Of a DNA stretch of 64,000 nucleotides, positions 1-64,000 are shown piece by piece. This DNA is from Tsukamurella spumae. Lineage in GTDB: Bacteria; Actinomycetota; Actinomycetes; Mycobacteriales; Mycobacteriaceae. Where the stretch lies: NCBI RefSeq assembly GCF_012396015.1, contig NZ_JAAXOQ010000012.1, positions 62,001 through 126,000 of the forward strand. Reading direction: 5' to 3'. Positions within the stretch are counted from its first letter, which is position 1; every line of letters starts with the position of its first letter. A model generated the notes under the pieces. It was given only the letters and a program-made list of their open reading frames with translations, searched no databases and was not told the DNA's origin. Position numbers and translations under genes: made by a program.

Positions 1-15
1 CGTACGGGCTCGCCA

Positions 16-486
16 TCACGTGTTCTCCTTGATGGCCTTGGCCACATGCGCCACCAGCATCTCGACGATCCTGTCGTAGCGCGTATCACCGGACCGAACA
101 TCCATCATTGGCCGGTAGGGCAAGATCCGACGGGCTGCATCCGACTGGTGGTAGACGAAGTGTCTTGCCGTGTTGGTGATCTCAACCTGCATCGGAGCGG
201 CGTTCGAAATGAACGATCGTTGCATCTCGCCGGTCGCTACGAGCACACCCCGACCTGCGTACTTACGTGCCTTCTGTGCCGCGTAGACAGGCGACAAGCG
301 CGCCCAGGGGTGTCCGATCACCCCTCCGCGCGAGGCGAACACCTCGCCCGCGAAGAAGTCCTTGAGGTAGTCCCCCACGTCACTCATGACTGGCTTCAGG
401 TCATGTACGTCCGCGCCAATCCTCCGCAGCGCGAGCGCAACCTCGTCCGCTCCCTCTACCTCGACGCTGAGGGTGGTGGCTGTCAT
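16..486 (-). CDS. Mu gpG-like virion morphogenesis protein
   Basis: A 156-residue protein resembling the phage virion morphogenesis (Mu gpG / tail completion) family, which acts at the head-tail junction. The basic segment near residues 70-80 and the C-terminal helix fit that family. Its ATG shares one base with the TGA of the upstream gene, as in a translationally coupled operon. It is the most distal late gene visible. Function is inferred from family resemblance and position after the connector gene. Confidence 0.6.
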   Translation of the reverse strand: MTATTLSVEVEGADEVALALRRIGADVHDLKPVMSDVGDYLKDFFAGEVFASRGGVIGHPWARLSPVYAAQKARKYAGRGVLVATGEMQRSFISNAAPMQVEITNTARHFVYHQSDAARRILPYRPMMDVRSGDTRYDRIVEMLVAHVAKAIKENT

Positions 487-1364
487 CAGAACCTCATCCC
501 GATCCGGAATGCGCGGGGATCATCTGAGCCAGGGTGGAAGCTCACGCCTGCACCACGGACATCGTTGCCGTTCTCGTCAGTGATCGAGCTATCGCCGTTC
601 TGGATCGCTTTGATCTTCACCCGCACGTCACTGAGACGGTCCTTCCAGAGCGCAGAGCTGCCCGGGTAGGTCGCTTGAAGCAGCAGGGCCGCTGCGAGCT
701 GGACGGTGAGGGTGTGGATGATCGGCGGGACCGGAGCGAATGGGATCGCCACGCTCAGCACCCCTCGAAATGCTGCGTTGAGCTCGTTCTGCGCATTGAG
801 TCGACACTGCGCGACCAGCGTGTCCCCCAGGTTCACGGCATTGAGGAAGCCTGCCTCCTCACGGATCTCCCGCAGGCTGGCGTAGTTGCCGTAGCTCGAG
901 CCCTGGACGGGTACCGACGCCTCGCTCTCGTAGCTGCCCGCCTGATTCACGTACGTGTAGCGGTACCAAAAGGACTCGCTGCCGTCCGGATCGCGGTACC
1001 AGGTCGAGATCTGGTCAGGATCGATCGCGCGCTCGGCGAGCTGGCTGAACGGTCCCCCCTTCGAGGTCGACCGGAAGACACGGATCGTGTCGCCATGTAC
1101 GGCTGTCACCGCACTGTGACCCTCGTGAGCACGAATCAACGGCTCGACCAGGTTCACGGTCGTCTCATCGTCCACAGTCGCTACAACGGCTCTCTCACAG
1201 CCTTCGAGCTTTGTCGTGCCGATATAGATCGTGTCGCCGGCCTGGATATTCTGTCCCGTCACCAGCTCGATCGTTTGCGCCTCTGCGGCAACTTCATCCC
1301 GAAGCGACGAGCGCTCCTTGATCATGAATTCTTGAAACGATTCCAGCTGTACGTTATATGCCAT
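486..1364 (-). CDS. Probable head-tail connector protein
   Basis: A 292-residue protein lying between the capsid genes and the gpG-like gene, the usual place for a head completion or connector protein. The N-terminal half is beta-rich (residues 35-130, with an AGDTIYIG segment). The C-terminal half is helical and reads like a gp6-type adaptor (residues 170-250, with the LAAALLLQATYPG helix). No catalytic motif is visible. A hairpin lies directly upstream at 1424-1450, so it may be transcribed separately from the capsid genes or by read-through. Function is assigned mainly from position. Confidence 0.5.
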   Translation of the reverse strand: MAYNVQLESFQEFMIKERSSLRDEVAAEAQTIELVTGQNIQAGDTIYIGTTKLEGCERAVVATVDDETTVNLVEPLIRAHEGHSAVTAVHGDTIRVFRSTSKGGPFSQLAERAIDPDQISTWYRDPDGSESFWYRYTYVNQAGSYESEASVPVQGSSYGNYASLREIREEAGFLNAVNLGDTLVAQCRLNAQNELNAAFRGVLSVAIPFAPVPPIIHTLTVQLAAALLLQATYPGSSALWKDRLSDVRVKIKAIQNGDSSITDENGNDVRGAGVSFHPGSDDPRAFRIGMRF

Positions 1365-1423
1365 CTACTTCTATTGACGCACAAAGGTCAGGATTAGTAA
1401 AGATCACATCGGTACGAAACAGA

Positions 1424-1450
1424 AAGAGCGCCAACATGGTTAGCGCTCTT
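1424..1450 (-). terminator. Intrinsic terminator-like hairpin in the late operon
   Basis: A perfect 8-bp stem (AAGAGCGC/GCGCTCTT) with a further short AAC/GTT pairing inside the loop, followed on the minus strand by a T-rich run (TTTCTGTTT). It lies between the small gene at 1469-1642 and the connector gene, so it would reduce transcription downstream of the capsid genes. Confidence 0.6.
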
Positions 1451-1468
1451 ATATCGTTAGGATCTAAC

Positions 1469-1642
1469 CTACTTCTTGTCGGCCTTAACCTTCGGCTCTA
1501 CCAGCTTTGCAGTCACCCGCTCACCGATCTTCAGCTTCACGATTTCATTCGCTTCCGCGTCTGATACCTCGATCACCTCACCGGCTTCGTAGGTTCGCGT
1601 GCCGTCGAGCTTGACGTTCTTCTTCAGCGTTACCTTCGGCAT
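1469..1642 (-). CDS. Small 57-residue structural-module protein
   Basis: A short gene beginning MPKVTLKKNVKLDG and ending KADKK, with AAGGAG placed 8 bases before its ATG. The lysine- and valine-rich beta-type composition resembles small head or connector accessory proteins found beside phage capsid genes, but I do not recognise the family. It follows the capsid gene by 9 bases and is followed by a terminator hairpin, so it closes the capsid transcription unit. Confidence 0.7.
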   Translation of the reverse strand: MPKVTLKKNVKLDGTRTYEAGEVIEVSDAEANEIVKLKIGERVTAKLVEPKVKADKK

Positions 1643-1651
1643 GTCGGCTCC

Positions 1652-2584
1652 TTAAAGTACGTCCGCGATTAGGTAGTACACGTCAGTTGAGAAGATCGTC
1701 TGGGCATACTTGTCGTTGTCACGCACGAAGTGGCCTTTTGGATCTCGCTCTTCCCACTTGTCGACGTAGTTGTATCCATCCTTGACGAGCGTGTAGCCGC
1801 CGTTGACAGACATCAGCTCAGGTCGCGGAGTGATGTACGTGAAGAGCACGTTGTCGCCCCACAGATCAACTGCAGTCGGAGCGACATCAGGGTTCTCAGT
1901 ATCACCAAGGAAGCCTTGAGCTTTCGCGATCTCGATCGACTGGATCCCGTACGGCGCAAGCACGCGAAGGATCTCGTCCTTGCCGATGATGCTCGCCTGG
2001 ACGTACTTGAAGCGCTCGATCACTGCTGGGTGGTTGATCAGCGCCAACCAAGCGTCGTAGCCGATCGCCATCGTGTTCGGCAGTTTGAAGGCAGCCTTCC
2101 GGAACTGCTTCAACGCATCGATGAGCGTCGCGATTGGGTCAACACCGGAGACAGTGAACTTCGAGCCCGACGTCAGCGTGATGTTGTTCGTGATGATATT
2201 CGGATCAGTCAGGATCTTCGCCCCCGAGTACTCCTCAGCAAGGGCAGTCTGCTCCTTGAGGACCAAGAGCGCCGCGCTTTCCGTCTCGAATGGTGAGTCG
2301 TACTGGCTGTACTGGTCTTTGTCGACCCAGATCTTGAGTGCCTTCTCAGTGAGCGGTCCCCACACGTCGGTGTGACGGGTCAGGTTGATCTCACGAGTGA
2401 GCGAGCGGCCAGTACGGGAAAGATCCTGCTGGATCACGAGGGCTTCTTTCCCCCAGATCGGGAACACACCCGAGTCCTTCTTAACTGATACACGTGGCAG
2501 AAGCTTCGGGATGATCAGAGAGTCATCCTCGTTCTTCCACAGTTGGCTCATCGTCGTGAGCTGTTGGTCTACATAAGGTTCCAT
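1652..2584 (-). CDS. Major capsid protein
   Basis: A 310-residue protein of the length and arrangement of HK97-fold capsid proteins of Mu-like actinophages. The N-terminal arm (residues 1-60) is followed by a helical spine region and by the segment around residues 155-200 (PNTMAIGYDAWLALINHP) that I associate with this capsid family. It sits after the protease/scaffold gene and the decoration gene, the standard head-gene order. No strong Shine-Dalgarno lies at normal spacing before the first ATG (GAAAGGA is 17 bases away), so a start at the Met at residue 12 is possible. Confidence 0.8.
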   Translation of the reverse strand: MEPYVDQQLTTMSQLWKNEDDSLIIPKLLPRVSVKKDSGVFPIWGKEALVIQQDLSRTGRSLTREINLTRHTDVWGPLTEKALKIWVDKDQYSQYDSPFETESAALLVLKEQTALAEEYSGAKILTDPNIITNNITLTSGSKFTVSGVDPIATLIDALKQFRKAAFKLPNTMAIGYDAWLALINHPAVIERFKYVQASIIGKDEILRVLAPYGIQSIEIAKAQGFLGDTENPDVAPTAVDLWGDNVLFTYITPRPELMSVNGGYTLVKDGYNYVDKWEERDPKGHFVRDNDKYAQTIFSTDVYYLIADVL

Positions 2585-2610
2585 ATTCAGTTATCCATCA
2601 ATCCTTTCCG

Positions 2611-2979
2611 TTACGCCGCCACTCGGTCAGCTTTTTCGTATTCGACAACGTCGTGCTCGGCAGCGTCAGCTCGCGCGACACCGAACACTCGATCGCCAGG
2701 CGTTGCGACAACCGCCGTGCCCGCAGCGTCAGCAGTCAGCTCATCGCCCTTCGCCACCGCTGCCCCGGTGCGGACCTTGAACGAGCCCTGGCCGTTGACG
2801 CGTGCGTAGGACACGAGAGCATCTTGCTTGCCAGGTTTCTCCACCACGCCGACGATGGCGTCGGTTCCTGCTGTTGCCAGCACTACCTTGTCGTCACTGT
2901 TCCGCTTCACAACCACGTAGGCTGCAAGATCTGTTAGCGCTACACCTGTGTCGTAGCCTCCATCTCGAAATGCTGTCAT
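2611..2979 (-). CDS. Capsid decoration-like protein (DUF2190-like)
   Basis: A 122-residue, alanine- and valine-rich beta protein placed between protease/scaffold and capsid genes, where capsid decoration or stabilisation proteins are usually encoded. The pattern of short strands with VVKRNSDDKVVLAT and VFGVARADAAEHDVVEYE resembles DUF2190-type proteins. Its ATG overlaps the upstream TAA (TAATG), with GGAGG directly before, so it is coupled to the protease gene. Confidence 0.6.
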   Translation of the reverse strand: MTAFRDGGYDTGVALTDLAAYVVVKRNSDDKVVLATAGTDAIVGVVEKPGKQDALVSYARVNGQGSFKVRTGAAVAKGDELTADAAGTAVVATPGDRVFGVARADAAEHDVVEYEKADRVAA

Positions 2980-3599
2980 TACTGACCTCCCTCTTCTTTA
3001 AATTGCTTCGCAAGCTCCTGGTCCGACTTGAGCACCTGCAGGACCGCGTCGCGGTGGCCGAGCTTGCTGTCCGCCTTCACCAGGTCTCCTGCTTTCTCGA
3101 ATACTTGAGTCGTTGCCGACACCGCACCCTTCGAAGCGCCCGATCCACGCTCTGACGCGTTGATCTTGTCGTTGGTTGGCAAGCCTTCGAGCAGCGCTTT
3201 CGCTTGTGTGCGTGCGTCTCCCGTTGATGCCAGGATGAGCTTCACTGTTGCATCGAACTGCTCGCTCTTAATCTGGCCGGCCTCGACGCGTTGAGTCACG
3301 AAGTCTCGTGCATCGCGCTCGTCAGCCTCACGTCGGAGCTGCGCCGCTTCGTCACGTGCCGCTTTGGCATCGGCTTCAAGCTTCCGCATCCGTGCATCGA
3401 CGCTCGCGTTCACGCTCGTTGGCGCTTCAGTCTCAGCCGGAGTCGGCGCCTGTGTTTCGGGTGCCTCAGTCTCCTGCTCACCAAGACCGAGTGCTGCGAT
3501 CTCATCGGAATTCAGCTCGTCCTTGTGGTCAGCGAGGAACTGTTTCTCTTCTGCTGTAAGGTCTTTCACCTCTTTCGCACGTAGTTCTTCTAGTGTCAT
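2979..3599 (-). CDS. Scaffold protein from an internal in-frame start
   Basis: Inside the protease/scaffold gene, AAGGAG stands five bases before an ATG at 3599 in the same frame. Translation from here gives a 206-residue protein starting MTLEELRAKEVKDL and containing only the acidic and coiled-coil scaffold part. Phage Mu (I and Z) and lambda (C and Nu3) make scaffold this way, so this is probably real and not a chance site. It is an alternative product, not a separate gene. Confidence 0.55.
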   Translation of the reverse strand: MTLEELRAKEVKDLTAEEKQFLADHKDELNSDEIAALGLGEQETEAPETQAPTPAETEAPTSVNASVDARMRKLEADAKAARDEAAQLRREADERDARDFVTQRVEAGQIKSEQFDATVKLILASTGDARTQAKALLEGLPTNDKINASERGSGASKGAVSATTQVFEKAGDLVKADSKLGHRDAVLQVLKSDQELAKQFKEEGGQ

Positions 3600-4154
3600 G
3601 TTGTCTCCTTGATTACGTTTGTTGCTCGCGCCTCCTTGGTCAGCAGTGACACCGCCAGGCGGCACCCGCGAGGCCATGATCGGCTTGAGCTTCTTGAACA
3701 GTGGGATATTGGTGAGGCCCGCCCCGGTCAGCACGTTGTTGACGAAGCTGAACTCTTCCTCGGGGTCCTCCCACGGACAGCCGCGAGGATTGAACTCGGG
3801 TGAGATGTACTTCCACTCACCGTCTTTGAGCGCTTCCGCAGCGCGCGGGGTCCACTCGATGCCTTCACCCAGGAGCGCTTGGCCGTCGTCGCTTACACGG
3901 AGTCGGGAGATCCAGGCCGCAGCCTTGTCCCACGACTCGTGGGCGTAGTTGATAGGGGCACGCGCATCAGCGTCGACCAGGCCGACACCATTGCCAAAGT
4001 TGGCCACGAACTCGTGCAGATCGTCGGTTGTAATTGCGAAGTCGCCGTGCCACGGAGTATGCCATATACCCACCCGCAGCAGCTCAATCGAATCTGGCGC
4101 GTTACCCTGCGCGTCTGCCTTTATTGATCGAGCTATTACTGGCTTGCGGTTCAT
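2979..4154 (-). CDS. Fused prohead protease and scaffold (Mu I/Z-like)
   Basis: A 391-residue protein with two parts. Residues 1-165 resemble the Mu I protease (peptidase family U35) that matures proheads; APINYAHESWDKAAAW carries the conserved histidine region. Residues 185-391 are acidic, then coiled-coil (residues 250-285), typical of a scaffold that fills the prohead and is removed by the protease. An internal in-frame start with a near-perfect ribosome site at 3599 would give the scaffold alone. It is followed by overlapping decoration and capsid genes. Confidence 0.75.
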   Translation of the reverse strand: MNRKPVIARSIKADAQGNAPDSIELLRVGIWHTPWHGDFAITTDDLHEFVANFGNGVGLVDADARAPINYAHESWDKAAAWISRLRVSDDGQALLGEGIEWTPRAAEALKDGEWKYISPEFNPRGCPWEDPEEEFSFVNNVLTGAGLTNIPLFKKLKPIMASRVPPGGVTADQGGASNKRNQGDNMTLEELRAKEVKDLTAEEKQFLADHKDELNSDEIAALGLGEQETEAPETQAPTPAETEAPTSVNASVDARMRKLEADAKAARDEAAQLRREADERDARDFVTQRVEAGQIKSEQFDATVKLILASTGDARTQAKALLEGLPTNDKINASERGSGASKGAVSATTQVFEKAGDLVKADSKLGHRDAVLQVLKSDQELAKQFKEEGGQ

Positions 4155-4218
4155 CTACTTTAAACATGCGGAAGTAAATGACTTTTGTCAATAGCAATCA
4201 ACGTAAAGCGACAGCCTT

Positions 4219-5079
4219 CTAGAATAGAGAACGCCGCCCGAATCCACCCTGCATCTCGTAACCCCGTAAACACTGACGGATTTGCTCCTTGAGCCAGTCA
4301 GATAGAACGTAAACGTCATTACCCTCGACGTTAATGTTATAGGCTCGAATTAGAGCCGTCCCGGTATCGCTCGCCGCGAACCAGGACCGATCGACAGAAT
4401 CTAAGCGCAATTCATCAGACCAGCGGCCCTTGCCGCCAAGCTTATCCCAGGCGGTCCCGACACGACGGTAAACCTGCTGAGGGAGGTGAACTAGTCGCTG
4501 AGGATCGAAATACATATCGGTGCCCGGAATCGCCCCTGCGCGCTGAAGCAGCTCTACGTCATGACGAAGACCTGACACTAAACTCTGAATCTCTTTGTCC
4601 CGTCGCCGCTTCGCAAAGATTCCTGTCTCATTGTTTTTCAACTCCGGGGCCCCTGCATCGAGCCAACGGTTTTGGTCGAAGTTCAACACGCCCTCGAGCT
4701 GCACGTTCTGGTCATCGTTGTTCCTGCGCGTGAGGTTGTAGAGATTGCCAGACACCCCTAGCAGGAAGCCATCGATTTTCCAACCCGAATCAACAAGCTC
4801 AGTTTCCGCCGGAACACCAAACGTCACCGAGGTAAATCTGCGCGACCTACCACTGAATTGGTGGGGCCCGTCGCCGTCAACCCGTACGAATAGCTTTCCG
4901 CTCATTACAGAGCATTGGAGCGGCACTCTTGATCCGAGAAACTCTGCGGCTTCTTTCAATGACCCCGAGACTTCGCGCGCAACCTGGTCCCCGTACCTCT
5001 TCAGAGTGGAACTGACGATGCTCCGCGCAGCGTCCTCCGCCTCAAATTCCCTGTTTAACTCTTCGCCAAAGCTCTCCAT
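4219..5079 (-). CDS. Uncharacterised accessory protein
   Basis: I do not recognise this 286-residue protein. It is hydrophilic, with no signal peptide or membrane segment. A helical N-terminus (residues 1-60) is followed by a beta-rich part (residues 60-135) and by a C-terminal region rich in aromatic and charged residues. It starts 48 bases after the large lipoprotein gene and could be cotranscribed with it. It sits in a block that separates the two halves of the head module, so it is more likely an accessory (moron) gene than a structural one. Confidence 0.65.
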   Translation of the reverse strand: MESFGEELNREFEAEDAARSIVSSTLKRYGDQVAREVSGSLKEAAEFLGSRVPLQCSVMSGKLFVRVDGDGPHQFSGRSRRFTSVTFGVPAETELVDSGWKIDGFLLGVSGNLYNLTRRNNDDQNVQLEGVLNFDQNRWLDAGAPELKNNETGIFAKRRRDKEIQSLVSGLRHDVELLQRAGAIPGTDMYFDPQRLVHLPQQVYRRVGTAWDKLGGKGRWSDELRLDSVDRSWFAASDTGTALIRAYNINVEGNDVYVLSDWLKEQIRQCLRGYEMQGGFGRRSLF

Positions 5080-5127
5080 GACAGCCTTTCTGCTAGCACA
5101 TCTCGCTGGTAGTCAGATCCTGCCCGC

Positions 5128-6894
5128 CTACTTCTCGGGCGCCCGCTCTACGAGGATCTTGTCAGTCTGCACATACTTCGTCCCGGTCGGGATATGTGTG
5201 ACCTCTATCGTGTAGTTGTACGTACCGTATGCCGTCAGTACGTGCGTTGACACACCGTCGGACCAGTCGTTCTCGCAGCGGCCGCTCTCGCGAGTCTTCG
5301 TCTCCGCGTATCCCTTCGGGCCTGTCATTGTGACTATCGCGGAACACTTGTCGCCGCGCTTCCAGTTCTCCAGCTCCCACTGGACCATGATCCTGGCTTC
5401 GAGACCGTCGTCTGCCACCTGTTTCTTGTAATCGTCGTCCGGCGTGATCTTGAAGTGATTGCGGCCAACGTGCGTACTAGAAAACAGTCGAGGTGCGCCA
5501 CCTCGCCCGGCTTGCTGCACCAACTTGAGATTGGTATTCGGCGTCGTCGAAGGCACTGCTATAGACGAGATCGGCGCTGCGCGGGTGATCGTCACGGTCG
5601 TGTTGTTGTTGCCGTCACCGAGTCGCTTGATGTTCTCGAGGAACTGGCCAGCAAAGCCGGTGAATTGCTGCGCCCAACCGAGTGGCTTCAGGAATTTATC
5701 CAACGATGGGCCTTCAACCGACTTAGAAACCTCAGCAGCCTTCTTTTCCTTGCCTGTATCCGGGAGGCAGCCTTGCGCGACCCGGGTGATCTCCCCGAGC
5801 AAAGCAGCATCGATGTTGTCGCCTCTAACGCCAAGCGTGCTCTGGATGCAATCAGAGAGCGACAACAAGGCCGCCGAAGTCTTTATAGCGCTATTTCCCT
5901 TGTCCCCCATAATGCCGAGACTCAGTCCCCACGCCTGCTGCAGGATCGAGTAGACGCCCGCAGTGCTGAGCTTCGCCTCTGCGGTCGTGAACTTGTCGGG
6001 CAGCTCAAGTCGAGCACCAGAGAACGGGTGAAGCAACGGACTTCCGCCGTGTATCCCGTCTGCAGCAGCCCCCGGAGTTGAGGGACCTCGTATCGACGTG
6101 AACTTCGTATCCTTCGGGTCCAGCGTGACCGAGAAGAACTGCGCGGTGCGATTCGTCAGCGAGGCAGTGACCTTCCCGCCGTTCACCTCAAGGCACGGCC
6201 ACAGGGTCTGGTTGTCACTGACCTCGATCTTCACCGGTCCTGTCGAGTCATTGACTGTGGTCTGACAGTTCGCGGGCTCGTCAGGACGCTTCAAGCCTGC
6301 GAAGCCGGCCGCGAAGTCGGTCACCTCTTTCGGTAGCTCAATGAAGCCGAAGAGCTTGACCGAGAAGTGGTCGACCTCAGCGCTGATCGTCTTCTTCGTC
6401 GGATCCCACTTCGCGTCATAGACCTGCGCGTTCTCCGTGCCAGGGTCCGACAGCACAACAGGCACGAGCCCTTCATCGAGCTTCGCGGCAAGGCTGGTCT
6501 GCCCCGACAGGTCCATGGTGATCTGGACCGGCTTGTCGGGCTGACGGTCCCCCGACAGCTTCACGTCGATACCGTCGCCTACGTAGGTCACTGCCTTCGA
6601 CGAGGGCTCCGCCCCTGTAACCGGAGTTGCAGTAAGTGTGGTTCCTGCCGGAGCCGCTCCCGCAGGCAACGACACCGTGATCGGCGCGCCACCCGACTTG
6701 AGCTCGACCTTGCCGCCAGACTCAGCCGATACCGTGACTTCGGTCCTGCCCGACTCCACGAGGTGCCCCGGCTTCGCCGTTGAGTTGCCCGCAGATTGCG
6801 AGTCGCCCTCCGACGTGTCAGGGCTACACGCTGCGACGCTGAGCAGCAGCGACGTGACCACGAGCGCCAAGCCACGTGATCGAACTGGTTTCAC
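5128..6894 (-). CDS. Large secreted lipoprotein, 588 residues
   Basis: A GTG start at 6894 gives a clean lipoprotein signal peptide (VKPVRSRG, hydrophobic stretch, lipobox LSVAAC with the cysteine near residue 23). The mature part begins with a Ser/Thr-rich linker and a beta domain (residues 45-190) whose GTTLTATPVTG and DHFSVKLFG segments resemble ZU5-like surface modules, followed by a helical middle and a C-terminal beta domain. The frame is open upstream of 6894, but that part lacks a signal peptide. A surface role, such as exclusion of other phages or adhesion, is possible but not shown. Confidence 0.7.
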   Translation of the reverse strand: MKPVRSRGLALVVTSLLLSVAACSPDTSEGDSQSAGNSTAKPGHLVESGRTEVTVSAESGGKVELKSGGAPITVSLPAGAAPAGTTLTATPVTGAEPSSKAVTYVGDGIDVKLSGDRQPDKPVQITMDLSGQTSLAAKLDEGLVPVVLSDPGTENAQVYDAKWDPTKKTISAEVDHFSVKLFGFIELPKEVTDFAAGFAGLKRPDEPANCQTTVNDSTGPVKIEVSDNQTLWPCLEVNGGKVTASLTNRTAQFFSVTLDPKDTKFTSIRGPSTPGAAADGIHGGSPLLHPFSGARLELPDKFTTAEAKLSTAGVYSILQQAWGLSLGIMGDKGNSAIKTSAALLSLSDCIQSTLGVRGDNIDAALLGEITRVAQGCLPDTGKEKKAAEVSKSVEGPSLDKFLKPLGWAQQFTGFAGQFLENIKRLGDGNNNTTVTITRAAPISSIAVPSTTPNTNLKLVQQAGRGGAPRLFSSTHVGRNHFKITPDDDYKKQVADDGLEARIMVQWELENWKRGDKCSAIVTMTGPKGYAETKTRESGRCENDWSDGVSTHVLTAYGTYNYTIEVTHIPTGTKYVQTDKILVERAPEK

Positions 6895-7015
6895 TCGCGA
6901 GCCCCCGGCAGAGTTCCTGTAGTCAGCCACGAACCGAAGCTTATGGCTCGGTATGTCGTTTGACCAGCAACGGCAACCCAAGTTTCAGGTTGATGGATTC
7001 CGGCCGTTCAACCGA

Positions 7016-7044
7016 TAGACCGGCCACGGCCCCTGTGCTAGCTT
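7016..7044 (+). promoter_or_regulatory. Leaderless-type promoter shared with a lipoprotein gene
   Basis: TAGACC and TAGCTT are separated by exactly 17 bases, and the -10 box ends six bases before an ATG at 7051, the spacing of a leaderless transcript. The box spacing, surrounding bases and following start codons closely match the promoter of the lipoprotein gene at 24,426, so one was copied from the other. Confidence 0.6.
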
Positions 7045-7050
7045 CCAGCC

Positions 7051-7152
7051 ATGAAAACGCCGTACGGTATCGCGACAAGCGGTTGCTGGTCGCCCGTTCG
7101 GTTTCTGGCGCTTCAGATCAAGCCCCTCACCCCACAGGAACGATGCTTATGA
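7051..7152 (+). CDS. 33-residue leader ORF, remnant of the lipoprotein family start
   Basis: The ORF starts MKTPYGIA, close to the MRTPYAI start of the three small lipoproteins, then diverges with no lipobox and stops at 7152. Its TGA overlaps the ATG of the membrane protein gene (ATGA at 7149-7152), so translation may be coupled. It looks like a copied promoter and start region now driving a different gene. Whether the peptide itself has a role is unknown. Confidence 0.45.
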   Translation: MKTPYGIATSGCWSPVRFLALQIKPLTPQERCL

Positions 7153-8327
7153 CCGGCACGCCGCCCTTCAGCCCGCAATACCGAAAGCAGTACTCAAGAC
7201 AACGCTCATCCTCCTTGGCGATTGCTCCCCTCGAACGTGTTAGAACGCTCCACTCCGACTTTGTGGAGCAGCCTCAGGCAAAGCGGTACCTCGCAACCCG
7301 CAAAAACAAAGTTGCCCAGAGATTGTCAATTTGGGCGCCAATGATGAACTTTTGCGGGCCCGAATTCTCGATCGCAGTCGGGGAACGAAGCATAAAGCAA
7401 TACGGCAAAACGTCTCGGTCGACACTATGGTCCGTAGTCACGATGGCAATCGTGTTCGCCCTCGGGGCGGCGATAGTCGATTCGATTCTCGTAGCATCCC
7501 ACAAATCGATGATCACTTACAGCGCGAAGGAGATGTCGTCCGTAATATCATTCATGGAGGTCTGGGACTCAGGCCGTCTTGAGCGTCTAAGCTGGTTGAT
7601 CCCTGACGGCGTCCTCTACACGCACCCGCTGCCAGTCTTGTCGTTCATCGAATACTCAAACATCACTCTGATTGGCGCTGCACTTTTCGCCGCCGTACAG
7701 CCCATGCGCCGACTCGGTGTTATTGCAGCTATTAGCCTTCCCTTGACTGTGACTGTTGCCTACATTACTGGCCTGGGAATAATTCCAGGGTTTCGCATCT
7801 TCGTTCTACTATTCGGGCTGGTCAGTACGGCGATTGCCCTAGTAGTCGTAAGGCGATCTAGGTCCTGGATCACCCGAAAAAAGGCCGCTAATTCGTATTT
7901 CTACTCAACCTATTGGCCGCTCATTAAAGATGACAGCGCAAAAGCGGCCCAACTCGCTACAGACGAGGAGAAGGGGCGACGCGACTGGGTAGCATTTGAG
8001 AGAAGCACCAGGAACCGCAAGCTGTTCGACAACCGGAATAATTCATCGGGCGATTGGCAGAAATTCATCGATGCCGAGCGATCCGAGAACAATGTCGGGC
8101 GTTCGTCGATGCCTGGCACCCTGGGCGTAAATCATTCTTTTGGCCAACGCTCGCTTGGCGAGATCATCGCCGCATCTCGATCCACTCCGTGGGCAATAAC
8201 CCCGGAAGAACTCGCGCACGCGGCAGACATTAGCGTCTCAGACGCGCAATGCATTCTGAGCAGGGGTCGAGCGAGGGACCTATCTCCACATGCTTACCAA
8301 ATCTACCTTGCTATAAACGAAAAGTAG
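7149..8327 (+). CDS. Membrane protein with C-terminal HTH-like domain
   Basis: A 392-residue protein of unknown family. One membrane helix lies near residues 90-115 and about three more near residues 170-250; the segment between is probably extracytoplasmic. The C-terminal 140 residues are soluble and charged and end in a helix-turn-helix-like stretch (ITPEELAHAADISVSDAQCIL). The start at 7149 is preferred because it overlaps the leader stop and lies 9 bases after AGGA; 7143 is also possible. It is transcribed against the surrounding head genes, as expected for a lysogeny-expressed accessory gene. Confidence 0.6.
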   Translation: MTGTPPFSPQYRKQYSRQRSSSLAIAPLERVRTLHSDFVEQPQAKRYLATRKNKVAQRLSIWAPMMNFCGPEFSIAVGERSIKQYGKTSRSTLWSVVTMAIVFALGAAIVDSILVASHKSMITYSAKEMSSVISFMEVWDSGRLERLSWLIPDGVLYTHPLPVLSFIEYSNITLIGAALFAAVQPMRRLGVIAAISLPLTVTVAYITGLGIIPGFRIFVLLFGLVSTAIALVVVRRSRSWITRKKAANSYFYSTYWPLIKDDSAKAAQLATDEEKGRRDWVAFERSTRNRKLFDNRNNSSGDWQKFIDAERSENNVGRSSMPGTLGVNHSFGQRSLGEIIAASRSTPWAITPEELAHAADISVSDAQCILSRGRARDLSPHAYQIYLAINEK

Positions 8328-8335
8328 TATCAGGA

Positions 8336-9157
8336 TCAATATTCGTAGTAGACGCCGCACCGGCATCGCACATGCCCTGCCGGTAGCAGGACTTCGGTCC
8401 CGTCCGCGAGTCTGAACGTCTCGTCGATCTTGCGCTTCTGGCCGTTGATCGGACCGCACCGCTTCTCACACGCACCCGGTAGTGACTCCCAGGTCTTCCG
8501 TTTCGCCCCGGTCTCGGTCGCGTACTGGTGCTGGCCGATCGCGTAGGCGTTGACGCTCTCCGTCTGCGCGATCATCTCGGCGCGCACCGGGTTGTTGATG
8601 ATCGATCGCAACCGCTCGATGGCCTCAGACGTTGTCTCGCCGCGCGTGAGCGATTGTTTGATGCTCAGACGGATCTTGTTGCGGGTCGTATCTGTCACGC
8701 CGCTTACGAGCCCTGCGATGTGCTCCTGCGCGGCTAGCGCAACGAAGTCCTGGATGCTGTCGATGTGAAGGGGCATCTTGTAGCGCTTGAGCGCGGCGTC
8801 TACACCGATCGTCGCGATGAGACTGATGGCCTCGATGATCGCTCTGGTGAGGTCGAGCGCCTCTCCCTTCCACACGGCGTCCTTGCCGCCAGGTATGAGA
8901 TCGTCCTCGTGCGTTGCAGCCTGGACCTTCGGCTGTGCCGCGACCTGCCGCTCGTATCCCGCCCAGTCAACGTATCGATCGACTCGATGAGACAGCGAGT
9001 ACAGGTACTCCTCGGCATCGCCTTGAAGGTCAGCTTCAGCCTGGACCAGTGCGCGGAAGGCCGCTCGATCACTCTTGTACCCCGGCGCCCACTCTTCCGA
9101 TGCTCGTATGCCGGCGCGCACAGTTGCGAGCGCTTCAATCCTTGTCTGTCGGTCCAT
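8336..9157 (-). CDS. Mu gpF-like head morphogenesis protein
   Basis: A 273-residue minor head protein. The C-terminal part (residues 175-273) has the features of the Mu gpF / SPP1 gp7 family: TSEAIERLRSIINNP, AEMIAQTESVNAYA, WESLPGACEKRCGPINGQ, and a Cys-containing end VRCRCGVYYEY. These proteins sit by the portal inside the head. The gene overlaps the portal gene by 23 bases and ends 8 bases from the convergent membrane-protein gene, so the accessory block was inserted just after it. Confidence 0.75.
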   Translation of the reverse strand: MDRQTRIEALATVRAGIRASEEWAPGYKSDRAAFRALVQAEADLQGDAEEYLYSLSHRVDRYVDWAGYERQVAAQPKVQAATHEDDLIPGGKDAVWKGEALDLTRAIIEAISLIATIGVDAALKRYKMPLHIDSIQDFVALAAQEHIAGLVSGVTDTTRNKIRLSIKQSLTRGETTSEAIERLRSIINNPVRAEMIAQTESVNAYAIGQHQYATETGAKRKTWESLPGACEKRCGPINGQKRKIDETFRLADGTEVLLPAGHVRCRCGVYYEY

Positions 9158-10526
9158 AGAGGCTCTTCTCCAGCAGACGCTTCATGGTGCGTGAGGCAGA
9201 GAGAAAGCGAGCCCGCATCGCGCGGTTGGCCTTCACGTCATCGGCTGGTGCGTCACCGATCTCCTGGTCCTCGTCAGCTTCCTGCTCGCCGTCGGCCTGT
9301 GCTGGTGCGGGCGTCCCATCAACTACGCGTCGCTCTTCGCCCTCTTCCGCCTTCGGTAGTCGGATCAACTTGCGCAGGTACGCCTCGTCCGCATCGCTCG
9401 GCGTGAGCACCTTGGCGTCGATCAACGTCTTCACCACACTCGATAGAGTCGTCAGGTCTTCCTTGCCGACCTGTTCAGCAACAACAGTCGGGTACTCTGT
9501 CACGTTGAAGTTCGAGTCGACGAGCTGCTTCACGACCTGCTCAGTCACCTCGGCAGCGATGTTGTCAGCAACGGCCTTGTTCGCAAGGTCGAAGAGGCGA
9601 CTCTGGTCCCCTGACGCGGCGAGAGTGCCGGACGAACCTTGTGCACCGATCTCGAGCCACTGAGCGAGCACGTTCTTGCTGATCTGCCGGTCGTGATGGT
9701 TCAGGCTCGGCTCGATGTCCTTGAGCGTGCCCGCCTTCATATCCATGAACTCGATCGCCCACCCCTCGGGCTGGCGGATGAACGCTTCCTCGTTCGCACG
9801 TAGGTTTCGCGCGGCCTCTTCCGCCCGCTCGATGTCCTTGCCGTCTGCGTTAGACGGATGCTGTATCCGGACCACGCCCAGCGCCTGGCGCTCGTGGCCG
9901 ATCGCATCGATCTTGTAGAGGTTCTTCATGATGTACCAGTGCTGGTACGCCGAACGTAGGACGCTCACACCCTCGTAATTGTCGCCCTCCTGCTGATTCG
10001 TGATGACTAAGAGTTGGTCCGCGGGGATGCTGAACCGCTCGCCCTGATGAGTCCACTGCGTGACGCCAGGCTTGCCGTCCTCCTGGACCCACTTCGAGAT
10101 CGTGGTCTGCTTCCTGAACGCGAGCTTCTTGACCACCACGCGAGGGATCCCGTCAACCTCCTGCACACCCCAGACGCACTCGAACACAGCAAAGCCGAAG
10201 TCCAAGTGCGTCAGTGCTTCCGAGAGAAACGCGCGCCACTTAAGGATCTTCGTCAGGTTGTACTCGACGAACTTGGCGACCTCTTCGTCCTTCGGGTCGC
10301 TCGACGCAGCCTGCACGCCCCAAACGGCAGAGATGACGGGCAGCTTGATCGCGGAGAGCACAGCACGAACGGTCGCGTTGCTGCGGCGCATCTCATCGTA
10401 GATCTCATACGCTCGCCGGCCGACGAGGTCCTGGTTGTATTCCTCCCCCGTGATAAAGCCATCGAATATGTTAGTGCCGGATTTGCCGATCTCTTTTGAT
10501 CTTTGTTTGGAGAGACTCTTCGCCAT
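9135..10526 (-). CDS. Portal protein (DUF935 / Mu gp29 type)
   Basis: A 463-residue portal protein, the 12-subunit ring for DNA entry at one head vertex. The order of features fits the DUF935 family: an N-terminal clip region, YEIYDEMRRSNATVRAVLSAIKLP (residues 38-61), repeated aromatic beta segments, and SLNHHDRQISKNVLAQWLEIG in the stem. The last 70 residues are acidic and Glu/Asp-rich, with no clear counterpart in Mu. It lies directly between terminase and gpF-like genes. Confidence 0.8.
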   Translation of the reverse strand: MAKSLSKQRSKEIGKSGTNIFDGFITGEEYNQDLVGRRAYEIYDEMRRSNATVRAVLSAIKLPVISAVWGVQAASSDPKDEEVAKFVEYNLTKILKWRAFLSEALTHLDFGFAVFECVWGVQEVDGIPRVVVKKLAFRKQTTISKWVQEDGKPGVTQWTHQGERFSIPADQLLVITNQQEGDNYEGVSVLRSAYQHWYIMKNLYKIDAIGHERQALGVVRIQHPSNADGKDIERAEEAARNLRANEEAFIRQPEGWAIEFMDMKAGTLKDIEPSLNHHDRQISKNVLAQWLEIGAQGSSGTLAASGDQSRLFDLANKAVADNIAAEVTEQVVKQLVDSNFNVTEYPTVVAEQVGKEDLTTLSSVVKTLIDAKVLTPSDADEAYLRKLIRLPKAEEGEERRVVDGTPAPAQADGEQEADEDQEIGDAPADDVKANRAMRARFLSASRTMKRLLEKSLYGPTDKD

Positions 10527-10542
10527 ATATCTTCAATGTAAA

Positions 10543-11952
10543 CTAGAACCGCTTATTTAACAATCCTGACGTATGCGGCTTATCCGGACGATTGTTCTCT
10601 GATTTCGACTCGTACGCAAAGCGCTGGACTGGACGGAGGGCGACGTAGAGACCCATAATTACCGCGTCAAAGATGTCAGGGCTCACTCCAAGTCGCTTCT
10701 TGATCTGCTTCTTACTCTCGACCTTCAGCACCTTGTCTGTGACGTCAAAGTTGTGCATCATCGCCTCCTTCTGCAGCTCTTTGAGGTACGGGCATCCTTT
10801 GTAATGCTTGATGATTGCTAGCTCGAGGCCACGAGCGTAGAGGTAGACCATCTGCGACCGAAGATCGGCGAAGTGGAGTGGCGCCGGCGCGACGCCAGGC
10901 AGCATCACCTTTGGATCAGGCGCACTACCGCTCATGAACTCGAACGGGTGAAGACGACGAGTCACCAGATCCCCGACGACACCACCCCCGATGCCGACAG
11001 CGTCGACCGCCAAGTCAGCTATCCCGTACCCGTTATCGACCGCATCCGCTTCGAGCCACTCGGCCTGCTCAGCCGTCTCCATGCGCTCGTTCTTCGCCTT
11101 CACCACCGCAAGGTCTGCGACGGTCAGTCCGTACATCAGGCTACGGGTCGAGCGGTCCTCGCCCTTCCACGCCACGTCGTAGCCTGCGGACCGCTTCGCT
11201 GCTGCGTCGAGTTCGTCGACCAGGGACGATGCGAAGTGGCGCGATTTGAACAAGGACGCCGACTCGTCCGAGTAATCCCAGTTGTTACGCATGAAGCGCT
11301 CGACCCACCACTCGGGGTTCGTCATGAGCGCATCGATGTCGCCCGGTGACTGCCACGAGTCCTCGATACCGAACTCGATCACCCTGATACGAGCGGGCAG
11401 TGTCCCATCTTTCCACCGGTCGTAGATGTGTTCCTTGAGCCAGCCGTCGTTCGGGTTGGCGGTGATCACCGAGAGCGACGGCTGTCCATGCTCGTTCTTG
11501 CGCCCCTTACGAGAAGTCGCTTGCAGGTACATCTCGAACTCGAACTCGTCCACCTCATCCAGGTGGTTGCCGGTAGCGTTGATTCCCTTGATCTTCTTGC
11601 CGCCGCGGTCCTTCGTCGCGTCAGCCTCACGGAACGGGATCGTCGAGCCGTTGGGGAAGGTGATGCGGTACGGCTTCTGCGTGTAGGCGAAGTCTTTGCC
11701 CTGGACCAGTCCCATGCGCTCCGCCATGTCGAGGTAGCTCGGGATAACCGTCTCCACCGCTGTGGACTGGTTCACACGGAACACTGGCCAACGGGTCTTC
11801 GCGAAGGCGTGGCAGATCGAAAGCACCAGGTGAGCGGCGATATCTGTCTTGCCGGTGCCGACCGCCCCGATCAGTACTATCGTATCGACCGTCGGGTCAT
11901 TCGCCGCCTCGATGACCTCAGCTTGCTTCTGCTTGAGCTTCAGCGGCTCCAT
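10543..11952 (-). CDS. Terminase large subunit
   Basis: The DNA-packaging motor, 469 residues. The N-terminal ATPase has a Walker A at residues 29-36 (GAVGTGKT) and a Walker B-like NHLDEVDEF near residues 130-138. The C-terminal half is the RNase H-like nuclease, with its first acidic strand in SAGYDVAWKGED and a later one in LAVDAVGIGGG. It overlaps the small terminase gene by 35 bases, or more if the longer start is used, and precedes the portal gene, the classic packaging order. Confidence 0.9.
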   Translation of the reverse strand: MEPLKLKQKQAEVIEAANDPTVDTIVLIGAVGTGKTDIAAHLVLSICHAFAKTRWPVFRVNQSTAVETVIPSYLDMAERMGLVQGKDFAYTQKPYRITFPNGSTIPFREADATKDRGGKKIKGINATGNHLDEVDEFEFEMYLQATSRKGRKNEHGQPSLSVITANPNDGWLKEHIYDRWKDGTLPARIRVIEFGIEDSWQSPGDIDALMTNPEWWVERFMRNNWDYSDESASLFKSRHFASSLVDELDAAAKRSAGYDVAWKGEDRSTRSLMYGLTVADLAVVKAKNERMETAEQAEWLEADAVDNGYGIADLAVDAVGIGGGVVGDLVTRRLHPFEFMSGSAPDPKVMLPGVAPAPLHFADLRSQMVYLYARGLELAIIKHYKGCPYLKELQKEAMMHNFDVTDKVLKVESKKQIKKRLGVSPDIFDAVIMGLYVALRPVQRFAYESKSENNRPDKPHTSGLLNKRF

Positions 11953-12400
11953 CGTTGTCGTGACCTCGCGGCTTAATCTTGCTGATCACCAGCGGGGCAA
12001 CCTCGACGCGCTCGCCGTCCGAGACGAGGTCAATCTTGGTCCCATAGCCATACTTCGCGAGCCAGTCGCGCGCGGCGTGCCGTGCCTGATGAGGGTTGTT
12101 CGGGTTGAAGGCCTCGATCATGGCGGTCGTGACGATCGCCTTCATCGCCGTGCCCTGGAACTCAGGGTCCGCCTTCTTCACCTCGTCCTGCAGCTTGCCG
12201 CTTAGGCGCTCGATGAAGCGCTCATCGTTGAGCAGGTCCTGGATCGTGCTCGAGAGACTCTTTCGACCCTTGGGCCTGCCAGCGGGGTTACCGGACTGCC
12301 CCGCCTTGAACTGGGTCTTCGCACCTATGTTCGGATCGAACTCGCCTGATCCGAGCCTCTTCGTCGCCTGTTCTTCGCCTGATGCTGATGTATCTGCCAT
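11918..12400 (-). CDS. Terminase small subunit (DUF5681-like)
   Basis: A 160-residue DNA-recognition partner of the large terminase. The segment FKAGQSGNPAGRPKGRKS near residues 28-46 is typical of DUF5681 proteins, often encoded before large terminases. A Met six codons earlier is in frame, but MADTSASG is the more natural start. It is the first gene of the late operon, and about 106 bases upstream the opposite strand begins the Pycsar-like pair, so the two units are divergent. Confidence 0.7.
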   Translation of the reverse strand: MADTSASGEEQATKRLGSGEFDPNIGAKTQFKAGQSGNPAGRPKGRKSLSSTIQDLLNDERFIERLSGKLQDEVKKADPEFQGTAMKAIVTTAMIEAFNPNNPHQARHAARDWLAKYGYGTKIDLVSDGERVEVAPLVISKIKPRGHDNDGAAEAQAEAS

Positions 12401-12506
12401 ATGCAACCATTTATGCACGCCAGGGCGGTTTTGTGAAGAGGCAGGTCGTGTCAGCGGTGCCGAGTACGATCAGTAGGTCAACACTCGTCCGCCGAAGGGT
12501 TCTGCT

Positions 12507-13247
12507 TTGTCACTACTCGATGACATCGATACTCAGATCGACAAGACGATTAACACGTCGATGTCGATCACGACGCGATCTCAGAACTCGGAGGACCAAT
12601 CAGTCCCCAAGCCAGAGGACCTAGCCTACAACGGCGGCAAGATTATTCGAGCGACGTATCTCTATACCGATATGCACGACTCATCCAAGCTGGCAGCCGA
12701 CGCTTCACAGGAGAGTGCCGCAAGGGTATTCCGTGGCTACCTAAACGTCAGCACGAAGGTCATCCGCTCACATGGCGGGCACATAAGGAGCTTCGACGGC
12801 GATCGGGTCATGGGCGTATTTACCGGGGCCGATCAACAGGATCGCGCAGTCAAATCGGCCATGATGATCAAGTGGGCTGTAGCAAACAAACTAACGCCCG
12901 CCATTCACGCATCAATCCCTGAACTACAGGACGCCGGATGGACGTTGCGCCAGTCAAGCGGAATTGCAGTGGGTGATACGCTACTAGCCCGAGCAGGGTT
13001 CCGAGACAATAATGACATGATCTCGATTGGTGCTGCACCAAACCTCGCCGCGAAACTTAGTGACATTCGCAATACCGGTGACGACGCAAAATTCGAGACA
13101 TTAATCGGCAAAGGTGCATATTCAGGACTATCGGATAGCTGCAAGATCTCTGATGGTAAGAATATGTGGCAAGGGACCTATTCGATAAACCTCGGAGGGA
13201 AGAGCTACAGCTACTACCGAACGTCGTACCATTGGAAGGTCTCGTGA
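12507..13247 (+). CDS. pycC: Pycsar-like nucleotide cyclase
   Basis: A 246-residue, soluble class III nucleotidyl cyclase. The two metal-binding aspartates are seen at D55 (YTDMHDSSK) and D99 (GGHIRSFDGDRVMGVF). The transition-state Asn lies in SIGAAPNLAAKL near residue 179. It starts at TTG with AAGGG six bases upstream. Cyclases of this compact single-domain type paired with a small membrane protein form Pycsar systems, in which phage infection triggers cCMP or cUMP synthesis. The effector gene overlaps it by four bases (GTGA), so the pairing is structural and not chance. Which nucleotide is made cannot be read from the sequence. Confidence 0.82.
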   Translation: MSLLDDIDTQIDKTINTSMSITTRSQNSEDQSVPKPEDLAYNGGKIIRATYLYTDMHDSSKLAADASQESAARVFRGYLNVSTKVIRSHGGHIRSFDGDRVMGVFTGADQQDRAVKSAMMIKWAVANKLTPAIHASIPELQDAGWTLRQSSGIAVGDTLLARAGFRDNNDMISIGAAPNLAAKLSDIRNTGDDAKFETLIGKGAYSGLSDSCKISDGKNMWQGTYSINLGGKSYSYYRTSYHWKVS

Positions 13248-13738
13248 CGGCACCCGACCCCATAGACACCGCCTGGAAGATCCACGCCGCCTTGGCGGAC
13301 TGGACCGGCAAGGTCGATACGAAGGCGTCTTTCGCCCTCACCATTGAGTCCGCCCTTCTCGCAGGTGTCGTCACCCTCTCTGCGGACGGCCGCCCACTGA
13401 ACGGGCTCACAGGATGGGCCTCAGCCTGGTATTGGGTAGGCGTATTCGCGCTGGTGGTTGGAGTCATCTGCGCAGGGATGGTCGTGCGACCGCGCCTCCG
13501 ACGTGGGGCGCTCGAGGTAGAAGCCGAAAACAACTTCATCTACTTTGGGCATCTTCAGCACCTCACGACTGAACGAATCGCCGAGCACCTCGAACAGACG
13601 CCGTTGCTTCCTGTTCTCTCGAAGCAACTGTCGGAGATGAGCAAGATTACCTGGCGGAAGCATCGCCTAGTTCAGCTCTCCTTGAGCCTTGCTCCGTTCG
13701 GCGTATTCTGCCTGTTCGTCGCCTCGACGTATGGCTAG
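13244..13738 (+). CDS. pycTM: Pycsar-like transmembrane effector
   Basis: A 164-residue membrane protein starting at the GTG that overlaps the cyclase stop. It has three membrane helices at about residues 28-47, 58-81 and 143-162. The helix-entry motif WTGKVDTKASFAL, the central ENNFIYFGHL segment and WRKHRLVQ before the last helix are the conserved marks of the PycTM (DUF5706) effector family. On sensing the cyclic pyrimidine these effectors damage the membrane and stop cell growth, which limits phage spread. The frame is open further upstream, but that would run deep into the cyclase gene. Confidence 0.85.
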   Translation: MTAPDPIDTAWKIHAALADWTGKVDTKASFALTIESALLAGVVTLSADGRPLNGLTGWASAWYWVGVFALVVGVICAGMVVRPRLRRGALEVEAENNFIYFGHLQHLTTERIAEHLEQTPLLPVLSKQLSEMSKITWRKHRLVQLSLSLAPFGVFCLFVASTYG

Positions 13739-13793
13739 ATGGCGGCAAGTAGCGTGCGCGGGTTAGCCCTGCGCCCTTTCGATATCGGGCTGC

Positions 13794-14312
13794 CTACGAC
13801 GCGTTTACGTCTGGTCCGTCTCCCCGTGTGGTCCAGTCGGAGTAGGCGCACAAGTACGTCCCTTCTGCCAACCGACCATCGGGTTTTGTGTCTGGATCGC
13901 CGTAGAAGCCGACGACCCACCTACTGTAGGTCGAGTCGGATTCTCTCTTTGAAGGGTCTGCCTTCTCGAAGAGCTTCTCCCAGCTAGTCTGCAAAATATC
14001 GATCTTATCCTCTGGGATCTCCGTAATAGTCCCACCAGAGGGGCCTAGTTCCAACGCCGATGGCTCTTTAATCCCATATTTGTCTGGGCTACTAACACTC
14101 TGTTCGTAGACGAACCGAGGGCCACTCTTCGAGCCCCTACCAATCTGCCACGAAGACGCTGCCGCCTCCTTGCAACTCGCCCCGAACAGCACCTCCTTGC
14201 CCGCCTTCGCCTTCGTGGCAGGCGCGCCACCGTCGTCGGTGCTGCTTGAGCAGCCCGAGACGAGGAGGGCGGCGGCGAGGAGGGGCGCGGAGATTGCGTA
14301 CGGCGTTCTCAT
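13794..14312 (-). CDS. Small lipoprotein, paralog 1 of 3
   Basis: A 172-residue lipoprotein with signal peptide and lipobox LVSGC (cysteine near residue 21), then an Ala/Lys-rich linker. The first 51 residues are identical to those of the copy at 15,127 and the last 45 are nearly so; residues 52-90 differ completely. From LGPSGGTITEIPEDK onward it instead matches the copy at 24,426, so the genes have exchanged segments. A -10 box (TACACT) ends six bases before the ATG, giving a leaderless transcript. Function is unknown; phage surface lipoproteins often block superinfection. Confidence 0.75.
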   Translation of the reverse strand: MRTPYAISAPLLAAALLVSGCSSSTDDGGAPATKAKAGKEVLFGASCKEAAASSWQIGRGSKSGPRFVYEQSVSSPDKYGIKEPSALELGPSGGTITEIPEDKIDILQTSWEKLFEKADPSKRESDSTYSRWVVGFYGDPDTKPDGRLAEGTYLCAYSDWTTRGDGPDVNAS

Positions 14313-14318
14313 GGGCGG

Positions 14319-14324
14319 AGTGTA
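14319..14324 (-). promoter_or_regulatory. Leaderless -10 box of lipoprotein 1
   Basis: TACACT on the minus strand, with six bases between it and the ATG, implies transcription starting at or beside the start codon. The same sequence, including about 45 bases upstream, stands before the second lipoprotein at 15,649-15,654. No -35 box at 16-18 bases is evident. Confidence 0.5.
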
Positions 14325-14379
14325 GCAATGTGGACAAGGGGATGGTGTCGGTCAAGCGAGGGGTTTTGCTGGCACACCG

Positions 14380-14847
14380 CTAGAGTCGCCCGAAGTGCGC
14401 CACCACCAGCGCGCACCCCTCGTCGTCCTCGGCGACCCTGTAGCCCACCTGTCGGTAGTCGCCGGTCAGTACCTCTTCGTGCACCGGGCTCTTGATCCAA
14501 GCTTGCACTACGTCGAAGCCGTCATCGAAGCAGCGAGACAGGTTCTCCCCCGCCTTGTCATACGCGTAGCCCGCCTCGGTGAAGAAGTGCCAGGGTTCAG
14601 TGCCGTCTGGCGCGTTGTGATCCCAGTAGCCCTCTCGCGCCATCTCATCCGCCTTAGCCTGGGCGCTCTGGTTCAGCCGGCGATCGACTGCAAGCTCTGG
14701 CAGCCCCTGCGAGGCGCGATAGCCGTTGATCCGGTCCGTCATGCCCGCAAGCGGCTCAACGTCCTCCTGCGTTGCCTGAAGGGCGAATGCGGTCACGATA
14801 AGTGCGGCGGTCACCAACGCCAGGATACCTATTCTTCCAATATTCAT
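14380..14847 (-). CDS. Secreted CAP (SCP/PR1) domain protein
   Basis: A 155-residue protein with one N-terminal hydrophobic helix (residues 6-24) and a CAP domain: RINGYRASQGLPEL at the start, DHNAPDG, then GENLSRCF and VVQAWIKSPVHEEVLTGDYRQVGY. The ends match CAP family consensus blocks; bacterial CAP proteins are extracytoplasmic and mostly of unknown activity. It is driven by the operator-bearing promoter at 14,879-14,908 with a leader containing ACGGAGA. Placed between two copies of a lipoprotein gene, it is probably part of the same surface-modifying cassette. Confidence 0.8.
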   Translation of the reverse strand: MNIGRIGILALVTAALIVTAFALQATQEDVEPLAGMTDRINGYRASQGLPELAVDRRLNQSAQAKADEMAREGYWDHNAPDGTEPWHFFTEAGYAYDKAGENLSRCFDDGFDVVQAWIKSPVHEEVLTGDYRQVGYRVAEDDEGCALVVAHFGRL

Positions 14848-14878
14848 TTATGAGTTCTCCGTTTATTAAGTTGTGACT

Positions 14879-14908
14879 CCATTATGCGCTTATGGTTAAA
14901 TAAGTCAA
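14879..14908 (-). promoter_or_regulatory. Operator-bearing promoter A (CAP-domain gene)
   Basis: TTGACT and TAATGG with an 18-base spacer. The 17-bp sequence CCATAAGCGCATAATGG, an imperfect inverted repeat, covers the -10 box. Promoters B (17,835-17,864) and C (19,733-19,762) share the same boxes, spacer and operator, which points to one repressor controlling all three. Confidence 0.75.
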
Positions 14909-15126
14909 GTACCTATTTACAGAATCGCACTATTGTGTTATATTTAGAATTAAGATGATAGTCAAAAGAAACAGCCGAATCGACATAAATCAAACTGCAA
15001 CCGTACTTGTGCGGCCGATCATCGTTCGGGCAATCGGCAATGTAGATCGATTCTTTGAGACACAAGCAGGAACACGGCAGAGTCACTAAGCCACACGGCA
15101 TTCGCGACAGTCGCAGGCCGGATTCC

Positions 15127-15642
15127 CTACGACGCGATTACGTCTGGTCCGTCTCCCCGTGTGGTCCAGTCGGAGTAGGCGCACAAGTACGTCCCTTCTG
15201 CCAACCGGCCGTCAGGCTTCGTGTCTGGATCGCCGTAGAAGCCAATCTGCCAACTGCTATACGAGGAATCTGTCTTCAGTTTTTCAGGGTCTGCCTTCTC
15301 AAAGAGCTTCTCCCAGCTAGTCTGTAGCGCGTCAATCTTGCTGGCAGGAATATTCAAGATCGTGCCCCCGTGCGCGCCCATTTCCAGGGCGGAAGGCTCC
15401 TTTATGCCACCGTCTTCCGGTGATTGTTCACCCAGTGCTACCAGTTTTCTCGGATCAATGTCGTTATTAGCTCCGAACACAGCGTCGTGCGCCGCCTCCT
15501 TGCAGCTCGCCCCGAACAGCACCTCCTTGCCCGCCTTCGCCTTCGTGGCAGGCGCGCCACCGTCGTCGGTGCTGCTTGAGCAGCCCGAGACGAGGAGGGC
15601 GGCGGCGAGGAGGGGCGCGGAGATTGCGTACGGCGTTCTCAT
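15127..15642 (-). CDS. Small lipoprotein, paralog 2 of 3
   Basis: A 171-residue lipoprotein with the same signal peptide, lipobox and first 51 residues as paralog 1, a different middle (HDAVFGANNDIDPRK to GGIKEP), and a closely related C-terminal half (ASKIDALQTSWEKLFEKAD; GFYGDPDTKPDGRLAEGTYLCAYSD). Upstream bases are also copied, including a -10 box TACACT at 15,649-15,654 six bases before the ATG. About 280 bases separate it from the CAP gene; they are AT-rich and hold only that gene's promoter and leader. Confidence 0.75.
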   Translation of the reverse strand: MRTPYAISAPLLAAALLVSGCSSSTDDGGAPATKAKAGKEVLFGASCKEAAHDAVFGANNDIDPRKLVALGEQSPEDGGIKEPSALEMGAHGGTILNIPASKIDALQTSWEKLFEKADPEKLKTDSSYSSWQIGFYGDPDTKPDGRLAEGTYLCAYSDWTTRGDGPDVIAS

Positions 15643-15700
15643 GGGCGGAGTGTAGCAATGTGGACAAGGGGATGGTGTCGGTCAAGCGGGGGGGCTCGCA

Positions 15701-15910
15701 CTACCAGCTCTCCACAACCATCTCGATACGCCGCTTGCTCTTGCACTGCCCGCAGGCGAGGACGATGAAGTAGCTCCTGCCCTGGCGATAGTCATAGCCA
15801 TGCTTGATCGCCTTCGCGTCCCGAGACGGCGTGATCGTCTCTCGGTAGCGCTTCCACTCGTGCGCACACGGCGGCGTATCAGGCACCGGGGGTCGTCGGG
15901 TCATCTTCAT
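15701..15910 (-). CDS. Small zinc-ribbon-like protein
   Basis: A 69-residue protein starting MKMTRRPPVPDT and overlapping the upstream gene by 32 bases. It has a CAHEWKRY segment and a CxxC pair (LACGQCKSKRRIE), so a metal-binding knuckle is likely. Role unknown. It is the last gene of the ArdC-containing operon. Confidence 0.6.
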   Translation of the reverse strand: MKMTRRPPVPDTPPCAHEWKRYRETITPSRDAKAIKHGYDYRQGRSYFIVLACGQCKSKRRIEMVVESW

Positions 15911-16196
15911 CCCGCACCTCCTGGTACCACTCCAGTACGCGCTGTCGCTCGTCCAACACGTGCTCGCGCTCAGCCCCGTCCACGACAAGCGACCGGATCT
16001 CAAGATCGCAGACTCGCATGGCGAGCCGTGCCAGCTTTCGCTCATGCGTCTCGTCCAGGCCCAGCTCACTCGCGATCCACTCGTACGCCCGCCGGTTTCG
16101 GTGGTAGTACTGCATCAATGCCTTGCGCCGATCGAACTTGCGAGGAGCTTCACGCTCCTTGGACCGCCGTGGGCGGAATGGGATCAACTCGCCCAT
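15879..16196 (-). CDS. Uncharacterised 105-residue helical protein
   Basis: A highly charged, mostly helical protein (MGELIPFRPRRSKE start; Arg-rich N-terminus, Glu-rich C-terminus) with no motif I recognise. It overlaps the ArdC-like gene by 13 bases and the zinc-ribbon gene by 32, so it belongs to the same operon. Confidence 0.6.
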   Translation of the reverse strand: MGELIPFRPRRSKEREAPRKFDRRKALMQYYHRNRRAYEWIASELGLDETHERKLARLAMRVCDLEIRSLVVDGAEREHVLDERQRVLEWYQEVRDEDDPTTPGA

Positions 16197-17008
16197 GCCT
16201 GCTCCTTTGGAACTCGGCCGGCCTCGATGATCGAATCTGCCGCCTTGAAGATCGCTCTCACGTCTCCGTCAGTGGGTCGCTCCCCCGCAGACCAGGTCTG
16301 TATGTACGCACGACTCACACTTGCCATCTCAGGCGTCAGTAGCCCGAGCTCGTTCGTGACGAGGTGCGCGACCGCCTCAGCCCCAAGCTCCATTGGACCG
16401 CGATGGCGAAGGTAGTTGGCGTGGGCGTCTGAATCTGTGTGTCCTAGCTCGATGTGGCCAAGCTCGTGGAAGAAGGTCTTCGCCGGGTACTTCGCCGCCG
16501 GGTTGATCGCGATCTCCCTACCGGCGCTGTAGCCCTGAGTGTTCGCTACCTGAGTCTGAAATGCCACCTCATGGATTGCGAGAGCAGCAAGCGCGCGACT
16601 CCTACTCCACTCCGGCAACTCGATCTCTGGTAGTGGTTCGCCCTCCGTCATCGACACCGGGAACACGCTCTTGACCGGCATGAACCGCTGGATCTTCTTG
16701 TCCTCGCCGGTCTCTTGATCGACTTCTCCAGTCTTCACGAGGATCGGACGCTGAATGTAGAACGCCGACGCTCCCTTCGTCACGTGACGATCGACGGCCT
16801 TCCACCCGGCGAACGTCGCTACGGGCTCGACCGGACAACCCTGCATGAGTAGGAACGCACAGTTCCGAGTGCTGTACTGGCGGAAGCGGCGATACGTGTC
16901 ACCCAGGGAGCCTTCAACATTCAGGGCGTGAGTGAGCAGGTCCGACCAGTCAGGGTGCGCGAGGTGCCCGGGGACCTCCGCTGGGGCACGGTTACGACGA
17001 CCGGCCAC
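16184..17008 (-). CDS. ardC: ArdC-like antirestriction protein
   Basis: A 274-residue protein with the two parts of the ArdC family. Residues 18-135 form the ssDNA-binding domain (YRRFRQYSTRNCAFLLMQ, FAGWKAVDRHVTKGASAFYIQRPI). Residues 140-270 form a zinc-metallopeptidase-like domain with HELGH at 181-185. ArdC proteins protect incoming DNA of plasmids and phages from host restriction. It starts at GTG directly after the upstream stop. Transcription should come from promoter B, so it shares control with the other operator-bearing units. Confidence 0.82.
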   Translation of the reverse strand: MAGRRNRAPAEVPGHLAHPDWSDLLTHALNVEGSLGDTYRRFRQYSTRNCAFLLMQGCPVEPVATFAGWKAVDRHVTKGASAFYIQRPILVKTGEVDQETGEDKKIQRFMPVKSVFPVSMTEGEPLPEIELPEWSRSRALAALAIHEVAFQTQVANTQGYSAGREIAINPAAKYPAKTFFHELGHIELGHTDSDAHANYLRHRGPMELGAEAVAHLVTNELGLLTPEMASVSRAYIQTWSAGERPTDGDVRAIFKAADSIIEAGRVPKEQAWAS

Positions 17009-17365
17009 CTACGTAGTCGCCTCCTGTGGTGGACACACTTCGTGCACGACCTGGTAGTGACCATCGTTCCGGTCACGATTGAACGGATCATCCACCACCC
17101 ACGCGCTAAGAACCTGATCACCGTCACTCACCTCTCTGTCGCAGTACATGCAAGTTGGGTCGGTGGTAGTTGCGCAGGCACATATGTCAGGGTTGACATC
17201 GGAACATCCAGCGAAGCCCTCATACACATATGCAAACGGCTCATGGTACGAATCGATCCGGTCGAGTACGTGCTGCTCAATCAACTCCGCGAGACGAGCT
17301 TTGGTTCGAAACTGAGGCGCGGCCGAATAGAACTCGTCCGCTAAGGACCGATCTCGCCCACTCAT
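17009..17365 (-). CDS. Cysteine-rich small protein, putative zinc binding
   Basis: A 118-residue protein with several Cys residues in a central segment (CSDVNPDICACATTTDPTCMYCDREV), suggesting one zinc-binding knuckle, and HxxC near the end (HEVCPP). The family is not recognised. It stands in the operon between the 77-residue gene (ATGA overlap) and ardC (stop and start adjacent). Confidence 0.65.
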   Translation of the reverse strand: MSGRDRSLADEFYSAAPQFRTKARLAELIEQHVLDRIDSYHEPFAYVYEGFAGCSDVNPDICACATTTDPTCMYCDREVSDGDQVLSAWVVDDPFNRDRNDGHYQVVHEVCPPQEATT

Positions 17366-17595
17366 ATCACCGCCTTTACTACGTGGCGACGCGAGTTGGC
17401 GCGCTCTCGCGCACGATCCTTCAACTCAGTCTCATATTCAGCCACGATGTCAGTCATCTCCACAATCGCTTCACGACCCGCAGCTTTGTCGAACAACCTG
17501 ATCCGCTCGTACGTGTAGGGAGGCTGCTGCAGCATCAGCCTCATTCCATGGACTTCGATGTACAACTTCAGAGCCCTCTGCTGTTTTGGCGACAT
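17362..17595 (-). CDS. Small helical protein, 77 residues
   Basis: A charged, helical protein of unknown family (MSPKQQRALKLYIEVHG start). Its TGA overlaps the ATG of the next gene by four bases. It lies two bases after the stop of the first gene of the operon. Confidence 0.65.
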   Translation of the reverse strand: MSPKQQRALKLYIEVHGMRLMLQQPPYTYERIRLFDKAAGREAIVEMTDIVAEYETELKDRARERANSRRHVVKAVI

Positions 17596-17596
17596 A

Positions 17597-17806
17597 TTAT
17601 TCCCTAACCTCCATCTCGACGTACTGCAGAGCCTCCCGCTCTGATATGTAGTCGCGAATCGCTATCAGCTTTTGCCCTCGCTTAAGCGCATACCTACTTC
17701 CGAACTCCTGCTGAAACTCTTCCGCCGTCAAGTAGCGCTCGGTGAAGTACTTCGTCGTCACATTTCCCGAACTGTCCACATCTGTAGACTTAACCACTGT
17801 TGTCAT
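17597..17806 (-). CDS. Small protein, first gene of the ArdC operon
   Basis: A 69-residue protein (MTTVVKSTDVDSSGN start) with a leader carrying AAACGGAGA nine to ten bases before the ATG, the leader type seen at several phage genes. Promoter B lies just upstream, so it is probably the first gene of the five- to six-gene unit running to 15,701. Family unknown. Confidence 0.65.
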   Translation of the reverse strand: MTTVVKSTDVDSSGNVTTKYFTERYLTAEEFQQEFGSRYALKRGQKLIAIRDYISEREALQYVEMEVRE

Positions 17807-17834
17807 ATTGATCTCCGTTTATTTAGTAGTAGTT

Positions 17835-17864
17835 CCAGTATGCGCTTATGGTAAGCAAAGTCAA
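17835..17864 (-). promoter_or_regulatory. Operator-bearing promoter B (ArdC operon)
   Basis: TTGACT and TACTGG separated by 18 bases, with the operator sequence (CCATAAGCGCATACTGG on the minus strand) overlapping the -10 box. It differs from sites A and C at a single operator position. Confidence 0.75.
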
Positions 17865-18209
17865 TAGCATATCGAATGGTCGAGCCAGCTTCCCTATGGA
17901 TAACTGCGCATAAAGGGGACGAAAGCTACCCTGTAGACTCTATGCGTACCCTAGAGCACCATAGATCGCTGCGATTCAGTTACATGCGCTAGTTTCAATA
18001 TCAGGGCGCGGACTTCCCATACCGCCTTTACCTCGTAGGCCTCCCCTCCTGATGGAGGGTTGCTCTCCCACATCTTTACTCCTAGCCGTGCGATATGTGC
18101 AGAGGTACGCCCAGGTTGTCAGCCTCCGACAGAGCCTGGAATTTGCTCCACACACATCTACGTCTTTGTTGTTATGAGATCGTACAACTCATTTTGCATA
18201 TAAAAGGTC

Positions 18210-18238
18210 TTGCATAAAGTTCGATCGCGCCTTATAAT
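18210..18238 (+). promoter_or_regulatory. Near-consensus promoter
   Basis: TTGCAT and TATAAT are separated by exactly 17 bases, close to the sigma-70 consensus and unusual in this GC-rich setting. No ORF follows; an intrinsic terminator lies about 20-50 bases after the predicted start, so the product would be a short RNA or a terminated leader. Confidence 0.6.
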
Positions 18239-18260
18239 CATAAGTGACTGTGAGCACGAA

Positions 18261-18294
18261 AAGAGTCAGCCAATGAGCTGGCTCTTTACTTTTT
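18261..18294 (+). terminator. Intrinsic terminator behind the 18.2-kb promoter
   Basis: Stem AAGAGTCAGC/GCTGGCTCTT (one G-T pair) with a 6-base loop, followed by TTTACTTTTT. Both position and T-tract are typical of a rho-independent terminator on the plus strand. Confidence 0.7.
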
Positions 18295-18389
18295 CTCGAA
18301 TCCTTATACCCCGGTATTGTGCAACATTGACTGTGGGCACTCACGGTACTCCCTATTTATGCACATCACACGCGCCCTTGCAATACACA

Positions 18390-18530
18390 AAACCGCCCCA
18401 CCAAAGGATGGGACGGTCTCACATAGCAGGTGGAGGGTAAGAAAACCTGCTGTTACGTTGCCTACGGTCCGCGAGGAGCATAGGCGAAGGTGGGAGTACA
18501 ATTGTGTGAAAGGTGCGGGCGCAACGTGTC
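18390..18530 (+). other. Hairpin cluster, possible structured RNA or origin
   Basis: Helices seen by eye: 18,392-18,400 with 18,409-18,417 (one mismatch); 18,426-18,431 with 18,445-18,450 (GCAGGT/ACCTGC); 18,460-18,464 with 18,481-18,485 (GCCTA/TAGGC); and an enclosing ACGTTGC (18,455-18,461) with GCAACGT (18,521-18,527). It is not a tRNA, since no T-arm is present. Family unknown. Confidence 0.35.
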
Positions 18531-18600
18531 GCGTCTAGTCCTATTTAAGCACAATTGAACATATTCACAAGAGCTCCACACTATGAGATAGTGGGAGCAC

Positions 18601-18816
18601 ATGACAAAAGAACACACGCCAACTCAACGACCAACGGTTAACCCGTCAAAGCTAATCAATATCAAATACGCTATCGATCAGAAGGGCGTACCACGTTCAT
18701 CTGCAGAGGTGATCAAGGAACGGGCTGAGGCTCGACGGCACGCGCTTACACGATGGCAGCCCAGTGACCGGGCAACTCGTGCTGCGACTAAGACGGATAC
18801 CAAACACTCAGCATAG
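18601..18816 (+). CDS. Small basic protein, 71 residues
   Basis: A basic protein (MTKEHTPTQRPTVN start), Lys/Arg-rich with no recognised domain. GGGAG stands three bases before the ATG, inside a short imperfect inverted repeat (CTCC..ACTAT/ATAGTGGGAG) that could occlude the ribosome site. It is convergent with the replication-relaxation gene. A role as a small DNA-binding regulator is possible but not shown. Confidence 0.5.
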   Translation: MTKEHTPTQRPTVNPSKLINIKYAIDQKGVPRSSAEVIKERAEARRHALTRWQPSDRATRAATKTDTKHSA

Positions 18817-18837
18817 AGTGTTCTGACATTACTCCCA

Positions 18838-19563
18838 TTAGTTAGTCCACAACTCATGAAGGGTTTCGGTAGTCCTCACGTCGAACAGCTTGCGGGCGCT
18901 CTCGGGTATCTCTCCGATGATGTGGCGCAGTTCGCTCGCCCGTTCCTCATCTATAGCTACAAACACGATATATGGGAAGTGGCCGCCAAACATGTCCACA
19001 TCGCCCCAGAAGCGGTGCGCGTGCCGATAGCGGGCAATCTTATCGGTGATCTTCTGCCGACGTTCTGTCGCCATGTCAATCTCTAGCCATACCCTCCGCC
19101 TCACCCCACGCGGCAAGTCAAAGCACACGTACAGGTCGGGCCGGATATCTGCCTGCCCTACCGTGAACCACGTGTCTGGCTCGGTGATCGTCTCTTGGAG
19201 CCGTAGATTCCTCTCACGTTCAGCGTGCACAAGCTGCACGTATGACTCAGTGATCTGTAGGCGGTGTCGATCAAGGACCCGGTACGGCTGATACTTGCCC
19301 TCACGTCGCAGGTAGTTCCATCCCTTGCGGTCGAGCTGGTAGACGTACTGGCCGGAGCCGTGTGCCCATCCCCCAATCGGTCGCTCCCCCATACGTCGCA
19401 GCATGTTGGTTTTGACGAGTCGAACCAAGGCACGCTGGCACGGCGTGTTGGACGCGTTCTCATGGAACAGGATCGACTCGATCTGCCCGGATGCGACCTG
19501 CCCAAACCTCCCCACCAGGGCGATTATTTGGGCGTCACGGGGCGACAAATTCATAAGACACAT
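18838..19563 (-). CDS. Replication-relaxation family protein
   Basis: A 241-residue protein. The N-terminal 80 residues form a winged helix (LSPRDAQIIALVGRFGQVASGQIESILF; CQRALVRLVKTNMLRRM). Residues 130-210 contain ADIRPDLYVCFD and VWLEIDMATER, the spaced acidic and Glu residues of a PD-(D/E)XK-like fold. This matches the replication-relaxation family (PF13814) found on actinobacterial plasmids and conjugative elements, often beside VirD4/TraG-like ATPases such as the one at 25.7-28.0 kb. Met at residue 4 (MNLSPRD) is an alternative start. Its exact activity is not known. Confidence 0.7.
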   Translation of the reverse strand: MCLMNLSPRDAQIIALVGRFGQVASGQIESILFHENASNTPCQRALVRLVKTNMLRRMGERPIGGWAHGSGQYVYQLDRKGWNYLRREGKYQPYRVLDRHRLQITESYVQLVHAERERNLRLQETITEPDTWFTVGQADIRPDLYVCFDLPRGVRRRVWLEIDMATERRQKITDKIARYRHAHRFWGDVDMFGGHFPYIVFVAIDEERASELRHIIGEIPESARKLFDVRTTETLHELWTN

Positions 19564-19732
19564 TGTGATGCGGAGCAGTCCGCGCCGTCAAGCGTGTAAT
19601 GCCCTGGTCACGAGCATATTCAGGGTGTGCCTACGACCACGTCAGATCCACAGAGACTCACACGTGGCTATGAGATATGTTGAGCGCCTGTGGATAACTA
19701 ACAGCATAGCTCCAATTATTGCGCTTTTGCTA

Positions 19733-19762
19733 TTGACTTATTGCGCCATAAGCGCATAATGG
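19733..19762 (+). promoter_or_regulatory. Operator-bearing promoter C (ERF operon)
   Basis: TTGACT and TAATGG with an 18-base spacer, and operator CCATAAGCGCATAATGG at 19,746-19,762. It stands about 90 bases before the ERF gene and is divergent from the replication-relaxation gene. It is identical in operator to promoter A. Confidence 0.75.
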
Positions 19763-19851
19763 AAGTAACCTACCGGGCGGAGACAAGCAACATGCAGTTC
19801 GCGCCATCGAGATAGGCGCACAGTTATAAATCTTAAACGGAGAAAAGACAC

Positions 19852-20505
19852 GTGACGACAGAGTCATCTTTAGAGAACTCTGAGCTATATGCTGCACTCG
19901 TTTCGTTCCAATCTGAGGTGCCGAGCGTAGAAAAGAAACGAACCGCCCAGGTGACCACGAAGAGCGGATCGACCTACGAGTACTCATACGCGGATCTAGC
20001 GGACATATGGGCAGCGATACGCGAGCCTTTGAAGAAGAACGATCTAGCCGTGCTACAGCCGCTTTCCGGCGGGAATAGTGGCGAGGTAATACTCACGACG
20101 ATCGTGGCCCATAAGAGCGGCCAGAAGCTGATCTCGGAGCTACCAATAAGTATCGCTGGAAAGAACGCGCAAGAGCAAGGCTCGTTGTTCACCTACATGA
20201 AGAGATACACGCTCGGAGCAGTGCTGGGCATCGCAACCGAAGAAGACGATGATGGGGTTGCTGGCAACCAAGTACAACGAGCCGCTAAATCGGGTTCCAG
20301 TAGAGGGGCCACACTACCACCAAAGGCTTCGGCTAAGCGGGTGGCCAGTCAGGGTCAACTGAAGCTCATCGGTAAGCTCGCCGGGGAGGCCGGCTACGAC
20401 GACGCGTGGGTCGCGAACGCACTGATGAAGGTTAATACATCAGCGGACGCAAGTACCTTGATCGACAAGCTCAGACAGAGCACAGCGGGGGTCGATCATG
20501 GATAA
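19852..20505 (+). CDS. erf: ERF-family single-strand annealing protein
   Basis: A 217-residue recombination protein. Residues 10-140 match the ERF superfamily: LYAALVSFQSEVPSVEKKRTAQ, EYSYADLADIWAAIREPLKKNDLAVLQPL, and GSLFTYMKRYTLGAVLGIATEEDDD. ERF proteins anneal complementary ssDNA, which allows circularisation or recombination of phage DNA. The C-terminal 60 residues look like a small helical domain. Translation starts at GTG with ACGGAGA upstream. The leader CTTAAACGGAGAAAA (19,832-19,846) has a perfect complement at 22,755-22,769. It is the first gene of the early operon. Confidence 0.88.
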   Translation: MTTESSLENSELYAALVSFQSEVPSVEKKRTAQVTTKSGSTYEYSYADLADIWAAIREPLKKNDLAVLQPLSGGNSGEVILTTIVAHKSGQKLISELPISIAGKNAQEQGSLFTYMKRYTLGAVLGIATEEDDDGVAGNQVQRAAKSGSSRGATLPPKASAKRVASQGQLKLIGKLAGEAGYDDAWVANALMKVNTSADASTLIDKLRQSTAGVDHG

Positions 20506-20635
20506 CCCACCGTGCATCGCATGCATGGATCTACGACCGGTCATCTATGACCAGGACGAGAACGGGCTATGCGAGCCCTGCCAGCCGACGGATCCGGAGA
20601 TCTATGCAGCTTTACTGAATCTAATCTACAACTAG
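20498..20635 (+). CDS. 45-residue zinc-ribbon protein
   Basis: A short protein with two CxxC pairs (CIACMD and CEPC), hence a four-cysteine zinc ribbon. Its ATG overlaps the end of the ERF gene by eight bases in another frame. Such tiny zinc proteins are common in actinophage early regions; function is unknown. Confidence 0.6.
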   Translation: MDNPPCIACMDLRPVIYDQDENGLCEPCQPTDPEIYAALLNLIYN

Positions 20636-20660
20636 GTCGGTGCTCAGCACCAGAGGAACC

Positions 20661-21113
20661 ATGCCAAGTAAAGGCACCAAACGAATAACACCAGCAATCT
20701 ATAACCAAGTGCGGACGAGCATCGTGAAGAACGGCTTCGATCCGACGGTCCAGGAGTTCGGCTACAGCCTGCGGACCATCCGCACGATCGCCCACTCCCA
20801 GGACTACGTCTCATGGCGCGATGCACGACGTCGCGACAATAAAGCGACTCAGACGCCGGAGACACCCCCCGTGTCCATCAAGAAGCCTGGACACGGGTCA
20901 CAGATCGGACCCACTCCGGCACAGGCAAAGACGGCTACTCACGACATAGGAGGCCTCGAAGCTCAGGTGTCCAGCCACCACGTGCGTATCGCGACCCTCG
21001 AGCGCTTGGTTCGACGTCGAGACAGCGAAGATGCAGCACTCTCGATCACCGAGGCTGATCGTCGCAGTCGGCCAGGTCTACTGCGACGCATCGCCAAGAG
21101 ACTCGGCCGATGA
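20661..21113 (+). CDS. Probable HTH DNA-binding protein
   Basis: A 150-residue protein starting MPSKGTKR with AGAGGA three bases before the ATG. The first 50 residues contain a helix-turn-helix-like stretch (YNQVRTSIVKNGFDPTVQEF, then RTIRTIAH). A Pro/Lys linker follows and then a charged helical tail (residues 95-150, possible coiled coil). It is one candidate for the factor acting on the shared operators, but only by position. Confidence 0.55.
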   Translation: MPSKGTKRITPAIYNQVRTSIVKNGFDPTVQEFGYSLRTIRTIAHSQDYVSWRDARRRDNKATQTPETPPVSIKKPGHGSQIGPTPAQAKTATHDIGGLEAQVSSHHVRIATLERLVRRRDSEDAALSITEADRRSRPGLLRRIAKRLGR

Positions 21114-21322
21114 GCGGCACAAGAGAAGGCGGTGCGAAGACCGCAGCAACGATCATCAAGCGGCACGGCAAGGACTACTACAAGAAGATCGGGGCCAAAG
21201 GCGGGCGGGTACGTTCCCCGAAGGGCTTCGCGCTCATGACCCGAGAGTCCCATCGCAAGGCAAGCGCGAAAGGTGGTCACATAAGCCGTATAAGAAGGAG
21301 GACGGAGGATGGCGAAGTTTAA
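21110..21322 (+). CDS. KGG-repeat small protein
   Basis: A 70-residue basic protein with GGAKTAATIIKRHGKDYYKKIGAKGG and a second KGG near residue 55, the pattern of the KGG (YciG-like stress-induced) motif family, seen also in many phages. Its ATG overlaps the upstream TGA by four bases. Confidence 0.65.
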   Translation: MSGTREGGAKTAATIIKRHGKDYYKKIGAKGGRVRSPKGFALMTRESHRKASAKGGHISRIRRRTEDGEV

Positions 21323-21553
21323 ACGATTCGATAACCGAGAGTTCGTGGTCACCTGGCTTAACAGCGAGTCAGCCCAGCAGGTCGCTCAAACCTTGGGTCG
21401 ATCGGTAGGGGGGTGGAGCAGAAGGCGGCGGCGCTGCGAAAGCGAGGCGTAAAGCTGCCCCGCTTCACCGGTCGGCAGTCTGAGACTGAGCGTCGCCTGG
21501 AGGTGGCTCAGCTCAATAACTTGATCAACAGGCATCAGAAGGCGAATCCCTAA
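21309..21553 (+). pseudogene. Small regulator-like gene with frameshift at a G run
   Basis: From ATG 21,309 the frame reads MAKFKRFDNREFVVTWLNSES (HTH-like) to a stop at 21,452, only 47 residues. At the G6 run (21,408-21,413) a shift of -1, or one added G, opens a second frame (VEQKAAALRKRGVKLPRFTG...) to 21,553, giving about 81 residues. The joined protein reads naturally as a short HTH protein (SAQQVAQTLGRSVGGVEQKAAALRKRGV). The break may be a sequencing error, a real mutation or programmed slippage on GGGGGG. It overlaps the KGG gene by 14 bases and meets the convergent regulator gene. Confidence 0.55.
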
Positions 21554-21897
21554 AGATCGCCCGCGCGCCTGCAGTGGCGGCACACGAAGGCCAGCGAGCC
21601 CAGGTCATCATCCTGCCGGAGTTGCCGAAGGTAGGGCTCAGCGACCGATACGCGGCCGCATACGAAGCAGTAGCGCCGATCCAGTCCGTTCTGCTCCATC
21701 CAGGCGATCACACGCCGCCGCATCGGGTCACGAGCAGCATCCGGTCTCGGCGGGGACGGGCCAACGTACTTGCGCACGGCGCGCTGTACGGCCCGCTCCC
21801 CCACGCGGAGTCCGAGTTGATCGATGATTTCACGGGCCGATAGACCTGCCTCTGCGCAGATGATCAGTTCGTCGATATCGTAGCTCGGTCGCCGCAT
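21550..21897 (-). CDS. HTH plus zinc-finger protein, putative regulator
   Basis: A 115-residue protein, taken from MRRPSYDIDEL. Residues 8-45 form a helix-turn-helix-like region (ICAEAGLSAREIIDQLGLRVGERAVQRAVRKY). The C-terminal part has CFVCGRV and CRHCRR, a four-cysteine zinc knuckle. A GATAAT box lies nine bases before the ATG, so the transcript may be nearly leaderless. It is the only early-region gene on the minus strand between plus genes, a usual place for a repressor or antirepressor, which makes it a candidate for the operator-binding factor. Confidence 0.6.
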   Translation of the reverse strand: MRRPSYDIDELIICAEAGLSAREIIDQLGLRVGERAVQRAVRKYVGPSPPRPDAARDPMRRRVIAWMEQNGLDRRYCFVCGRVSVAEPYLRQLRQDDDLGSLAFVCRHCRRAGDL

Positions 21898-22163
21898 TAC
21901 TAAACCGATTATCTCATAGTTCGCATTGTTTCGATTCGCCCAATGCGGATTGTGCGACGAGACTACCTCTGTCGGTAACGCCAATCCGGACTGCGACACA
22001 TATCAGCAGATTCGTCAATTAGCCGGATCGCTAGCGAGTAGCAGGAATTTCTTGTCTAGCTACAACGCAAGAACACCAAAAGGCCGGCCAGTCAATTCGA
22101 CGCACTGATCCGACTTTTCCACAACCATCAACTAACCGCAGATCACTGCAAGGATGAATTCCA

Positions 22164-22382
22164 ATGGAGATCAACCCACACTTTGGACAATTTGAAGAGC
22201 CGACCGCCGGGGAGGTGCGAACAAAGTTTGTAGAGCTTATGGCCGTACTGCCGTCACCTGATGAGATGAACGATCTACAACTCGATCGGTGCGCTGAAGT
22301 ACTCGCACAGGTGTCGATCGATACTATCGACGCCCTGAAGCTGATGGAGGCCGAGATCGTACGGCGCGGTTTGGACGATTAG
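22164..22382 (+). CDS. Small acidic protein, 72 residues
   Basis: An acidic, helical protein (MEINPHFGQFEEPT start) with no recognised domain. It lies alone between the divergent zinc-finger gene and the promoter at 22,404. The 266 bases upstream hold no other clear gene. Confidence 0.55.
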   Translation: MEINPHFGQFEEPTAGEVRTKFVELMAVLPSPDEMNDLQLDRCAEVLAQVSIDTIDALKLMEAEIVRRGLDD

Positions 22383-22403
22383 CAACAGTCGCTACAACGG
22401 GAC

Positions 22404-22431
22404 TTGAGAGTATTGCAAATCTCGTTAGAAT
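22404..22431 (+). promoter_or_regulatory. Promoter of the 46-residue gene and downstream RNA
   Basis: TTGAGA and TAGAAT separated by 16 bases. The leader that follows ends in ACTTAATAACGGAGA before the ATG at 22,471, the leader style shared by several genes of this element. It has no copy of the 17-bp operator. Confidence 0.5.
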
Positions 22432-22470
22432 TGACCATAATACAACCAACAACTTAATAACGGAGATCCC

Positions 22471-22611
22471 ATGAACACTACATCGCTTCTATCGCAGCAC
22501 CGACTCGAATACGAAGACGCTCAACCGCCAGCCTTCTGGAGAGCAGTACGCGTCAGCCTACGTCACTCAACTAAGGTCCAGAGGCTTCTTGCTCGACTAG
22601 CACAGAGGTAG
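22471..22611 (+). CDS. 46-residue basic protein
   Basis: A short protein starting MNTTSLLSQHRLEYED and ending in a basic helix (RVSLRHSTKVQRLLARLAQR), with CGGAGA seven bases before the ATG. Unknown family. It stands directly before a structured non-coding stretch. Confidence 0.5.
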   Translation: MNTTSLLSQHRLEYEDAQPPAFWRAVRVSLRHSTKVQRLLARLAQR

Positions 22612-22816
22612 GTAGTGCGCAGGTGCCCGTCAGACCGCGAGGGAGATGCCCCCTCGGCACCGGCACACTTACCTCAGATCGACGATTAAGTACAGCTCAT
22701 GGTTTTGTAGTCCCGTGAGCTGTACTGGGTGGTCGAGTAGCGATGCCTAGAGCGTTTTCTCCGTTTAAGTTGACTCTCTTCGGCCACCCTTCACGACAGC
22801 TTGTCGACCTGCTTTT
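22612..22816 (+). ncRNA. Predicted structured RNA with an anti-ribosome-site loop
   Basis: Four helices are seen: GGTGCC/GGCACC (22,622-22,627 with 22,656-22,661) enclosing CGAGGG/CCCTCG; AGTACAGCTCA/TGAGCTGTACT (22,689-22,699 with 22,716-22,726); GGGTGGTCGA/TCGGCCACCC (22,727-22,736 with 22,780-22,789); and CGACA/TGTCG (22,794-22,806) before a TTTT run. The loop of the third helix carries 22,755-22,769, the exact complement of the ERF leader CTTAAACGGAGAAAA. Expression and function are inferred. Confidence 0.4.
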
Positions 22817-22890
22817 AGGGATGAACTCACCTCAGGCCTGACAGTAGATCAATGGGCTGCCGATAATTGAATGTAAACAAGGACTCGATC

Positions 22891-23076
22891 ATGGAGAAGG
22901 GCGCACCACTAGAGCACAACGATCCACGCCGCGAACGCGGCATTCAAAAACTGCAGCGATACGTGCTATTCGAGCATTTCATGCAGGACGTAGACAGCGG
23001 CCACGTTAGCCGCGACGATGCCATTGCCAGCCTCACCGCGCTCAACTTGATCACGCCACGAGGCGAGCCAGAATGA
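22891..23076 (+). CDS. Small protein, 61 residues
   Basis: A hydrophilic helical protein (MEKGAPLEHNDPRRERG start) with AAGGA seven bases before the ATG. The C-terminal DDAIASLTALNLITPRG resembles a small helix-turn-helix but is too short to assign. Its end overlaps the next gene (ATGA). Confidence 0.55.
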   Translation: MEKGAPLEHNDPRRERGIQKLQRYVLFEHFMQDVDSGHVSRDDAIASLTALNLITPRGEPE

Positions 23077-23351
23077 GTCCGATCGACCGCCTTCACATCG
23101 ATCTGACCATCCCGCCAACAGAAGATGACGATCAGCTTTCCTTCGGCAACGAGCGCGCTTTCCTGGAGCTGCAAGATCCCCAGTACATCAAGGCTCTTGG
23201 CGCCAGGGCACTGGTGGCAGCTCAGCGATTACTGACGCTCGCTTACACGGCACGGGATGTCTTGCAAGACTGGGACGAGGTACCTGCGGCCCGCCGCAAG
23301 AAGATCGATCTACTCAATGCCGTACCTAACCTCATTGAGGATGCTCAGTGA
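23073..23351 (+). CDS. Uncharacterised early protein, 92 residues
   Basis: An acidic N-terminus (IPPTEDDDQLSF), then helices (YIKALGARALVAAQRLLTLAYTARDVL). No recognised domain. It overlaps both neighbours by four bases, so it is translated with the VRR-NUC gene. Confidence 0.6.
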   Translation: MSPIDRLHIDLTIPPTEDDDQLSFGNERAFLELQDPQYIKALGARALVAAQRLLTLAYTARDVLQDWDEVPAARRKKIDLLNAVPNLIEDAQ

Positions 23352-23755
23352 GCAGCAACACGACCCCGCTAGAGCGCGAAGAGCAAGCCCGCCTCGTGGC
23401 TTGGCTGGAGGACCGTGGAGTCCGTGTCACTGCAGTGCCAAACAGCACCTTCACCACGAGCCACAAACAGAAGTCGATCAACCGAGCTACTGGTTTGCGA
23501 CCGGGCTTCCCGGATCTGATCGTGCTCATAGCGCCGAGCCAGTCGCACGATGGCCGCGGTTACCTGCTCATGCCTGAAATGAAGCGCTTGAAGGGTGGCG
23601 TTGTGTCACCGCTGCAGCGCGAGTGGATCGCAGCACTCAACGGGCTCGGTACAGAGCAGGTAGAGAGTGTGGTCGCACACGGAGCTGACGAGGCTATCGA
23701 GTACGTCAGCGGCTACTTGTCCGAAGACACCATCCGGAACGGCAGCCCCTTCTAA
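23348..23755 (+). CDS. VRR-NUC domain nuclease
   Basis: A 135-residue single-domain nuclease. The order EREEQARLVAWLEDRGVRVTAVPN, RPGFPDLIVLI and YLLMPEMKRLKGGVVSPLQREWIAALN gives the conserved Glu, PD and ExK of the VRR-NUC branch of PD-(D/E)XK enzymes. Phages use such proteins in DNA recombination or Holliday-junction processing. It starts at GTG overlapping the upstream TGA. With ERF it forms the element's DNA metabolism set. Confidence 0.85.
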   Translation: MSSNTTPLEREEQARLVAWLEDRGVRVTAVPNSTFTTSHKQKSINRATGLRPGFPDLIVLIAPSQSHDGRGYLLMPEMKRLKGGVVSPLQREWIAALNGLGTEQVESVVAHGADEAIEYVSGYLSEDTIRNGSPF

Positions 23756-23816
23756 TTCGCGGAGAGCACTCTGCGCCCAACCGGGCGTAGAGCACATCTT
23801 CACGAGAGGAACAGCT

Positions 23817-24320
23817 ATGAGCACTATTCGCGCAGTCCACGTCCCCGCTGACGAGGATGAGGCGGTGTCAGTTCTCGACATCGGTGCAGGCGACTACCAG
23901 GCGTGGCAGAAGCGCGTCGGTGGGACGTTCGACGTCATGAACATCTATCGGCCCGATGCCGGCCTGGTGATCCATGACGAAGGCAAGATCATCGGGTTGC
24001 CGTTGAACCGCCGAGCATCGCTACTGCTATGGGTACACAACAGCCCATTCAGAGGCGTAGACACCATCATGGGCGAGTGTCTGATCGTGGGCGCTCCGGA
24101 CGACGAGGGTGAAACGCAGAGCTGTCCAGCCGAGCTGCTCGAGAGCCTGACCCGGCCGCATGGTGAGTGGCGGTACGAGGTCAAGGTGCACGGTGAGCCC
24201 GGATGGCACGGCAACCAGATCGTCCACTCCAATGTGTGGGACGCGTACAACGATGGTCTTGCACTTGCAGAACGCTGGTTGCGTGTAATCGACGTACGTG
24301 TCGTGCCGGTCGCAGCTTGA
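23817..24320 (+). CDS. DUF3846-like phage protein
   Basis: A 167-residue protein with GAGAGGA six bases before its ATG. Residues 10-105 resemble DUF3846 proteins (an IGLPLNRRASLLLWVHN region followed by GVDTIMGECLIVGAPDDEG), which are frequent in actinophages and of unknown function. The remaining 60 residues are unassigned. It is the last gene before a strong terminator. Confidence 0.6.
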   Translation: MSTIRAVHVPADEDEAVSVLDIGAGDYQAWQKRVGGTFDVMNIYRPDAGLVIHDEGKIIGLPLNRRASLLLWVHNSPFRGVDTIMGECLIVGAPDDEGETQSCPAELLESLTRPHGEWRYEVKVHGEPGWHGNQIVHSNVWDAYNDGLALAERWLRVIDVRVVPVAA

Positions 24321-24331
24321 TCCCGTGACAA

Positions 24332-24362
24332 AGCCCCAGTCCAAACGACTGGGGCTCTTCAA
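24332..24362 (+). terminator. Intrinsic terminator of the early operon
   Basis: A perfect 10-bp stem AGCCCCAGTC/GACTGGGGCT with a 5-base loop, followed by CTTCAATTTCTT. It lies 12 bases after the DUF3846 stop codon. Confidence 0.85.
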
Positions 24363-24390
24363 TTTCTTGTACCGCTGGTCAGCCAACCGA

Positions 24391-24419
24391 TAGACCCGAC
24401 ACGGCCCCTGTGCTACTTT
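24391..24419 (+). promoter_or_regulatory. Leaderless promoter of lipoprotein 3
   Basis: TAGACC and TACTTT with a 17-base spacer; six bases separate the -10 box from the ATG at 24,426. It is nearly identical to the promoter at 7,016-7,044. Confidence 0.6.
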
Positions 24420-24425
24420 CCGCCC

Positions 24426-24941
24426 ATGAGAACGCCGTACGCAATCGCCGCGTCCCTCCTCGCCACAGCTCTCCTCGTCTCGGGCTGCTCAAGGAGCACC
24501 GATGACGGTGGCGCACCCGCCACGAAGGCGAAGGCGGGCAAGGAGGTGCTGTTCGGGGCGAGCTGCAAGGAGGCGGCGCACGATTCCTTAGAGGTCCGAG
24601 TTCCACGAGATTCCCAAGATCCGCGATCAATCTTTGCGCTTAGTCAGAAGCAGCCGGAAAAGTTCGGATTCAAAGAACCTACCGCACTGGAACTAGGCCC
24701 CTCTGGTGGGACTATTACGGAGATCCCAGAGGATAAGATCGATATTTTGCAGACTAGCTGGGAGAAGCTCTTCGAGAAGGCAGACCCCGAGAAGATGAAG
24801 ACTTCAATCTACCGTGATTGGGTCGTTGGCTTCTACGGCGATCCAGACACGAAGCCTGACGGCCGGTTGGCCGAGGGGACGTACTTGTGCGCGTTTCAGA
24901 ACTCGCCAGACGGAAACGGACCAGGCGCAAACGGGTCGTAG
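24426..24941 (+). CDS. Small lipoprotein, paralog 3 of 3
   Basis: A 171-residue lipoprotein with the family signal peptide and lipobox LVSGC. The linker and GKEVLFGASCKEAAHD are shared with paralog 2, while LGPSGGTITEIPEDKIDILQ is shared with paralog 1; residues 53-80 are its own, and the last 20 also differ. It stands alone on the plus strand between two hairpins, so it is an independent unit expressed without the early operon. Confidence 0.75.
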   Translation: MRTPYAIAASLLATALLVSGCSRSTDDGGAPATKAKAGKEVLFGASCKEAAHDSLEVRVPRDSQDPRSIFALSQKQPEKFGFKEPTALELGPSGGTITEIPEDKIDILQTSWEKLFEKADPEKMKTSIYRDWVVGFYGDPDTKPDGRLAEGTYLCAFQNSPDGNGPGANGS

Positions 24942-24981
24942 GGAATCCGGATTGAATCGACGCAGCGCAGTAACGTGAAAA

Positions 24982-25025
24982 CCCCTCCTGCCTCCGAGCG
25001 TGGCAGCTCAAGAAGACAGGAGGGG
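24982..25025. terminator. Bidirectional hairpin between convergent genes
   Basis: CCCCTCCTG and CAGGAGGGG form a 9-bp stem around a 26-base loop between the ends of lipoprotein 3 and the convergent gene at 25,043. AAAA precedes the stem, which gives a T-tract on the minus strand. Confidence 0.6.
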
Positions 25026-25042
25026 CGCTTGTTGGGTTGGGA

Positions 25043-25351
25043 TCACTCGCCAGGGCGGTAGCCCTTGCGACGGCCTCGGGTGCCGTCAGCTCGCTTCAGG
25101 ATGTCGACTGAGACCACCTTGGCGAGTTCGGTTTTCGTCGCGAATACCGTACGGGAATCCCCGTTCGCTGCTCGAAACTCCAACTCCACCAGGCCAGACA
25201 CGGTCTTGATCGACTTCGCCTCGACCTCGGACACGTCGATCTGCTTCGGTTCGTCGAGGTCATCGTGGTTCTTCACGACGATGTTGACGTACGTACCTTC
25301 GTCCAGCTCTTCGCCGGACACATCGCTTACGCGACGATTAACGAGGGCCAT
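25043..25351 (-). CDS. Uncharacterised protein, 102 residues
   Basis: A beta-rich protein starting MALVNRRVSDVSG with a basic C-terminal tail (RADGTRGRRKGYRPGE), perhaps for nucleic-acid binding. GGTGAG stands four bases before this ATG; an in-frame GTG three codons earlier (25,360) is an alternative. It follows the transfer operon on the same strand after a gap of about 100 bases. Confidence 0.6.
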   Translation of the reverse strand: MALVNRRVSDVSGEELDEGTYVNIVVKNHDDLDEPKQIDVSEVEAKSIKTVSGLVELEFRAANGDSRTVFATKTELAKVVSVDILKRADGTRGRRKGYRPGE

Positions 25352-25452
25352 TGCGCTCACCTACTCCAATCTAGTTGCGACAGAACACATTTGTGTTCCA
25401 TGCACTTAGTTATGCATAAACGGACTCGCATGTAAACGCCTATAATGCCTGG

Positions 25453-25701
25453 TCAGAGGCGGATTGATCGGACAGTGTCCAACGCGTTGTCGAGTTCACT
25501 ACGGAGAAGGTGTTCAAGTTCGTCCGCAGTCGATCGCAGTGCGACGATATCGTCGTACGTCGCGTTACCTTGACGGAGCCGCTCGGCAGCATGTCGAATC
25601 TCGCGCGCTTCGGTGGCGATGCTCTCGGCCCGGATCTCTACGTTCGTCGCCTCAGTGCAAACCTGATCGGCAAACCGATGGAGTTGCTCGACTTCATTCA
25701 T
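25453..25701 (-). CDS. Helical accessory protein of the transfer operon
   Basis: An 82-residue protein from MNEVEQLHRFADQV, almost entirely helical with heptad-like spacing, probably a coiled coil. GAGGGA lies inside the end of the transfer ATPase gene just before the start, so it is coupled to that gene. Function unknown. Confidence 0.6.
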   Translation of the reverse strand: MNEVEQLHRFADQVCTEATNVEIRAESIATEAREIRHAAERLRQGNATYDDIVALRSTADELEHLLRSELDNALDTVRSIRL

Positions 25702-25705
25702 CCTG

Positions 25706-28000
25706 TCATCCCTCGCTATCGAAAGGCTCGATTGGCTCATCCCCGCCGAGCGCACCGTCTCTGTCCTGCTGTTCCGTCACTCCGCGAGTAGCGCGCACCT
25801 CTTGGTCGACCTGGGCCTTGCTCTTCGCGTACCGGGCGTTGGAGTGCCAGACCGCCCGCTCCCCCAGTCCGTACCCATCCGCTTCGGGGATGGTCTTCAA
25901 GCTGAGCACTGGGCTCTGCCCCTGCTCGGTCATAACCCGGCCGACAGCGTTGAACTGCTCAAGGTTCTGCAGCAGCTCCTTGTTGACGTTGCGGTCTCCG
26001 AACTGATTCGCAAGCACTCCTGCGGCCTCCGGACCACAGGTGAAGGTGAGCTGAGTGCGAGCGTTCGTGCCGATTGCGTATCGAAGGTCTCTGCTCAATC
26101 GCTCCGGATACTGTGTCGCGAGCACCAGGCCGAGGTTGCGTTTTCGTGCAGTTGCGAGTGCATCGATCACTAGGCCATCGATCTTGGTGAACATGTGACA
26201 CTCATCGATCAGCATGAAGTTTGCGAGCGCAGGGCGGATCGTCTTCGCTGAATCCCAGAAGATGCCGACGAGCATCGATCCGACAACCGAGGCGACCGTC
26301 TCGGGGACTCCCTTCAAGTTGACCAAGACAATCTTGTTCTGCTCCAGAGCATCTCGCGGGTTGAAAGCTGATGTCGGCTGGTTGAGCATGTAGCGACTCT
26401 GCACTGGTAGCAGCAGCTCGTACAGACGGCGGTAGACCGGTTCGAACTCCCTGAGGCGACCTTCTCTGTTACGACCGCCCATATCCGATCGCCATTTCTT
26501 CATGAAGGATCGAACCTCTACGTCCGTGATCGAATCATCGATGTGCCTCGCCCACACCACGTCATCGCGCCGCGTTGGGTTCAGGTAGGTCGGGAGATCT
26601 GCGATGGTGCTGCCAGGCACTGAACCGATCGCTCTAAGCGCGTGCCCGAGTAGGACGCGAGTGTTGATCGACTGGTTCTCGTAGATGCTCTCGAAGATCG
26701 TGACAAGACGGCTCGCGACGTGTTCAGGGCTTTCCAAGTCGAGGTAGTTCAGGCCTACAAAGTTTGTGTCGTCGGCATAGTCGAGGACGATCACGTCCTG
26801 CAGTCGGTGCGGTGGCACGTGGGCGAGCACCCGCGTGATCAAGTCGCCATCTGCTTCGAGCACGAGGAGACCGTGGCCTCCGGCTATAAGTTGCTCAGCC
26901 ATCCCAACAGCGACAGTCGTCTTTCCTGTTCCGTTCGAGCCGAACAGAGCCGCGTGCATGATCATTGCGCCCGGCGTCAGCGCGACCTTCCGCTCACTGC
27001 CGGGCAGTGTCGACCGACCAATCACGATGCCATCACGAGGAACGACCTCTGGGACCGGGAAGTGCCGCGTATACCGCCGTGCCAAGCCAGCGACGTAGCC
27101 CTTGCCGAGCGGCCAGGCGAGGGCAGCGGTTAGCTCGGTGGCCGTCATCTGCATCCGCATCTGGTTTGGTGTCGATGCCAGCGCGAGCTGCTCCCCCGCC
27201 GAACCTGCTCGTTGCCACTTCGCCTTGATCGACGTATGAGGGCCGCTCTCTGCCCGCAGTGCGCGAAGAACGAAGCCGACCCGCGCCTCTGCAGCCTGGG
27301 CGCCGCCGAGACTGCTCGCCGCGATTCGGCCGGCGACGAGGTAGTTCTGTTCGTTCAGCTTGGAACGACGAGTTGAGACCTCATCCGACGTTGCGAAGTT
27401 CAGGCCGAGCAACGAGTCGACGAGATTGAACTTGGTGCTTGTCGCGCCCGGTTGAGGCAGCTTGTTTCGACTTGTGGGCGTGATGACCCACTGCAGGACA
27501 ATCGTTTCGCCATCACGGGTGCCCTGCATTGATGAGAGGATGCGACTCGACAGATCGGCCGTGTCCGCAATCTGGAGCATCCTGTCGGGAGCCGACATTG
27601 CGAGATCCACGAGTGCCGTTGGTTGCCAGTCCGTGTCACTGACCTCGATCGGCTGGTAGTCGAGCCCTGGCACCGCCGAGACGAGTTGAGCGATCACATA
27701 GGCGGAATCAGGACTTGGAATCCGGAGCCTATGCCGGATCACACCGTCTTCTGCGACGACCTCGAATACTGTTGTCGGCACTGCAGTTTGGAGCATGCCT
27801 CGTGGCGCGACACCTCCGAGCGCGTAGATGAAGCTGACTACCTGCTCAGGGGCTACGTCGGTCGGGAAGGTGACTCCATACGTCACTCGCTGCCGGTCGA
27901 GTGCTTCCTGCTTTCGCCCCAATGCCCTCACCACCTCTCTGCCGATGAAAGACGTTGCCAATAGAGAAGCGGCGAGGGTGAGGATGAAGAGGTAGACCAT
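25706..28000 (-). CDS. VirD4/HerA-like DNA transfer ATPase
   Basis: A 764-residue P-loop motor. One N-terminal membrane helix (residues 4-20) is followed by a long accessory region. The ATPase core has a Walker A at about 354-362 (GSNGTGKTT), a Walker B near residue 595 (NFMLIDECHMF), and the LVLATQYPERLSRDLR sensor stretch of TraG/VirD4 coupling proteins and HerA-type ATPases. In conjugative elements such proteins move DNA to the secretion channel. It has small membrane-protein genes upstream and an accessory gene downstream. No relaxase or VirB-like channel gene is visible in this element, so a different DNA-pumping role remains open. Confidence 0.78.
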   Translation of the reverse strand: MVYLFILTLAASLLATSFIGREVVRALGRKQEALDRQRVTYGVTFPTDVAPEQVVSFIYALGGVAPRGMLQTAVPTTVFEVVAEDGVIRHRLRIPSPDSAYVIAQLVSAVPGLDYQPIEVSDTDWQPTALVDLAMSAPDRMLQIADTADLSSRILSSMQGTRDGETIVLQWVITPTSRNKLPQPGATSTKFNLVDSLLGLNFATSDEVSTRRSKLNEQNYLVAGRIAASSLGGAQAAEARVGFVLRALRAESGPHTSIKAKWQRAGSAGEQLALASTPNQMRMQMTATELTAALAWPLGKGYVAGLARRYTRHFPVPEVVPRDGIVIGRSTLPGSERKVALTPGAMIMHAALFGSNGTGKTTVAVGMAEQLIAGGHGLLVLEADGDLITRVLAHVPPHRLQDVIVLDYADDTNFVGLNYLDLESPEHVASRLVTIFESIYENQSINTRVLLGHALRAIGSVPGSTIADLPTYLNPTRRDDVVWARHIDDSITDVEVRSFMKKWRSDMGGRNREGRLREFEPVYRRLYELLLPVQSRYMLNQPTSAFNPRDALEQNKIVLVNLKGVPETVASVVGSMLVGIFWDSAKTIRPALANFMLIDECHMFTKIDGLVIDALATARKRNLGLVLATQYPERLSRDLRYAIGTNARTQLTFTCGPEAAGVLANQFGDRNVNKELLQNLEQFNAVGRVMTEQGQSPVLSLKTIPEADGYGLGERAVWHSNARYAKSKAQVDQEVRATRGVTEQQDRDGALGGDEPIEPFDSEG

Positions 28001-28049
28001 CTACCCCTCATCTTCTCACCTTCGCCGCCTTACGGAAAGCGCGCACCTC

Positions 28050-28229
28050 CTACCCCTTGTACCGAGAGTTCCACTGCCGGAACATGATCACGACCAGCAC
28101 GATCACCACAAGGCCGATCACGATGGCGAGCAGGTACTGACTGATCATCGCGATCAACGCTTGGACGAACAAGCTGACCCCGAACAGCAGAAGTGCGCCG
28201 ACGATCAGCTTGTCCAGTAGGCGGTTCAT
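28050..28229 (-). CDS. Small two-helix membrane protein, 59 residues
   Basis: The protein starts MNRLLDKLIVGALLL and contains two hydrophobic helices (residues 7-26 and 31-50) before a basic end (FRQWNSRYKG). It follows the upstream gene after three bases. Probably an accessory of the ATPase; family unknown. Confidence 0.7.
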   Translation of the reverse strand: MNRLLDKLIVGALLLFGVSLFVQALIAMISQYLLAIVIGLVVIVLVVIMFRQWNSRYKG

Positions 28230-28232
28230 TCC

Positions 28233-28451
28233 CTAATCGTCCCGTTCGTCCCAAATCTCGCCGAGCAGATCCACATCCCGCTTATAGCGCATCACTTGCA
28301 GCTTGAGCTTGCGCTTGCGCTGCCTCCGGTCACGCTCCTGCAGTAGCGGCAGCACGAACTTGTTACCAATCCATACCGCAGCCACGATGAACGCGATGAC
28401 CCCAGCCAAGTAGACCCACCCGAGCAGGTTCACAATCTCGTCGTTGCTCAT
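28233..28451 (-). CDS. Small membrane protein, 72 residues
   Basis: One membrane helix (residues 9-30) followed by a strongly basic cytoplasmic helix (LLQERDRRQRKRKLKLQVMR) and an acidic end. It overlaps the previous gene by four bases (ATGA). Unknown family. Confidence 0.65.
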   Translation of the reverse strand: MSNDEIVNLLGWVYLAGVIAFIVAAVWIGNKFVLPLLQERDRRQRKRKLKLQVMRYKRDVDLLGEIWDERDD

Positions 28452-28690
28452 TTCCGACTCCTCATCCTTCCGTTCTGGACCTCTACGGCGAACTGCAGCT
28501 CCGAGAGCGCGTGCCTGCTTGCCTGATCACTGAGAACCTCAGCGGCCTCTGCCATCGTCAAGGCATCCGGATCAAGCGGTAGTCGTTGAGCCTCTACCGA
28601 GTCCGCCTCCGGTGAGGAGGCGATCCCCGCCGCAACCAGGATGGCTATCGCCACCATCCCGATCACGGCGACGACCCACTCAGCGCTCAT
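28448..28690 (-). CDS. Small membrane-anchored protein, 80 residues
   Basis: An N-terminal membrane helix (residues 5-23) is followed by an acidic linker and a helical segment (MAEAAEVLSDQASRHALSELQF). It overlaps both neighbours by four bases. Unknown family. Confidence 0.65.
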   Translation of the reverse strand: MSAEWVVAVIGMVAIAILVAAGIASSPEADSVEAQRLPLDPDALTMAEAAEVLSDQASRHALSELQFAVEVQNGRMRSRK

Positions 28691-29040
28691 TGATCCAGCG
28701 CCCGCTCGTACATGTTCACGATGAACTTCGCGTGCGCTTGTGCATCGATCTGGTCGACACGGTTCGCGTACTTCGCCGCCAGTTCCTGCTCTTCCTGAGT
28801 GTCAGCCATTCGATCGAGCTGATTCACGAAGTCTCTGGACTGCTTGTACATGTCGACCGTCAGTCCGTGTCCAATCGCTTGGCTTCGGACCAGGTGCTGC
28901 GCCCCCTTCATGTCGCGCATGCTCGCAACCACGTTGCGATGCTCAAGGTCACCGAGCGCGCTCGCCGTCCTCTCAGCCCGCCTGCTGACCTGCGTGTTGG
29001 CGTTGCGCCGCACCGCAGGTTGGATGTGCTTCTTACTCAA
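28687..29040 (-). CDS. Helical protein, first gene of the transfer operon
   Basis: A 117-residue, highly charged helical protein (start MSKKHIQPAVRRNAN, apparently from TTG). No known domain. Four-base overlaps tie it to the small membrane-protein genes and so to the ATPase gene. The 212 bases upstream hold divergent promoters for this operon and the 246-residue gene. Confidence 0.6.
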   Translation of the reverse strand: MSKKHIQPAVRRNANTQVSRRAERTASALGDLEHRNVVASMRDMKGAQHLVRSQAIGHGLTVDMYKQSRDFVNQLDRMADTQEEQELAAKYANRVDQIDAQAHAKFIVNMYERALDQ

Positions 29041-29252
29041 TCGCCCGCTCCCGTCTTGATGATCGCCGTCACCTCTTTGGCAACACCGTCAAACTAGCGT
29101 CATGCGGCTATTTACGTCAAGTGTGAGGGTTGACGTGAAACGAAACTGACAACCCTGATGCACGCGGGTGGGTCCACCATTGCCACGAGATTCGGAGCCT
29201 TTCACCTGCTAGAGTGACGACAGAAGAGACAGACACGACAATGGAGGGTTAG

Positions 29253-29993
29253 TTGTCATCGATCGATCCAAAGGACTGGTCGGATGCGATTCAGGCTCGC
29301 ATAGTCACGGAGCTCAAGGAGATGCGTCGGGACGGGTTGACCGTCGAGTCTCTCCGGCGATCCCCCGTGCTTATGACCGGCTGGAACTCATACGATGCCG
29401 CCAAGCGCGACCTCGAAGGATTGATCAACGATGAGGCCAGCAACCGATCACTCGCGTGGCTCGCCGCCGCGTTGGTTCCTCCACAGCAGCTTCAGTCGCT
29501 CGACCTCACGCGACGGCGTGAGCGATTCGCGAGCACTATGAACATCAGCACACGCACGCTGATTCGTCATGAGGACGAGGCGATCGACTGGCTTGCAGAG
29601 CAGATCACAAGCAGGATCCTCAAGACGAAGGCAGGAGTAGAGCTAGCCAAGAGTCTGCGGTCCGAGTTCCATGCCGACTTGATCGATCGCGCAGTAGCGA
29701 ACTTGGACCGCCAAGGACCTGCGCCGAAGAAGGGTTCGAGCGCAGAGTCACGCGCACCCCGACCCGGTGCGAGGCCAACTCCTCCGCCGACGGCAGAGCA
29801 GCGCATGTCGATCGCCGACGCGCTTGATGCTCAGGATGAGGTTAACGAGAAGATCCGCAAGGCGACCGCTGGACTTCGAGACCTGATCACCCGGATCGAC
29901 GAGTTGGTGGGCAAGCGTGATGCGCTGCTCCTTGAGACAGAGGCACTACATGACCAGGCACGACGGCTCCAGGCGCGAATCAAGTTGGGCTAG
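29253..29993 (+). CDS. Uncharacterised 246-residue protein with coiled coil
   Basis: It starts at TTG with GGAGGG four bases before. Residues 1-150 are helical (SFAST-type helices around DLTRRRERFASTMNISTRTLIRHEDEAIDWLAEQI suggest an HTH-like unit). Then comes a Pro/Ala-rich linker (residues 165-190) and a C-terminal coiled coil (residues 195-246). It is not an integrase: no tyrosine- or serine-recombinase motif is seen. The gene is divergent from the transfer operon. Confidence 0.6.
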   Translation: MSSIDPKDWSDAIQARIVTELKEMRRDGLTVESLRRSPVLMTGWNSYDAAKRDLEGLINDEASNRSLAWLAAALVPPQQLQSLDLTRRRERFASTMNISTRTLIRHEDEAIDWLAEQITSRILKTKAGVELAKSLRSEFHADLIDRAVANLDRQGPAPKKGSSAESRAPRPGARPTPPPTAEQRMSIADALDAQDEVNEKIRKATAGLRDLITRIDELVGKRDALLLETEALHDQARRLQARIKLG

Positions 29994-30037
29994 TTCGGTA
30001 TCGACTGAATGCCCTTACCGTGAGATAATTAGCATAG

Positions 30038-30154
30038 ATGAACACATCTCAAATCAAGCAAATCGTTGAAGACTCGGCCGCATCCAGCTCGGTACCTACC
30101 AAGCTCGTCAACAAGCCCGCCATCCGTCGCATAGCTCGGCTTTTGTCCCGCTGA
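30038..30154 (+). CDS. Possible 38-residue basic peptide
   Basis: A short frame MNTSQIKQIVEDSAASSS... ending RRIARLLSR, with an AT-rich promoter-like stretch (GAGATAATTAGCATAG) directly before the ATG, fitting leaderless expression. Nothing else supports it. Confidence 0.3.
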   Translation: MNTSQIKQIVEDSAASSSVPTKLVNKPAIRRIARLLSR

Positions 30155-30211
30155 ACTGCACCGATGTGGGTCGCCTAACGTCTTGCCGCCTATCAGGTAT
30201 GGTCCTGCGTC

Positions 30212-30643
30212 ATGGACTACATATCGATCGCCCTCGGCTGGATACTTGTGGCGGCAGTAGCTGGATACTTCATACGTAGAGCAGCAAAGAAGGTGGGTCA
30301 AAGGGCGGACTCCAATAGCAGCCCAATCGGGTACGCTCCCGACGGACAGCCTGTCTACCAGGTAGTTGGCTATACGCCCGACGGACAGCCGGTTACGTCA
30401 GATCGAGTCGTCGGCGGTCGTCCCTACAGCCCGCATACCAACTCGCTAGCGGTCGTTGCTCTTGTTCTCGGATTCGTGGCTGGACCCCTGGCGATCCCCG
30501 TCGGGCACATTTCTCGGGCACAGATTCGCAGGACAGGAGAGCAGGGCGGAGGTATGGCGCTCGCTGGTCTGGTGTTGGGCTATCTGTCGGTGACGGCACT
30601 CGTCGCGACTGCGGTCACGTTCGCAATCCTCTCGAACGTCTGA
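30212..30643 (+). CDS. DUF4190-like membrane protein
   Basis: A 143-residue membrane protein. It has one N-terminal helix (residues 5-22), then two near-repeats (GYAPDGQPVYQV and GYTPDGQPV) and a pair of C-terminal helices with LGFVAGPLAIPVGHISRAQIRR between them, the typical DUF4190 arrangement. TATGGT lies eight bases before the ATG, so a leaderless transcript is likely. It is the last phage-side gene, about 80 bases from the junction with comM. Confidence 0.65.
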   Translation: MDYISIALGWILVAAVAGYFIRRAAKKVGQRADSNSSPIGYAPDGQPVYQVVGYTPDGQPVTSDRVVGGRPYSPHTNSLAVVALVLGFVAGPLAIPVGHISRAQIRRTGEQGGGMALAGLVLGYLSVTALVATAVTFAILSNV

Positions 30644-31644
30644 CTTGAACACTCGTACCTGACATTCGCATCGTCGCCGCGATATCCTGCAGTCCCTACC
30701 GTGGGGTGTCTTTGATCCTTCGACTCGTCGAGGAACAGCACGCCCCGGTGCGCGAGTGAGACCGCGCCGGGCCGGGCCAGGCCGCTGCCCCCGCCGACCA
30801 ATGCGCTGACCGACGAGGTCTGGTGCGGTGCGACGAAGGGCGCGACGGTCACCAGCGGCCGGTCCGCGCGCAGGCTCCCCGCGATCGAATGGATGGCGCT
30901 CACCTCGAGGGCCTCGCGCCGACCGAGTGGGGGCAGGATCCCCGGCAAGCGGGACGCCAGCATCGTCTTCCCGATCCCGGGCGGTCCGGTCATCATGATG
31001 TGGTGCGCGCCCGCCGCGGCCACCTCGAGGGCGTACTTCGCCTCCGGCTGCCCCACGACATCGCCGAGATCCGGCACGTCGGGATCGGGCCCGTCGACGG
31101 GGAGCGGCCCCGGGGTCGCCAACGCGCCCTCGCCCGACAGCCAGGCCACGACCTCCGCCAGGTGCGCGGCGCCGAGGACCTCGATGCCGTCCACGAGCCC
31201 CGCCTCGTCGAGGTTGGCCAGTGGGACGACGGCGCGCCCGAATCCGGACTCCTTGGCCGCCAACACCGCCGGCAGCACGCCGCGCACCCCCCGCACGCGC
31301 CCGTCGAGGGCCAGCTCACCGAGCAGGACGGCCCCCTCGACGCGGTCCGACGGTGCCTTCTCCGCGGCGAGCAGGATGGCGACGGCCAGCGGCAGGTCGT
31401 AGACGGACCCCACCTTCGGCAGCGTCGCCGGCGACAACGCGACCGTGACCCGGGTATCGGGGAACTTCATCCCGATGTTCACCACGGCCGCGCGGATCCG
31501 GTCGCGGGACTCCTTGAGCACCGTGTCGGGCAGCCCCACGAGGTGCACCGCGGGGAGCCCCGCGCCGATGCAGCCCTCGATCTCGACCACGGCACCGTCG
31601 ACCCCGGTGATCGCGACGGAGTGCACCTTGCTCAGCGCCGACAT
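30580..31644 (-). pseudogene. comM: comM truncated by the prophage, hybrid ORF
   Basis: From ATG 31,644 the first 307 codons are a normal ComM/YifB (Mg-chelatase-like AAA+) N-terminus: the Lon-like domain, MMTGPPGIGKTMLASRLPGILPPL (Walker A) and LAHRGVLFLDE (Walker B). Homology ends at about 30,724. The frame then runs on through phage DNA for 47 codons to a stop at 30,580. The C-terminal 200 residues of the usual roughly 500 are missing, including the rest of the ATPase, so branch-migration activity in natural transformation should be lost. The missing part should lie at the other end of the prophage. Confidence 0.88.
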
Positions 31645-32012
31645 CACGCCACCCCCGCCCGGTACTCGAGCGTGACCGGGCCGCCCGGCGGCGTGAAGAC
31701 GGACGCCACGTCGATCCGGACCTGCGCGAAGGCCCCCTCCTTCTCGGCCAGCCACCGCGAGGTCAGGGCCCGCAGCTGGGCGACCTTGCGGGGCGTGACC
31801 GCGTCGAAGCCGGTGCCGAAGGCCGTGCCCGATCGCGTCTTCACCTCGACGATCGCGAGCAGCCCGTCCGGAGCGCGAGCGATCACGTCCAGCTCGCCGC
31901 GCAGGCCGCCGCCCGAGTACCGCCAGTTCCGATCCAGCACCGTCCACCCGCGGTCGGTCAGGAAGTCGCAGACGACGTCCTCGCCCACACGCCCCGTCTC
32001 GTTGTTCCCCAT
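31644..32012 (-). CDS. yraN: UPF0102 family protein YraN
   Basis: A 122-residue PD-(D/E)XK-like protein with GELDVIA and AIVEVKTRSG, the UPF0102 signature, and VAQLRALTSRWL after it. MGNNETGR gives the family's usual length; an upstream Met is possible. It shares one base of stop and start with comM, as in other Mycobacteriales. Confidence 0.88.
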   Translation of the reverse strand: MGNNETGRVGEDVVCDFLTDRGWTVLDRNWRYSGGGLRGELDVIARAPDGLLAIVEVKTRSGTAFGTGFDAVTPRKVAQLRALTSRWLAEKEGAFAQVRIDVASVFTPPGGPVTLEYRAGVA

Positions 32013-32125
32013 GGACCGATCCTGCCGCCGGGGCACGACTGGCTACGCCGGCGAACGCGGCGCCTGTGGAGGAAAGAAATTATGTACGCAAATGTGTGGA
32101 CGGAGCCCCGCCGCACGGGCGGGCG

Positions 32126-32431
32126 CTAGTCCGGAAGCCGCAGATCAGGCTTGTCCAGCTCCTCGATGTTGACGTCCTTGAACGTGACCACGCGGGCCTG
32201 CTTGAGGAACCGCGCCGGGCGGTACATGTCCCACACCCAGGCGTCGGTCATCCGCACCTCGAAGTAGACCTCGCCGTCCGCGTTGCGCGGGATCAGATCC
32301 ACCCCGTTGGCCAGGTAGAACCGACGCTCCGTCTCCACCACGTAGGTGAACTGACTCAGCACGTCCTTGTACTCGCGGTACATGGACAGCTCCATCGCGG
32401 TCTCGTACTTCTCGAGATCCTCTGCGCTCAC
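32126..32431 (-). CDS. DUF2469 protein
   Basis: A 101-residue actinobacterial protein conserved beside rnhB and comM (Rv2901c in M. tuberculosis). A GTG start with GGAGG five bases before gives the usual VSAEDLEKYE beginning; the AFV-type core FEVRMTDAWVWDMYRPARFL is intact. Function unknown. Confidence 0.9.
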   Translation of the reverse strand: MSAEDLEKYETAMELSMYREYKDVLSQFTYVVETERRFYLANGVDLIPRNADGEVYFEVRMTDAWVWDMYRPARFLKQARVVTFKDVNIEELDKPDLRLPD

Positions 32432-32474
32432 GTCGCCCTCCTCACCTCGGGTCACCGAACGTAACCGCTCCAGA

Positions 32475-33158
32475 TTACCGCGCCGCCGCGGCGCCGGCCG
32501 CCGACGCGGCCAGTGCCGCCCGCACGTTCTGGTAACGCATGCGGTGCTGGCTGCTCGGGCCGAGCTCCGTCAGCGCGGTCATGTGCACGGCCGTCGAGTA
32601 CCCCTTGTGCACCGCGAAGCCGTATCCGGGGAAATCGCCGTCGAGCTCCGCCATGACCCGATCGCGCGTCACCTTCGCCAGCACACTGGCAGCCGCGATG
32701 CACGATGCGGATGCGTCGCCACCGATCACGGGTAGCGACGGCACACCCAGGCCGGGCACGGTGAAACCGTCGATCAGCACGTACCCCGGACGCACCTGCA
32801 GGCCCGCCACCGCGCGACGCATGCCCATGATGTTCGCCACGTGCACCCCGATCCGGTCGATCTCCGGCGCCGGGATCGACACCACCGACCAGCTCACGGC
32901 CAGTTCGAGGATCTTCGGATACAGCTGCTCGCGCGCGTTCTCGGTCAGCTTCTTCGAATCATCGAGGCGCGCCAGCGAGGGAGGGATCCGCGCCGGCAGG
33001 ATGCACGCGGCCACCGTCATCGGACCCGCGCAGGCACCGCGCCCGGCCTCGTCGATGCCCGCGACCGGACCGAGCCCCGCCCGACCCAGCACCGTCTCCA
33101 GGGTGCTCAGGCCCGACGATGCCCGCACCACCGGCCGCGGCGGCCACCGGTCCCGCAC
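32475..33158 (-). CDS. rnhB: Ribonuclease HII
   Basis: Removes RNA from RNA-DNA hybrids and single ribonucleotides. A 227-residue protein with [13 protein letters not shown] (residues 34-46), DDSKKL, the YVLIDGF strand and [15 protein letters not shown], all family motifs including the active-site acids. The N-terminal 25 residues vary and the exact start is uncertain. Confidence 0.92.
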
Positions 33159-33164
33159 CGCGGA

Positions 33165-34040
33165 TCAGCCCTGCTGCGGGTTGATCGCCTTGACGGTCTG
33201 CCAGCGGCTGAACGGGTAGATGATCGCGACGACCTTGCCGCGGATGTCGGCCTTGGGGATCGTTCCCTGCAGCTCGTCCTCGAGGTGGTAGCGCGAGTCC
33301 GCCGAGGCCATCCGGTTATCGCCCATCACGAACACATTGCCCTCGGGGACGGTGATCGGCCCGAAAGGCTTGCCCCAGCACGCGTCCTGATCCTTGGCGA
33401 AGGCCTTCGCGTTGTCCGCGATGTACGGCTCGACGAGCTTGCGGCCGTTCACCGTGACACCGGTCTCGGGGCGGCACTCGATCTTCTGACCGCCGACGGC
33501 GATCACCCGCTTGACCAGATCGTTCTCGTTCGGCGGCTGCAGGCCCACGTACGACAGAGCCTCCTGGACGCCGCGGATGACGGTGTTGTCCGAGCGCACC
33601 TTCTGCACCGGGTCGAGCCCCCACGACGCGGTCGGGCCCTTGAACACGATCACATCGCCCGGCTTCGGGTCACCGGTGAAGTAGCTGATCTTCTGCGTCA
33701 CGATCCGGTCGCCGGTGCAGCCCGCGCAGCCGATCAGCGTGGGTTCCATCGATTCCGACGGCACGTACCACTGCCGGCCGACGAAGGTCTGCAGGCAGAA
33801 GCTCAGCACCAGCGCGACCAGGATGATCGCTCCGACCTCGAGCGGCCAGTTGGTCTTCTTCTCCCGCTCGGCCTTCTCCTCCCCACCGTCGTCCGACGGT
33901 GCCGGGTCCGGCGCGGCGTGTCGGCCGCCGTTGCGGGTGGGCTCGACGGGGCCGTCGGCCCCGGAAATGCCGGGACCCCCGGCCTGCGATACGGGATCGC
34001 TGGGCTCGGGGGTCTCCGGGGAGTTCGTCTGCTCGGGCAC
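33165..34040 (-). CDS. lepB: Signal peptidase I
   Basis: A 291-residue type I signal peptidase that cleaves Sec/Tat signal peptides outside the membrane. A Pro/Gly-rich cytoplasmic N-terminus of 63 residues is followed by one membrane helix (70-88). The catalytic Ser is S97 in PSESMEPT and the Lys is K177 in NDLVKRVIAVGG; VMGDNRMASADSR is box E. It lies six bases from rnhB and near rplS, as in M. tuberculosis. Confidence 0.92.
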   Translation of the reverse strand: MPEQTNSPETPEPSDPVSQAGGPGISGADGPVEPTRNGGRHAAPDPAPSDDGGEEKAEREKKTNWPLEVGAIILVALVLSFCLQTFVGRQWYVPSESMEPTLIGCAGCTGDRIVTQKISYFTGDPKPGDVIVFKGPTASWGLDPVQKVRSDNTVIRGVQEALSYVGLQPPNENDLVKRVIAVGGQKIECRPETGVTVNGRKLVEPYIADNAKAFAKDQDACWGKPFGPITVPEGNVFVMGDNRMASADSRYHLEDELQGTIPKADIRGKVVAIIYPFSRWQTVKAINPQQG

Positions 34041-34102
34041 GGGTACACACTACCGAGCAGGCGGGTCGGTCTCGTCCAGGCGGACGGTGACCGGCGCTGG
34101 TG

Positions 34103-34444
34103 TCAGCGCTTCTCCTTGATCTTGGCGGCCTTACCGCGCAGGTCGCGCAGGTAGTACAGCTTCGCGCGACGGACGTCACCACGGGTGAGGACGTCGATCT
34201 TGGCGATGTTCGGGGAGTGCACGGGGAAGGTGCGCTCCACACCGACGCCGAAGGAAACCTTGCGCACGGTGAAGGTCTCGCGCACACCGCCGCCCTGGCG
34301 GCGGATCACGACGCCCTTGAACACCTGGACGCGCTCCTTGCTGCCCTCGATGACCTTGACGTGCACGTCAAGGGTGTCGCCGGGGCGGAAGTCGGGCACA
34401 TCGCTGCGCAGGGACTGCTGGTCAATGAAGTCGAGCGTGTTCAT
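34103..34444 (-). CDS. rplS: 50S ribosomal protein L19
   Basis: A 113-residue ribosomal protein with [43 protein letters not shown] and the basic end [18 protein letters not shown]. Full length. Position between lepB and the trmD-side genes fits the order. Confidence 0.95.
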
Positions 34445-34499
34445 CGCTGGATCATCCGTTTCTTACATGTCTTCGCGAGCAGAGGACCCTGGCGGCCCG

Positions 34500-35483
34500 T
34501 CACGACGACTGCCGCGGGGGTTCGACCGGTTCGTACTCCTGTCCTGCCGACTGCTCCGCAGTCGGATACACCCGGGCAGCACGCAGCCCGGGCAACCTGT
34601 TGATTGTGCCAGATCGGCGCCGATTCTTCGAAATCGTCAGGCGGCGGGCCATGGACCTGGGTCGACGGGGCGGGGCCGGCGCGGGCACGACGGTGCGGTC
34701 CAGCTCGCGCTCCGCGTCCTCCCGCAGGTGCGGCAGCAGGTCCGGGCGGCCGGCCATCAGCTCCTGGAGGGCGATCTTCACCCGGATCAGCGGGCGCCGC
34801 AGCCGGCGCTCCCGGCGCAGCGCGCGCGCCATCCGCCGGGGCTTGCGCTGATAGCGCCACCGCGCCCACGGCGAACCCGGCCGCGCGAGCCGGATCGCGC
34901 CGATCAGCAGCAGCGGGAAGAAGAACATTCCCACGAGCCCGGTCCAGATCTTGCCCTTGAGCAGCACGATCGCGGCCGTACCAAGGCTGATCACGCCGAA
35001 CAGGATCTGCGCCGCCCGTTCCGGCGAGTCCCGGAACCCGGCGGTGTCCACCAGGTCCAGCGGGCGCAGACCCAACAGGAGCAGTCCCGTCACCGCGACC
35101 GCGACGAACACGGCGTCCACCGACGCGCGCCCCTCCTCCTGCCAGTACACGTCACGCAGATACAGGATCAGCGCGAACTCGTCGAGGATCAGCGCCGCGC
35201 CCAGCCCGAAGACCCCGGCCAGCACCGCCGCCGTCGTCTGGGTGGCCCGGTCGAAGTTCGCGATGAGGCCGATCGCCGAGCCCATGCACAGCACCACGCC
35301 GTACACCATGTGGTGCAGGTGCAGGCCGCCGGGCGTGACATTGCCGAACCACCACCGCACCTCGGCCCGGATCAGCCGCACACTGATGCGGATGCACACG
35401 AAGCCCGCGATCAGCCCGACGAAGAAGGCGAACAGCGGCAGCCGTCCCCCCTCTATGATGTCGTGCTGGAACCAGGTGGACAT
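34500..35483 (-). CDS. Conserved actinobacterial integral membrane protein
   Basis: A 327-residue protein with about five to six membrane helices in residues 15-215, including FGNVTPGGLHLHHMVYG with its two histidines. A basic cytoplasmic tail of about 100 residues ends in a Pro-rich stretch. Function is unknown, although the family is common in Mycobacteriales. Confidence 0.75.
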   Translation of the reverse strand: MSTWFQHDIIEGGRLPLFAFFVGLIAGFVCIRISVRLIRAEVRWWFGNVTPGGLHLHHMVYGVVLCMGSAIGLIANFDRATQTTAAVLAGVFGLGAALILDEFALILYLRDVYWQEEGRASVDAVFVAVAVTGLLLLGLRPLDLVDTAGFRDSPERAAQILFGVISLGTAAIVLLKGKIWTGLVGMFFFPLLLIGAIRLARPGSPWARWRYQRKPRRMARALRRERRLRRPLIRVKIALQELMAGRPDLLPHLREDAERELDRTVVPAPAPPRRPRSMARRLTISKNRRRSGTINRLPGLRAARVYPTAEQSAGQEYEPVEPPRQSS

Positions 35484-35557
35484 GCCTCCAACCTAGCGCT
35501 GCGACCCATCACCGCAGGTCAGTCGCCCCTGCGGCTGCGGCCCCGACGACGACGCCG

Positions 35558-37975
35558 TCACTTGCCGAAGCCGGCCTGGCGCAGCGCGTCCGCCATCGAG
35601 CCCGACGGTGCCTGCTCGCGCCCGCCGCGCTGCCCGCGGCCGTCCTGCTGACCGCCACGATTCCGCCCGCCCTGGCCGCCCCGGTTCTGCCCACCGCGCG
35701 ACTGCCCGCCGCGATCGCCGCCCCGCTGACCGCCGCGGTCGCCGCCGCGCTGCCCGCCCTCGCGCGGCCCGCGCTGCTTGGGGGCGGCATCGTCGTTCAG
35801 GCGGAGCGAGAGGCCGATGCGCTGCCGCTCGACGTCCACGTCGACCACCTTGACCTTGACGACCTGCCCGGACTTGACCACCTCGTGCGGGTCGGAGACG
35901 TACCGGTCCGACATCGCGGACACGTGGACCAGCCCGTCCTGGTGTACGCCCACGTCGATGAACGCACCGAAGGCCGCCACGTTGGTCACCACGCCCTCGA
36001 GCACCATGCCCGGCTTCAGATCGGACACCTTCTCGACCCCGGCGGCGAAGGTCGCGGTGGCGAACGCCGGCCGGGGGTCGCGGCCGGGCTTGTCGAGCTC
36101 GGCGAGGATGTCCGTCACCGTCGGCACGCCGAACCGCTCGTCGGCGAGATCCGCCGCGATGTCCGCCGGGCGCAGCTTCGCGAGTGCCGCGGTGTTGCCG
36201 ATGAGCTCGGCCAGCTGCAGACCGGACCGGTCGAGGATCTTCCGGACCACGGGATAGGCCTCGGGATGCACGCCGGACGCGTCCAGCGGGTCGTCGCCGC
36301 CGCGGATCCGGAGGAAGCCGGCGCACTGCTCGAAGGCCTTCGGGCCGAGCCGCGGGACGTCCAGCAGGCCGGACCGGCTGCGGAACGCGCCGGACCGGTC
36401 GCGGTACGCGACGATAGCCGCGGCCAGCGACTCGGTGACGCCCGATACGCGGGCGAGCAGCGGCACCGACGCGGTGTTCAGGTCCACCCCCACGGCGTTC
36501 ACCGCGTCCTCGACCACCGCGTCCAGCGACCTCGCGAGGCTGGCCTGCGACACGTCGTGCTGGTACTGGCCCACGCCGATCGACTTGGGGTCGATCTTCA
36601 CCAGTTCGGCGAGCGGGTCCTGCAGGCGGCGGGCGATGGACACGGCGCCGCGCAACGAGACGTCCATGTCCGGCAGCTCCTGGGAGGCGTACTCCGACGC
36701 GGAGTAGATCGACGCGCCGGCCTCGCTGACGACGGCCTTCGCGGGTACGCGCGCGCCGGCCTTCTTGATCTCCCCGAGCAACTCCGTGGTCAGCGCGTCG
36801 GTCTCCCGCGAGGCGGTGCCGTTGCCGATCGCCACGAGCTCCACGTCGTGCCGGGCGATGAGCGCCGCCAGCAGCGCCTTGCTCTTGTCCCACTGGTTCT
36901 GCGGCTGGTGCGGGTAGATGATGAGCGTGTCGAGCACCTTGCCGGTGCCGTCGACGACGGCGGTCTTCACGCCGTTGCGGAAGCCCGGGTCGAGGCCCAG
37001 CGTGGGCCGTGTACCGGCGGGGGCGGCCAGCAGCAGATCCTTGAGGTTGGTGGCGAACACGGTCACCGCGTCCTCCTCGGCGCGCTGCCGCAGCCGGGTG
37101 CGGGCATCGACGGTCGCCGAGACCATCAGCTTGGTGCGCCACGCCCACCGGGCGACGGTGCCCAGCCACTTGTCGGCCGGCCTGCCCTGGTTCGAGATCC
37201 CGAGCGTGGCCGCGACCAGCGCCTCGTAGGAGGCGTCCTCGCCGCCGTCGAACTGCAGGGAGAGCACCTCCTCCTTCTCCCCGCGCAGCACGGCCAGCAC
37301 CCGGTGGCTGGGCATCTGCTCGATCGGTTCGGAGAACTCGAAGTAGTCGCGGAACTTCTGCGCCTTCTGCGGGTCCGCGCCCTCGCGGACACCGGTGCGC
37401 AGAGTCGACTCACCCCAGAACTTCTCGCGGACCGTGCCCACGAGCTCGGCGTCCTCCGCGGCCCGCTCGACGAGGATGTGCCGAGCCCCCTCGAGCGCCG
37501 CCGCCGCATCCGCGACGTTCTCCCCGAGGAACTCCCCCGCCAGCTCCTCGGGAACCAGCGTGGGATCGGCCAGCAGCCGTTCGGCGAGCGGGGCGAGGCC
37601 GTTCTCCCGCGCGATCTGCGCCTTGGTGCGCCGCTTGACCTTGTACGGCAGGTAGATGTCCTCGACGCGCGCCTTGGTATCGGCGGCCAGCAACGCCGCG
37701 CGGAGCTCGTCGGTGAGCTTGCCCTGCTCCTCGATCGAGGCGATGACGGCGGCCCGGCGATCGTCGAGCTCCCGCAGGTAGCCGAGCCGTTCCTCGAGCG
37801 CGCGCAGCTGCGCATCGTCGAGGCTGCCGGTGACCTCCTTGCGGTACCGGGCGATGAACGGCACCGTCGACCCCTCGTCCAGCAGCTGGACCGCTGCGGC
37901 GACCTGGTTCTCCCCCACCGAGAGCTCCTCGGCGATGCGGGCGGATACGGACTTGCTCGGCGCGCTCGAATTCAC
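35558..37975 (-). CDS. tex: Tex family transcription accessory protein
   Basis: An 805-residue RNA-binding protein. In order: an N-terminal HTH-type helical region, the YqgF-like domain (TLGLDPGFRNGVKTAVVDGTGKVLDT), a helix-hairpin-helix pair (NTASVPLLARVSGVT and RSRSGLLDVPRLGPKAFEQ), and an S1 domain (LKPGMVLEGVVTNVAAFGAFIDVGV). The last 75 residues are a Gly/Arg/Gln-rich RGG-like tail. Tex influences transcription and rRNA handling in other bacteria. Confidence 0.92.
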   Translation of the reverse strand: MNSSAPSKSVSARIAEELSVGENQVAAAVQLLDEGSTVPFIARYRKEVTGSLDDAQLRALEERLGYLRELDDRRAAVIASIEEQGKLTDELRAALLAADTKARVEDIYLPYKVKRRTKAQIARENGLAPLAERLLADPTLVPEELAGEFLGENVADAAAALEGARHILVERAAEDAELVGTVREKFWGESTLRTGVREGADPQKAQKFRDYFEFSEPIEQMPSHRVLAVLRGEKEEVLSLQFDGGEDASYEALVAATLGISNQGRPADKWLGTVARWAWRTKLMVSATVDARTRLRQRAEEDAVTVFATNLKDLLLAAPAGTRPTLGLDPGFRNGVKTAVVDGTGKVLDTLIIYPHQPQNQWDKSKALLAALIARHDVELVAIGNGTASRETDALTTELLGEIKKAGARVPAKAVVSEAGASIYSASEYASQELPDMDVSLRGAVSIARRLQDPLAELVKIDPKSIGVGQYQHDVSQASLARSLDAVVEDAVNAVGVDLNTASVPLLARVSGVTESLAAAIVAYRDRSGAFRSRSGLLDVPRLGPKAFEQCAGFLRIRGGDDPLDASGVHPEAYPVVRKILDRSGLQLAELIGNTAALAKLRPADIAADLADERFGVPTVTDILAELDKPGRDPRPAFATATFAAGVEKVSDLKPGMVLEGVVTNVAAFGAFIDVGVHQDGLVHVSAMSDRYVSDPHEVVKSGQVVKVKVVDVDVERQRIGLSLRLNDDAAPKQRGPREGGQRGGDRGGQRGGDRGGQSRGGQNRGGQGGRNRGGQQDGRGQRGGREQAPSGSMADALRQAGFGK

Positions 37976-37984
37976 GCGGCCACC

Positions 37985-38404
37985 CTACCGGCGGCCACCG
38001 ACGAGTTCGGCGATCACCGGCTCCGTGGCGCCGCACACCATCACCGCCTCGTACGCGATGTCGGCCAACGCCTCCCCGCCGTCGCGGACGAGGAAGTGCA
38101 ACGCCGACAGCGCCCGCGCCGCCTGGAAGCCCAGGACGTAGCCGGTGTGATCGCCGTCGCGGCGGCACCGGTGCGCGGCCCGGTCGAGGTGCTCGGCCGC
38201 CGCGGCCAGACGGTGCGCCTCCCCGCGCCGGCAACCCGGCGCCCGCCGTTCGTCGAGGAGCACCTCACCGGCGTCGTCGAGCCGCGGGTCCGCCGCGCGA
38301 TCCAGCGCTCCGGCCACGAGCCGAACGCCCGCGGCGTGCCGACGGTCCGCCGCCACGGCGGCGACGGCCTCCGCCAGCTCCGGCAGGCTAGTCGACCTGT
38401 GCAT
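37985..38404 (-). CDS. Uncharacterised helical protein, 139 residues
   Basis: An Ala/Arg-rich helical protein starting at GTG and overlapping the upstream gene by 17 bases. DGDHTGYVLGFQAARALSALHFLV is the most distinctive stretch. It belongs to the ESX-like cluster by position only. Confidence 0.6.
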   Translation of the reverse strand: MHRSTSLPELAEAVAAVAADRRHAAGVRLVAGALDRAADPRLDDAGEVLLDERRAPGCRRGEAHRLAAAAEHLDRAAHRCRRDGDHTGYVLGFQAARALSALHFLVRDGGEALADIAYEAVMVCGATEPVIAELVGGRR

Positions 38405-39272
38405 CGACGTCCCCTCCTCCCGCCGCCCACGCGTCGCCCGACCAGCTCGGCGCGAAGCCCGACGCGCGCAAGTGATCGCACACCTCGTCGGGCGGCGGGG
38501 TCGCGCCGACCACGGGGCCGGGCGCGAAGCCGCGGGCGGCGCAGAAGGTGGCGATGGACAGCTCCGGCCAGTCCTCGTTCCCGGCCGCGAGCTCCCCGTC
38601 GCGCAGCACCACGCCGGGCCGTAGATAGCCGTCGAGCTCCGTGGTGCCGATCAGCCGCCAGGGCCGGCCGGCCTCGTCCACGACCTCCGCGACCGCGATC
38701 CGGACCCAGTCCCGGGCCGCGCCGCCGATGGCCGCGCACAGCTCCCGCAGCCGCAGGTCCAGGTCGGCGGGGGCCGCGACGGGCACGACATAGTGCGCTG
38801 CGCGGTGCGCACCGTCGGCCCCGAGGGACCGGCCGAGCACGCCCAGGCCCCCGAGGGGCGCCATCGCGCCGACGGCGGAGCCGTGCCCCGCGGCGAGCTC
38901 CCCGGATCGTCGCTCCGCCTCCTCCGCCGCGTCCTGCGCCTCGGCCCGGCCCCGCAGGTCCGCGAGGTCTGCCGCCTCGTCGGCCGCCGGATCGCCGGGC
39001 GGGCGCCCGCCGCGGGCATCGAGGCGCGCGAGCGCGGTCCGAGCGGCGATGCCGGTCATCCGCTCCCTCGTGTCCTCGACGAGCACCGCGTAGTCGCCGA
39101 CGAAGGCGGCCCGGGCCTCGTCGAGCTCGCCGGCCCGGAGCAGCACGTCCGACGGTGCCCGTACGCCCAGCCGGGAGGCGATCCGCCGGGCCTCGGCGTG
39201 CGCGGCGCGGTACTGCTCGGCGGCGCCGGCGAATTCGCCGGGCGAGCGGGGCCAGAACTCGGTGTCGCTCAT
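38388..39272 (-). CDS. Uncharacterised ESX-cluster-like protein, 294 residues
   Basis: A protein from MSDTEFWPRSPGEF. Residues 1-130 form a long helical hairpin (AEQYRAAHAEARRIASRLG; GDYAVLVEDTRERMTGIA) like WXG/PPE-type secreted proteins. The C-terminal half has beta segments (WRLIGTTELDGYLRPGVVL). It overlaps the small EspC-like gene by four bases. Role unknown. Confidence 0.6.
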   Translation of the reverse strand: MSDTEFWPRSPGEFAGAAEQYRAAHAEARRIASRLGVRAPSDVLLRAGELDEARAAFVGDYAVLVEDTRERMTGIAARTALARLDARGGRPPGDPAADEAADLADLRGRAEAQDAAEEAERRSGELAAGHGSAVGAMAPLGGLGVLGRSLGADGAHRAAHYVVPVAAPADLDLRLRELCAAIGGAARDWVRIAVAEVVDEAGRPWRLIGTTELDGYLRPGVVLRDGELAAGNEDWPELSIATFCAARGFAPGPVVGATPPPDEVCDHLRASGFAPSWSGDAWAAGGGDVDAQVD

Positions 39273-39547
39273 CCCGCCGCCTCGATCGCCCGGGCGGCGG
39301 CGCGATCCGCGGCCGTCGCCGTGCGGGAGCCGTCGCGGATGCGCTCGGCGAGCGCCCGCAACTCCGCCACAGACGACGCGTGCAACTCGCGCGCAGCGGC
39401 GTCGGACGCGGCGGGGATCGCGCCGAGCGCCCGCGCGTACCGGTCCTCGGGGAGCGGCAGGGCGGCCGGTGCGGGCATCGCCTCGGTGAGGGCGTCGACG
39501 GTGCGCGCGAGCCGCTCCCACGCCGCCGGATCCAGTTCGAAGATCAT
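39269..39547 (-). CDS. EspC/ESX-like small helical protein
   Basis: A 92-residue helical protein starting MIFELDPAAWERLARTVDAL, resembling the ESX-associated EspC-like or type VII secretion target families. It lies between a YbaB-like gene and the 294-residue gene, each with a four-base overlap, an arrangement often seen in ESX-related loci of Mycobacteriales. No ESX secretion machinery is visible here. Confidence 0.5.
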   Translation of the reverse strand: MIFELDPAAWERLARTVDALTEAMPAPAALPLPEDRYARALGAIPAASDAAARELHASSVAELRALAERIRDGSRTATAADRAAARAIEAAG

Positions 39548-39855
39548 GCGGGGGTCCGGGCGAGCTCGGCGCGCCGCGCGTAGTACTCGCGCAGTGAATC
39601 GGCCGCGCGCTGCGCGAGCTCGACGATCAAGGGCCCCAGCCGTTCCGGCGGGTGCGCCCGGGCCGACGCCGGCGCCAGATCGACGTCGACGACGTGCCCC
39701 CGCACGTCGACGGTCACGGAGACCGTCCGGTCCTGCGACCGCGCGGTGACCCGCGCCGTGCGGAACTCCTCGTCCAGGCGGGCCAACTCCGCCTCGCGCC
39801 GCTCGACCTCGGCCAGGAGCGCGGCGGCACCGCGCGCACCGTCGACAACAGTCAT
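39544..39855 (-). CDS. YbaB/EbfC-family DNA-binding-like protein
   Basis: A 103-residue protein with a helical N-terminus (LLAEVERREAELARLDEEF), the central strands VSVTVDVRGHVVDVDL and a C-terminal helix, the alpha-beta-alpha YbaB fold. In actinobacteria small YbaB proteins also occur at ESX-like loci (EspR/EspL-type); it is distinct from the recR-linked ybaB. Confidence 0.7.
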   Translation of the reverse strand: MTVVDGARGAAALLAEVERREAELARLDEEFRTARVTARSQDRTVSVTVDVRGHVVDVDLAPASARAHPPERLGPLIVELAQRAADSLREYYARRAELARTPA

Positions 39856-39930
39856 GATTCCCCCGAGTCCCGGGCGCCCCCACGCCCGCTGCGGCCATCA
39901 TGCCGCGCCGCTCGGTTCGTGGGGACCGAT

Positions 39931-41070
39931 CTACGGAATCGGTGCCGGCGCGGGCAGTTCCACGCGCAGGCGCGCCCCGCCCGACGGTGCCTCCCCGACC
40001 CGGATCGTCCCCTCGTGCGCCCGGACGATCTCGGCGGCGATGGCCAGCCCGAGGCCGGAGCCGCCGTCGTCGCGGGACCGGCCCTCGTCGAGGCGCAGGA
40101 ACGGGGTGAACACCTGCTCCCGATCCTCCGGCGCGATGCCGGGGCCGTCGTCGTCGACGTCGAGGACGACGGCACCGTCGACCTCCCGGACGGTGAACGA
40201 GACGGCCGACCGGGCGTGCCGCGCCGCGTTGTCGACGAGGTTCTGCAGCAGCCGCGTCACGTGCTGCCGAGATCCCACGACGAGGGTCGCGGGATCGACG
40301 TCGACGGTGTACGCGACGTCCGTCGGGGGCCGCACGGGCCCGAGCACCTCGAACAGCGGCAGGATCTCGCGCTTGGGCTTCTCCCCCGCCTCGAGCCGGG
40401 CGAGCGTCAGCAGGTCGGTGGCCACGGACTGCAGCCGATCCACGTCGAGCAGCGCCTCCCGGACCGCGACGACGGGGTCCACCTGGTCCGGATAGGCGGC
40501 CGCCACCTCGAGGTCGGCGCGGACCGCGCCGATCGGCCCGCGGAGCTCGTGGGCCGCGTCGGCGACGAACCGCAGCTGCCGGTCGGACGATTCCTGCAGC
40601 AGCTCCAACGTGTCGTTCATGGTGCGGGCCAGGCGGGCCACCTCGTCGTCGCCCGCGGGCTCGGGGACGCGCAGGCTCAGGTCCCCGGAGGAGAGCTCAC
40701 GGAACCGCTGCTCGATGGCGCCGACGGGCCGCAGCACCCGGCCCGCGACGAACCACGCGATGAGCCCCGAGATCGCCCCGGCGAGCGGCGCGGTCGCGAG
40801 GACGGCGATCCGGCCCCACTCCGAGAGCGCCTGGCGCACCTCGAAGGCCGTACTGGATCCGGGCACCGACGGACCCTCGACCGGCGACACCCCGGTGGTT
40901 CCCCACACCGCGCCGCTCGAGGGCGGCACGTCGGTCGCGGGGGTGATCTCGCCGAGCACGACATCGGTGAGCAGCCAGATCACCGCCAGCGCGATGACGG
41001 CGTAGCCGATGAACACGATGACGCCCGTCAGCAGCGCCAGCCGCATCCGGACGGACCCGAGGTGCCTCAC
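39931..41070 (-). CDS. Two-component sensor histidine kinase
   Basis: A 379-residue kinase of the OmpR-partner type. Two membrane helices (about residues 10-33 and 90-112) flank an extracytoplasmic loop; then come HAMP, the H-box (FVADAAHELRGPIGAV), N-box (LLQNLVDNAARHARSAV), DVDDDGPGIAPEDREQVF and GGSGLGLAIAAEIV. The GTG start overlaps the regulator stop (GTGA). The signal sensed is not known; the small secreted protein gene upstream of the regulator may be a target. Confidence 0.9.
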   Translation of the reverse strand: MRHLGSVRMRLALLTGVIVFIGYAVIALAVIWLLTDVVLGEITPATDVPPSSGAVWGTTGVSPVEGPSVPGSSTAFEVRQALSEWGRIAVLATAPLAGAISGLIAWFVAGRVLRPVGAIEQRFRELSSGDLSLRVPEPAGDDEVARLARTMNDTLELLQESSDRQLRFVADAAHELRGPIGAVRADLEVAAAYPDQVDPVVAVREALLDVDRLQSVATDLLTLARLEAGEKPKREILPLFEVLGPVRPPTDVAYTVDVDPATLVVGSRQHVTRLLQNLVDNAARHARSAVSFTVREVDGAVVLDVDDDGPGIAPEDREQVFTPFLRLDEGRSRDDGGSGLGLAIAAEIVRAHEGTIRVGEAPSGGARLRVELPAPAPIP

Positions 41071-41738
41071 GGGCGGATCCGATAGCCGTAGCCGCGCAGC
41101 GTCTCGATGGATGCGGTGGCGAAGGGCGCATCGACCTTCCGCCGCAGTGCGCTGATGTGGACCTCGATGCGGTTGTCGGCGACATCGGCGGCCTCGTCCC
41201 ACACGGCCCCGGCGAGGTCGGTCTTGGACACCGGCCGGCCGGGCCTGCGCGCCAGGGCGGCGAGGATCTCGAACTCCTTGACGGTCAGCGGGATCGGAAC
41301 ACCGGCGCGGGCGACGGTGCGACCGGTCACGTCGATCTCCAGGTCGCCGACGGTGAGGACGACGGCCCGCTGCTGCCCGGCGCGACGCATCAGTGTGCGC
41401 AGGCGCGCGAGGAGCACGACATAGGAGAAGGGCTTGGTCAGGTAGTCGTCGGCGCCGGCATCGAGCCCCTCGGCCTCGTCGTACTCGCCGTCCTTCGCGG
41501 TGAGCATGAGGACGGGCGTCCAGTCCTCGCGGGCGCGCAGCGCGCTCACCACCTGGTAGCCGTTGCGCTGCGGCATCTGGACGTCGAGCACGACGACGTC
41601 GAATCGCGTCACCTCGGCGGCCAGGAGGGCGGCGGCACCGTCGCCGACGGTCTCGACCGCGTAGCCCTCGCAGCGCAGGCCCTCCGCCAGGCCGCGCAGC
41701 AGGCGCTGGTCGTCGTCGGCGATCAGGATGCGGGGCAA
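41067..41738 (-). CDS. OmpR-family response regulator
   Basis: A 223-residue regulator: receiver domain with phospho-acceptor Asp in FDVVVLDVQMPQRNG and conserved Lys in DDYLTKPFSYVVLL, then a winged-helix output domain (VKEFEILAALARRPGRPVSKTDL and DNRIEVHISALRRKVD). The TTG start at 41,738 is preferred for its GGAGGG; a GTG five codons earlier is open. Confidence 0.9.
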   Translation of the reverse strand: MPRILIADDDQRLLRGLAEGLRCEGYAVETVGDGAAALLAAEVTRFDVVVLDVQMPQRNGYQVVSALRAREDWTPVLMLTAKDGEYDEAEGLDAGADDYLTKPFSYVVLLARLRTLMRRAGQQRAVVLTVGDLEIDVTGRTVARAGVPIPLTVKEFEILAALARRPGRPVSKTDLAGAVWDEAADVADNRIEVHISALRRKVDAPFATASIETLRGYGYRIRP

Positions 41739-41825
41739 CGGCCCTCCCTCCACTCGAGCGCGGGCGGCACCGCCTGCCCTATCCGACTCGACGGTACCGC
41801 CCGGGGCGGACCTGTCTTTGCAGTA

Positions 41826-42218
41826 CTACTTCACCGGCCCCACGACGACGCCCTGGCCGTTCTCCCCCACGCCGGTGGGACCGGTCACGGTCCCGGGCTT
41901 GGCACCCGGCCCGTTCCCGGCGACGGTGCCCGTGACGGTGCCGGTCTTCGGGTCGTACTTGCCGATCACGACGCCCTTGCCGTCTCGGACGGTGCCGGAG
42001 GCGTCGATCTGGAAGGTGGCGCCCGAGGTCGGGACCTGCGAGCACGGAAGCGTCTTCTGCGCCTCGCCGTTGATGCCGGTCGTGCCGCAGACCTTGCCGG
42101 GCTTCGGCGCGGCGGTGTCGCCGCCCGCGGAGGCGATGCCCGCCCCGAGGATTCCTCCGCCGACGATGGCGAGGCCGGCGGCTGCGGCGGCGGTGCGACG
42201 GATCTGGATCTTGCGCAT
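41826..42218 (-). CDS. Small secreted protein
   Basis: A 130-residue protein with a signal peptide (MRKIQIRR, Ala-rich core, cleavage after GIASA) and a Gly/Thr-rich mature part with two cysteines (KVCGTTG, TLPCSQV). Unknown family. It lies upstream of the two-component genes on the same strand. Confidence 0.75.
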   Translation of the reverse strand: MRKIQIRRTAAAAAGLAIVGGGILGAGIASAGGDTAAPKPGKVCGTTGINGEAQKTLPCSQVPTSGATFQIDASGTVRDGKGVVIGKYDPKTGTVTGTVAGNGPGAKPGTVTGPTGVGENGQGVVVGPVK

Positions 42219-42335
42219 GGGATGTCTCCTTCACGTGGACCGGCGGCGGCCGGTTTCGAAGCACTCGCTTCGGTGACACCACACTGCAGGCGGCGTGCTG
42301 TGGCCCACCTGAAGCCACCTGAACGCCCCTTCAGG

Positions 42336-43037
42336 TCAGGATGTCTGTGCAGGTGGCAGTAGGTCGGGCCGACGGTCCGCCGTCCGCGCGAGGGACTGTT
42401 CGCGGCGCCACTGCGCCACCTTCGCGTGGTCGCCCGAGAGGAGGACGGGCGGCACCGTCAGGTCGCGCCAGGTCTCGGGGCGCGTGTACGAGGGGCCCTC
42501 GAGGAGCCCGTCGGCACCGTCGGAGAAGGAGTCGTCCTGATGGCTGAGGCGGTTGCCGAGCACGCCCGGGATGAGGCGGCCGAAGGCCTCGACCATGACC
42601 AGGACGGCGACCTCGCCGCCGATGAGGACGTAGTCGCCGATGGACACCTCGACCACACGGACCCGCTTCGCGGCGTCGTCGAAGACGCGCTGATCGATGC
42701 CCTCGTAGCGCCCGCAGGCGAAGACGATGTGCTCCTCGTTCGCCCATTCGTGCGCCATGGCCTGGGTGAAGGGCACGCCCGCGGGCGTGGGCACCACGAG
42801 GAGCGCGTCGTCGGGGCAGATGTCGTCGAGGGCGGGACCCCAGACGGTGGGCTTCATGACCATGCCGGGACCGCCGCCGTAGGGCGAGTCGTCGACGGCC
42901 TTGTGCACGTCGTGGGTCCAGTCGCGGAGATCGTGCACGCCGAACTCGAGCAGCCCCTTGTCGACGGCCTTGCCGAGCAGCGCCTGGCGCAGCGGCGCGA
43001 GGTACTCGGGGAAGATCGTCACCACGTCGATGCGCAT
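42336..43037 (-). CDS. trmD: tRNA (guanine-N1)-methyltransferase
   Basis: Methylates G37 of certain tRNAs with S-adenosylmethionine. A 233-residue SPOUT-family enzyme: [44 protein letters not shown], and the knot segment [29 protein letters not shown]. It follows rimM as in the standard rpsP-rimM-trmD order. Confidence 0.95.
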
Positions 43038-43040
43038 GCG

Positions 43041-43562
43041 CTACTCCGGGTCGAGGAGGCCCTCGGGGGCGTCCACCAGGACGACGCCGCCCGCGATGTC
43101 GATCTCGGGCACGATCGCGGTGACGAACGGGATGAGGATCTCGCGGCCATCGGCGGCTTTCACCGACAGGAGCTCCCCGCCGGGCGCGTGCAGCACCTCG
43201 GCGATGACGCCCACGTCCGCACCGTCCACGGTGCGCACGGCGAGGCCCTCGAGTTCGTGGTCGTAGAACTCGTCGGGATCGTCGCTGGGCTCCACGTCGG
43301 CGGAGTCGATGAAGAAGAGGGTCCCGCGCAGTTCGTCGGCCGCGGTGCGGTCGCTCACGCCCTGCAGACGCACCAGCAGCCTCCCGGAGTGATTCCGGGA
43401 GGCTGCCACGGTGTACGTCTGATTCTGCTTCTCGCGGGGGCGGCGTCCGGTGAGGACGACGCCGTCCGCGAAGCGGAGCTCGGGTGAATCGGTGCGCACC
43501 TCCACGACGATCTCGCCGCGGATGCCGTGCGACTTGGCGACACGGCCGATCACGAGCTCCAT
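43041..43562 (-). CDS. rimM: Ribosome maturation factor RimM
   Basis: A 173-residue 16S processing factor with VIGRVAKSHGIRGEIVVEV at the N-terminus, the hinge region and a PRC-barrel end (YDHELEGLAVRTVDGADVGVIAEVLHAPGGELLSV; DAPEGLLDPE). Confidence 0.94.
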   Translation of the reverse strand: MELVIGRVAKSHGIRGEIVVEVRTDSPELRFADGVVLTGRRPREKQNQTYTVAASRNHSGRLLVRLQGVSDRTAADELRGTLFFIDSADVEPSDDPDEFYDHELEGLAVRTVDGADVGVIAEVLHAPGGELLSVKAADGREILIPFVTAIVPEIDIAGGVVLVDAPEGLLDPE

Positions 43563-43566
43563 CGGG

Positions 43567-43815
43567 TCAGCGGACCCGATCGGTGTCGACGACGTCGATC
43601 CGGATGCCCTTGCCGCCGATGCCGGTGACGAGGGTGCGCAGGGCGGTGGCGGTGCGGCCGCTGCGGCCGATCACCTTGCCCAGGTCGTCCGGGTTCACGT
43701 GCACCTCGATCACGCGGCCGCGACGGCCGGTGATCAGGTCCACGCGGACGTCGTCCGGGTTCGACACGATGCCGCGCACGAGGTGCTCGACGGCATCAGC
43801 GACGACGGCGCTCAT
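43567..43815 (-). CDS. khpA: KH-domain RNA-binding protein
   Basis: An 82-residue single KH domain (VIEVHVNPDDLGKVIGRSGRTATALRTLV with the GRSG loop). It lies between rpsP and rimM, as in most Gram-positive bacteria (Rv2908c in M. tuberculosis). Confidence 0.93.
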   Translation of the reverse strand: MSAVVADAVEHLVRGIVSNPDDVRVDLITGRRGRVIEVHVNPDDLGKVIGRSGRTATALRTLVTGIGGKGIRIDVVDTDRVR

Positions 43816-44271
43816 TTACTCGCCCTCGGCCGGAGCCTCGGCGGCGGCCTCGGCCGGAGCCTCAGCGGCGTCGTCGGCCTTCTTCTCGGCCTTCTTCTTG
43901 GGCGTGGTGGCGGCCGCGGCGGGCTCCTTGTCGGCCTCGGCGAGGGCGGCGTTGAAGAGGTCCAGCTTGGACGGCTTCTCGGCGGCGGTCTTCAGGGTGC
44001 CCTCGGCGCCGGGGAGGCCCTTGAACTTCTGCCAGTCACCGGTGATCTTCAGGAGGGCGAGCACGGGCTCGGTCGGCTGCGCGCCGACGCCCAGCCAGTA
44101 CTGCACGCGCTCGGAGTCGATCGCGATGAGCGACGGCTCCTCCTTGGGGTGGTACTTGCCGATCGACTCGATCGCGCGGCCGTTACGGCGGGTGCGCGCG
44201 TCGGCGATGACGACGCGGTACTGCGGGTTGCGGATCTTGCCGAGCCGCGTGAGCTTGATCTTGACAGCCAT
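43816..44271 (-). CDS. rpsP: 30S ribosomal protein S16
   Basis: A 151-residue S16 starting [24 protein letters not shown]; the globular part (residues 1-80) is conserved. The C-terminal extension is Ala/Glu/Lys-rich, as in other high-GC actinobacteria. Confidence 0.95.
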
Positions 44272-44475
44272 GTGCCTTGGTTCCTTCGTGTGTTGTCACG
44301 TGTGCAATTCAGCGATGCGTCAGGATGAACGCACCCGGTTTTGCCGTCTTCATGCGTGACCGCCGGGCGGTATCTCAGCCGCTGCCGGTCAGCAGCGATC
44401 CATTGTGCCATGTCGCGCGAGCTGCACGAAATCGCCCGGGCTGCCACGCCCGGCCCGCGGCGGTAGCGTTCGGTC

Positions 44476-45858
44476 ATGTCCACGAATCCGCTCGACGACG
44501 ACGCCGTCCTCATCCCCGCCTACGCGGGACGACTCGGCACCGACCCCCTCCCCCGCGCCAAGCTGGCGGACGGCGAGACGACCTCGGCCGAGGCCTACCG
44601 GTTCATCCACGACGAGCTGATGCTGGACGGGCAGTCGCGGATGAACCTCGCGACCTTCGTGACGACGTGGATGGAGCCGCAGGGCCAGGCCCTGATGGCC
44701 GAGTCCTTCGACAAGAACGCCATCGATCACGACGAGTACCCGGCCACCTCGGCGATCGATGCGCGCACGGTGGCGATCGTCGCGGACCTGTTCCACGCCC
44801 CGGGCCTGGATCCGGCGGACCCGGCGTCGGCGACGGGGACGACCACCATCGGCTCCTCCGAGGCGGTCATGCTCGCCGGCCTCGCCCTCAAGTGGCGGTG
44901 GCGAAAGGCCCGGCAGGCGCAGGGCCTCGACACGAGCCGGCCGAAGCTGGTCCTGGGCTCGAACGTGCAGGTGGTGTGGGAGAAGTTCTGCCGCTACTTC
45001 GATGTCGAGCCCGTCTACCTCCCGATCGAGCCGGGCCGCTATGTCATCACCCCCGAGCAGGTGCGCGCCGCCGTCGACGAGCACACGATCGGCGCCGTCA
45101 CGATCCTGGGCACCACCTTCACCGGCGAGTACGAGGACGTCGCGGGCGTGTGCGCGGCGTTGGACGAGCTCGCCGCGCAGGGTGGGCCCGACGTACCCGT
45201 GCACGTCGACGCCGCGAGCGGCGGCTTCGTCGCCCCGTTCCTGGACCCGGACCTGCACTGGGACTTCCGGGTGCCGCGGGTGGCGTCGATCAACGCCTCC
45301 GGCCACAAGTTCGGCCTCACCTACCCGGGCATCGGATTCGTCGTCTTCCGCGACCGCGCGGCGCTCGACGAGGACCTCGTGTTCCGGGTGAACTACCTCG
45401 GCGGGGACATGCCGACCTTCACCCTCAACTTCTCCCGTCCCGGCGCGCAGATCATCGGCCAGTACTACAACTTCGTCCGTCTCGGACGCGACGGCTACAC
45501 GAAGGTGATGCGGGCCCTGCGCGGGACCGCGACCTGGCTGGCGAAGGAGCTCGGCACCCTGCCGCACCTGCACGTCGTCACCGACGGCTCGGCCCTGCCC
45601 GTCGTCACCCTGACCATCGACGACGGTGCGCCGTTCACGGCCTTCGACGTCTCGCACGAGTTGCGCGCGTACGGATGGCAGGTCCCGGCGTACACGATGC
45701 CGGCGGACGCCCAGGACGTCACCGTCCTCCGGATCGTCGTGCGCGAGGGCTTCTCGGGCGATCTGGCGGGCCGGCTGCGCGACGATCTCGCGGCCGCGCT
45801 CACCCGGCTCGGCCGGACGGACGGGCCCGCCGACCGCCGCTCCGTCTTCCACTACTGA
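44476..45858 (+). CDS. gadB: Glutamate decarboxylase
   Basis: A 460-residue PLP enzyme converting glutamate to GABA and CO2, consuming a proton. MLDGQSRMNLATFVTTWMEPQ, the VHVDAASGGFVAPF region and the PLP lysine in INASGHKFGLTYPGIGF are family hallmarks; the C-terminus ends in RSVFHY. It is absent from this place in the M. tuberculosis order, so it belongs to a variable insert between rpsP and ffh. Confidence 0.93.
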   Translation: MSTNPLDDDAVLIPAYAGRLGTDPLPRAKLADGETTSAEAYRFIHDELMLDGQSRMNLATFVTTWMEPQGQALMAESFDKNAIDHDEYPATSAIDARTVAIVADLFHAPGLDPADPASATGTTTIGSSEAVMLAGLALKWRWRKARQAQGLDTSRPKLVLGSNVQVVWEKFCRYFDVEPVYLPIEPGRYVITPEQVRAAVDEHTIGAVTILGTTFTGEYEDVAGVCAALDELAAQGGPDVPVHVDAASGGFVAPFLDPDLHWDFRVPRVASINASGHKFGLTYPGIGFVVFRDRAALDEDLVFRVNYLGGDMPTFTLNFSRPGAQIIGQYYNFVRLGRDGYTKVMRALRGTATWLAKELGTLPHLHVVTDGSALPVVTLTIDDGAPFTAFDVSHELRAYGWQVPAYTMPADAQDVTVLRIVVREGFSGDLAGRLRDDLAAALTRLGRTDGPADRRSVFHY

Positions 45859-45990
45859 GCGTCCCTGCGACCCGGCCGTCGGCGCGCGGCTCACCGCCCC
45901 GGCGCCGAACGGCTGGTAAACTGGTGGCCGAACACGGTCGTCTTCGCGTGACGCGCGCCACTTCCGGCGCGTTGCACTCCCAACAGAAGA

Positions 45991-46004
45991 TTACCCGCGG
46001 GTAA
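45991..46004. promoter_or_regulatory. 14-bp perfect palindrome before the acyltransferase gene
   Basis: TTACCCGCGGGTAA is self-complementary and lies about 105 bases upstream of the acyltransferase ATG, inside a 250-base gap. A dimeric repressor site is possible; no partner regulator is identified. Confidence 0.4.
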
Positions 46005-46108
46005 ACTCGGCACGACGTTGCAGCCTGTGCCCCGCACCTCAGCCCGGTGTAGCCCACTGCCAGGCCGCGTACAGCCACCTCGCAGGATCGGACCACAGAC
46101 TCTTCATC

Positions 46109-47392
46109 ATGGCCACGCACCTGGACCACACCTCCTCGTCACCGGTGATCACCGGTGACGGAGCGGTCGCGCGGCCCCGTGCTGGCTACCTGCACCAACT
46201 CGACTTCGTCCGGACGATCACGTTCCTGCTGGTGGTGTTCATCCACACGCTGACGAACACCAACGACGAGGTCAACGGCACCGTCACGAACGCGATCGCG
46301 ATGAACCTGCACTTCACGCGGAACGCGTTCTTCGCGCTGACCGGCCTGGTGCTGGCGTACGGGATCGTCGAGCGCGGTGCGCAGCTGAGCCCCGTCCGGT
46401 TCTGGCGCAAGCGCCTCAAGCTGGTGGTGATCCCGTTCGTGCTCTGGGCGTTCGCGTACTGGGTCTACGACATGGCGGTCCGCGGCGACGGCGCGGCCAT
46501 CCCCCGGAGCCTCGGCGACTTCTGGAACAACCTCAAGTGGGGCGGCCTCAACGGCTACCAGCTGTACTTCATCTTCGTGACGATCCAGATCTACCTGCTG
46601 TTCCCGCTGATCTTCGGGTTCGTGCGCCGCACCCGCCGCTTCCACGGGCGGATCCTGCTCGCGAGCGCCGTCCTGCAGGTCGGGATCTACGTCGCGGCCA
46701 CCTACTGGAACCCGACCACCGGCTGGTGGGGCGAGAACTTCTGGCACCTCTACGCCACGTTCATCCCGTACCAGTTCTTCATCCTGCTCGGCGTGATCAC
46801 GGCCTTCCACCGCGAGCGGGTGGAGGCGGTGCTCCTTCGGCACACCCCGCTCGTCTTCGGGCTGGCGATCGGCACGGCCGTCGCGGCGCAGGCGCTCTAC
46901 CGGGTCCGCCTGAGCGACGAGACCGCTCCGATCGTGGCCTCGGCGGTGTTCCAGCCGGCGAACTTCGTGCTCTACATCGCGCTGGTCGCCGCGGTCTACA
47001 CGACGGGCCTGCTGCTCGCCCGCAACCGGCACCGGCTGCCGAGGCTGACGCGGTTCGCCTCGTACGGCGCGAAGCGCTCGTTCGGCGTCTTCCTCGTGCA
47101 CGTCATGGTGCTCTCGGTGCTGCTCCTGCCCAAGTCGGGCGACGGTGCGCCGTGGCTCACCACGGTGCTCCCCTCCCCGTTCGGCACGGCCGTCGCCTAC
47201 CTGGTCACCATCACGGTGACGCTCGGCGTCGTCGAGCTGCTCAGCCGCGCGCCGAAGGCCCAGTGGTGGGTCGGCCGCCCCCGGCCGAAGAAGCGCGTCG
47301 CGCGGGCTCAGGCGAGCGCGCCCCGCACCACCACCGCCGACGGTGCCGGCAGCGCGCCGTGCGCCAGCGCCACGCGCGGGTCCTCGGCGTAG
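46109..47392 (+). CDS. Acyltransferase 3 family membrane protein
   Basis: A 427-residue protein with about ten membrane helices, starting LHQLDFVRTITFLLVVFIH and containing MNLHFTRNAFFALTGLVLAYG, the Acyl_transf_3 (PF01757) pattern with its histidine. Such enzymes acylate cell-envelope carbohydrates. The last 85 bases overlap the end of the convergent amidohydrolase gene. Confidence 0.85.
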   Translation: MATHLDHTSSSPVITGDGAVARPRAGYLHQLDFVRTITFLLVVFIHTLTNTNDEVNGTVTNAIAMNLHFTRNAFFALTGLVLAYGIVERGAQLSPVRFWRKRLKLVVIPFVLWAFAYWVYDMAVRGDGAAIPRSLGDFWNNLKWGGLNGYQLYFIFVTIQIYLLFPLIFGFVRRTRRFHGRILLASAVLQVGIYVAATYWNPTTGWWGENFWHLYATFIPYQFFILLGVITAFHRERVEAVLLRHTPLVFGLAIGTAVAAQALYRVRLSDETAPIVASAVFQPANFVLYIALVAAVYTTGLLLARNRHRLPRLTRFASYGAKRSFGVFLVHVMVLSVLLLPKSGDGAPWLTTVLPSPFGTAVAYLVTITVTLGVVELLSRAPKAQWWVGRPRPKKRVARAQASAPRTTTADGAGSAPCASATRGSSA

Positions 47393-48384
47393 ATCACGAG
47401 GTCGGCGGGGGCACCGTCGTCGATGCCGGCGTAGCCGAGCCACTGCCGGGCGCACCACGACGCGGCGGCGATCGCGTCCTCGGGCGGCATCACCGCGGCG
47501 AGGGCGGTGATCTCGCGCGGCAGGGCGCCGTGCACGTTGAAGCCCCCGGCGTCGGTGCCGGCGTACATCGCGACCCCCGCCTCCCACGCGGCGCGGAAGG
47601 TCGCCTTCCGGCGGTCGTGCAGCGCCAGCATGTGCCGGTGGTAGGTGGGGAACTTCTCGGCGGCGGGCGCGGCGATGGACGGGAAGTTCTCGATCTGGAT
47701 CATGGTGGGCACCAGGCCGATTCCCTTCTCCACCATGACCTCGATGGTGTCCGCGGTGAGCCCGGAGCCGTGTTCGATCGCGTCGACGCCGGCGGCGAGC
47801 AGGCCGGGCAGGGCGTCCTCGCCGAAGACGTGCGCCGTCACGCGCGCCCCCGCGTCGTGGGCGGCGGCGACGGCCTCCGCGAGCGCGTCGTCGGGCCACA
47901 GCGGCGCGAGGTCGCCCACGGACCGGTCGATCCAGTCCCCCACGAGCTTGATCCACGGGTGCCCCTCGGCGGCCCGGCGACGCACCGCGGCGACGAGCTC
48001 CGAGGGATCCTCGAGCTGCTCCCCGAGGCCGCGGGTGTACCGCTTGACCAGCGCGATGTGCCGCCCCATCCGGACGAACCGCGGCAGGCCCGGCTGCCCG
48101 TCCAGGGGCGAGGTGTCGAGGTCGGAACCGGGTTCGCGGATGACGGTGACGCCCACCGCGACGTCCTCCAGTGCGAGCGCGCGGCCGCGGACCAGGTCCG
48201 GCTCTCCGTCCTCGACGATGCCGACGTGGCAGTGGGCGTCGACGTACCCGGGCACCGCGTAGCCGGTCAGTTCGGTCCGCGGGCCGGTCGCGCCCGGATC
48301 GGACAGGTGCACGGCACCGTCGGACACCCAGAATTCGCCCTCGCCGCCGGGCAGCACGACGCCGGAGAAGTGCAGATCGCTCAC
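47308..48384 (-). CDS. Amidohydrolase family protein
   Basis: A 358-residue metal-dependent hydrolase: VPGYVDAHCHVGIV (HxH), HPWIKLVGDWID (Lys), ARVTAHVFGED, GVDAIEHGSGL and MYAGTDAGGF (final Asp). These are the imidazolonepropionase/prolidase-type metal ligands; the substrate is unknown. The 3' end overlaps the acyltransferase gene. Confidence 0.88.
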   Translation of the reverse strand: MSDLHFSGVVLPGGEGEFWVSDGAVHLSDPGATGPRTELTGYAVPGYVDAHCHVGIVEDGEPDLVRGRALALEDVAVGVTVIREPGSDLDTSPLDGQPGLPRFVRMGRHIALVKRYTRGLGEQLEDPSELVAAVRRRAAEGHPWIKLVGDWIDRSVGDLAPLWPDDALAEAVAAAHDAGARVTAHVFGEDALPGLLAAGVDAIEHGSGLTADTIEVMVEKGIGLVPTMIQIENFPSIAAPAAEKFPTYHRHMLALHDRRKATFRAAWEAGVAMYAGTDAGGFNVHGALPREITALAAVMPPEDAIAAASWCARQWLGYAGIDDGAPADLVIYAEDPRVALAHGALPAPSAVVVRGALA

Positions 48385-48402
48385 CCCGGCACTGTAACCC
48401 GG

Positions 48403-49974
48403 CTACCGCTTCTTGCGGAGCTGCTCCTCGAGCGCGGCCATGTCGATGCCCTCGAGCCCCGGGGGCAACTGGTCAAGGCCCTTGGGCATGCCGGAGAGGT
48501 CCATACCCGCGGGCATCCCGGGCATGCCGGGGAAGCCGCCGCCCATCCGCGGAGCCGCCGGACCGGTCTGCCGGGCACGGTTGTTCTTCTTGCCCTGCTT
48601 GCCCTTCTGCTTGCGCTTGGACAGCCGCTTGGGGACGCCGCCGCCGAAGCCGGCCATCTGCGACATCATCTTGCGGGCCTCGAAGAAGCGATCGACCAGC
48701 TGGTTCACGTCGGTCACGGTGACGCCGGAGCCCTTGGCGATGCGCAGGCGGCGCGAGGCGTTGATGATCTTCGGATCGTTGCGCTCGGCGGGCGTCATGC
48801 CGCGGATGATCGCCTGGATCCGGTCGAGCTGGCTGTCGTCGACCGCCGCGAGCGCGTCCTTCATCTGGCCCGCGCCGGGCAGCATGCCCAGCAGGTTCCC
48901 GATGGGGCCCATCTTGCGGATCATCAGCATCTGATCGAGGAAGTCCTCGAGGGTCAGCTCGCCGGAGGTGATCTTGGCGGCCGCCTCCTCCGCCTTCTGC
49001 TGGTCCATGTGCTGCTCGGCCTGCTCGATGAGCGAGAGCACATCGCCCATGCCGAGGATCCGCGAGCTCATGCGGTCCGGGTGGAAGACGTCGAAGTCGT
49101 CGAGCTTCTCGCCCGTGGACGCGAACAGGATGGGCTTGCCGGTGATCTCGCGGACCGAGAGCGCGGCGCCGCCGCGGGCGTCGCCGTCGAGCTTGGTGAG
49201 CACGACACCGGTGAAGTCGACACCGTCGGCGAAGGCCTGGGCGGTGGTCACCGCGTCCTGCCCGATCATGGCGTCGAGGACGAAGAGCACCTCGTCGGGA
49301 TCCACGGCGTCGCGGATGCCCCGCGCCTGGCCCATGAGCTCCTCGTCGATGCCGAGGCGGCCCGCGGTGTCGACGATGACCACGTCGTGCTGGCGGGCCT
49401 TCGCCTCGGCGATGCCGCCGCGCGCGACCTCGACGGGGTCGGCCGCACTGACGCCCAGGGTGCCCTCGCCGCCGACGGAGGTGCCGGGGTGCGGCGCGTA
49501 GGTGGGCACGCCCGCCCGCTCACCGACGATCTTGAGCTGGTCGACGGCGCCCGGACGCTGCAGGTCGCAGGCCACGAGCATGGGCGTGTGGCCCTGCTTC
49601 TTGAGGAAGTACGCCAGCTTGCCGGCGAGGGTGGTCTTACCCGCGCCCTGCAGGCCCGCGAGCATGATCACCGTGGGCGGGGTCTTGGCCAGGTTGAGCC
49701 GCCGGGTCTCGCCGCCGAGGATGCCGACGAGCTCCTCGTTGACGATCTTGACGATCTGCTGCGCCGGGTTGAGCGCCGCCGAGACCTCGTGGCCCTTGGC
49801 CCGCTCCTTGACCCGCGCGACGAAGGCACGCACCACGGGCAGCGCGACATCGGCCTCGAGCAGCGCGAGGCGGATCTCGCGCGCCGTCGAGTCGATGTCT
49901 GCGTCGGTCAGCCGGCCCTTGCCGCGCAGGTCCTTGAGCGCGCCTGTGAGCCGATCGGAGAGGGATTCGAACAT
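48403..49974 (-). CDS. ffh: Signal recognition particle protein
   Basis: A 523-residue SRP GTPase. N domain at the start (MFESLSDRLTGALKDLRGKG), G domain with GLQGAGKTTLAGKLA, ACDLQRPGAVDQL, DTAGRLGIDEEL and TKLDGDARGG, then the Met-rich M domain (from residue 310) and a Gly/Met/Pro C-terminus. It binds signal sequences on ribosomes and delivers them to FtsY. Confidence 0.96.
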   Translation of the reverse strand: MFESLSDRLTGALKDLRGKGRLTDADIDSTAREIRLALLEADVALPVVRAFVARVKERAKGHEVSAALNPAQQIVKIVNEELVGILGGETRRLNLAKTPPTVIMLAGLQGAGKTTLAGKLAYFLKKQGHTPMLVACDLQRPGAVDQLKIVGERAGVPTYAPHPGTSVGGEGTLGVSAADPVEVARGGIAEAKARQHDVVIVDTAGRLGIDEELMGQARGIRDAVDPDEVLFVLDAMIGQDAVTTAQAFADGVDFTGVVLTKLDGDARGGAALSVREITGKPILFASTGEKLDDFDVFHPDRMSSRILGMGDVLSLIEQAEQHMDQQKAEEAAAKITSGELTLEDFLDQMLMIRKMGPIGNLLGMLPGAGQMKDALAAVDDSQLDRIQAIIRGMTPAERNDPKIINASRRLRIAKGSGVTVTDVNQLVDRFFEARKMMSQMAGFGGGVPKRLSKRKQKGKQGKKNNRARQTGPAAPRMGGGFPGMPGMPAGMDLSGMPKGLDQLPPGLEGIDMAALEEQLRKKR

Positions 49975-49983
49975 TGCTCCAGC

Positions 49984-52476
49984 CTACCGAAAGCCCTGCG
50001 TCTGCCCGCCCTCCGGTGGCTCGGGCGGTGCGGCCTCGGGCAGGACGGCGAGGACGGCGCGCTCCGCGCGGGCCCGCACGCTCGGCTCGTCGGCCGGGAC
50101 CGCGAGGCAGAAGGCGTCCACCACGGTGGCGCCGAGCGTCGCGACCCGGGCCCAGCGCACGTCGAGTCCGGCGTCGTCGAGGGCGCCCGCGATCCGCGCG
50201 AGCAGGCCCGGGGTGTCCCCGGCCCGGACCTCGAGGACGACGGTGCCGGGCGCACCGTCGAACCAGCGCAGCCGGGGCGGCGCGGCCACCCGCAGCGGGG
50301 GCGCGGCGTCGGACCGGTCGACGGGGGCCGCCGCCGAGCGTTCGCGTTCGACCAGCTCGGCGAGCACGTCGGCGCCGTCGAACGCGGCCAGCAGGCTCTG
50401 CCGGACGACGGCGGGGTCGGGCGGATCACCGAAGCTCGGGACCACGACGAAGGTGTTCACCGCGGAGTCCTCGACACCGGCGACGGTGGCGGTGTGCACC
50501 CGCAGTCCGGCGAGCGCCAGGACCGCGGCCATGCGGGCGAGCACGCCGCGCCGGTCGGGACCGACGACCACGACGGTGAAGGTGTGCGGTCCCAGCGCGG
50601 GCGCGGGCGCGATCCGCACGTGCGTGCCACCCCCGGCGGCGAGCGCGACGACCTCGTCGGACATCGGTGCGGGCTGCGGCGCGGGCTCCCCGGCCAGCAC
50701 GCGAGCGGTGCGCCGGACCAACTCGCCGATGAGCCGGGACTTCCAGTCGCCCCACACGCCGGGCCCGGTCGCCAGCGAGTCCGCCTCGGCGAGCGCGTGC
50801 AGCAGTTCCAGCAGCACCGGGTCTCGGCCGATCCTGTCCGCGACCATCTCGACGGTCGCGGGATCGTCGAGATCGCGCCGGGTCGCGATCTCGGGCAGCA
50901 GGAGGTGGTGCCGCACCATGGCGGTGAGCAGTCCGGTGTCGCGCTCGTCGAGGCCGAGGCGGGTCGCGATCGCCCCGGCGAGCTCGGCGCCGATCACGCT
51001 GTGATCGCCGCCGCGGCCCTTGCCGAGGTCGTGCAGGAGCGCGCCGAGCGCGAGCAGATCGGGCCGGGCGACATCGGTGGCGCGGCTCGCGGCGTGCGCG
51101 ACGGTCTCCACCAGGTGCCGATCGACGGTCCAGGTGTGCACGGCGTCGCGGGGCGGGAGGTCGCGCACGGCGCCCCATTCGGGGAGCAGCCGCGCCCACA
51201 GCCCCGTCCGGTCGAGGGCCTCGATCACGGGCACGGCACCGCGACCCGCGCCGAGCAGTGCGAGGAAGTCGGAGACGCTCTCCGCGGGCCAGGGACTGCG
51301 GGGCACGGGGGCGACCTCGGCGAGGCGGCTCAGCGTGGAGGCGGACATCGGCAGGCCGGACGCGGCGGCCGCGGCGGCGACCCGCACGGTCAGGCCGAGG
51401 TCCCGATCGGGCCGGGCGTCACGAGCCAGGGTGACCTCGCCGGCGTGCTCGACCACGCCCTCCGCGAGGGGTCGTCGGACGGGTGCCCGCCGCAGGCGCG
51501 AGAGGCCGCGCCGGGGCAGCGCGTTCTGCGCGGTCCGAATGCCGACGTCGACCGCGTAGGCGACGGTGCGCCCGCTGTCGCTGATGGTGCGGGCCAGGTC
51601 GAACCGGTCGCCGAGGCGCAGTGCCGCACCGATCTCGTCGGCCTCCTGGGCGCGCACCTGGTCGCGGGCGCGCCCGGAGATGCGGTGCAGTTCGGTGCGG
51701 ACGTCGAGGAGCCGACCGTACGCGGCGGCCAGGTCGTTGCCCGTCGAGCCGCCCGGCGAGGCCGACGGGGTCGGGATCCCGTCCGTCAGCTGAGCGAGCG
51801 AAAGCGCCTGCAGCAGCTGCACATCGCGCATGCCGCCACGGCCGTTCTTGAGGTCGGGCTCGGCGCGATGGGCGATCTCGCCGGAGCGGCGCCACCGCTC
51901 CTGGGCCTGCTGAACGAGGTCGTCGACGCGGGTCCGGATATCGGTGCGCCACTGCCTGCGGACACCACTGATCAGCAGGTTGGTGATCTCCTGGTCGCCC
52001 ACGATGTGCCGGGCGTCGAGCAGCCCGAGCGCGGCCGTCAGGTCGGACTGGGCGACGCGGACCGCCTCCGGCACCGTCCGGACGCTGTGGTCGAGCTTGA
52101 TGTGCGCGTCCCAGAGCGGGTACCAGATGCTCTCGGCGACGGCGGCGACCTGCGCCGGATCGAGCCCGTCGTCGTGCACGAGCAGCAGGTCGAAATCGCT
52201 GTGCGGCAGCAGCTCCCGTCGACCGAGTCCGCCGACGGCGACGAGCGCCAGCCCGCTGTCCGGACCGATGCCGGCCGCGGTCCCGCGGGTGGTGAGCCAC
52301 ACCTCGGCGAGGTCCGCCAGGGCGCCGCGCAGGGCAGCGGGGTCCAGCCCGTGGGGCCCCGCCGCCCGGTCGAGCAGGCGGGCCCGGGCGGCGACCAGTT
52401 CCTTCGCCCCGCCCTGCCCGCCGCTCCCGGACGATCCGTCCCCGCTCGGCGTGATCACCTTGTCCGGCACCGTCAT
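49984..52476 (-). CDS. glnD: Bifunctional uridylyltransferase (GlnD)
   Basis: An 830-residue nitrogen sensor that modifies and demodifies PII. Nucleotidyltransferase motif GLGRRELLPHSDFDLLLVHDD near residue 90, the HD domain LGALLHDLGKGRGGDHS, and two C-terminal ACT-like domains (TFTVVVVGPDRRGVLARM; TVVLEVRAGDTPGLLARI). In actinobacteria GlnD adenylylates rather than uridylylates the PII protein. It starts eight bases after glnB. Confidence 0.94.
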   Translation of the reverse strand: MTVPDKVITPSGDGSSGSGGQGGAKELVAARARLLDRAAGPHGLDPAALRGALADLAEVWLTTRGTAAGIGPDSGLALVAVGGLGRRELLPHSDFDLLLVHDDGLDPAQVAAVAESIWYPLWDAHIKLDHSVRTVPEAVRVAQSDLTAALGLLDARHIVGDQEITNLLISGVRRQWRTDIRTRVDDLVQQAQERWRRSGEIAHRAEPDLKNGRGGMRDVQLLQALSLAQLTDGIPTPSASPGGSTGNDLAAAYGRLLDVRTELHRISGRARDQVRAQEADEIGAALRLGDRFDLARTISDSGRTVAYAVDVGIRTAQNALPRRGLSRLRRAPVRRPLAEGVVEHAGEVTLARDARPDRDLGLTVRVAAAAAASGLPMSASTLSRLAEVAPVPRSPWPAESVSDFLALLGAGRGAVPVIEALDRTGLWARLLPEWGAVRDLPPRDAVHTWTVDRHLVETVAHAASRATDVARPDLLALGALLHDLGKGRGGDHSVIGAELAGAIATRLGLDERDTGLLTAMVRHHLLLPEIATRRDLDDPATVEMVADRIGRDPVLLELLHALAEADSLATGPGVWGDWKSRLIGELVRRTARVLAGEPAPQPAPMSDEVVALAAGGGTHVRIAPAPALGPHTFTVVVVGPDRRGVLARMAAVLALAGLRVHTATVAGVEDSAVNTFVVVPSFGDPPDPAVVRQSLLAAFDGADVLAELVERERSAAAPVDRSDAAPPLRVAAPPRLRWFDGAPGTVVLEVRAGDTPGLLARIAGALDDAGLDVRWARVATLGATVVDAFCLAVPADEPSVRARAERAVLAVLPEAAPPEPPEGGQTQGFR

Positions 52477-52484
52477 CGACGTTC

Positions 52485-52838
<354 letters not shown>

Positions 52839-52876
52839 TTAAGTCGGTGGTGGAATCAGCTTAGATCCGGTCGCCC

Positions 52877-54208
52877 TCAGACCAGGTCGTACGCCGTCTC
52901 CGCGTGCTCGGAGTTGTCGATGCCGTCGGCCTCGGCCTCCTTGTCGATCCGCCAGCCGAGCGGCTTGAGTGCGTACGCAATGACCACGGTGAGGACCGCG
53001 GTGAAGGCCAGCGCGACCGCGGCGATGACGACCTGCACCACCAGCTGCTTGTAGTCGCCGCCGTAGAACAGGCCGGTGTCCTTGGCCAGGAAGCCCAGCG
53101 AGATGGTGCCGATGACGCCGGCCACCAGGTGCACGCCCACCACGTCGAGCGAGTCGTCGAAGCCGAACTTGGACTTCAGGCCGACGCCGAACGCGGCGGC
53201 GACACCGGCCACGACGCCGAGGATGATGGCACCGACGGGGGTGAGGTTCGCGCAGGCCGGGGTGATCGCGACCAGTCCGGCGACGACGCCCGATGCGGCG
53301 CCCACCGTGGTGGCGTGACCGTCACGGAACTTCTCCACCGCGAGCCAGCCGAGCATGGCGGCGGCGGTCGCGACGGTGGTATTGACCCAGGCCAGGCCTG
53401 CGGTCATGTTCGCGGTGCCCGCGGAGCCGGCGTTGAATCCGAACCAGCCGAACCACAGCAGCGCGGCGCCGAGCATGACGAAGGGGATGTTGTGCGGGCG
53501 GTACGCGGCCTTGCCGAAGCCGAGTCGCTTGCCGACGATGATCGCCAGCACGAGACCCGCGATACCGGCGTTGATGTGCACGACGGTGCCACCGGCGAAG
53601 TCGATGGGTGCGACGTTCGCCGTGCCGTCCGCGTTGACGCCGAACATCTTCGCGGCGATGCCGTCCTTCGCACCCGACAGCAGCCCCTGTCCCCACACCA
53701 TGTGGGCGAGCGGCAGGTACACGATGGTCGTCCAGACTGCGGTGAACACCAACCAGGTGCCGAACTTCACGCGTTCGGCGAGCGCACCCGAGATCAGCGC
53801 GACGGTGATCACGGCGAAGGTCAGCTGGAACCCGGCGAAGACGATCGCCGGCAGGCCACTACCCGGGGCGGTGAGCACCACCAGCGTGTCCTCGCCCGCC
53901 TTCTTCGTCGCCGTCAGCTGGTCCAGGCCGAAGTACTTGAACGGGTTGTCGAACATCCCCAGGTAGTTGCCCTCGCCGGAGAACGAGGTCGAATAGCCCC
54001 ACAGGACGTAGATCACGGAGACCACGCCGAGCGAGCCGATCGACATCATCATCATGTTGAGCACGCTCTTCTGACGGGACAGACCGCCGTAGAAGAACGC
54101 GAGAGCGGGGGTCATGAGCAGCACGAGCGCGGCGGACATCAACATCCACGCGGTGGTGCCGGTGTCGACTTTGCCGAACATCTCGTCGGGCACGGAAGCC
54201 AAAAGCAC
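52877..54208 (-). CDS. amt: Ammonium transporter
   Basis: A 443-residue AmtB-type channel with eleven membrane helices. MTPALAFFYGGLSRQKSVLNMMM, the conserved His pair regions (VVHINAGIAGLV and VVGVHLVAGVIGTISLG) and FAGFQLTFAVITVALISGALAERVKF are seen. Shares an operon with glnB and glnD. Confidence 0.95.
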   Translation of the reverse strand: MLLASVPDEMFGKVDTGTTAWMLMSAALVLLMTPALAFFYGGLSRQKSVLNMMMMSIGSLGVVSVIYVLWGYSTSFSGEGNYLGMFDNPFKYFGLDQLTATKKAGEDTLVVLTAPGSGLPAIVFAGFQLTFAVITVALISGALAERVKFGTWLVFTAVWTTIVYLPLAHMVWGQGLLSGAKDGIAAKMFGVNADGTANVAPIDFAGGTVVHINAGIAGLVLAIIVGKRLGFGKAAYRPHNIPFVMLGAALLWFGWFGFNAGSAGTANMTAGLAWVNTTVATAAAMLGWLAVEKFRDGHATTVGAASGVVAGLVAITPACANLTPVGAIILGVVAGVAAAFGVGLKSKFGFDDSLDVVGVHLVAGVIGTISLGFLAKDTGLFYGGDYKQLVVQVVIAAVALAFTAVLTVVIAYALKPLGWRIDKEAEADGIDNSEHAETAYDLV

Positions 54209-54334
54209 TGGGAAACCTCCTCGGACGCGCCGCCGGTGCGACGCGAGTGAGAAAAGCTTCCGTCGCCGCGGTTTCCCGGCGGTCGCGCCCGTGTTGCCCG
54301 TGTGTAACCGGTTCGGGCGCTGTCGGGCCCCCGG

Positions 54335-54350
54335 GTTACGTCCGTGTTTC
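54335..54350 (-). promoter_or_regulatory. Possible GlnR site upstream of amt
   Basis: On the minus strand GAAAC-N6-GTAAC, the two-half-site pattern of actinobacterial GlnR boxes (AC spaced nine bases from AC). It lies about 130 bases before the amt start; amt-glnB-glnD is GlnR-controlled in relatives. Confidence 0.45.
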
Positions 54351-54363
54351 GGGACGGCGCCCC

Positions 54364-54410
54364 ACCTGTGTACCGAAGATCAACTCAGAGTTGATCTTCG
54401 GTACACAGGT
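54364..54410. terminator. 23-bp perfect inverted repeat after ftsY
   Basis: Two 23-base arms, exact complements around one central base, start two bases beyond the ftsY stop codon. No clear T-tract follows, so it would be an I-shaped actinobacterial terminator isolating amt from ftsY transcription. Confidence 0.65.
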
Positions 54411-54412
54411 CT

Positions 54413-55879
54413 TCAGCCCAGCAGCGCGTCGACGAACGCGGTGGGCTCGAAGGGCGCCAGATCGTCGGCGCCCTCCCCCAGGCCCACCAACTTCACCGGT
54501 ACGCCCAGCTCGTGCTGCACGGCGTACACGATGCCGCCCTTGGCGGTGCCGTCCAGCTTCGTGAGCACCACGCCCGTGATGTCCACGACCTCGGCGAACA
54601 CCTTCGCCTGGACGAGGCCGTTCTGCCCGATGGTGGCGTCCAGCACCAGCAGCACCTCGTCGACCTTGGCCTTCTTCTCGACGACGCGCTTGACCTTGTC
54701 CAGCTCGTCCATGAGCCCGGTCTTGGTGTGCAGGCGCCCGGCGGTGTCGATCATGACGACGTCGACGCCCTCCTGCGCACCCTTGGCCACCGCGTCGAAG
54801 GCGACCGCCGCCGGGTCGGCCCCCTCCTTGCCGCGGACGATGCCGGCGCCCACCCGCTCGCCCCAGGTCTGCAGCTGATCGGCGGCAGCGGCGCGGAAGG
54901 TGTCGGCGGCGCCCAGCAGCACGCGGCGGCCGTCGGCGACGAGTACGCGCGCCAGCTTGCCGGTCGTGGTGGTCTTGCCCGTGCCGTTGACGCCCACCAC
55001 CAGCAGCACCGACGGTGCGCCGGCGTGCGGCAGGGCCCGGATGCTGCGGTCGTACTCGGGGTGCAGTTCCTCGACGAGCACCTGCCGCAGGAGCGCGCGG
55101 GCCTCCGCGGCGCTGCCGACCCCCTGCGTCGCGATCCGGTCGCGCAGCTTCTCCACCACGGCCAGCGTGGTCGGCGTGCCGAGGTCGGCGAGCAGCAGCG
55201 TGTCCTCGATCTCCTCCCAGGAGTCCTCGTCGAGGTTGCCGGCGCCGAGCAGGCCCAGCAGCGACGCGCCGACGGTCGACTGCGAGCGCGCGAGCCGGCC
55301 CTTGAGCCGGTCCAGGCGCCCCGCCGTCGGGGCGATCTCATCCAGTCGTGTGGCCGACGGTGCCGCCTGCGCAGCAGGAGCCTCGGCCTCCGCGGGAGCC
55401 TCGGCCTTCGCGGGAGCCTCGGCCTCCGTGGGCGCGTCGACGACCTGGGGAGCCGCGTCCTCGAGCTCCTCGATCTCCGTCGGCGCCTGCGGCTCGACAT
55501 CCGCGATGGTCGGGTCGATCTGCTCCGCCTCGGCCAGGCGGGCGTCCTCCTGCGCCTGCGCCGCCTCGGCGACCTCCTGGTCGCGCGACTCCTGCAGGTC
55601 CCTGAGCGAGACCTTCGGTGCCACCTCGGGCGCGGCTTCCGGCGCGGGCGGGGCCTTCGGCACCAGCGGGACGGCCTCCGCCTCGCGGGCGCCCTCACTG
55701 AAGGTGAAGCCGCCGCCGGCCTGGTAGCCGCCGGACTTGTCGAGGCTCTTCGGTTCCGGCGTCTCGTCCTTGAGCGAGACGCGGCGCCGCTTGTTGAGGT
55801 AGAAGCCGGTGGCCAGTGCCGCCAGCACCAGCAGGATGACGACGACGGCGACCAGGATCGCGACGGTGGTAGTACTCAC
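54413..55879 (-). CDS. ftsY: Signal recognition particle receptor FtsY
   Basis: A 488-residue SRP receptor. One membrane helix (residues 5-25, from the GTG start VSTTTVAIL), an acidic Ala/Glu-rich A region (30-175), and NG domains with VVGVNGTGKTTTTGKLARVL, LLGAADTFRAAAADQL, DTAGRLHTKTGLMDEL and LTKLDGTAKGG. Confidence 0.94.
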   Translation of the reverse strand: MSTTTVAILVAVVVILLVLAALATGFYLNKRRRVSLKDETPEPKSLDKSGGYQAGGGFTFSEGAREAEAVPLVPKAPPAPEAAPEVAPKVSLRDLQESRDQEVAEAAQAQEDARLAEAEQIDPTIADVEPQAPTEIEELEDAAPQVVDAPTEAEAPAKAEAPAEAEAPAAQAAPSATRLDEIAPTAGRLDRLKGRLARSQSTVGASLLGLLGAGNLDEDSWEEIEDTLLLADLGTPTTLAVVEKLRDRIATQGVGSAAEARALLRQVLVEELHPEYDRSIRALPHAGAPSVLLVVGVNGTGKTTTTGKLARVLVADGRRVLLGAADTFRAAAADQLQTWGERVGAGIVRGKEGADPAAVAFDAVAKGAQEGVDVVMIDTAGRLHTKTGLMDELDKVKRVVEKKAKVDEVLLVLDATIGQNGLVQAKVFAEVVDITGVVLTKLDGTAKGGIVYAVQHELGVPVKLVGLGEGADDLAPFEPTAFVDALLG

Positions 55880-55995
55880 GCCTCGACTGTAGTCAACGCA
55901 CCCTCGGGCTCCGGCCGGGAGGCGCACCCGTTGTGCTCGTGATTTCATGCACAACGCGACAATCCGCCTCGCCACCAACCTCCCACCGCACGACG

Positions 55996-56140
55996 CTCGG
56001 TTTCACGGGCACAGGAGTGAACCGGACCGGCCTGATAGCGTCCCCCACGAGTCGGACATTGGGAACCCGGTGGGAATCCGGGACTGGCGCGCAACGGTGT
56101 GAGGCGATTTCGTCGCCTCGAGTCCGATACCGGCCGACTC
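55996..56140 (+). promoter_or_regulatory. Cobalamin riboswitch
   Basis: The core GGGAACCCGGTGGGAATCCG (56,061-56,080) followed by GGACTGGCGCGCAACGGTGTG and closing AGTCCGATACCGGCC matches the B12-box and conserved elements of cobalamin riboswitches. It precedes a BtuF-like lipoprotein gene, so B12 should repress uptake. Confidence 0.85.
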
Positions 56141-56196
56141 GCAGTTGTCCACCACCGCCCCCGCGCACGGAGCGGCAGACGAATCGAGTCCGACCC

Positions 56197-57174
56197 ATGC
56201 GGCCCAGTGCCCTCGCTTCCACTCTCGTTCTCCCCGTCGCGGCAGGCCTCCTCGCCGCCTGCGGCACGACACCGTCGGCACCGTCGGCGGCGAGTCCATC
56301 CGCCCGGTTCCCGGTCACCGTCACCACGTGCGACTTCGCCTCCGAGGTGAGGTCCGAGCCGCAGCGGATCGTGACGATGAACCAGGGCGCGACGGAGGTG
56401 GCGCTCGCGCTGGGTGTCGCCGACCGGATGGTGGGCACGGCGTACCTCGACGATGCCGTCGCCCCGCGGTTCCAGGCCGACTACGCGAAGATCCCCGTGC
56501 TCGCGGCGAAGTACCCGACGCAGGAGAAGATGCTGTCGGTGCGTCCGGACCTGGTCTACGGCTCGTACAACTCGGCGTTCAGCGAGAAGAACGCCGGCGA
56601 CCGCACCCGGCTGCAGGGGCAGGGCATCGCCACGCTGCTCGCCCCGGCGGGCTGCGCGAAGAAGCCCGAGCGAGCCTCCTGGGATCTGATCTGGGACGAA
56701 CTGTCCGCCGCCGGAAAGGCGTTCGGGACCGAGGCCGCAGCGCAGAAGGTGATCGACGAGCAGAAGGCCGAGTTGGGTACTCCCGCGCTCAAGGACGCCG
56801 CGAAGGGGCAGCGGATCTTCTGGTGGGACTACGGCAGCACGAATCTCTACGTCGGGGCCGGCAAGGGCACTCCGCAGTTGCTCATCGATTCGGTCGGCGG
56901 TGTGAACGTCTTCGCGGACCTGCCGGGCAATTGGGCCGATGTCTCCCTGGAGAACGTCGTCGGCTCCGACCCCGATGTCATCGTCGTGGCGGACGCAGCC
57001 GGCCACCCCGCCCAGGAGCGCATCGATCAGGCGCGCAAGGACCCGGCGTTGAGCCAGCTCCGCGCGGTGCGCGAGAACCGCTTCGTGGTCATCCCCTTCT
57101 CGGAGACCACCTCGGGCGTCCGCCTGCTCGACGGTGCGCGGCGCGTCGCCGACGGCATCCGAGCACTGCCGTGA
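56197..57174 (+). CDS. Cobalamin/Fe-type ABC substrate-binding lipoprotein
   Basis: A 325-residue lipoprotein (lipobox GLLAAC near residue 21) of the BtuF/FhuD class: PQRIVTMNQGATEVALALGVADRMVGTAY, VRPDLVYGSY and the C-terminal WADVSLENVVGSDPDVIVVAD are typical. The cobalamin riboswitch upstream suggests cobalamin or a precursor as ligand. No permease or ATPase gene follows. It overlaps the next gene by GTGA. Confidence 0.85.
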   Translation: MRPSALASTLVLPVAAGLLAACGTTPSAPSAASPSARFPVTVTTCDFASEVRSEPQRIVTMNQGATEVALALGVADRMVGTAYLDDAVAPRFQADYAKIPVLAAKYPTQEKMLSVRPDLVYGSYNSAFSEKNAGDRTRLQGQGIATLLAPAGCAKKPERASWDLIWDELSAAGKAFGTEAAAQKVIDEQKAELGTPALKDAAKGQRIFWWDYGSTNLYVGAGKGTPQLLIDSVGGVNVFADLPGNWADVSLENVVGSDPDVIVVADAAGHPAQERIDQARKDPALSQLRAVRENRFVVIPFSETTSGVRLLDGARRVADGIRALP

Positions 57175-57899
57175 CCGCAATCCTTGTCGGGATGTCCGCC
57201 GGCGTGGATCCCGACGAGCTCGCGGACCTGGCCCGGACGGCCGCCGCGGAGCCGGCGTTCCTGCAGGTCCACGACCCGGCTCTGGTGGACGTGCTCACCG
57301 ACGTCGCGGACCGCGGCACCCCCGATGTGCTGCTCATCGGGACGGGCTGGGCCCAGCCCGGGCCGAAGCGATCGTGGTTGCGCCGGGTGGCCGCGCACTG
57401 GCTCCGGGGCTACGACGGTGCGCCGATCCTCCGGCTCTCCCCGCAGCTGCTGGCGGCCCCCGACGCGGGCCTGCTCGCCGACGCCATCGCCGCGGGCGGC
57501 GCACCGATGGCGGCCGATGCCGCACCGCTGCACTCGCCCGCGTGGGAGGACGTGCCCCGGCACCGCCATCAGGTGCTCGTGTGCCGCGGTCCGCGCTGCT
57601 CGGCGCGCGGGGCCTCGGGACTGGTCTCCGCGTTCGGCGACGGGCTGCGCCGCGCGGGCCTGGGCGACGACGACGCCCTGGTCACCGTGACCGGCTGCCA
57701 GTTCCCGTGCAACCACGCTCCGGTGGTCACCGTGCAGCCGGACGATGCCTGGTACGGCCGGGTCACCGTCGCCGACGTGCCGGAGCTGGTCGACGCGCAC
57801 CTCGTTCGAGAGGAACGGGTCGGTCGCCTCGCGCTGCCCCGGGAGCGGTCCGCCGCCCGACGGTGCGCGGAATATTCGGACCGCAGTCCGCAGTTGTAG
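57171..57899 (+). CDS. CbiX-like/2Fe-2S ferredoxin-like protein
   Basis: A 242-residue protein, GTG start. Residues 1-120 resemble a sirohydrochlorin chelatase (CbiX-like) half. Residues 130-220 look like a thioredoxin-fold [2Fe-2S] ferredoxin (VCRGPRCSARGASGL and TGCQFPCNHAPVVTVQPDDAWYG, two Cys pairs). Such fusions occur in cobalamin gene clusters; placed in the riboswitch-controlled operon, a role in cobalt or corrin handling is likely. Confidence 0.7.
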   Translation: MTAILVGMSAGVDPDELADLARTAAAEPAFLQVHDPALVDVLTDVADRGTPDVLLIGTGWAQPGPKRSWLRRVAAHWLRGYDGAPILRLSPQLLAAPDAGLLADAIAAGGAPMAADAAPLHSPAWEDVPRHRHQVLVCRGPRCSARGASGLVSAFGDGLRRAGLGDDDALVTVTGCQFPCNHAPVVTVQPDDAWYGRVTVADVPELVDAHLVREERVGRLALPRERSAARRCAEYSDRSPQL

Positions 57900-57904
57900 C
57901 AGCC

Positions 57905-58156
57905 ATGAAGAAGATCGGCTTCCTGTCCTTCGGTCACTGGACCGACTCCCCCGGTTCGCGGACGCGGTCCGCGGCGGACGTTCTGCATCAGTCGATCGAT
58001 CTCGCGGTGGCCGCCGAGGAGGTGGGCGCCGACGGCGCGTACTTCCGCGTGCACCACTTCGCGAACCAGCTCGGTTCGCCGTTCCCACTGCTGGCGGCCG
58101 TGGGGGCGCGGACCTCGCGCATCCAGATCGGCACCGGCGTCATCGACATGCGTTAG
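57905..58156 (+). pseudogene. LLM-class flavin monooxygenase, truncated
   Basis: Begins as a typical luciferase-like monooxygenase (MKKIGFLSFGHWTDSPGSRTRSAADVL; AVGARTSRIQIGTGVIDMR) but stops after 83 codons, whereas the family is about 340 residues. Homology ends exactly at the IDMR codons near 58,150, where a mobile element begins. The gene is inactive. Confidence 0.85.
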
Positions 58157-58293
58157 CGCATGCCTGGGTTGTAGCACCCGTTGTCAGTGTCGGCGCGCTC
58201 TACAGCACAACGTTGACGACAATCCTGGCTGGTTTTCGATGAAAGCGGCTCTTCCTGCGCTGAGCGTCGGTGCGATGATCGCGTGCTCCACCC

Positions 58294-58596
58294 TCATAGA
58301 GGCGCATCGAGTACTTCGCGCAGCTGATCGACGGTGGGCGAACCAGCCAGCCCGGCAGGAGTGCGGAACACTCGACAGGCAAGCCCCACCGGCGTGTGCT
58401 CGTCGGCGAAGGGGTCGGAGCCGTCAATGAGGACGGTCGGGGACCCGTGGAACCCGAGGCGGGCGGCGTCCTCGGCGGTCTCGACTCGCTGATGCGCGAC
58501 GCGGACGTCCGATCGGCCGTCGAGGGCCTCGGCGAGCCGCCGGTCGAGCACCTCCCAGTTCGGGCACCCGTCGAAGTACTGCAACGTGATCTCCAT
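58294..58596 (-). CDS. Thioredoxin-fold protein of the metal cassette
   Basis: A 100-residue protein starting MEITLQYFDGCPNWEV, with the single-Cys DGCPNW motif of small thioredoxin-fold proteins often found with metal (mercury, cadmium) resistance genes. GGAG stands seven bases before the ATG. It follows the ATPase gene on the same strand. Confidence 0.7.
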   Translation of the reverse strand: MEITLQYFDGCPNWEVLDRRLAEALDGRSDVRVAHQRVETAEDAARLGFHGSPTVLIDGSDPFADEHTPVGLACRVFRTPAGLAGSPTVDQLREVLDAPL

Positions 58597-58608
58597 GATC
58601 CACTCCTC

Positions 58609-60570
58609 TCAATCTCTGTCCGCGCGGACCGTGGCCGGTGACGCCGTCTCAGGCGACACAGCCGCCGCCGGGCGCTTGGCACGCGCGGCGCGCAGCCCGT
58701 TGGCGATGACGACGAGCTCGGCGACCTCGTGGACGAGGACGACCGCGGCCAGGCCGAGCACGCCGGTGATGGCCAGCGGCAGCAGCACGGTGATGATCGC
58801 CAGGGACAGCACGATGTTCTGGTTCATGATCGCCCGGCCACGGCGGGCGTGCCGCAGCGCCTGCGGGATCAGGCCGAGGTCGTGGCCGGTGAAAGCGACG
58901 TCGGCGGACTCGATCGCGGCGTCGGAGCCGGTCGCGCCCATCGCGATGCCGACGGTCGCCCCGGCCAGGGCGGGGGCGTCGTTGATGCCGTCGCCGATCA
59001 TCGCGGTGGGCGAGGCCCCGGAGAGCTGGGCGACGATGCGGGCCTTGTCCTCGGGCCGCAGCTCGGCGTGCACGTCGCCGATCCCGGCGATCTGCGCGAG
59101 CGCGTGCGCGGTGCGGGCGTTATCGCCGGTGAGCATGCTCACCTCGACGCCCTGGGCCCGCAGCGTGCGCACGACCTCGGGGACCTCGGGGCGCAGCTCA
59201 TCGCGGACGCCGATCGCCCCGGCCAGCTGGCCGTCGACGGCCACGAGCACGCAGGTCTGGCCCTCGGCCTCCAGGTCCTCGACCCGGGCCTTGAGCGGCC
59301 CCGCATCGATCCAGCGGGGGCTGCCCACCGTCACCCGGCGGCCGTCGACCAGGCCGCCGATGCCGTGCCCGGCCTCCTCCGTCACGTCCTGCGCGGCGGG
59401 GGCTCCCTTGCCCGCGGCGGCGATGGCGGCGGCCAGCGGGTGCGTGGAGTGCTGCTCGACGGCGGCCGCCCAGGCGAGCACCTGGGCGTCGTCGAACCCG
59501 TCGGCGGCGACGACGGCGGTGACCTCGGGCCGGTTGCGGGTCAGGGTGCCGGTCTTGTCCACGGCGAGGTGGCGGATGCCGCCGAGGCGTTCGAAGGCGG
59601 CCCCGCTCTTGATGACGACGCCGAACTTCGTCGCGGCCCCGATCGCGGAGACCACGGTGACGGGCACCGCGATCGCCAGCGCGCACGGGCTGGCCGCGAC
59701 GAGGACGACCAGGGCGCGGGTGATCCAGGTCTCCGGGTCCCCGAGCAGCGAGCCGAGCACGCCGACCAGGACGGCGAGGACCATCACGCCGGGTACCAGC
59801 GGGCGGGCGATCCGGTCGGCGATCCGGGCCCGTTCGCCCTTCTCGGCCTGGGCCTGCTCGACCAGCTCCACGATGGTGGTCAGCGAGTTGTCGGTGCCCG
59901 CCGCGGTCGCCTCGACCTCCAGCACACCGGCGGTGTTGATCGCGCCCGCCGAGACCGCGTCATCGGGGGCGACCTCGACCGGGATCGACTCGCCGGTGAT
60001 CGCCGAGGTGTCCAGGCTGGAGCGACCGGACCGGACAATCCCGTCGGTAGCGACCCGCTCGCCGGGGCGGAGCAGCAGCACGTCGCCGACGGCGATCTCC
60101 TTGGCCGGGACCTCGACCGAGGCACCGTCGCGCAGTACGGTCGCAGTCTCCGGCACGAGCTTCAGCAGCGCGCGCAGGCCGCCACGGGCGCGGTCCATCG
60201 CCTTGTCCTCCAGGGCCTCGGCGATCGAGTAGAGGAACGCCAGCGCGGCTGCCTCCTCCACGTAGCCGAGGATCACCGCGCCGACGGCGCTGATCGTCAT
60301 CAGCAGCGCGATCCCCAGCTTCCGCCTGACGATCAGGTTCCGCAGCGCGCCGGGCACGAACGTGTACGCGCCCAGCAGCAGGCCCGCCCAGAACGCGACC
60401 AGCGCCGCGAGGTGCAGCCCCGACCACTCCAGCACCAGGCCGGTGCCGAACGCGACGCCAGAGAGGATCGGCACCACCAGTCCCGGGTCGCGCCACCACG
60501 GGCTCTCGGCCTCCTCGGCCTCTTCGGCGGCGCTGGTGGTCGGCTCGTCGCAGCCGCAGGCGGCGCTCAC
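58609..60570 (-). CDS. Heavy-metal (Cd/Zn/Pb) exporting P-type ATPase
   Basis: A 653-residue P1B ATPase. N-terminal CGCDEP motif, then eight membrane helices with the metal-site SPCAL, TGES (actuator), DKTGTLTRNRPEV (phosphorylation site), HP motif in STHPLAAAI, and GDGINDAPALAGATVGIAM. It starts at GTG overlapping the CmtR-like gene (GTGA). The SPC motif and the neighbouring regulator suggest Cd2+, Pb2+ or Zn2+ export. Confidence 0.9.
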   Translation of the reverse strand: MSAACGCDEPTTSAAEEAEEAESPWWRDPGLVVPILSGVAFGTGLVLEWSGLHLAALVAFWAGLLLGAYTFVPGALRNLIVRRKLGIALLMTISAVGAVILGYVEEAAALAFLYSIAEALEDKAMDRARGGLRALLKLVPETATVLRDGASVEVPAKEIAVGDVLLLRPGERVATDGIVRSGRSSLDTSAITGESIPVEVAPDDAVSAGAINTAGVLEVEATAAGTDNSLTTIVELVEQAQAEKGERARIADRIARPLVPGVMVLAVLVGVLGSLLGDPETWITRALVVLVAASPCALAIAVPVTVVSAIGAATKFGVVIKSGAAFERLGGIRHLAVDKTGTLTRNRPEVTAVVAADGFDDAQVLAWAAAVEQHSTHPLAAAIAAAGKGAPAAQDVTEEAGHGIGGLVDGRRVTVGSPRWIDAGPLKARVEDLEAEGQTCVLVAVDGQLAGAIGVRDELRPEVPEVVRTLRAQGVEVSMLTGDNARTAHALAQIAGIGDVHAELRPEDKARIVAQLSGASPTAMIGDGINDAPALAGATVGIAMGATGSDAAIESADVAFTGHDLGLIPQALRHARRGRAIMNQNIVLSLAIITVLLPLAITGVLGLAAVVLVHEVAELVVIANGLRAARAKRPAAAVSPETASPATVRADRD

Positions 60571-60935
60571 GAGGCGTCCCCCGAGCCGGTCGCGGCGCAG
60601 CAACCGGGCACCGAGCAGTGCGGGTCGATGCACGGCGCGTTCTCGTCCACCGCGAGCGTGACGTCCACCAGCGCCGTCAGCGCCGCCGCGAGGTGCGGGT
60701 CGGCGATCTCGTAGCGGGTCTGGCGGCCCTCGGGCTCGGCGACCACGATCCCGCAGTCGCGCAGGCAGGTCAGGTGGTTCGACACGTTCGAGCGCGTCAG
60801 CCCCAGCTCGCGCGAGAGCACGGCGGGGTGGCTCGGGCCGTCGAGCAGGGACATCAGGATCCGGGAGCGCGTCGGGTCCGCCATGGCCCGACCCAGCCGG
60901 TTCATGACGTCGAGGCGCGAAGCAATGGTCAGCAT
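60567..60935 (-). CDS. cmtR: CmtR-like Cd/Pb-sensing ArsR repressor
   Basis: A 122-residue winged-helix repressor with ADPTRSRILMSLLDGPSHPAVL and GLTRSNVSNHLTCLRDCGIVV, whose two cysteines correspond to Cys57 and Cys61 of M. tuberculosis CmtR, plus C-terminal cysteines. A TATAGT -10 box lies seven bases before the ATG (leaderless), where the operator should sit. Metal binding releases DNA and allows ATPase expression. Confidence 0.88.
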   Translation of the reverse strand: MLTIASRLDVMNRLGRAMADPTRSRILMSLLDGPSHPAVLSRELGLTRSNVSNHLTCLRDCGIVVAEPEGRQTRYEIADPHLAAALTALVDVTLAVDENAPCIDPHCSVPGCCAATGSGDAS

Positions 60936-61022
60936 ACACTGAACTATACAGCGCGGACTGACCTATCGTCCAGTAGCAGGGCTGCCGCACGCGCTCCGCG
61001 CGCTTGCCCTCGGGAATCACGG

Positions 61023-61928
61023 TCACCTCTTGCGCCAGCTCGGCCACGTCGACATCCCGCGACCCTTCCACGTCTCCACAAGACCGGCGGCCCACCGGAC
61101 GGACGCGAAGAGCCCGTAGCCGGCCCCGGCGAGGCCAGCGCCTACCACGAGCCACCGCCCGATGCCGAGCCACACGCTCCCGTCCACGTCCAGTGCCCAC
61201 TGAGCACCCGTGATGAGCCCGGCGATGCCCATCCAGAGCCCGGCGACGACGACCACCACCGGCAGGAGGGCGAGGCACATCGCGGCGGCGGCCGACCACA
61301 GCTGACGGGCCTCCAGCTTCGAGGTGGCGGCGATGATCCGCTCGGCCCGTTCGTTCGACGCGTCGAGGTTCGCGGTCATCGTGGTCGACGCCTCTCCGGT
61401 GACCTGCTCGACGGCCTTCTGGACCCGCTCCTCGATGTGCTTCTCGATCCGTTGGACCGCCCCGCCGACCTGGCTGACGAGGTTCTGGTTCGCCGCGGCC
61501 TGCGCCTTGAGCCCCTCAATCGCCGATGCCGTAGCCGCGTGATTCCTCTGCGCCTCCGCGACCAAGCTCTGCGACGCGGCGTTCAAGCTCTCGCCGTTGA
61601 GACTCTGCGCGAACTCGCCGAGCGTGCTCGCGATCTCGTTCTGCCTGCTCTCGATACTCGCGATCCTCGCGGACACGTCGTTGGAGAGCGAGGAGGTCGA
61701 CGCCGGGGCCGTGATCCGCTCCAGCCGCGTCGTCGTCTCCTCGTCCATGACCTTCACGAACCCCGCGAGCTTCTTCTGCTGCTCGGCCAGCCGGTCGAGC
61801 CTCGCGTTCTGCGCCTCGACGGCGGCGAGGATCGAGGTCAACGCCTCCATCGTCTCCGGACTGTCGAGCTGCTGCTGCGATCCGCTCTGCGCGTTCTGCT
61901 GCTTCAGCCTGTCGAGCGCTGCGCTCAT
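61023..61928 (-). CDS. MobB-like coiled-coil membrane protein
   Basis: A 301-residue protein from MSAALDRLKQQ with AGGAG before it. A long coiled coil (residues 20-190) is followed by two C-terminal membrane helices (about 205-230 and 255-280) and a basic tail. It overlaps the relaxase gene by 413 bases in another frame. MobB-like proteins stabilise the relaxosome at the membrane in RSF1010-type plasmids; that role is inferred. Confidence 0.65.
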   Translation of the reverse strand: MSAALDRLKQQNAQSGSQQQLDSPETMEALTSILAAVEAQNARLDRLAEQQKKLAGFVKVMDEETTTRLERITAPASTSSLSNDVSARIASIESRQNEIASTLGEFAQSLNGESLNAASQSLVAEAQRNHAATASAIEGLKAQAAANQNLVSQVGGAVQRIEKHIEERVQKAVEQVTGEASTTMTANLDASNERAERIIAATSKLEARQLWSAAAAMCLALLPVVVVVAGLWMGIAGLITGAQWALDVDGSVWLGIGRWLVVGAGLAGAGYGLFASVRWAAGLVETWKGRGMSTWPSWRKR

Positions 61929-62802
61929 GTTCCTGCTCCTCCTGCTGCTGGTGGTAGTCGAAGAACGCCCGCGCGCCCTCCGGGGTGAAATCTGTCGAGA
62001 GCGCACTCGTGCGCTTGCGTCGCTCGGCACGCCCGGACTCGCCGCGGCGGTCCTCGATGTAGAGCGTCCACGTCTCCTTGCCGACGTTCTTCCCTCGCTT
62101 GCTGATGGCGGTGTGGAGGCGCATCCGCGGCACCGGCTCCCCGTCGTCGCCGAGCTGCTGGTTCTGCTCCGCGATCACCGCTTCGAGACCGGCCTTGTCC
62201 GTCGCGCGGGGATCGGCCAGGGCGGCGCTCATCCGGTCGCCCATCTCGCGGTCGAGCCCACCCTCGGTGAAGTCCTCGCGGCGCAGCTCCCAGTCCTTCG
62301 GCGCGTGCTCCAGCCGCTTCACGACCGAGAGCCCGTGCTCGCGCATCAGCTCATCGTTCGCCGACTGCACGCCCTTCTGATTCCCGGCCTTGCGGTCGTG
62401 GAACGTGCGATAGTCCGAGAGCGCCTTTCCCGTGCGGTTGTTGTGGTGGATGACGAGGATGTGGTTGTGCGGCTTCTTGCCCCGCCCATCCACATGACTG
62501 ACGACGAGGCAGTCGGAATCCGGGTGCATCTTCTTCGCGAGCTGATAGCCCAGATCGTTCACCCGCTGCACGTCCTCCGGATTCTTCGGGTCAAACTCCT
62601 CATCGCTGAACGACTGGCGGTAATGAAGCGCCTCGACCTCGCGCGTTGTGTTCTGCGTAAGCGCCCGAGCGCGCGCCGAGAACGCGCCGGGGCCTCCCGG
62701 CACATCGCACGTGATCGCGACGCCCCGCTCGTCCTCCTTGCCACGGATATAGCGCTCGGTGTCGGCGGCGCTGGCGCTCGGGCTGTAGTGCGTCGTGCTC
62801 AC
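61516..62802 (-). CDS. Relaxase (MobA/VirD2-like)
   Basis: A 428-residue relaxase. The N-terminal half holds the histidine metal motif KPHNHILVIHH near residues 115-125 and a candidate Tyr nearby; the middle includes the Arg-rich DNA-binding region. The last 140 codons overlap the coiled-coil gene and have the composition of a shadow frame, so the true end is less certain. It starts with ATG overlapping the MobC stop (ATGA). It nicks the element's transfer origin, which is not seen here. Confidence 0.75.
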   Translation of the reverse strand: MSTTHYSPSASAADTERYIRGKEDERGVAITCDVPGGPGAFSARARALTQNTTREVEALHYRQSFSDEEFDPKNPEDVQRVNDLGYQLAKKMHPDSDCLVVSHVDGRGKKPHNHILVIHHNNRTGKALSDYRTFHDRKAGNQKGVQSANDELMREHGLSVVKRLEHAPKDWELRREDFTEGGLDREMGDRMSAALADPRATDKAGLEAVIAEQNQQLGDDGEPVPRMRLHTAISKRGKNVGKETWTLYIEDRRGESGRAERRKRTSALSTDFTPEGARAFFDYHQQQEEQEHERSARQAEAAERAERIAAAARQSGDDGGVDLDPRRRRGAEREARPAGRAAEEARGVREGHGRGDDDAAGADHGPGVDLLALQRRVREDREYREQAERDREHARRVRAESQRRELERRVAELGRGGAEESRGYGIGD

Positions 62803-63389
62803 GAGGCCGTCCGATCCCCGAGCAGCGCGCGGACCTCGCGCAGCAGCTCGATCAGCTCGGGCACGTCCGCCGACAGCGCCACCGCTTCACCGGCCCGCGC
62901 GCGGCGGTCGAGGTCATTGACGTTGATCGCCAGCGGGCGGATCTGCGCGGCCAGTTCCCGAGCGTCCGCCGACGCCTGCACGCTCGACTCGACGCCGAGC
63001 AGGTGCGCGGCCACGGCGGCGTCCAGCTCCTCGCTCCGAGAGGCGTGGAGGGCATCCCGGACGACGGTCCGCACCCACGTGCTCGGAGCCAGCCCGAGCC
63101 GCTTCGCACGAGTGCGAAGCGCCGCGAGCGTGGCCTCTCCGAAGTCGGTATCGAGCTTCGCTCGGCCCCCACGACGACGCTTCGCGCCGCCGTGACTCTG
63201 ACGCACAGCCTCCGCATCAGCCCGACCGGTGTTCACCTGGGAGTCGGTCTGCTGCTCCACCTGTACGCCAGAGTGGCAAGCAGTAGCCGTGTCGGACATT
63301 TCGCTGACGCTCATGTCCTCCCCGGCTGCTTGCGAGGGGCCTCCGGCCCCCTCGACCCCCTGGAACTGCCCATCGAGTTCGGTGCTCAT
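62799..63389 (-). CDS. MobC-like mobilisation protein
   Basis: A 196-residue protein. Acidic N-terminus, then a ribbon-helix-helix-like stretch (TLAALRTRAKRLGLAPSTWVRTVV) and a MobC-type segment (LAAQIRPLAINVNDLDRRARAGE). MobC proteins help the relaxase open DNA at oriT. MSTELDGQFQ is the start that overlaps the upstream gene (ATGA). Confidence 0.7.
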   Translation of the reverse strand: MSTELDGQFQGVEGAGGPSQAAGEDMSVSEMSDTATACHSGVQVEQQTDSQVNTGRADAEAVRQSHGGAKRRRGGRAKLDTDFGEATLAALRTRAKRLGLAPSTWVRTVVRDALHASRSEELDAAVAAHLLGVESSVQASADARELAAQIRPLAINVNDLDRRARAGEAVALSADVPELIELLREVRALLGDRTAS

Positions 63390-64000
63390 GCCGCACCTCC
63401 CGCGACCAGCAGACCGCCGTTCGCGCGGAGCCGCGCGATCTTCGCGTCCAGCGCCTTCTGCTTCGCCTCGGCGCGGCGCTGGCGCTCGTCCTCTGAGAGC
63501 GCCGGGCACTCATCTCCGTGCCTCGCGTAGACGCCCGCCTGCGGCGTCGCGCAGGTGCAGAGCTTCAGCTCACGGTTGTGCTCCTCCAGCTCGGCGAGCC
63601 GCCTGCGCTGCTGCTCCTCGACGACCTCACGGTCACGCTTCGCCGCCTCCTCTGCGGCGGCGATCTCCTCAGCGCTCGGCTGGATCGGCTGGCCGACTCC
63701 AGCGAACTCTGCGAACAGATCGGCCCCCTCGATCGCGTCCAGCTCGGGACGGGTGATCCGGTCGTGCTGCTCGACGATCGGAGCGACCGTGCGCGCCTCG
63801 ATCTCACCGCGCACGCGCTCCCGCTCCGCGGTGTCCTTGATCGCCTTGCACCTGCGGGCCAGCAGTTCGAGGTCCTGGCGCATGTGCTCGTACCGCTCGT
63901 AGCTCTGGTACTCGCGGGTGCCGTTGAGCACGCCGGAGTTCACGAAGATCGAGAACTCGCGCTCGGCGACCGGGATGATCACCGGGAAGCGGCGGAACCC
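63386..64000 (-). CDS. Uncharacterised Mob-associated protein, 5' end off the window
   Basis: The frame runs open to the window edge; a GTG at 63,982 is possible but FRRFPVIIPVAEREF upstream reads like real protein, so the 5' end is probably missing. It is a helical, Glu/Arg-rich protein with two Cys (LCTCATPQ) and a further C in GDECPAL. It overlaps MobC by four bases. Function unknown. Confidence 0.55.
   Translation of the reverse strand, partial: GFRRFPVIIPVAEREFSIFVNSGVLNGTREYQSYERYEHMRQDLELLARRCKAIKDTAERERVRGEIEARTVAPIVEQHDRITRPELDAIEGADLFAEFAGVGQPIQPSAEEIAAAEEAAKRDREVVEEQQRRRLAELEEHNRELKLCTCATPQAGVYARHGDECPALSEDERQRRAEAKQKALDAKIARLRANGGLLVAGGAA

Follow-up and report, generated by a model that had tools for sequence, protein, structure and literature searches.

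We identified a two-gene cassette on the plus strand of a 64,000-nucleotide stretch of the Tsukamurella spumae genome (contig NZ_JAAXOQ010000012.1; the whole stretch is called the window here). The first gene (12507..13247, TTG start) encodes a predicted uridylate cyclase of 246 amino acids, PycC, and the second (13244..13738, GTG start) encodes a membrane effector of 164 amino acids, PycTM. The genes overlap by four bases, GTGA at 13244-13247, and coordinates, strands and overlap are all as given in the first-pass annotation, which had described a Pycsar-like pair carried in a prophage. That observation is confirmed, as both genes belong to Pycsar families by PADLOC and PF18967. The best PADLOC PycC match (2.4e-67) spans residues 1-245 of the cyclase and 13 PADLOC PycC models match it in total (E up to 0.014), while a Pfam search of the same protein returned no family above cut-off. 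Among solved structures the best match is 7r65 (3.5e-28), the clade-B cyclase BcPycC (PMC11224242).

The identity of the effector had been made to depend on a match to PF18967, and this family matches at 7e-20 (71.9 bits; cut-off 27.2), as does the PADLOC PycTM model at 1.1e-42. PF18967 has four matches in the host genome (E up to 10), and only the window effector is above cut-off. Kyte-Doolittle windows give three hydrophobic stretches at residues ~28-46 (the weakest, 1.6), 64-82 and 142-160; judged by hydropathy, the earlier proposal of three membrane helices is reasonable. Several of the weaker-matching PADLOC effector models carry a 2TM description. The cassette consists of a PycC-family cyclase with the two metal-binding aspartates of class III cyclases and an adjacent effector with the PycTM domain (PF18967), and PycC adjoins PycTM on plasmids and in genomes as well.

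The metal aspartates named at first, D55 and D99, align with aspartates of 7r65 and are kept in all 62 distinct PycC-like proteins, window included. This set leaves out the duplicates L001, L012, L058, L059, L062, L065, L066 and L068 and the first cyclase of L067. The two residues are 44 positions apart, as are the matching aspartates of 7r65 and the metal pairs of EaPycC (D102/D146) and AnPycC (D62/D106) (PMC11224242). The asparagine region also stands, with N179 kept in 58/62 proteins (exceptions are L023, L025_221, L026 and the short L043_8483). UTP recognition in BcPycC involves Y50, D94 and R97 (PMC11224242), and their counterparts, counted along the 7r65 alignment, are Y53, D97 and R100 of the window protein. 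This base-contact set is kept in every protein but L041_6052 (61/62). With a single cyclase domain and Y/D/R at the BcPycC base-contact sites the protein resembles clade B, a likeness drawn from these residues and 7r65. Since the UTP-contact residues are kept, and cCMP is made only by clade E according to PMC11224242, the predicted messenger is cUMP and not cCMP.

The cassette lies in an element of ~42 kb, a prophage with a serine integrase, that splits a host gene which we take to be comM/yifB. GC content is ~0.58 in the element and ~0.70 in its flanks. The integrase, at the left end, matches phrog_95 (2.5e-97) and PF00239 (4.9e-29). On the minus strand are genes for a major head protein (1652..2584; phrog_1005, 3e-43), a Mu F-like head protein (8336..9157; PF04233, 1.6e-09), a portal protein of the Mu type (9135..10526; PF06074, 9.1e-52), the large terminase subunit (terL, 10543..11952) and the small terminase subunit (terS, DUF5681, 11918..12400; PF18932, 2e-10). 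The Terminase_6N match of terL is weak (0.024, below cut-off) and its homologues occur in viral contigs; terS is named from its place before terL. A maturation protease and a tape-measure protein are also matched. The prophage setting originally proposed therefore holds, with portal, capsid, terminase, tail and serine-integrase genes around the cassette, and so does its divergence from the terminase genes, which occupy 10543-12400 on the minus strand with the pair on the plus strand. However, the pair is not inside the head-gene module as had been stated; it adjoins the head-gene operon, outside its limits.

The right end of the prophage is within the interrupted comM/yifB (30580..31947, minus strand), where the reading frame departs from the ComM sequence after ...LFLDE, near 30724 of the window as estimated from the frame. 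The C-terminal ComM part is found at the opposite prophage end, at a distance of ~42.4 kb and outside the window (C4, ~50328; these positions are estimated). Integrase, structural genes and a split host gene characterize an integrated temperate phage. No att core repeat was identified between the prophage ends, where the longest shared word is 9 bases, at ill-fitting places. A promoter scan of the cassette, restricted to sigma-70-type sites, gave no promoter-like site. A terminator scan gave one terminator-like site, within the terminase genes and not above shuffles, and RNA folds of both cassette flanks are not notably more stable than shuffles (z 1.69 and -0.35). The prophage also contains plasmid-transfer-like genes, a HerA/TrwB-like ATPase of 764 aa (25706-28000) and a replication-relaxation gene (18838-19563), ~6 kb apart. 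Three paralogous lipoprotein-like genes (MRTPYAI...) that match no Pfam family are found in the same prophage at 13794-14312, 15127-15642 and 24426-24941, and are possible exclusion factors.

The location of the cassette is a variable slot bounded by terS and an ArdC-like gene, the right anchor (16184..17008, minus strand; ArdcN 9.4e-05, just above cut-off), whose homologues are 44-70% identical in 23 viral records. Further cargo of the slot (13794..15642, minus strand) consists of the first two of these paralogues, lipoprotein-like by our own reading and 80% identical over 578 bp of DNA, and a CAP-domain gene between them (14380-14847; PF00188, 3.2e-17). Searches of viral contigs with PycC returned 11 records, with L007 and L008 at 77% identity. 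The arrangement of the window, with Pycsar genes flanked by terS and the ArdC-like gene, recurs in L007, L008, L021, L022 and L028; in L009 and L016, type III restriction-modification (R-M) systems occur upstream of terS. PycC-found records carry PycC by construction, so we also searched by the ArdC-like gene, blind to cargo. This search gave 26 loci, 23 of them at no less than 44% identity. In 14 of the 23, the 10 kb fetched include terS, on the side where it is expected; L071, on the contig of L016 with terS ~10.7 kb away, is the fifteenth slot record. The slot count leaves out the other 8/23, in whose loci terS was not recognised (L080-L085, L090 and L091, of which L085 has terL only). It also leaves out L010, a fragment without the ArdC-like anchor, and L093-L095, which are distant (23-33%).

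The slot of these 15 viral records holds Pycsar in five, R-M in five and nothing recognised by PADLOC in five. The Pycsar slots are L074, L075, L076, L079 and L088, on the contigs of L022, L021, L028, L008 and L007, respectively. Because L074/L075 and L079/L088 share nearly the same Pycsar DNA (98%), the five represent three distinct cassettes. The R-M systems are unrelated to one another: type IIG in L070, type III in L071, type II in L077, a BstXI type in L086, and a D12 methylase with an HNH nuclease in L092. PADLOC found no defence system among the scanned, larger slot ORFs of L072, L073, L078, L087 and L089, where the cargo consists of lipoprotein-like and small membrane-like genes and one homing endonuclease. 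A portal search added a type III R-M system (L103), an XhoI-type R-M system (L098) and a methylase (L107) upstream of terS, with no ArdC-like anchor shown.

Known defence genes thus occupy the slot in 10 of these 15 records, with a conserved phage gene on either side, the arrangement of a prophage defence hotspot. In the 10 of 15 records compared (L071, L074, L078, L087 and L088 were left out), 27 slot ORFs reach 150 aa; 14 of these match defence models and one further ORF matches a homing endonuclease. Outside the slot in the same 10 records at most 11 of 146 ORFs match, homing endonucleases included. The slot matches were called by PADLOC, with Pycsar called by local HMMs, and the outside scan was an unselected PADLOC run. 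An inside/outside test with slot-derived queries (20/20 inside) was discarded as circular in favor of the unselected scan. The comparison of related prophages that the first-pass annotation had called for shows a recurrent defence slot at this position, which strengthens the defence interpretation; that interpretation is supported at the level of sequence. Elsewhere, in the unrelated prophages of L026 (3116-6705) and L027 (3570-7076), PycC adjoins putative terminase genes by our own reading; the L027 prophage is P2-like, and in L026 PycC is again divergent from the terminase genes.

Closely related records differ in what the slot contains. L073 and L074 share 95.4% identity across the 828 bp that close with the end of the ArdC-like gene and 96.8% across the 623 bp that start 21 bp before terS, the comparison covering these two flanks and the slot between. 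That slot is 949 bp in L073, with two small membrane-like genes, and 1318 bp in L074, with PycTM and PycC. In L021 and L022 the DNA of the Pycsar genes and of the ArdC-like gene is 98% identical, but terL and the portal gene differ. Together these comparisons indicate that the cassette moves relative to both neighbours. The terS proteins of L007, L008, L021 and L022 are 22-30% identical to that of the window. The left border of the slot is a conserved non-coding block directly upstream of terS (12401..12440, minus strand), ~38 bp long and ending at or near the terS start codon. Of 20 related loci, 10 match the block with 4-16 mismatches of 36 and 10 do not match it at all. Among 392 background windows the best match likewise has 16 mismatches, which makes the matches of L077 and L103, at 16, uninformative. 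The block looks like a promoter (TTCACA, 16 bases, CATAAA).

The closest terminase relatives seen are in viral contigs, with terL identities of 82% (L092), 78% (L009 and L016), 75% (L010, a fragment) and 73% (L021); only L021 among these carries Pycsar. The terS homologues before terL in L009, L016 and L092 are 62-81% identical. In the phage collection searched, 11 records match terL, most of them annotated as terminases and the best at 26% identity, the portal has 383 matches (~28-31% identity among those listed), and the ArdC-like protein has no match. These values indicate that the collection holds no close isolate of the phage family, the known relatives of which are all assembled contigs. 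L011, L018, L019 and L020 were rejected as members, being too distant. The terminase is found in 1/16 genomes of the same genus, its own, and a relative of it in 2/397 genomes of the same order, its own included, so that the prophage is rare in the order. A contig scan with a terminase alignment, limited to two short patterns, found no relative. In L007 (2079-4597) terL is interrupted by a transposase-like ORF and in L008 (3198-4597) it is read in two overlapping frames; on these grounds both prophages are probably defective. Outside annotated records, genes were called with a simple script.

The same effector is found with different cyclases. PycTM is 90-100% identical among L007, L008, L021, L022 and L028, and the different cyclases that precede it are 36-62% identical to each other. 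DNA identity of L008 to L021, L022 and L028 is 92-95%, starting within ~10 bp of the PycTM start and continuing through the ArdC-like gene. L007 and L008 each combine one effector with two cyclases, which belong to different clades, the window's being one of these; metal and base-contact residues are complete in both. The window cassette has a single cyclase. Two same-strand cyclases with one PycTM also occur in 11 of 28 PycC loci from named genomes (L030, L031, L032, L034, L036, L039, L042, L043, L045, L046 and L048), all of them among the 18 actinobacterial loci of the 28. One cyclase of L043 is short (178 aa). A separate genome search gave two close matches in 4/7 genomes, two of which are apparently L048 and L043 again. 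In L046, L039 and L025 the order is cyclase-effector-cyclase, the two cyclases flanking one PycTM and not in tandem.

In our cyclase tree the partners fall in different groups in 11/11 pairs, and the window's clade (17 rows, support 100) is represented in eight of them. This tree was made by a quick method with SH-aLRT only, from the relatives found here and without L041_6052, which lacks the base-contact residues; 21 of its 58 inner branches are open. Because the partners are in different groups, the pairs look like combinations of diverged cyclases and not fresh duplications. The two cyclases may serve different triggers or form a heterodimer. We tentatively suggest, with slightly less than even confidence, that the cyclase of actinobacterial Pycsar serves as an exchangeable sensor. 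Phages would keep one PycTM and trade its cyclase or stack two from different clades; a single killing switch would then answer to various phage triggers or to a cyclase heterodimer, and the slot would be one site of this re-wiring.

The two gene families, the intact catalytic and base-contact residues, the prophage with its conserved anchors and the turnover of cargo are directly established. From them we consider it likely that the clade-B-like Pycsar cassette is accessory cargo of an integrated tailed phage, held in a defence slot that is refilled by recombination, and that it acts by cUMP/PycTM abortive defence. The cassette would be expressed in the lysogen while the late genes are off. 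Infection by another phage would switch on PycC, which would convert UTP to cUMP; binding of cUMP by PycTM would damage the inner membrane, and the cell would be killed or stopped before the invader spreads, protecting the lysogen. Through recombination in its conserved flanks the slot would receive different defence systems across the phage family. Several results weigh against this reading: the sigma-70-type scan gave no promoter, five of the 15 slots show no recognised defence gene, the Pycsar slots reduce to three distinct cassettes, only L021 among the closest terminase relatives seen carries Pycsar, and the family is represented by assembled contigs.

If the cyclase instead made cAMP, cGMP or cCMP, the pair would be a signalling module and not a defence system. 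The fold of PycC is that of class III cyclases, and an alignment with photoactivated adenylate cyclases is also obtained (1.1e-05). However, the E-value of 7r65 is better than that of the best adenylate cyclase by more than 20 orders of magnitude, the UTP-contact residues are kept, and the residues of the cCMP-making EaPycC, F100/R142/Q144 (PMC11224242), differ from those of the window protein. We regard such a product as very improbable. That the pair is silent or decaying, left behind in a dead prophage, is hardly more probable. The broken terL of L007 and L008 indicates that some members are probably defective, and the sigma-70-type scan found no promoter; in the window, nevertheless, both cassette genes and the examined prophage genes are open, no catalytic residue is lost and the proteins of the cassette are conserved.

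The pair might also be a true Pycsar system whose main role is to serve the prophage itself, through superinfection exclusion of close relatives or retention of the element, over defence against unrelated phages. The cassette is on a mobile element beside two lipoprotein-like paralogues, and by our own reading of the sequences a lipoprotein-like gene is the main recognisable slot ORF in L078 and L087. Phage lipoproteins can act in exclusion. However, actinobacterial plasmids carry relatives of PycC at 61-67% identity, and no phage gene is annotated in the plasmid stretches examined, which argues that the cassette is independent of this phage, and unrelated R-M systems occupy the same slot. Service to the prophage as the main role is therefore unlikely, though it retains a real share of the probability. 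The plasmid pairs, on Rhodococcus ruber pmega_3 (67%) and Hoyosella subflava pAS9A-2 (61%), are among the closest PycC/PycTM pairs and have the same gene order and four-base overlap as the window, but they lie among transfer or R-M genes. On pAS9A-2 (L014, 9316-25304) the record annotation places Pycsar near a type I R-M system, DndB, VapC and an abortive-infection gene.

Both Pycsar in prophages and prophage-borne defence hotspots have been described before. In the Pseudomonas syringae complex 8% of Pycsar systems are prophage-encoded (PMC13182921), and a PycC-like cyclase is found in two Clostridioides phages (PMC12774648). These are also inside prophages, but the passages available from the two papers give no slot, cyclase exchange or actinobacterial phage. 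PADLOC reports Pycsar in actinobacteria (PMC11719660, PMC12542688), and the word Pycsar is absent from the main text, as available, of two actinobacterial surveys (PMC10482375, PMC10023795). The system of BcPycC from Burkholderia cepacia LK29 (PDB 7R65; PMC11224242) shares with the window pair a class III cyclase, the same metal and UTP-contact residues and a partner with the PycTM Pfam domain. However, the window pair is prophage-borne in a variable slot, and its relatives exchange the cyclase or carry two per PycTM. Clade A PycC has two consecutive cyclase domains in one protein (PMC11224242), which recalls the two cyclase units per system in L007, L008 and the actinobacterial genomes. Unlike clade A, the pairs of the L007/L008 type are two separate genes of different clades with their own residue sets, and the window has one.

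The P2/P4 phage defence hotspots of E. coli, beside cos (PMC9122126), are likewise small loci flanked by two conserved genes of the phage, and their defence systems turn over at a high rate. The slot described here differs from them in phage family and phylum, in its anchors (the ArdC-like gene and terS) and in its cargo (Pycsar and R-M). The passages of the literature searched contain no description of the ArdC-like/terS slot, of cyclase exchange or of two-gene cyclase pairs, a limited negative. Taken as a Pycsar pair the window cassette is ordinary; its greater interest is as one of the alleles of a phage defence slot in which the cyclase can be exchanged.

For the trigger of PycC, phage components or pH have been discussed as possibilities (PMC11224242). 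The natural alleles, with a near-identical effector and diverged cyclases, are a ready set for finding this trigger by a swap of the cyclase alone, and phages that are closely alike but differ in whether they carry the cassette belong to the same set. In an actinobacterial family of phages that has no close isolate in the phage collection searched, the slot shows R-M and cyclic-nucleotide defences at one place, and its anchor genes can be used for finding further defence systems.
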